Below, piece by piece: positions 1 to 17,965 of a stretch of 17,965 nucleotides of DNA (positions are counted from its first letter, which is position 1; every line of letters starts with the position of its first letter). The DNA comes from Candidatus Eiseniibacteriota bacterium (GTDB taxonomy: Bacteria > JAFGKV01). The notes under the pieces are model-generated. The model saw only the letters and a list, made by a program, of their open reading frames with translations, ran no database searches and had not been told where the DNA came from. Both the position numbers and the translations under genes were made by a program. The DNA is taken from NCBI GenBank assembly GCA_025453925.1, contig JALOPK010000025.1:1-17965 (forward strand), read 5' to 3'.

Positions 1-256
1 CAGGGACATCTTCGTCTTCTTCAGCTTCCACCGGGATAGTCGGTCTTGGCACTTCAGCCTTTTGCTTCTGCGGCACCGCCAATTCGGGGGGCAAATCCAG
101 CGTCTCGATCTTCCGTTCCTGGACGTCTCGGATTCTGATCTTGTACTCGGGCACGGCGACGAGCCCGAACAAATGCACGAGCAGGGCCAGCAGAACCCCC
201 TTCTTCAGGAGTTCGGGGGCCTGCTCCTTCAGGAGGTATGTCTTGATCTCAGCCAT
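1..256 (-). CDS. tonB: TonB-family energy transducer, N-terminal part (cut by left edge)
   Basis: The first 85 codons are visible, starting with ATG at 256; the gene runs off the left edge. The start has a strong ribosome-binding site (AGGAGG, read on the minus strand) a few bases upstream. The protein begins with a charged cytoplasmic tail (MAEIKTYLLKEQAPELLKKG), then one hydrophobic segment at about residues 21-38 (VLLALLVHLFGLVAV). A proline-, lysine- and glutamate-rich stretch follows (LPPELAVPQKQ, VPRPTIPVEAEEDEDVP). One N-terminal membrane anchor followed by a Pro/Glu/Lys periplasmic linker is the TonB plan; the C-terminal receptor-binding domain lies outside the window. It lies 18 bp after the second exbD, as last visible gene of an exbB-exbD-exbD-tonB operon. 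TonB carries proton-motive energy from ExbB/ExbD to outer-membrane receptors. Context makes the call firm despite truncation. Confidence 0.82.
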   Translation of the reverse strand, partial: MAEIKTYLLKEQAPELLKKGVLLALLVHLFGLVAVPEYKIRIRDVQERKIETLDLPPELAVPQKQKAEVPRPTIPVEAEEDEDVP

Positions 257-274
257 GCGTCTCCCTCCTGAGAG

Positions 275-688
275 CTACGGTTTTTCCTTCATCGTGGCGA
301 ACTGGACCCTGTACGCACCGGCGAGGCGGCAGTTCTCCAGAATCTCATTCACGACGCTATATGGCGCATCGGAATCAGCCCGCAGGCCGACCACCATGGT
401 CGGATTTGACTGAAGCTCCTTGTTGAGGAACTGCGCCATCTGGTACGGGCTCACCGGGAGATCATCGACCGATATGACGCCCGGGCGGTTTACCCAGACG
501 TGCCGGATATCCTGTCGCCGCTGAATCTTCTTCGTCATCTCGGCCTGAGGCAGTACGATCTTCAGACCCTCCTCGGTCTTGAAGGCCGTGCTCACCATGA
601 AGAAAATCAGCAGCAAGAACGCCATATCAGCCAGCGAGCAGGATGGGATCGTGGTGTCGACCTTCGTCCGACGTTTGAAGCTTCCCAT
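275..688 (-). CDS. exbD: ExbD/TolR-family proton-channel subunit (second copy)
   Basis: 137 residues, ATG at 688 with AGGAGGGG just upstream. A short basic cytoplasmic tail is followed by one transmembrane helix (about residues 18-36, SLADMAFLLLIFFMVSTAF) carrying the conserved aspartate (D21) that ExbD and TolR use to carry protons. The rest is a periplasmic domain. Its end (SNPTMVVGLRADSDAPYSVVNEILENCRLAGAYRVQFAT) has the family's typical 'D..a.y..v..vl...r.aG' pattern. It starts 8 bp after the preceding exbD and ends 18 bp before tonB. It is a different sequence from the first ExbD, so the pair looks like two specialised subunits rather than a fresh duplication. ExbD pairs with ExbB in the inner membrane to energise TonB. 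A TolR role cannot be excluded, but the adjacent tonB favours ExbD. Confidence 0.93.
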   Translation of the reverse strand: MGSFKRRTKVDTTIPSCSLADMAFLLLIFFMVSTAFKTEEGLKIVLPQAEMTKKIQRRQDIRHVWVNRPGVISVDDLPVSPYQMAQFLNKELQSNPTMVVGLRADSDAPYSVVNEILENCRLAGAYRVQFATMKEKP

Positions 689-696
689 GCCCCCTC

Positions 697-1125
697 CTAT
701 CCCTCTGTCGGCTTGAGCTGGCCGAGGGATATTCGCTTTGCATCGGCCGCCCGCAGCTCATCGAGCACATTTATCATCGCCGCGTAGGGCGCGTCCGGCG
801 CGGGCTTCAGACTGATGATCAGGTTCTCGTTCCTCTGCAGACTCGCCTCCACGAAGCCGCGAATCTCGGGGACTCCCATCTGCCGCTCCTCGTCCTGATG
901 CTTCATCACCACATGATCCCGCCCATACACGATGAAGTACATCATGTTCTTCCGGGGTATCTTCTGCGACGCGGCCTGGGCATCGCCCGGTTCGGGCAGG
1001 ATTAGCCCCAGGCCCTTCTCCTCCATGAAATTGGTGGTCACCAGGAAGAACACCAGCAGGAGAAAGGCGATGTCTGCCATGGACGAAGTGGGTATCTCGT
1101 TGGCGACCTTCGTCTTGCGCTTCAT
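697..1125 (-). CDS. exbD: ExbD/TolR-family proton-channel subunit (first copy)
   Basis: 142 residues, ATG at 1125 preceded by GGAGGGG at close spacing. The N-terminus (MKRKTKVANEIPTSSMADIA) leads into a single transmembrane helix at about residues 15-33 (SMADIAFLLLVFFLVTTNF) with the conserved proton-carrying aspartate D18. The periplasmic part ends with NLIISLKPAPDAPYAAMINV and LRAADAKRISLGQLKPTEG, the usual ExbD C-terminal fold pattern. It lies 12 bp after exbB and 8 bp before the second exbD. It aligns by eye with the downstream copy over the membrane helix and the C-terminal motif but differs strongly in between. Function is as for the other copy: a stator subunit working with ExbB in the inner membrane. 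Family identity is secure; whether the two copies form one mixed complex is unknown. Confidence 0.93.
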   Translation of the reverse strand: MKRKTKVANEIPTSSMADIAFLLLVFFLVTTNFMEEKGLGLILPEPGDAQAASQKIPRKNMMYFIVYGRDHVVMKHQDEERQMGVPEIRGFVEASLQRNENLIISLKPAPDAPYAAMINVLDELRAADAKRISLGQLKPTEG

Positions 1126-1137
1126 GGTCCCCTCCGG

Positions 1138-1776
1138 CTAGATGAGCACCCCTGCGTCGGTGGTCTGAGCAGTGGTCCCCTTCTCAATTGCATCGAGCAG
1201 GTGCGCCGAGCTTTCTTCCATGTCGAGAATCAGAGCATCGATCCGGGTGACGAAGTAGTTGTAGAAGATAGTCATGGGGATGGCGATGACCAGCCCGGCG
1301 ACGGTGGTGATCAACGCGACCTTGATACCTCCGGCCACCAGCGTGGCCTCAACTTCGCCGGCCTTCTCGATGGCGCCGAACGCCTCGACCATACCAATAA
1401 CGGTGCCGAGGAACCCCAGGAGCGGGGCCACAGTGGAGACAGTGGCGAGCCAGATAAGCCCGCGCTCCAGGAATGCCATTTCAAGCGTGCCTGCGTTCTC
1501 GATCGCCTTCGCCACGGTCTCCGGCCCGCGCTGGACGCGCCGCAGACCGGCAAGCATGATCACGGCAACGGGGCCGCTTGAGTTCTGACATACCTCGATC
1601 GCTTGCGGGATATTGCCTTCATTGATGGCCTGTCGGAGCGCCTTGATCACCTTCTTGGAGGAGCCACCGGCGCGCGTAAGCACGGCGAGTCTCCAGAAAA
1701 TGACGCCCATGCCGAAGATCGCGCACGCAAGCAGCGGCCACATAAGGTCTCCGCCATCTTGAAAGAACTTGACCAC
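1138..1776 (-). CDS. exbB: ExbB/TolQ/MotA-family proton-channel protein
   Basis: 212 residues from a GTG start at 1776, chosen because it is preceded by AAGGAGGGAG and starts the protein at MVKFFQDGGDLMWPLLACA. The frame stays open upstream to 1926, but that extension is poorly hydrophobic, covers the promoter region and lacks a ribosome-binding site. Three membrane segments are visible at about residues 12-33, 107-133 and 150-176, the ExbB/TolQ topology. The second and third contain the family signature (VAPLLGFLGTVIGMVEAF and GGIKVALITTVAGLVIAIP). Together with ExbD it forms the inner-membrane proton-driven motor that energises TonB. It is the first gene of the exbB-exbD-exbD-tonB operon, 12 bp ahead of the first exbD. 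TolQ is the alternative name, but the tonB gene at the operon's end favours ExbB. Confidence 0.93.
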   Translation of the reverse strand: MVKFFQDGGDLMWPLLACAIFGMGVIFWRLAVLTRAGGSSKKVIKALRQAINEGNIPQAIEVCQNSSGPVAVIMLAGLRRVQRGPETVAKAIENAGTLEMAFLERGLIWLATVSTVAPLLGFLGTVIGMVEAFGAIEKAGEVEATLVAGGIKVALITTVAGLVIAIPMTIFYNYFVTRIDALILDMEESSAHLLDAIEKGTTAQTTDAGVLI

Positions 1777-1796
1777 GCCACTCCCTCCTTCTCTAC

Positions 1797-1813
1797 TGTC
1801 CCACTTCGGGACA
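1797..1813 (-). promoter_or_regulatory. Hairpin in the exbB leader, just before the ribosome-binding site
   Basis: TGTCCC and GGGACA form a 6-bp stem around a 5-base loop. A longer alternative pairing (CTGTC with GACAG, ending at about 1824) encloses it. It sits between the predicted promoter and the AAGGAGG of exbB, so it could affect translation start, but nothing identifies it with a known riboswitch or protein site. Confidence 0.3.
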
Positions 1814-1881
1814 CACGAGACAGCCCGCCCGATCCGCTCTGATCTTTCCGCGGGCCATCCATGGCCAACGACAACAAGCCA

Positions 1882-1910
1882 GTTATGCATGCCACCGGGT
1901 ACCATGTCAA
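1882..1910 (-). promoter_or_regulatory. Predicted sigma70-type promoter of the exb/tonB operon
   Basis: Read on the minus strand: -35 box TTGACA (1910-1905, perfect consensus), 17-bp spacer, -10 box CATAAC (1887-1882, four of six). Transcription would start about 100 bp before the exbB GTG. Inferred from the sequence alone. Confidence 0.5.
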
Positions 1911-1951
1911 CCCTTTTCCTGCCCATCCCGCCACCACCATGGCCGGACCAC

Positions 1952-1979
1952 TTGACCTCTGCGCGCGGCGTGCTACACT
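1952..1979 (+). promoter_or_regulatory. Predicted sigma70-type promoter of the MBL hydrolase/glycosyltransferase pair
   Basis: -35 box TTGACC (1952-1957), 16-bp spacer, -10 box TACACT (1974-1979). The predicted start is about 80 bp before the MBL gene's GTG. It is divergent from the exb promoter, so 1777-2066 is a shared 290-bp control region with no gene of its own. Confidence 0.48.
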
Positions 1980-2066
1980 TGACCGCGCAGCCTGCTGATA
2001 GGGGCCGGTCGCCAGCGGCGATGAGGAGGGCGACCGGTGATCAGGCATCAGGAGAAGGAGTCGCCC

Positions 2067-2879
2067 GTGGAGATCCACATCTTCGGAGCACGGGGCAGCT
2101 TGCCGCTGGGCAGCAGACCCTCTGTCTATGGTGGCAATACGCCGTGCGTCGCATGCATTGCCCGGTCAGGCGCCGTGTTGGTTCTCGACGCAGGGACGGG
2201 CATCTTCAAACTGGGCCGGGAGCTGGCCGACGCCGGCCCTCGCGATGATCTGTTCCTGCTCCTGTCCCATGTTCACTGGGATCATATCCAGGGATTCCCT
2301 TTCTTCGCCCCCGCCTACGACCCGAGAGGCCGTCTTCACATCATGGGTGGTCCGACAGCCGGCGGCACCTGGGAACAGGCCCTCTGCGGGCAGATGCAGC
2401 ACCCATACTTCCCCGTACCCCTCTCCGCATTGCACGCGACCCTGGAGTTCTACGCCTGGCCGACACCGACGCGTTGGCCGATCGGGCCCTTTCTGGTGTC
2501 CCGCGCTCCCACCAATCATCCCGGGGGCGGATTCGCCTACCGGGTTGATTGTGAAGGGATCTCCGTGGTGTATGCGACAGACACGGAGCACTTCGCCTCC
2601 TGCACCGACGCGAATCTCGCGACCCTCGCTGCAGGTGCAGATCTCTTGTTCTACGACTCCACCTACTTCCCGGAGGAGTATGATTCCCACGTCGGTCACG
2701 GCCACTCCACGTGGCGTCAGGGCGTCGACCTGGCGAGGATCGCGGGAGTACGCCGGCTGGTGCTATTCCACCATGAACCCTCCCATGAAGATGAATCCCT
2801 AGCGGATATGGGCAATCAGGCCGCCCGGGAGTTCCCCAACGTGTGGGTGGCACGCGAACAGATCGTTGACCTCGCGTGA
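2067..2879 (+). CDS. MBL-fold metallo-hydrolase (cyclic-phosphodiesterase-like)
   Basis: 270 residues from GTG at 2067, chosen because AGGAGAAGGAG lies 6 bp upstream and the family's N-terminal strand starts there (VEIHIFGARGSLP). An ATG at 2037 is in frame but has no such site. The metal-binding motif HVHWDH is at residues 68-73. Later metal ligands are in YATDTEH and in the C-terminal LFHHEPSH. The opening GARGSLP...YGGNTPCV and the stretch HGHSTWRQGVDLA are typical of beta-lactamase-fold hydrolases related to phosphoribosyl 1,2-cyclic phosphodiesterase (PhnP) and RNase Z, a group often annotated simply as 'MBL fold metallo-hydrolase'. No signal peptide, so it should be cytoplasmic. The substrate cannot be read from the sequence. 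Its stop overlaps the next gene's start by 4 bp, so the two are probably co-translated. Confidence 0.9.
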   Translation: MEIHIFGARGSLPLGSRPSVYGGNTPCVACIARSGAVLVLDAGTGIFKLGRELADAGPRDDLFLLLSHVHWDHIQGFPFFAPAYDPRGRLHIMGGPTAGGTWEQALCGQMQHPYFPVPLSALHATLEFYAWPTPTRWPIGPFLVSRAPTNHPGGGFAYRVDCEGISVVYATDTEHFASCTDANLATLAAGADLLFYDSTYFPEEYDSHVGHGHSTWRQGVDLARIAGVRRLVLFHHEPSHEDESLADMGNQAAREFPNVWVAREQIVDLA

Positions 2880-4453
2880 GAGGCCGGCTTCTCTGCCTGT
2901 TCCTCTTGGCGTTCGCGCTTCGAGCCCCGCACATCTTTGGTCCGCTGCGGTGGGAGGAGCGCGATCTCGTGCCCGGCCTCCGGGACATCTCGCTCTCCCC
3001 ATCCGCATGCTACGTGCCGCCGAAGGTCGGGGACCACACCCCACTATCGGTCCTTGCGGCCTGGCCCCTGTACCGGGTCGCCCCCCACTCGGCCTGGGTT
3101 CTGCGAATCCCATCTCTGCTGGCGGGATCCCTCATTCCCGTGTTGCTGGCGTGGGCCGTCGGCCGGCGCGTGACGCCTCTGGCGGGGCTGATGGCAGGGC
3201 TGATGGCGGTCTCCAACAACTTCCTCGTGACATGGTCCGCCTACTTCATGCAGGAGATGCTTTTCCTCTTGTTCGCGCTGCTTGGTCTCATCGCCTTGAT
3301 CCAGGCCGAGCAAAGGCAGTCGCCCGCCCTGATGCTTGTGGCAGCCGTGCTGTGTGCCCTGTCATTCTGGACCCACGAGTTCGCGCTTCTCTTGGTGCCC
3401 CTGGCGGGGGTATGGCTGGTGACCTCGGCGCGTTCACGGCAGTGGCTGCGCACGCCTGGGCCCTGGGGAGGAGTGCTCCTTTGGGGAGCGCTGATTCTGC
3501 CCTATTTCGTATGGAACTACGCCCAGCGGGACCGCTTTGCCGCCTTTGGCGGCATGAGTATCGCCCAGCAGCATGTGGCGGCCACCATCCTCGCGCGGCG
3601 GGCCCTCAACGCACGGTTTGTCACGTTTTTCGTCGGCGGCGGGCTCACCGACCTCCTGCGAGGTTGGCCGCGCTTAGAGTTGAATCACGTGGAACCCCTG
3701 GCGGGGGCGGCTCTGCTGCTCTCCGCGGGCGCCTGCCTCGTCTTGAAGCGGCGGGATCCCGTGGTTCGTCTCTGTCTTGTGGTCTTCTGGGGAGTGCTTC
3801 TGCTGTTCTCGTTCATCGACCTGGAGTTCAGGATCTACCGGTTCTCCCTCTGCATTCTCCCAGGCTGCGCACTGGGAGGTATCGTACTGGCCAGAGCGTG
3901 GCAGGCGAAACGCCTCCCACGGCTGGGTGTCGCGGTCCTGCTCTGCTACTTCCTTGTGACCGCAACGGGCCTCATGCCGTATGCCGCGGGCGCCGCCCAT
4001 CAAGGCTTTCGCTGGTGGGGCAAGGGCGTGCTGTTCTCCGAACGCCCTCTCATCGATCTCGCGGCCGGCGCGCAGCGGAACCGTCCTGCCTCCCTGGTGA
4101 TCATGCCCGCACCCTTCTGGGATCACGCGCCGCTCCAGGCGGAGTATGAAACTGGCGTCCGCTGTCTGGGTGGGAGCCGCGAGACCATCTACAGCAGCAC
4201 GTTCTGGATGCGACCCTATGCTGCTTCGGAGGCGCGAGCCCTGCGCATAATCGTGTCATGCCAGGAAGACGTGTCGTCGTGGTGGGATTTCGTCACACGG
4301 GAAGGCTACCAGGCCACCCTGACCCGGGATGATGCCCGGTTCCGCGGCATGCAGCAGGATACTGTGGTTTCGTGCCCTCTCTTCGTCATCGACGCGGTTT
4401 CCGATGCTCCCCTTCCGGTTCAGGCATTCCTGGATCGGATCTACCTCCGGTAG
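2876..4453 (+). CDS. GT39/ArnT-type integral-membrane glycosyltransferase (GT-C fold)
   Basis: 525 residues; the GTG start overlaps the previous stop (GTGA), suggesting translational coupling since no clear ribosome-binding site is seen. Some nine to eleven hydrophobic segments fill about residues 1-380 (for example LLCLFLLAFALRA, IPSLLAGSLIPVLLAWAVG, MLFLLFALLGLIALI, LCLVVFWGVLLLFSFIDL). The first loop has acidic residues (RWEERDLVPG) where GT-C enzymes place the catalytic Asp/Glu, then HTPLSVLAAWPLYRV, matching the 'H.PL...l...' pattern of PMT/ArnT-like proteins. A soluble C-terminal part of about 145 residues follows. Such enzymes move a sugar from a polyprenyl-phosphate carrier to a lipid or protein on the outer side of the inner membrane. 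Donor and acceptor are unknown, and any tie to the MBL gene beyond co-expression is a guess. Confidence 0.8.
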   Translation: MRGRLLCLFLLAFALRAPHIFGPLRWEERDLVPGLRDISLSPSACYVPPKVGDHTPLSVLAAWPLYRVAPHSAWVLRIPSLLAGSLIPVLLAWAVGRRVTPLAGLMAGLMAVSNNFLVTWSAYFMQEMLFLLFALLGLIALIQAEQRQSPALMLVAAVLCALSFWTHEFALLLVPLAGVWLVTSARSRQWLRTPGPWGGVLLWGALILPYFVWNYAQRDRFAAFGGMSIAQQHVAATILARRALNARFVTFFVGGGLTDLLRGWPRLELNHVEPLAGAALLLSAGACLVLKRRDPVVRLCLVVFWGVLLLFSFIDLEFRIYRFSLCILPGCALGGIVLARAWQAKRLPRLGVAVLLCYFLVTATGLMPYAAGAAHQGFRWWGKGVLFSERPLIDLAAGAQRNRPASLVIMPAPFWDHAPLQAEYETGVRCLGGSRETIYSSTFWMRPYAASEARALRIIVSCQEDVSSWWDFVTREGYQATLTRDDARFRGMQQDTVVSCPLFVIDAVSDAPLPVQAFLDRIYLR

Positions 4454-4527
4454 TTGGCGCACCTCCCCGGCGAGGATCAGTGAGGACGAAGGCAGTCAAT
4501 GCCTCTGTGAGGGGCTGAATCCTTGCT

Positions 4528-4544
4528 CATCTCACCTCGAGATG
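4528..4544. terminator. Small hairpin between convergent genes
   Basis: CATCTC and GAGATG form a 6-bp stem with a 5-base loop, between the stop of the glycosyltransferase (4453) and the stop of the receptor (4586). It has no T-tract on either strand, so it is a weak terminator candidate. The rest of the 132-bp convergent gap shows no gene. Confidence 0.25.
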
Positions 4545-4556
4545 TCGGGGGAGGGC

Positions 4557-4573
4557 AAAACCCGTCGCGGGCC
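4557..4573 (-). terminator. Weak candidate terminator of the hut/receptor operon
   Basis: On the minus strand, CCCG-CGA-CGGG is followed at once by TTTT, about 15 bases after the receptor's stop codon; the stem can grow by two G-U pairs. The position fits, but the stem and T-run are short. Confidence 0.35.
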
Positions 4574-4585
4574 GCTCTCCTCCCG

Positions 4586-6520
4586 TCAGTCCCAGAATAC
4601 CCAGGTAAACCCGGTCCTGAATCGAAGGCCCTCGACGGGATAGCCCCGTTCGTCTTCGTGTCTGCCGCCGGTGAGGTTCTCGGCCTGTGCCCGGAAAGCG
4701 AAGTCGCCGATCTCCACCACGGCCTGGCCGTCGAGCTGCCAGTAGGCATCGAGGGGCAGGGCTCCCCCGGAACCGGCGTAACGCTGGCCCACGTACCTCA
4801 GGAGAAAGTCGAGCCGCGGCACGGCGGCTCGCCCAAGGGCGTGGCGGATCCCAATGCGACCGAAACCACTGGCCTCGGGCCACCGCGGCAACGGATCATC
4901 CTCCTCACGCCACGGGAGCGCCTGTACCCGGGCTTCCAGTTCAAGACCCTCGCCGAACGCCGCGCGCCAGGAGGTCATCACACCCGCCGCGCGGGCGGAC
5001 GAAGGCCCCCATCTCCGCATGCATCCCGGTGGAAGACTCTCTGCCTCGCACCATCCCCAGACACCGCTCCCCCACCCCGAGACTCCGCCCATGGCGAGTT
5101 CTCCCAGGAGGGATTCCCGTCGCAGGGTCAACCACGCCGTTCCCAGGCTGCCGTGGTCTGGAGGCGACTCCTCCACTCCGGCCAGGCGGTCGAGCCAGAG
5201 GTCCTCGAGACGACGCTCGTCCGCGCCGCCGGCGACGCCGGCCTCCAGCCGGATTCCGGAGAGATCTCGGGTGGCGACACACCCCCATGACACGGCGGAA
5301 CCATGATCCGTGGACATTGCCGTGACGGTCGCGCTCACACCGGGAATACCAATCCCCAATCCAAGGGCAACCCGCGCGGCGTCATCGTCCGTGCGCTCAC
5401 TCCATGCCGAGTCTTCCCGGGTCCAAGCGAGCGCCAGACTCCTGTCTGCTTGCTCCAGCGACACTCCCGCCCACAGACTCTCCTCATCCGCGGCCATGAG
5501 CGGGATCGAGGCCAGCAACGCCCTGCGGCGGGACGACAACTCGCCGCGAACGGTGTCGAGAACGGGCGCCGGCTCCAGGCGAGGGACACTTCGGAGACGG
5601 TCGACATCAAGTCCTTCCTCCAAAACGGCGACACGCAGGGTGCGATCGCGGAAAGGGCGCTCGAACTGCAGGGCGATCAGGTCACGTGTGAGGGCTTCAC
5701 GATCGTCAGACCACATGGCATCAAACGCCCCGTAATCCCGTGCGATAGCCCAGAACGACGGATGCAGCGGGTCATCGGAGGCAGTCGAAGCCCAAAGACG
5801 AGGATCGGGCCCGGGATCGCCCCGGTCCACCCTGCCACGGTGCGCGGTGACCCTGCACGCTCCCAGCACCGGCGGCCTCAGGTCGAGCCTGACGTCGTAC
5901 TGCGTGCGGCAGTAGTCGGCATTGGTGCGGGCGCCGTCGCCCTTGCTGAGGGCGACCGAGATCAAGGAGAACACCGAGGAAGTGACACCGGTGCTGAGCC
6001 CCACCGCATAGGATCGGTCATTATGATCGCCACGCAGCATTTGGACGCTCGTCACCGGTGAGGTGATGATATCCTCCCATGGCGCGATGCGCACGGTGCC
6101 GAGGCCGCCCCCGAACCAAGGCGGGCTCCGCCCGGTCGAGAGCTCCGAGCACGCCGCCCCGGCCGCCGGGCTGACGTCACCCCCCAGTTCCAAGGGCCAC
6201 TCCAGCGGCAACCCGTGCCACACGATGCCCGGTACGGCAGGCGCGAACTCGCAACTGGCACGGCAGCCGAGACCCCGTTCGCGCGACTCCAGCACCAGGG
6301 GTGTTCTGAGGAGCGCGTCCTCGAGGCCGGGAGGCCACCATGAAAGGCTTTCGGCAGTCGCAGGGACAATGGCAAAGACCAGGTCGCCGATGATCGGTCC
6401 TGATGTGGAGACCGACGAATCCGCCCCGGCGCGGGTGGAATCGCCGAGCGCGGGCGGTTCAGGCGTGAGGTTCACCAGCATCGCCAGCACCCCACACGTC
6501 AGGGTGAGCGCAGTGATCAC
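4586..6520 (-). CDS. TonB-dependent outer-membrane receptor
   Basis: 644 residues, from a GTG at 6520 that overlaps the stop of the PHP gene (GTGA). Residues 1-26 look like a signal peptide (MITALTLTCGVLAMLVNLTP). Residues about 66-147 follow the receptor plug layout: LRTPLVLESRERGLG, then PGIVWHGLPLEWP where plugs have '..v.v.lDGvPLn.P', then SELSTGRSPPWFGGGLGTVRI where plugs have 'ieV.rGp.s..yG..a.GG.inI'. The RG signature is altered, so the plug is divergent. The rest alternates polar and aromatic residues as in a beta-barrel. The end (YWQLDGQAVVEIGDFAFRAQ, AENLTGG, YPVEGLRFRTGFTWVFWD) is the usual receptor C-terminus; one Asp follows the final aromatic. No clear TonB box was found. It lies last in the hutU-hutI-PHP operon, hinting at a histidine- or urocanate-related substrate, but this is inference. 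Confidence 0.78.
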   Translation of the reverse strand: MITALTLTCGVLAMLVNLTPEPPALGDSTRAGADSSVSTSGPIIGDLVFAIVPATAESLSWWPPGLEDALLRTPLVLESRERGLGCRASCEFAPAVPGIVWHGLPLEWPLELGGDVSPAAGAACSELSTGRSPPWFGGGLGTVRIAPWEDIITSPVTSVQMLRGDHNDRSYAVGLSTGVTSSVFSLISVALSKGDGARTNADYCRTQYDVRLDLRPPVLGACRVTAHRGRVDRGDPGPDPRLWASTASDDPLHPSFWAIARDYGAFDAMWSDDREALTRDLIALQFERPFRDRTLRVAVLEEGLDVDRLRSVPRLEPAPVLDTVRGELSSRRRALLASIPLMAADEESLWAGVSLEQADRSLALAWTREDSAWSERTDDDAARVALGLGIGIPGVSATVTAMSTDHGSAVSWGCVATRDLSGIRLEAGVAGGADERRLEDLWLDRLAGVEESPPDHGSLGTAWLTLRRESLLGELAMGGVSGWGSGVWGWCEAESLPPGCMRRWGPSSARAAGVMTSWRAAFGEGLELEARVQALPWREEDDPLPRWPEASGFGRIGIRHALGRAAVPRLDFLLRYVGQRYAGSGGALPLDAYWQLDGQAVVEIGDFAFRAQAENLTGGRHEDERGYPVEGLRFRTGFTWVFWD

Positions 6521-7365
6521 CTAGACCCGCGCGGGGAGGATGTCAGCTCTCTCATCCGGTGAACGACGCCGCAATCCACCGTGTACCTGCCGAGGGTTTG
6601 CGCACCCTCCTTGTCATTGCCGTGGAAGTCGGAGCCTCCCGTCGCCACAAGGCCGAAACGCTCAGCCAGGCTCCGGTACCGCTCCACATCCTCTCGGTTG
6701 TGATCGGGATGTATCACCTCCAGGGCCTGAAGACCAAGACTCACAAGCGACTCCAACCACTCATCGTGTCGCTCGATCGCAGGGTGGGCCCACCCTGCGA
6801 TGCCTCCCGCCCTCTGGATAATCTCGATGGCCTCGGCAGGACTCACCCGTTCACGGGGCATGTAGCCGGGACATCCGTCCCCGATGAGGGTCTCGAACGC
6901 CTCGGCTTCCGTCCCCACGTAACCATATTCGACCAGTGCTTTGGCGATGTGCGGTCGTCCGACCGCGCCCGGGCCGCCCAGAGCGATGACGTAGTCGTAG
7001 TCGATTCGGATTCCCAGACTCTCCAGCCGTTCGAGGATACTGGCGACCCGGTCCACCCTGACTGCCTGGAAGCGGTTCAGCCAGCCGTTGAGTTCGGCGT
7101 TGGCAGGATCGATCCAGTATCCGAGGACGTGGATTTCCTGTCCTTCGATGCCGGCGCTCACCTCCACCCCCGGCACCACTTCGATGCCCACTTCCCGGCC
7201 GCGTGCGAGCGCTTCCGGCAGGCCTCCGACGGCGTCGTGGTCAGTGATGGCAACGGCGCCGAGCCCGATGCCCGCCGCCTTCTCCACCAACGCCGCCGGA
7301 CTCAGAAGGCCATCGGAATAGGTCGTGTGAACGTGAAGGTCGGCCCTTCCGCAGGAATCACGCAT
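6517..7365 (-). CDS. PHP-domain metal-dependent phosphoesterase (RNase AM/YciV-like)
   Basis: 282 residues from ATG at 7365, preferred over an in-frame GTG at 7377 because GGGAG lies 5 bp before the ATG. It has the complete set of PHP metal-site motifs: DLHVHTTYSDG (residues 9-19), AITDHDAV, VVPGVEVSA, GRPHIAKALVE, GIAGWAHPAI and ATGGSDFHG. Length and motif order match the YciV/TrpH branch, whose E. coli member (RNase AM) is a 5'-3' exonuclease on RNA and short oligonucleotides; other relatives hydrolyse small phosphoesters. It should be cytoplasmic. It starts 30 bp after hutI and its stop overlaps the receptor's start, so it is tightly built into the hut operon. A histidinol-phosphatase role is tempting near hut genes, but those PHP enzymes have a different N-terminal signature and that pathway is biosynthetic. 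Confidence 0.88.
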   Translation of the reverse strand: MRDSCGRADLHVHTTYSDGLLSPAALVEKAAGIGLGAVAITDHDAVGGLPEALARGREVGIEVVPGVEVSAGIEGQEIHVLGYWIDPANAELNGWLNRFQAVRVDRVASILERLESLGIRIDYDYVIALGGPGAVGRPHIAKALVEYGYVGTEAEAFETLIGDGCPGYMPRERVSPAEAIEIIQRAGGIAGWAHPAIERHDEWLESLVSLGLQALEVIHPDHNREDVERYRSLAERFGLVATGGSDFHGNDKEGAQTLGRYTVDCGVVHRMRELTSSPRGSR

Positions 7366-7395
7366 CCGATCTCCCACCGTGGTTGGTCATGTGGG

Positions 7396-8637
7396 TCATG
7401 GGGCGGCGACGACGCCGCCGGCGATCACGATTGACGCCAGTTGAACACCAAAATGGTACGCGATGTCCCGGTAGTCATCGCACTCCCAGATGACCAGATC
7501 GCCCCGCTTGCCCGGTTCCAAGCTGCCGACCTCGTCACCCAGCCTGAGCGCGTGGGCGGCGTTGATCGTCACACCCACCAGCGCCTGCTCGAGGCTCAGT
7601 CCGCCGTACAGGCATGCCAGGGTCACCATCAACGGCAGGTTCTCGCAGTAGCAGTTCCCGGGATTCAGATCAGACGCCACCGCCACCGGGAGCCCGATCT
7701 CCGCCATCAATCTCCCGGGTGCGTAGCGCGTCTTGGCCAGACCGAGGCAGGTGCCGGGGAGCATGACGGCAATGGCCCCCGAATCCCTCAACGCTTCCAG
7801 GTCGCCCCGGGTAGCGCACAGGAGATGGTCGGCGCTGCACACTCCCAGTTCCGCCCCGAGCCGGGTGCCCCCCGAGCTGGCGAGCTCGTCCGCATGGATC
7901 TTCAGGTCCATGCCGTGGGCTCGGGCGGTCTCGAGAATGCGGCGGCTCTCTTCCACCGAGAACGCTCCATGCTCGCAGAATACGTCGCAGAACCTGGCCA
8001 GCTCCTCGCGGGCGACCTGGGGTATCATCTCCTCCGTGACCTGCCTCACGAATCCCTCCCTGTCGTAACGCCACTCGGGAGGGATCGCATGGGCACCCAG
8101 GAAAGTCGGAACAACGCGTATGGGGACCCGGGAGCGCAGCTGCTGGATCAGCCGGAGACTTCGCACCTCCTGCTCTGTGGACAGCCCGTACCCACTCTTG
8201 ATTTCGCAGGTCGTGGTGCCGAAACGCAGCATGCGCCACAACCGTCCCGCGGTCTGCTCAAGGATATCCGCGTCCGGCGCCTCGCGGAGCATCCGTGCCG
8301 AGGCGCTGATGCCTCCTCCCTGCGCCATGATCTCCTCGTACGTGGATCCGCATACCCGCATGGCGAACTCGCCGGCCCGCGAACCGGCGAAGAGCGCATG
8401 GGTGTGACAGTCTACCAGACCGGGAGTCACGAGACGGCGGGCCGCATCGACCTCCGGGCTGTCAGGGAGGCCGGCCGGCACATCGGTGTCCCGGCCGACC
8501 CAGACGATCCTGCCCCGCTCCATGACCACCGCGCCGTCTGTGACGATTCCCAGGTCATGCGCAGCGGCGCCTGCCCGGGGACGCCAATCACCGGCGCACG
8601 TGACGAGAACCCCGGCATGACGCACGACAACGTTCAT
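7396..8637 (-). CDS. hutI: Imidazolonepropionase (EC 3.5.2.7)
   Basis: 413 residues, close to the usual length of HutI. It belongs to the amidohydrolase superfamily and hydrolyses 4-imidazolone-5-propanoate to N-formimino-glutamate, the third step of histidine degradation. Visible signatures: DCHTHALFAG (metal ligands H78 and H80), CEIKSGYGL (substrate-binding loop, about 144-152), KIHADE (H248, E251), SADHLL (H271) and ASDLNPGN (D323). The C-terminal NAAHALRLGDEVGSLEPGKRGDLVIW is the standard amidohydrolase ending. The start is ATG at 8637 with only a modest GGTGAT upstream. It lies 72 bp after hutU and 30 bp before the PHP gene, all on one strand. Nothing suggests loss of function. Confidence 0.97.
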   Translation of the reverse strand: MNVVVRHAGVLVTCAGDWRPRAGAAAHDLGIVTDGAVVMERGRIVWVGRDTDVPAGLPDSPEVDAARRLVTPGLVDCHTHALFAGSRAGEFAMRVCGSTYEEIMAQGGGISASARMLREAPDADILEQTAGRLWRMLRFGTTTCEIKSGYGLSTEQEVRSLRLIQQLRSRVPIRVVPTFLGAHAIPPEWRYDREGFVRQVTEEMIPQVAREELARFCDVFCEHGAFSVEESRRILETARAHGMDLKIHADELASSGGTRLGAELGVCSADHLLCATRGDLEALRDSGAIAVMLPGTCLGLAKTRYAPGRLMAEIGLPVAVASDLNPGNCYCENLPLMVTLACLYGGLSLEQALVGVTINAAHALRLGDEVGSLEPGKRGDLVIWECDDYRDIAYHFGVQLASIVIAGGVVAAP

Positions 8638-8709
8638 CGCAGATCACCCGAGGGAGCGGTCGGGCAACACCCGGTCAACGGAACAGGTCGGGGCATGATC
8701 CTCACCACC

Positions 8710-10359
<1,650 letters not shown>

Positions 10360-10405
10360 GGCGACCTCCTCTCTCGGGGCGTTTTGTCCTGGGGTGTTCT
10401 ACAGA

Positions 10406-10433
10406 TCTATATTGCGTCGGTGTCGGCAGTCAA
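10406..10433 (-). promoter_or_regulatory. Predicted sigma70-type promoter of the hutU operon
   Basis: Minus strand: -35 box TTGACT (10433-10428), 16-bp spacer, -10 box TATAGA (10411-10406). This gives a leader of about 40 bases before the hutU ATG. Confidence 0.5.
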
Positions 10434-10449
10434 GTGCCGCCCTCGGCAC
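10434..10449. promoter_or_regulatory. Inverted repeat abutting the hutU -35 box: possible operator
   Basis: GTGCCG-CCCT-CGGCAC, a 6-bp perfect inverted repeat with a 4-bp centre, directly next to the predicted -35 box of hutU and 16 bp upstream of the predicted -35 box of the divergent cyclase gene. It could bind a regulator of one or both. It does not match a HutC site that I know, and GC-rich short repeats also occur by chance. Confidence 0.35.
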
Positions 10450-10465
10450 AGCCGTGCAGAGGAAG

Positions 10466-10493
10466 TTGATGGCACATGGTCGCGATCTATCTT
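10466..10493 (+). promoter_or_regulatory. Predicted promoter of the cyclase gene
   Basis: TTGATG (10466-10471), 16-bp spacer, TATCTT (10488-10493); four of six matches in each box. The start point would be about 10500, just before the AGAGGAGG at 10517-10524. Confidence 0.38.
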
Positions 10494-10532
10494 GCAGTCG
10501 TGCAGTCCAGGGAGTCAGAGGAGGTTTCAGCG

Positions 10533-10589
10533 ATGTGTGTCTTCATGCCGTCGGCCATGGTCCTGCGGCGCCTGCGGCGACCGTGGTGA
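10533..10589 (+). CDS. Possible 18-codon leader ORF, or frameshifted true start of the cyclase
   Basis: ATG at 10533 has the best ribosome-binding site in this region (AGAGGAGG, 10517-10524, 8-bp spacing). It encodes only MCVFMPSAMVLRRLRRPW before TGA at 10587-10589. This frame is one base off the cyclase frame, which is open throughout. Two readings fit. It may be a short leader peptide coupled to the cyclase GTG at 10606, 16 bp downstream. Or a base may be lost or skipped near the TGA, so that ATG 10533 is the real cyclase start. Sequence alone cannot decide. Confidence 0.35.
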   Translation: MCVFMPSAMVLRRLRRPW

Positions 10590-10605
10590 GGCGCAGGCAC
10601 TGACC

Positions 10606-13600
10606 GTGCTCGATCTCGTCCCGCGGTTCATTCTCGACCAGCACCGGCAGCGCCGCGGCTCGGGTACGTTTCGCGCGACGTCCCTCTTTGTCGACTTGGT
10701 GGGCTTCACGCCTATGACCGAGTCTCTGATGGTGCACGGCACGGCAGGAGCCGAGCAGGTTTCGTCCATCGTCAATTCGGTGTTCGAGCCGGCGGTGCGC
10801 TCGACCTACGCCTGCGGCGGCTGGGTGGCGAAGTATGCGGGTGATGCCTTCGTCGCCCTGTTCCCCGACAACGCGAAGGAGCCGCGGCCAGAGGAGGCAG
10901 CCGGAGAGATCGCCGGGCGCCTGTCCGAGAGCAATACTCTCGAGACGCCCTATGGCGCCTTCACCATCGCGGCGAGGGTCGGCGTGGCCTGCGGCCGCGT
11001 CACCTGGGGCATCATTCCCGGCCGGCGCCGAAGCCTGTTCTTCTTCGCCGGCAGCGCCATCCAGCGTTCCATCCAGGCCCAGACCAGGTCCACCCCAGGC
11101 CACTACGTCGTTGACCGGCGCTACGGGGGCCCTGGCGTGCACCCTGCGCCTCCACGCATCCTTCCCCGGGCCGGGCGTGCCCACGGTGCCGGTGACAGGG
11201 TCCCTCATGGCGAGACGGGCGCGAAACTCCAGGCCCTCGTGCCGTTCGTGCCGCGATCGATACGCGACCTCGGCACAGCGGGGGAGTTCCGCGACGTTGC
11301 ATGCGTATTCATGGGGTTTCATGGCCTGTCGGGATCGGTGGACCGATACATGGCCGGAAGAGCGGCCGAAGTACTCAGTGTAGTGGCGGCCAAGGTGCAC
11401 CGGTTCGGGGGGTATCTTTCGGAGCTGGAATTTGGCGATAAGGGCGCGTTGGTCGTCGCCTATTTCGGAGCGCCTCAGGGCCTTGAGCGACCCATGCTGC
11501 ATGCCCTTGGCTGTGCCGCTGAGACACGGGACGCGCTACGCGGGATGACCCCCGTGCGGGCCGGCGTCACATTCGGGAGGGTCTATGCGGGGCTGGTCGG
11601 GAGCGCCCTCCGGGCCGAGTACAAGGCGGTGGGCCGAACGGTCAACCTCGCCGCGCGTCTCATGGCGTCGGCTCCGTGGGGCGTCGTGCTCCTCGATCGC
11701 GGTTCGTCCGCCAGTCTCGACGAATCGCTTCCCCTAGAGGATCGGGGGTCGGTTCGACTGAAGGGGGTCGAGCAGCCTGTCCCGGTGCTGGCGGTGACCG
11801 GAACGCGCCGGACGCGCCGGACGAAGGGGCCTGAGTCCCCGCTGGTGGGCCGCGAGCGCGAGGTGGCACGGTTGCGCGACATCCTTGCGCCCCTCGAGCG
11901 GGGATCCGGCCTGGGGATCGTCTACATAGACGGGCGGCCGGGAGTCGGCAAGAGTCGGCTGGTGAACGCGGTGAAAACGACGCTGTGTGCACGGTTGGCA
12001 TGGTTTTCCATGCCGTGTGACGGGGTCCTGCGGGAGAGCCTCAATCCTCTGCGGCGGTGGGCCAGAGCCTACTTCGGTGGGGCCGACGATCGGAGCCGCG
12101 ATGACAACGAACAGGCATTCGAGGTTCACTTCAGCGCTCTGCTCGCGGAAACCAGCGGCGCCGCACACCGCGAATTGGCGCGCACGAAATCGGTGCTGGG
12201 TGCGCTGGCAGGGCTTCACTGGCAGGGCTCCCTCTACGAACAGTTGGACGCCAAGGGACGATTCGCCAACACGGCCAGCGCCGTCAAATGCCTGCTGAGA
12301 TGTGAGGCCGCGCGGCGGCCTGTGGTGGTCGAACTGGAGGACTGCCACTGGATCGATCTCGACAGCGCCGAGATCCTCCGACAGGTTCTTCGTGGTCTCC
12401 GGCGTGACCCGGTGGCAGTTCTGGCGCCATGCCGCCCCGGCGATGACGGTTCGCCGTTCCGCCTCGAGTTGGGTGACGTCGCAACGGCTTCGCTCCAACT
12501 CCAGATGCTGGATGTCCACTCCTCTGCCCTGATTGCCGAAGCCCGTCTTGGCGCCCCACCCTCGCGAGACTTGGCGGGGTTCCTGTGGTCCAAGAGCGAG
12601 GGGAACCCGTTCCACCTGGAGCAACTCCTCGAACTCCTCACCGCGAAGGACGCGCTTCGCCAGGTACGAGGCAGGTTCCGTCTCGTGGCCGAGCCCCGGG
12701 AGCTTCCCAGTACGGTCTCCTCGCTGGTGGTGGCACGACTCGACCGGCTGCCCGCACGACTCCGGCGCGCGGCGAAAGTCGCCGCTGTGCTCGGCCGCGA
12801 GTTCAACGTGGAAGTGCTGGCCTCCGTGTTGGCCCAGCGAGCGGGATCGCTGGTGGACCTGGGAGTCCGGCACGGCCTTTGGACGAAAGGATCGTCCGGC
12901 CGTTGCGCCTTCCTCCATGCCCCCGTGCGGGATGCCTTGTATGAGATCCAGCTTGAGGCGCAACGAAGAGACCTCCACCGACGGGCCGGCGCCGCCCTCG
13001 AGACGATCCACGAGGGTATGCTCGAAAGCCAGTATGGCGCACTGGCTCATCATTTCGATGTGGGCGGCGATGCACCCCGCGCACGGCTCTACCTTGAGCG
13101 GGCGGCAATGTCCGCAGAGCAGTCGTACGCCAGTATCGACGCTCTTCGGTTCCTCGAGCGACTGAGGGTCTACGTGTCCGAGCAAAGGACACAGGTGGAG
13201 ATCTCCGTTCGCCGTGGTCGGTTGATGGACCGTGTCGGACGCTTCGACGAAGCCGCCTCTCTCCTGGAAGCCACGGTGAGGTCGGCCCGGGATCTGGGCG
13301 ATGAGCCGCTCCTCGGAAGGGCCCTGAATGCATTGGGCAATGTAAGAATACGACTGGGCGAGCTGGATGCCGCGGAGGCGTTGTTCGAAGAGGATTTGGC
13401 GATTTCGCGCCGCGGGGAGGAAAACGTCGGTATCAGTACTACGTTGGGCAACATCGGCAGGGTCTGCCGAACGAGAGGCGACTTCCCTCGCGCCATACGG
13501 TGTTACCGTGAGGCGCTCCGTTACGCCGCCAGGGCCAGGAGCGCGTCAGAGACGGCATACGCCGTGGGCAATCTGGGAACGGTGTTGTACTGCCTCGGTG

Positions 13601-14457
13601 ATCTGAGGCGGGCGGAGCGGTGCTTCGCACGCGCTGGTGTTCTGTGCAGGGAAATCGGGGATGCCAACGGCATCTCCCAGGCGGAAGGGAGCCTCGGCCT
13701 GGTGCATTTCCAGCGCGGTGAGTTCGAACCCGCCGCCCAACATTTCGGGAGGCAGCGCGAAATCGCGGAACGCATGGGTGACATGGTCTCCGTCGCGTTT
13801 GCCATCGGCAGCATGGGATTGGTGCACGAACACCACGGGAGTCTGAAGGACGCCCTCGAGTGCTACCGGCAGAAACTCGAACTCGCGGAAGAGTTGGGCC
13901 ATCAAAGCCGCGCAGGCATCGCCATGGCGGAGCTCGCCCGGGTGCACGTACGCCTGGCACAGTACGGTCAGGCACTAGAGCTTCTCGACAAGGCCATCGC
14001 CATTGTTCGGGCGCTTGGCGTGCGAGACTACCTGGCCCATTTCATGATTGACAAGGCAGTCGCCGTGGTAAGTCAGGGCGAGAAGCAGAGTTCCGAACGC
14101 CTCGGAGAGGTCGAGGGCCTCTGTGCCGAAGCGGTTGACATTGCGCAGGGCATCGGGTTGAAAAAGATCCCGCTGGTGGCGGCTGTGACAAGATCGCGAC
14201 TCCGGGCCCTTCAGGGTGACCGCAGCGGGGCTGTCGCGGGCCTTCTCGACCTGGCAGGCTCGTTCCCGGAGACGGAGGACCAGGCGAGAATCTATAGTGC
14301 GTTGGCTCGCGTCTCGAAGCGCCCCGACCACGTACGGGTGGCGATCGGCCTGTACGAGTCACTCTCCCGCGAAGACCCCGACACGGTCTACCGCGAAGAG
14401 AGAGAGGAACTGGCCGCGCTCATCACATCGGATACGCCCGGCCAAAGCCCCTGGTGA
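10606..14457 (+). CDS. Soluble-adenylyl-cyclase-like protein: two class III cyclase domains, P-loop NTPase, TPR repeats
   Basis: 1283 residues if started at GTG 10606 (TVLDLVPRFILDQ, the usual lead-in to this cyclase type). In-frame GTG 10537 is an alternative start. Domain C1 (about 20-165) has both metal aspartates, D30 (LFVDLVGFT) and D80 (KYAGDAFVALF), but its transition-state motif is degenerate (FAGSAIQRSIQAQ). Domain C2 (about 226-395) lacks the first metal Asp (CVFMGFHGL) but keeps the lysine K279 (FGDKGALVVAYFG) and the transition-state pair N347 and R351 (VGRTVNLAARL). One active site could therefore form between them, as in mammalian ADCY10. An ATPase domain follows: Walker A GRPGVGKS (443-450) and Walker B VVVELED (ending at 579). 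TPR repeats cover about 901-1139. No signal peptide or membrane span. The likely product is cAMP from ATP, but K340 sits where Asp or Thr normally helps select adenine. The gene is divergent from hutU. Confidence 0.88.
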   Translation: MLDLVPRFILDQHRQRRGSGTFRATSLFVDLVGFTPMTESLMVHGTAGAEQVSSIVNSVFEPAVRSTYACGGWVAKYAGDAFVALFPDNAKEPRPEEAAGEIAGRLSESNTLETPYGAFTIAARVGVACGRVTWGIIPGRRRSLFFFAGSAIQRSIQAQTRSTPGHYVVDRRYGGPGVHPAPPRILPRAGRAHGAGDRVPHGETGAKLQALVPFVPRSIRDLGTAGEFRDVACVFMGFHGLSGSVDRYMAGRAAEVLSVVAAKVHRFGGYLSELEFGDKGALVVAYFGAPQGLERPMLHALGCAAETRDALRGMTPVRAGVTFGRVYAGLVGSALRAEYKAVGRTVNLAARLMASAPWGVVLLDRGSSASLDESLPLEDRGSVRLKGVEQPVPVLAVTGTRRTRRTKGPESPLVGREREVARLRDILAPLERGSGLGIVYIDGRPGVGKSRLVNAVKTTLCARLAWFSMPCDGVLRESLNPLRRWARAYFGGADDRSRDDNEQAFEVHFSALLAETSGAAHRELARTKSVLGALAGLHWQGSLYEQLDAKGRFANTASAVKCLLRCEAARRPVVVELEDCHWIDLDSAEILRQVLRGLRRDPVAVLAPCRPGDDGSPFRLELGDVATASLQLQMLDVHSSALIAEARLGAPPSRDLAGFLWSKSEGNPFHLEQLLELLTAKDALRQVRGRFRLVAEPRELPSTVSSLVVARLDRLPARLRRAAKVAAVLGREFNVEVLASVLAQRAGSLVDLGVRHGLWTKGSSGRCAFLHAPVRDALYEIQLEAQRRDLHRRAGAALETIHEGMLESQYGALAHHFDVGGDAPRARLYLERAAMSAEQSYASIDALRFLERLRVYVSEQRTQVEISVRRGRLMDRVGRFDEAASLLEATVRSARDLGDEPLLGRALNALGNVRIRLGELDAAEALFEEDLAISRRGEENVGISTTLGNIGRVCRTRGDFPRAIRCYREALRYAARARSASETAYAVGNLGTVLYCLGDLRRAERCFARAGVLCREIGDANGISQAEGSLGLVHFQRGEFEPAAQHFGRQREIAERMGDMVSVAFAIGSMGLVHEHHGSLKDALECYRQKLELAEELGHQSRAGIAMAELARVHVRLAQYGQALELLDKAIAIVRALGVRDYLAHFMIDKAVAVVSQGEKQSSERLGEVEGLCAEAVDIAQGIGLKKIPLVAAVTRSRLRALQGDRSGAVAGLLDLAGSFPETEDQARIYSALARVSKRPDHVRVAIGLYESLSREDPDTVYREEREELAALITSDTPGQSPW

Positions 14458-14686
14458 TCGGCGGACGTGCCGGGGAGTCGCGAGCTCTGCCGCGAAGGGA
14501 GACGCTGCTCCGTCGCGACCGCATTGGGCGCCGCGACCGACAGCCGCGATGAGGCGGTCCCGCCATCTGAGTCAGTGAGACGCCCCGCAGGAAACGTCCT
14601 CGGTTCTTTGGCCATGACAAGGTCAGGTGACGTCAGCACATTGAGCGTACACGCCACCGCCGAAACTTGCCCAGGAAGAGGTAACC
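14458..14686. other. Intergenic stretch before rsmE, no gene seen
   Basis: 229 bp. It contains a 7-bp inverted repeat (GTCGCGA at 14477-14483, TCGCGAC at 14513-14519) with a 29-base loop, too open to call a terminator. No convincing promoter or small gene was found. rsmE has its own ribosome-binding site at its 3' end. Confidence 0.5.
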
Positions 14687-15508
14687 GTGCCGCGACCATT
14701 TCGACCGCCGCTCCGACATCATCCCAAGACGCAGACCCCTGCACAGCCGATGGGCCGGTATGACGCATCCGGCGACCCGCCCCTGATGATTCCGGCGGTG
14801 ACCCTGGAGGAGCCGCTGCAGTTCGACGCAGACTTCGCCCGTCGGCTGATACGGCGGGACGTGAGCTTCAGAGAAGCCTTCACCGTCCGTGACCGCACAG
14901 GTGTCTGTTTCCGAGCAAGCGTGAAGGAGCTCACGACCGACGGCGGCATCGCCGTGCCCTACGAGCGACTCGATCGTTCTCCCGAGTCAACAGTCGAGAT
15001 CACGCTGGCCTGCGCCGTTCTGGCACGGCAGCGGATGATCTTCATCATGCAGAAGGCCACCGAACTGGGCGTGGCGCGCATCGTCCCGCTCCTCACCGAC
15101 CATTCCGTCCCCGCGGGGGGTCTGGAACACGAAAAGGCCCACGCGTGGCCGGGGCAGATCATTCGGGCGGCCAAGCAGTGCCGCCGGAGCTCGCTTCCGG
15201 AGGTGCTCCTACCCGCCAGACTGAAGGCGTTCCTGGCCTCCCCTCTGGTCGATGCGGCGGATCTTTGTGTGTATCTGGATGACCGTGCCGAACCGGCATC
15301 CCCGCCGACGGTCTTGCCCCACAGGATCGTGCTGGTCGCCGGACCCGAGGGCGGCTTCTCGGACACGGAGCGGGAGGCCATCCGCAGTCGGGCGCTACCC
15401 TTGGTGTTGGGCGGTCGAGTGCTCCGCGCCGAGACCGCGGTCATCGTGGGATTGACCGCGATTCATCTCCGGTGGGGCGACTTCCGGACAGACCAGCCCT
15501 TGATCTGA
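14687..15508 (+). CDS. rsmE: 16S rRNA (uracil-1498-N3)-methyltransferase
   Basis: 273 residues from GTG at 14687, chosen because AGGAAGAGG lies 5 bp upstream and the product opens with MPRPF, recalling the MPRFF of many RsmE proteins. The SPOUT methyltransferase motifs are clear: MQKATELGV (residues 121-129), QIIRAAKQCRRSSLPEV, VAGPEGGFSDTE (about 217-228) and LGGRVLRAETAV (241-252), the knot that binds S-adenosylmethionine. The N-terminal PUA-like RNA-binding domain lies at about 35-90. It methylates N3 of U1498 in 16S rRNA within the 30S subunit. It is about 25-30 residues longer than usual, and the extra part is a Pro/basic stretch right after MPRPF. Later starts at 14753 or 14789 would remove this but lack ribosome-binding sites. 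It is 229 bp after the cyclase gene, apparently unrelated to it. Confidence 0.95.
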   Translation: MPRPFRPPLRHHPKTQTPAQPMGRYDASGDPPLMIPAVTLEEPLQFDADFARRLIRRDVSFREAFTVRDRTGVCFRASVKELTTDGGIAVPYERLDRSPESTVEITLACAVLARQRMIFIMQKATELGVARIVPLLTDHSVPAGGLEHEKAHAWPGQIIRAAKQCRRSSLPEVLLPARLKAFLASPLVDAADLCVYLDDRAEPASPPTVLPHRIVLVAGPEGGFSDTEREAIRSRALPLVLGGRVLRAETAVIVGLTAIHLRWGDFRTDQPLI

Positions 15509-15557
15509 GAAGCTACCACGCCCTAAACCGGAACGTGGCGCGCCTGGCCCATTTCCA

Positions 15558-15585
15558 GGCACTATTCTAATATTAGAATAGTGCC
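15558..15585. repeat. Perfect 28-bp palindrome downstream of rsmE
   Basis: Each half is GGCACTATTCTAAT; the two halves meet with no spacer. The centre is AT-rich in an otherwise GC-rich region. As RNA it could fold into a 12-bp stem with an ATAT loop, 49 bases after the rsmE stop, but no T-tract follows, so it is not a standard terminator. It also looks like a two-fold symmetric protein-binding site. An upstream stem (GCCTGG at 15542-15547 with CCAGGC at 15555-15560) shares three bases with it, so only one of the two can fold fully. Confidence 0.75.
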
Positions 15586-16143
15586 CGCCAACGCCGTTCG
15601 GCAGCTCGACCGGGCCTGCCTCTCGTCTCCACTGGTGACGGGCGGGGGGCCAGGGGAACCCGTCTCGAAATGCCCCCGACCCTGGCCTTCACGAAACGCG
15701 GCCGATTCGAACATGACCGGAAATCCCCGCTTGACGCACGGGGCGATCCGTGTGAGCTTTGCCGCTTGTTGGTAAAAGTGGCGTACCGTGACCGCGACTC
15801 GGGTTTGAGGCCCATTTTCGAGGCCAGCGGTACGAAGTATCCCGCGTCGCGAGGGGTGTCTGTGGGATCCGCTACTGAGCCATTGTCTCCTCTGCTCTCT
15901 CCTTCTCTTGGCTCACCCGGGTCGCGGGCAGAGCCTCCTCAGCACAATCATATCCAGGGCGCGCCAGTCGTGGACAGGGTAAGAACGCGGAGTACCTGCT
16001 GCGCAGGGAATCTACCTCGACTGTGCTCCCGTCTTCGCCACCGCTGTGACATGGCAGGCCCATCTTCGCGCCTGCTGCGACATAGCCGAAGGGGACCCCT
16101 CCATCCCCCTTGCCAAAGGGGAGTTGGTGACCGCAGACCATGC

Positions 16144-16166
16144 ACTGTAAACTGTGAACTGTGAAC
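16144..16166. repeat. Heptamer tandem repeat, ACTGTGA type
   Basis: ACTGTAA, ACTGTGA, ACTGTGA and a partial AC: three copies of a 7-bp unit with one mismatch. Confidence 0.75.
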
Positions 16167-16179
16167 AACGCCCTAGACA

Positions 16180-16194
16180 CCTCGCGCAGCGAGG
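16180..16194. repeat. Short hairpin between the two heptamer tracts
   Basis: CCTCGC-GCA-GCGAGG, a 6-bp stem with a 3-base loop. It lies between the ACTGTGA and AGTCGGC tracts and may be part of the same repeated element. Confidence 0.5.
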
Positions 16195-16211
16195 AAGGAG
16201 GAGTAAGTGAG

Positions 16212-16254
16212 AGTCGGCAGTCGGCAGTCACCAGCCGGCAGTCAGGAGCTGGAA
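16212..16254. repeat. Heptamer tandem repeat, AGTCGGC type
   Basis: Six 7-bp units with drift: AGTCGGC, AGTCGGC, AGTCACC, AGCCGGC, AGTCAGG, AGCTGGA. The period is exact at seven and units keep AG at the first two positions. Confidence 0.7.
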
Positions 16255-16339
16255 GCACATGATGCGAGGTGAACGCATGAGCACTGAGTGGATCTCACCT
16301 GCCTACCCTCAACCGTCAACTTCCACAAGGAGAACCTCG

Positions 16340-17965
16340 ATGAGACAGATGACCTCGTTGGTGGTGTTTCTTGCGCTGCTCGGCAGCCTGGCGGGCGCCG
16401 AGATCCCCCAGATGATCAGCTACCAGGGCAAGGTGACGGATGCGTCAGGAACGCCTGTCGCTGACGGATCCTACACCATGCGGTTCCGGATCTATGATGC
16501 GGTGAGCGCGGGCACGCTGTTGTGGGACAGCGGAGCGCAGCCGGTGACCGTTGCGGGCGGGATCTTCAGCGTGTTGCTGGGAGAGAGCCCGCAGCCAGCG
16601 ATCATGCTCGATTTCAACGCGGACTACTGGTTGCAGGTGACCTTCAGCGGAGTGGATCAGGCGCCGAGGCAGCGTCTCGCGTCCACCGGCTATGCCTACA
16701 TGGCCAGCGGGTTGGTGGCGGGAACAGAGGTGAGCGGGGCCGTGACGACCGGGACGCTCTCGGCCCTGAAGGGAACGAACACCGCCACGGCAGGTCAAAA
16801 CTACGGCGGCGTGTTCACCGCTTCCTCCTCTTCGGGACGGGGCGTCTACGGTCTGGCGTCGGCCACCACGGGAGAGACATACGGGGGCCTGTTCGAAGCG
16901 CTATCGCCCACGGGCAGAGCCGTGGCCGGTGAATCCTACCACACCTCCGGCGACAACTACGGCGGCTACTTCCGGACCTGGTCAACGGCAGGCACGGGCG
17001 TGTACGGCGAGGCCACCGCCACGTCGGGCACCACCTGCGGTCTCTATGGCCGGAGCGCCTCGACCTCCGGCCGGGGCGTGTACGGTGGGGCCACTGCCAC
17101 GGGGGGCCATGCGTTAGGAGTCCTTGGTGAGAGCGCTTCCACGGGGGGCAGCGGTGTGCACGGCAACGCCTACGCCACATCAGGCTACAACTACGGGGTC
17201 TATGGGATCAGCTTTTCACCCCTCGGGCGGGGCGTGTGTGGCATCGCCGACTGCTATGGGGTCCTCGGCGTGACCCACTCAACGACCGGCTGTGGCGTGC
17301 GCGGCTGGGCCACTGACACATCTGGCACCGCCTACGGGGTCTATGGCCTGAGCGATTCCGGCGCCGGCCACGGTGTGTACGGCTATGCCTCCGCCACATC
17401 GGGGACTACCTACGGGGTCTACGGCGTCACTGCCTCCGGATCCGGCTACGGTGTGTACGGCTTGGCGAACGTCACGTCGGGGACCAGCTACGGGATCTGG
17501 GGCCAAAGCAACTCCAGCGCCGGCATCGGTGTTCACGGCACCTCCCCCGCAAAAGGCGTGTCCGGCGTCGCCGGAGCCCCGTCTGGCACGACATACGGGG
17601 TGTATGGCGAGAGCTCCTCCACCGCCGGCCGCGGTGTGCACGGCGAGGCCACCGCCACGTCGGGCACCACCTACGGGGGTCGCTTCGTGAGCTCCTCCAC
17701 CGCCGGCCTGGGGGTATATGGCGGGGCCACCGCCTCATCGGGCTATACCCAAGGGGGACACTTCGAAAGTGCTTCCACCGACGGCCACGGTGTGTATGCC
17801 TCCGCCGATGCCACTTCGGGCACCACCTACGGGGTCGAGGCCCGGAGCTACTCCACCGCAGGCTTCGGCGTGTTCGGCGTGGCCTATGCCACCTCCGGCA
17901 CCACCTACGGAGTCTATGGCGCCACCAATTCGCCCAGTGGTTTCGGCGGGGCCTTTTGGGGGAGG
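16340..17965 (+). CDS. Secreted repeat protein with 26-residue GVYG repeats (cut by right edge)
   Basis: The frame is open from ATG 16340 to the window end (542 codons, no stop), so the C-terminus is missing. AAGGAGA precedes the ATG; an in-frame ATG at 16277 has no such site. Residues 1-20 are a signal peptide (MRQMTSLVVFLALLGSLAGA). Residues about 21-125 form an N-terminal domain (MISYQGKVTDASGTPVADGS, GGIFSVLLGE, FNADYWLQV, APRQRLASTGYAYMAS), a type I recall from extracellular proteins of FCB and candidate phyla. From residue 155 on there are fifteen units, thirteen of them 26 residues. Each is built from a YGVYGxSxSTAGx half and a GVYGxAxATSGTT half. Gly, Ser, Thr, Ala and Tyr dominate, suggesting an extended beta structure such as a helix or fibre. 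It is probably surface-exposed or released. Adhesin and tail-fibre-like roles are possible, but none is shown. Confidence 0.8.
   Translation, partial: MRQMTSLVVFLALLGSLAGAEIPQMISYQGKVTDASGTPVADGSYTMRFRIYDAVSAGTLLWDSGAQPVTVAGGIFSVLLGESPQPAIMLDFNADYWLQVTFSGVDQAPRQRLASTGYAYMASGLVAGTEVSGAVTTGTLSALKGTNTATAGQNYGGVFTASSSSGRGVYGLASATTGETYGGLFEALSPTGRAVAGESYHTSGDNYGGYFRTWSTAGTGVYGEATATSGTTCGLYGRSASTSGRGVYGGATATGGHALGVLGESASTGGSGVHGNAYATSGYNYGVYGISFSPLGRGVCGIADCYGVLGVTHSTTGCGVRGWATDTSGTAYGVYGLSDSGAGHGVYGYASATSGTTYGVYGVTASGSGYGVYGLANVTSGTSYGIWGQSNSSAGIGVHGTSPAKGVSGVAGAPSGTTYGVYGESSSTAGRGVHGEATATSGTTYGGRFVSSSTAGLGVYGGATASSGYTQGGHFESASTDGHGVYASADATSGTTYGVEARSYSTAGFGVFGVAYATSGTTYGVYGATNSPSGFGGAFWGR
16802..17965 (+). 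repeat. 78-bp tandem coding repeats, fifteen units
   Basis: Unit starts: 16802, 16880, 16958, 17036, 17114, 17192, 17255, 17333, 17411, 17489, 17594, 17672, 17750, 17828 and 17906 (last cut by the edge). All are 78 bp except the unit at 17192 (63 bp) and the one at 17489 (105 bp); both changes are multiples of three and keep the frame. Recurrent core: GGCACCACCTACGGGGTCTA. Copies have drifted, so this is an old array rather than a fresh expansion. Confidence 0.9.

Follow-up and report, generated by a model that had tools for sequence, protein, structure and literature searches.

One gene in the window, by which is meant the whole 17,965-nucleotide stretch of DNA analysed here, very probably encodes a cytosolic class III cyclase with the layout of the human soluble adenylyl cyclase (sAC; ADCY10), in which two cyclase domains, C1 and C2, form a pseudo-heterodimer with one working site and are followed by a STAND switch and a TPR region that is the probable sensor. 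The gene is an ordinary bacterial relative of sAC, and its layout is not rare. Bacterial cyclases of this layout, including bicarbonate-activated ones, have already been described in three sources (PMC6660944, PMC11006738, PMC3918592). Literature of 2002-2004 presents bacterial sAC homologues with a P-loop NTPase domain (Roelofs and Van Haastert, 2002; Kobayashi, Buck and Levin, 2004; both as cited in PMC6660944), and the title of one of these papers speaks of a conserved domain structure of bicarbonate-regulated sAC in bacteria and eukaryotes. Since these papers describe the bacterial sAC layout, the main idea of an earlier interpretation of this DNA, made from the letters alone and referred to below as the sequence-only reading, is already in the literature. 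A search for literature on cyclases of Fermentibacteria found none.

The reading frame is open throughout from 10183 to 14457 on the forward strand, and the alignment of relatives begins at the position of the GTG codon at 10606 (MKQLIPRFI in L044, MLNIIPRHI in L046, and MKNLIPRFI in L048), which is taken as the start (Table 1). The span previously assigned to the cyclase, 10606-11810, covers the cyclase part only. Pfam recognises C2 (Guanylate_cyc, 37.7 bits against a cut-off of 21.9), an AAA_16 domain at residues 412-605, and TPRs, whereas C1 is too diverged for Pfam and was detected through its match to ADCY10. Together with matches to STAND folds, these assignments bear out the proposal that the protein follows the ADCY10 order of C1, C2, NTPase, and TPRs, and the same succession of AAA_16 and TPRs was seen in five of the six relatives that were scanned, the sixth (L049) lacking AAA_16 at the cut-off. 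The C2-NTPase-TPR part is also like that of the TOMM system kinase/cyclase fusion protein (TIGR03903, residues 254-1195), although the score of 154.3 bits lies far below the curated cut-off of 705.75. A possible frameshift within the linker between C1 and C2 was considered, since nothing in the relatives corresponds to the stretch beyond residue 169; none is needed, because the frame remains open and contains both domains. Positions 11115-11235 of this linker combine low model confidence with the lack of a counterpart in relatives.

Table 1. Features of the cyclase gene, with positions in the window.
Feature	Position	Strand	Basis
Whole gene, C1-C2-STAND NTPase-TPR, 1283 aa, GTG start	10606..14457	+	Start matches relatives L044, L046, L048
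C1 cyclase domain, residues 1-160	10606..11085	+	ADCY10 match, profile, AlphaFold2 model, fold search
D30, first metal Asp (= ADCY10 D47)	10693..10695	+	Asp in 107/107
K76, aligned with ADCY10 K95; ordinary KxxGD base lysine	10831..10833	+	
D80, second metal Asp (= ADCY10 D99)	10843..10845	+	Asp in 107/107
SAIQRSIQAQ, C1 without Asn/Arg pair; I156 at Arg176 position	11053..11082	+	
C1-C2 linker	11086..11280	+	Middle low-confidence in model, pLDDT 33-58 around residues 171-210
C2 cyclase domain, residues ~226-403	11281..11814	+	Pfam, ADCY10 match, model, fold search
G237 at C2 first-metal position (ADCY10 Asn)	11314..11316	+	Alignment
K279 in FGDKG (= ADCY10 K334)	11440..11442	+	Lys in 81/107
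K340 at ADCY10 Thr405 (adenine-contact) position	11623..11625	+	Lys only in window protein, L008, L015
N347 (= ADCY10 N412)	11644..11646	+	Asn in 104/107
R351 (= ADCY10 R416)	11656..11658	+	Arg in 106/107
STAND-type P-loop NTPase with helical, winged-helix-like arms (approximate ends)	11839..13110	+	AAA_16; predicted fold
Walker A, GRPGVGKS	11932..11955	+	
Walker B, VVVELEDCHW	12322..12351	+	
TPR array (approximate ends)	13210..14340	+	Pfam, model, fold search

The sequence alignment places a complete catalytic set across the dimer (D30, D80, K279, N347, and R351), each residue opposite its ADCY10 counterpart, so that the ADCY10-like division of labour between C1 and C2 put forward in the sequence-only reading holds. 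C1 has both metal aspartates at the numbers given there, with Q153 and Q157 in place of the Asn/Arg pair, and C2 has lost the first metal Asp to a glycine while retaining the other three residues as numbered. By analogy with sAC, C1 and C2 would pair as a pseudo-heterodimer with only one working site. There the two aspartates of C1 would hold two metal ions, and the Lys, Asn, and Arg of C2 would bind the base and stabilise the transition state; the second, pseudo-symmetric site has lost its residues. The same arrangement recurs through the 107 distinct C1-C2 sequences of the survey set (106 bacterial sequences and ADCY10): all five catalytic residues are present in 77 members, and, among the first 79 surveyed, the C2 first-metal Asp occurs in none and the C1 Asn/Arg pair in only one. 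These counts show the split active site to be the rule throughout the bacterial family and nothing special to the window gene. Among the exceptions in single motifs are two Candidatus Aegiribacteria loci (L046:1031-2176 and L047:6001-7146), in which the C2 DKG motif has been lost (FTASPP) and Asn and Arg are kept. The same C1/C2 division also holds in mammalian membrane cyclases, and it is therefore the sequence scores, and not the split site as such, that point to ADCY10.

In a single-sequence phmmer search human ADCY10 was the top PDB match (E 1e-20, a value far from chance), with two stretches spanning C1 and C2. The profile comparison that had been proposed was made with a family profile of 11 sequences, the window protein and ten bacterial relatives; it matched ADCY10 in one stretch (residues 19-400 against 39-466) at E 2e-60, followed by the single-domain cyclase CyaB at 7.7e-29. 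Residues 1-408, modelled with AlphaFold2 (pLDDT 82.8, pTM 0.83), superposed best on human sAC, with Z 39.4 over 380 residues at 2.8 A; across the human sAC structures the values ranged over Z 36.6-39.4, 2.8-3.5 A, and 380-397 residues, and the TM-score was about 0.8 with both domains taken together. The membrane cyclase AC9 (tmAC9) ranked lower (Z up to 35.1), which leaves ADCY10 the best solved match both by sequence and by predicted structure. Because the superposition extends over both domains together, the domains and their mutual arrangement match those of sAC. The paired fold expected of C1 and C2 was thus recovered in the model, and, judging from the superposition, the five catalytic residues should converge as they do in sAC. 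The window protein and ADCY10 (PDB 4clf, 4clp, 4oya) therefore have in common a C1-C2 core with an active site split alike and, after it, a P-loop region, predicted in ADCY10 to be of STAND type. They differ in that the window protein is about 25% identical, lacks Arg176, has Lys for Thr405, and comprises 1283 aa against the 187 kDa of full-length human sAC.

A special kinship between the window protein and ADCY10 was considered and set aside. A quick tree groups ADCY10, on a long branch, with two other members of the family (L077/L150), and in an AU test the alternative in which ADCY10 joins the window clade was not rejected (p 0.64), the tree held to that arrangement scoring even higher; the analysis gives no firm placement of ADCY10 among the bacterial proteins.

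One residue of the base-reading site departs from the sAC pattern. In human sAC, Thr405 contacts adenine (PMC12250328). Alignment with ADCY10 puts K340, within the EYKAVG motif (window 11617-11658), at this position, and among the 107 sequences Lys is found there only in the window protein, in a paralogue on contig C271 of the same genome (L008), and in a protein of the same genus (L015), which together form a clade with an SH-aLRT of 99. This replacement makes the product, and even activity, less sure. It is quite unlikely that this small clade reads its nucleotide in a manner unlike that of the rest of class III, perhaps using another base or making another product. The more specific proposal of an altered base choice (GTP, or relaxed), which draws on the replacement of Thr405 by Lys and on its confinement to one well-supported clade, also has a low probability, since the adenine-type lysine K279 is kept. 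Guanylyl cyclases carry Glu at the equivalent position. Cyclic AMP is the most likely product.

K340 would also suit a catalytically dead pseudo-cyclase whose C1-C2 pair only binds nucleotide or scaffolds a dimer for the STAND module; such a role finds parallels in relatives that lack the K334-equivalent residue, such as the two Aegiribacteria proteins, and in 6yii, a cyclase-like ATP-binding regulator present among the structural matches (Z 25.7). This explanation is nevertheless improbable, because every metal, base-lysine, and transition-state residue is kept in the window protein and likewise in its two closest relatives, which are only 42-43% identical to it. An active sAC-type cyclase remains the preferred reading.

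The region that follows the cyclase core was modelled over residues 401-965 with a pLDDT of 88.2. Its matches include a STAND-TPR protein (6mfv; Z 23.8 but 10.4 A, the parts being placed differently), MalT (8bob; Z 23.2, 4.7 A), and Apaf-1 (3sfz; Z 22.3, 5.0 A), and the predicted combination of NTPase, helical arms, and TPR fold is common to these STAND ATPases and the window protein. The effectors differ, being a cyclase pair in the window protein and a DNA-binding or CARD domain in STAND proteins of the MalT/Apaf-1 type. In the cyclase, the NTPase would act as a STAND switch and the TPRs as the probable sensor: a ligand or partner meeting the TPRs would promote nucleotide exchange in the STAND module, which would relieve a restraint on the cyclase core, and the resulting rise in cyclic nucleotide might be passed to effectors, for instance the cNMP-binding proteins that the genome encodes. 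Full-length human sAC is also predicted to contain a STAND domain, although no nucleotide or other regulator acting via its P-loop region has been found (PMC12802110), and gating by the STAND module here consequently rests on analogy.

Whether such a protein can inform on the origin of bicarbonate sensing was a main interest of the sequence-only reading. In human sAC, bicarbonate breaks a salt bridge between Arg176 and Asp99 within a site that includes Lys95 (PMC12250328). The alignment of K76 with K95 was correctly anticipated, as was the absence of an Arg176 equivalent, the aligned residue being I156. As a sign of bicarbonate binding, however, K76 fails, because it is the generic class III base lysine and varies across the family: Lys occupies the position in only 26 of the 107 members, being kept or lost freely in C1, and three further cyclases encoded by the window genome have a matching motif (KFIGD, KFMGD, and KFLGD). 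R154 was considered as a stand-in for Arg176 but not adopted, since it lies two residues before that position and, with this offset, would face another side of the helix. Across the 106 bacterial sequences, for the distant ones among which the alignment of this helix could be shifted by one or two residues, the Arg176 position holds Arg once (L092, whose C2 motif is degraded) and Lys twice (L146 and L148). No support was found for a human-type bicarbonate switch in the window protein, and the near absence of Arg176 from the sampled bacterial members suggests that this residue of the human switch is a later or lineage-specific addition. The idea that this particular protein informs on the origin of bicarbonate sensing is not supported, and by itself the protein provides no test of it.

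A missing Arg176 is in itself compatible with a response, since bacterial relatives from Chloroflexus, for which bicarbonate activation is reported (PMC11006738), and Stigmatella are reported to be bicarbonate-stimulated (PMC11006738, PMC3918592). Together with the position of K76, these relatives speak for a bacterial CO2/pH sensor in which bicarbonate, bound close to K76 at the degenerate second site, would activate the cyclase. Such regulation is judged unlikely in the present protein, as the switch residue of the human mechanism (PMC12250328) is an isoleucine and K76 is an ordinary base lysine that most of the family lacks; in addition, no beta carbonic anhydrase, the family sought, was found in the 82%-complete window genome.

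The survey bears out a wide distribution of the sAC layout among little-studied bacterial phyla, often with several paralogues in one genome. Full-length C1-C2 matches were counted in 29 of 290 diverse genomes, and 31 of 151 genomes from one other phylum gave matches, most of them full-length, with E no higher than 1e-50. The named relatives are found in WOR-3, Candidatus Aegiribacteria, Spirochaetaceae, and a Bacteroidota MAG. The same-genus protein L015, from a Candidatus Fermentibacteria MAG (G001), is identical to L044 (JAFGKV010000060.1). The window genome itself encodes three more proteins of this layout, on contigs C271, C325, and C175 (42, 34, and 33% identity, respectively). Beyond these four sAC-layout proteins, three further class III cyclases with an intact KxxGD motif lie on C90, C110, and C281, and this cyclase-rich genome also encodes five cNMP-binding domains. 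A WOR-3 MAG carries two sAC-layout cyclase genes in tandem (L048:3533-8706).

Two neighbouring features of the window may be mentioned. Downstream of the cyclase gene, an open frame starting at 16259, which has no Pfam match, contains, at 17302-17910, a unit of about 78 bases (26 codons) repeated in tandem. On the other side, divergent from the cyclase gene, genes for urocanase and an imidazolonepropionase-like amidohydrolase (7396-10359) apparently form a histidine-degradation cluster.
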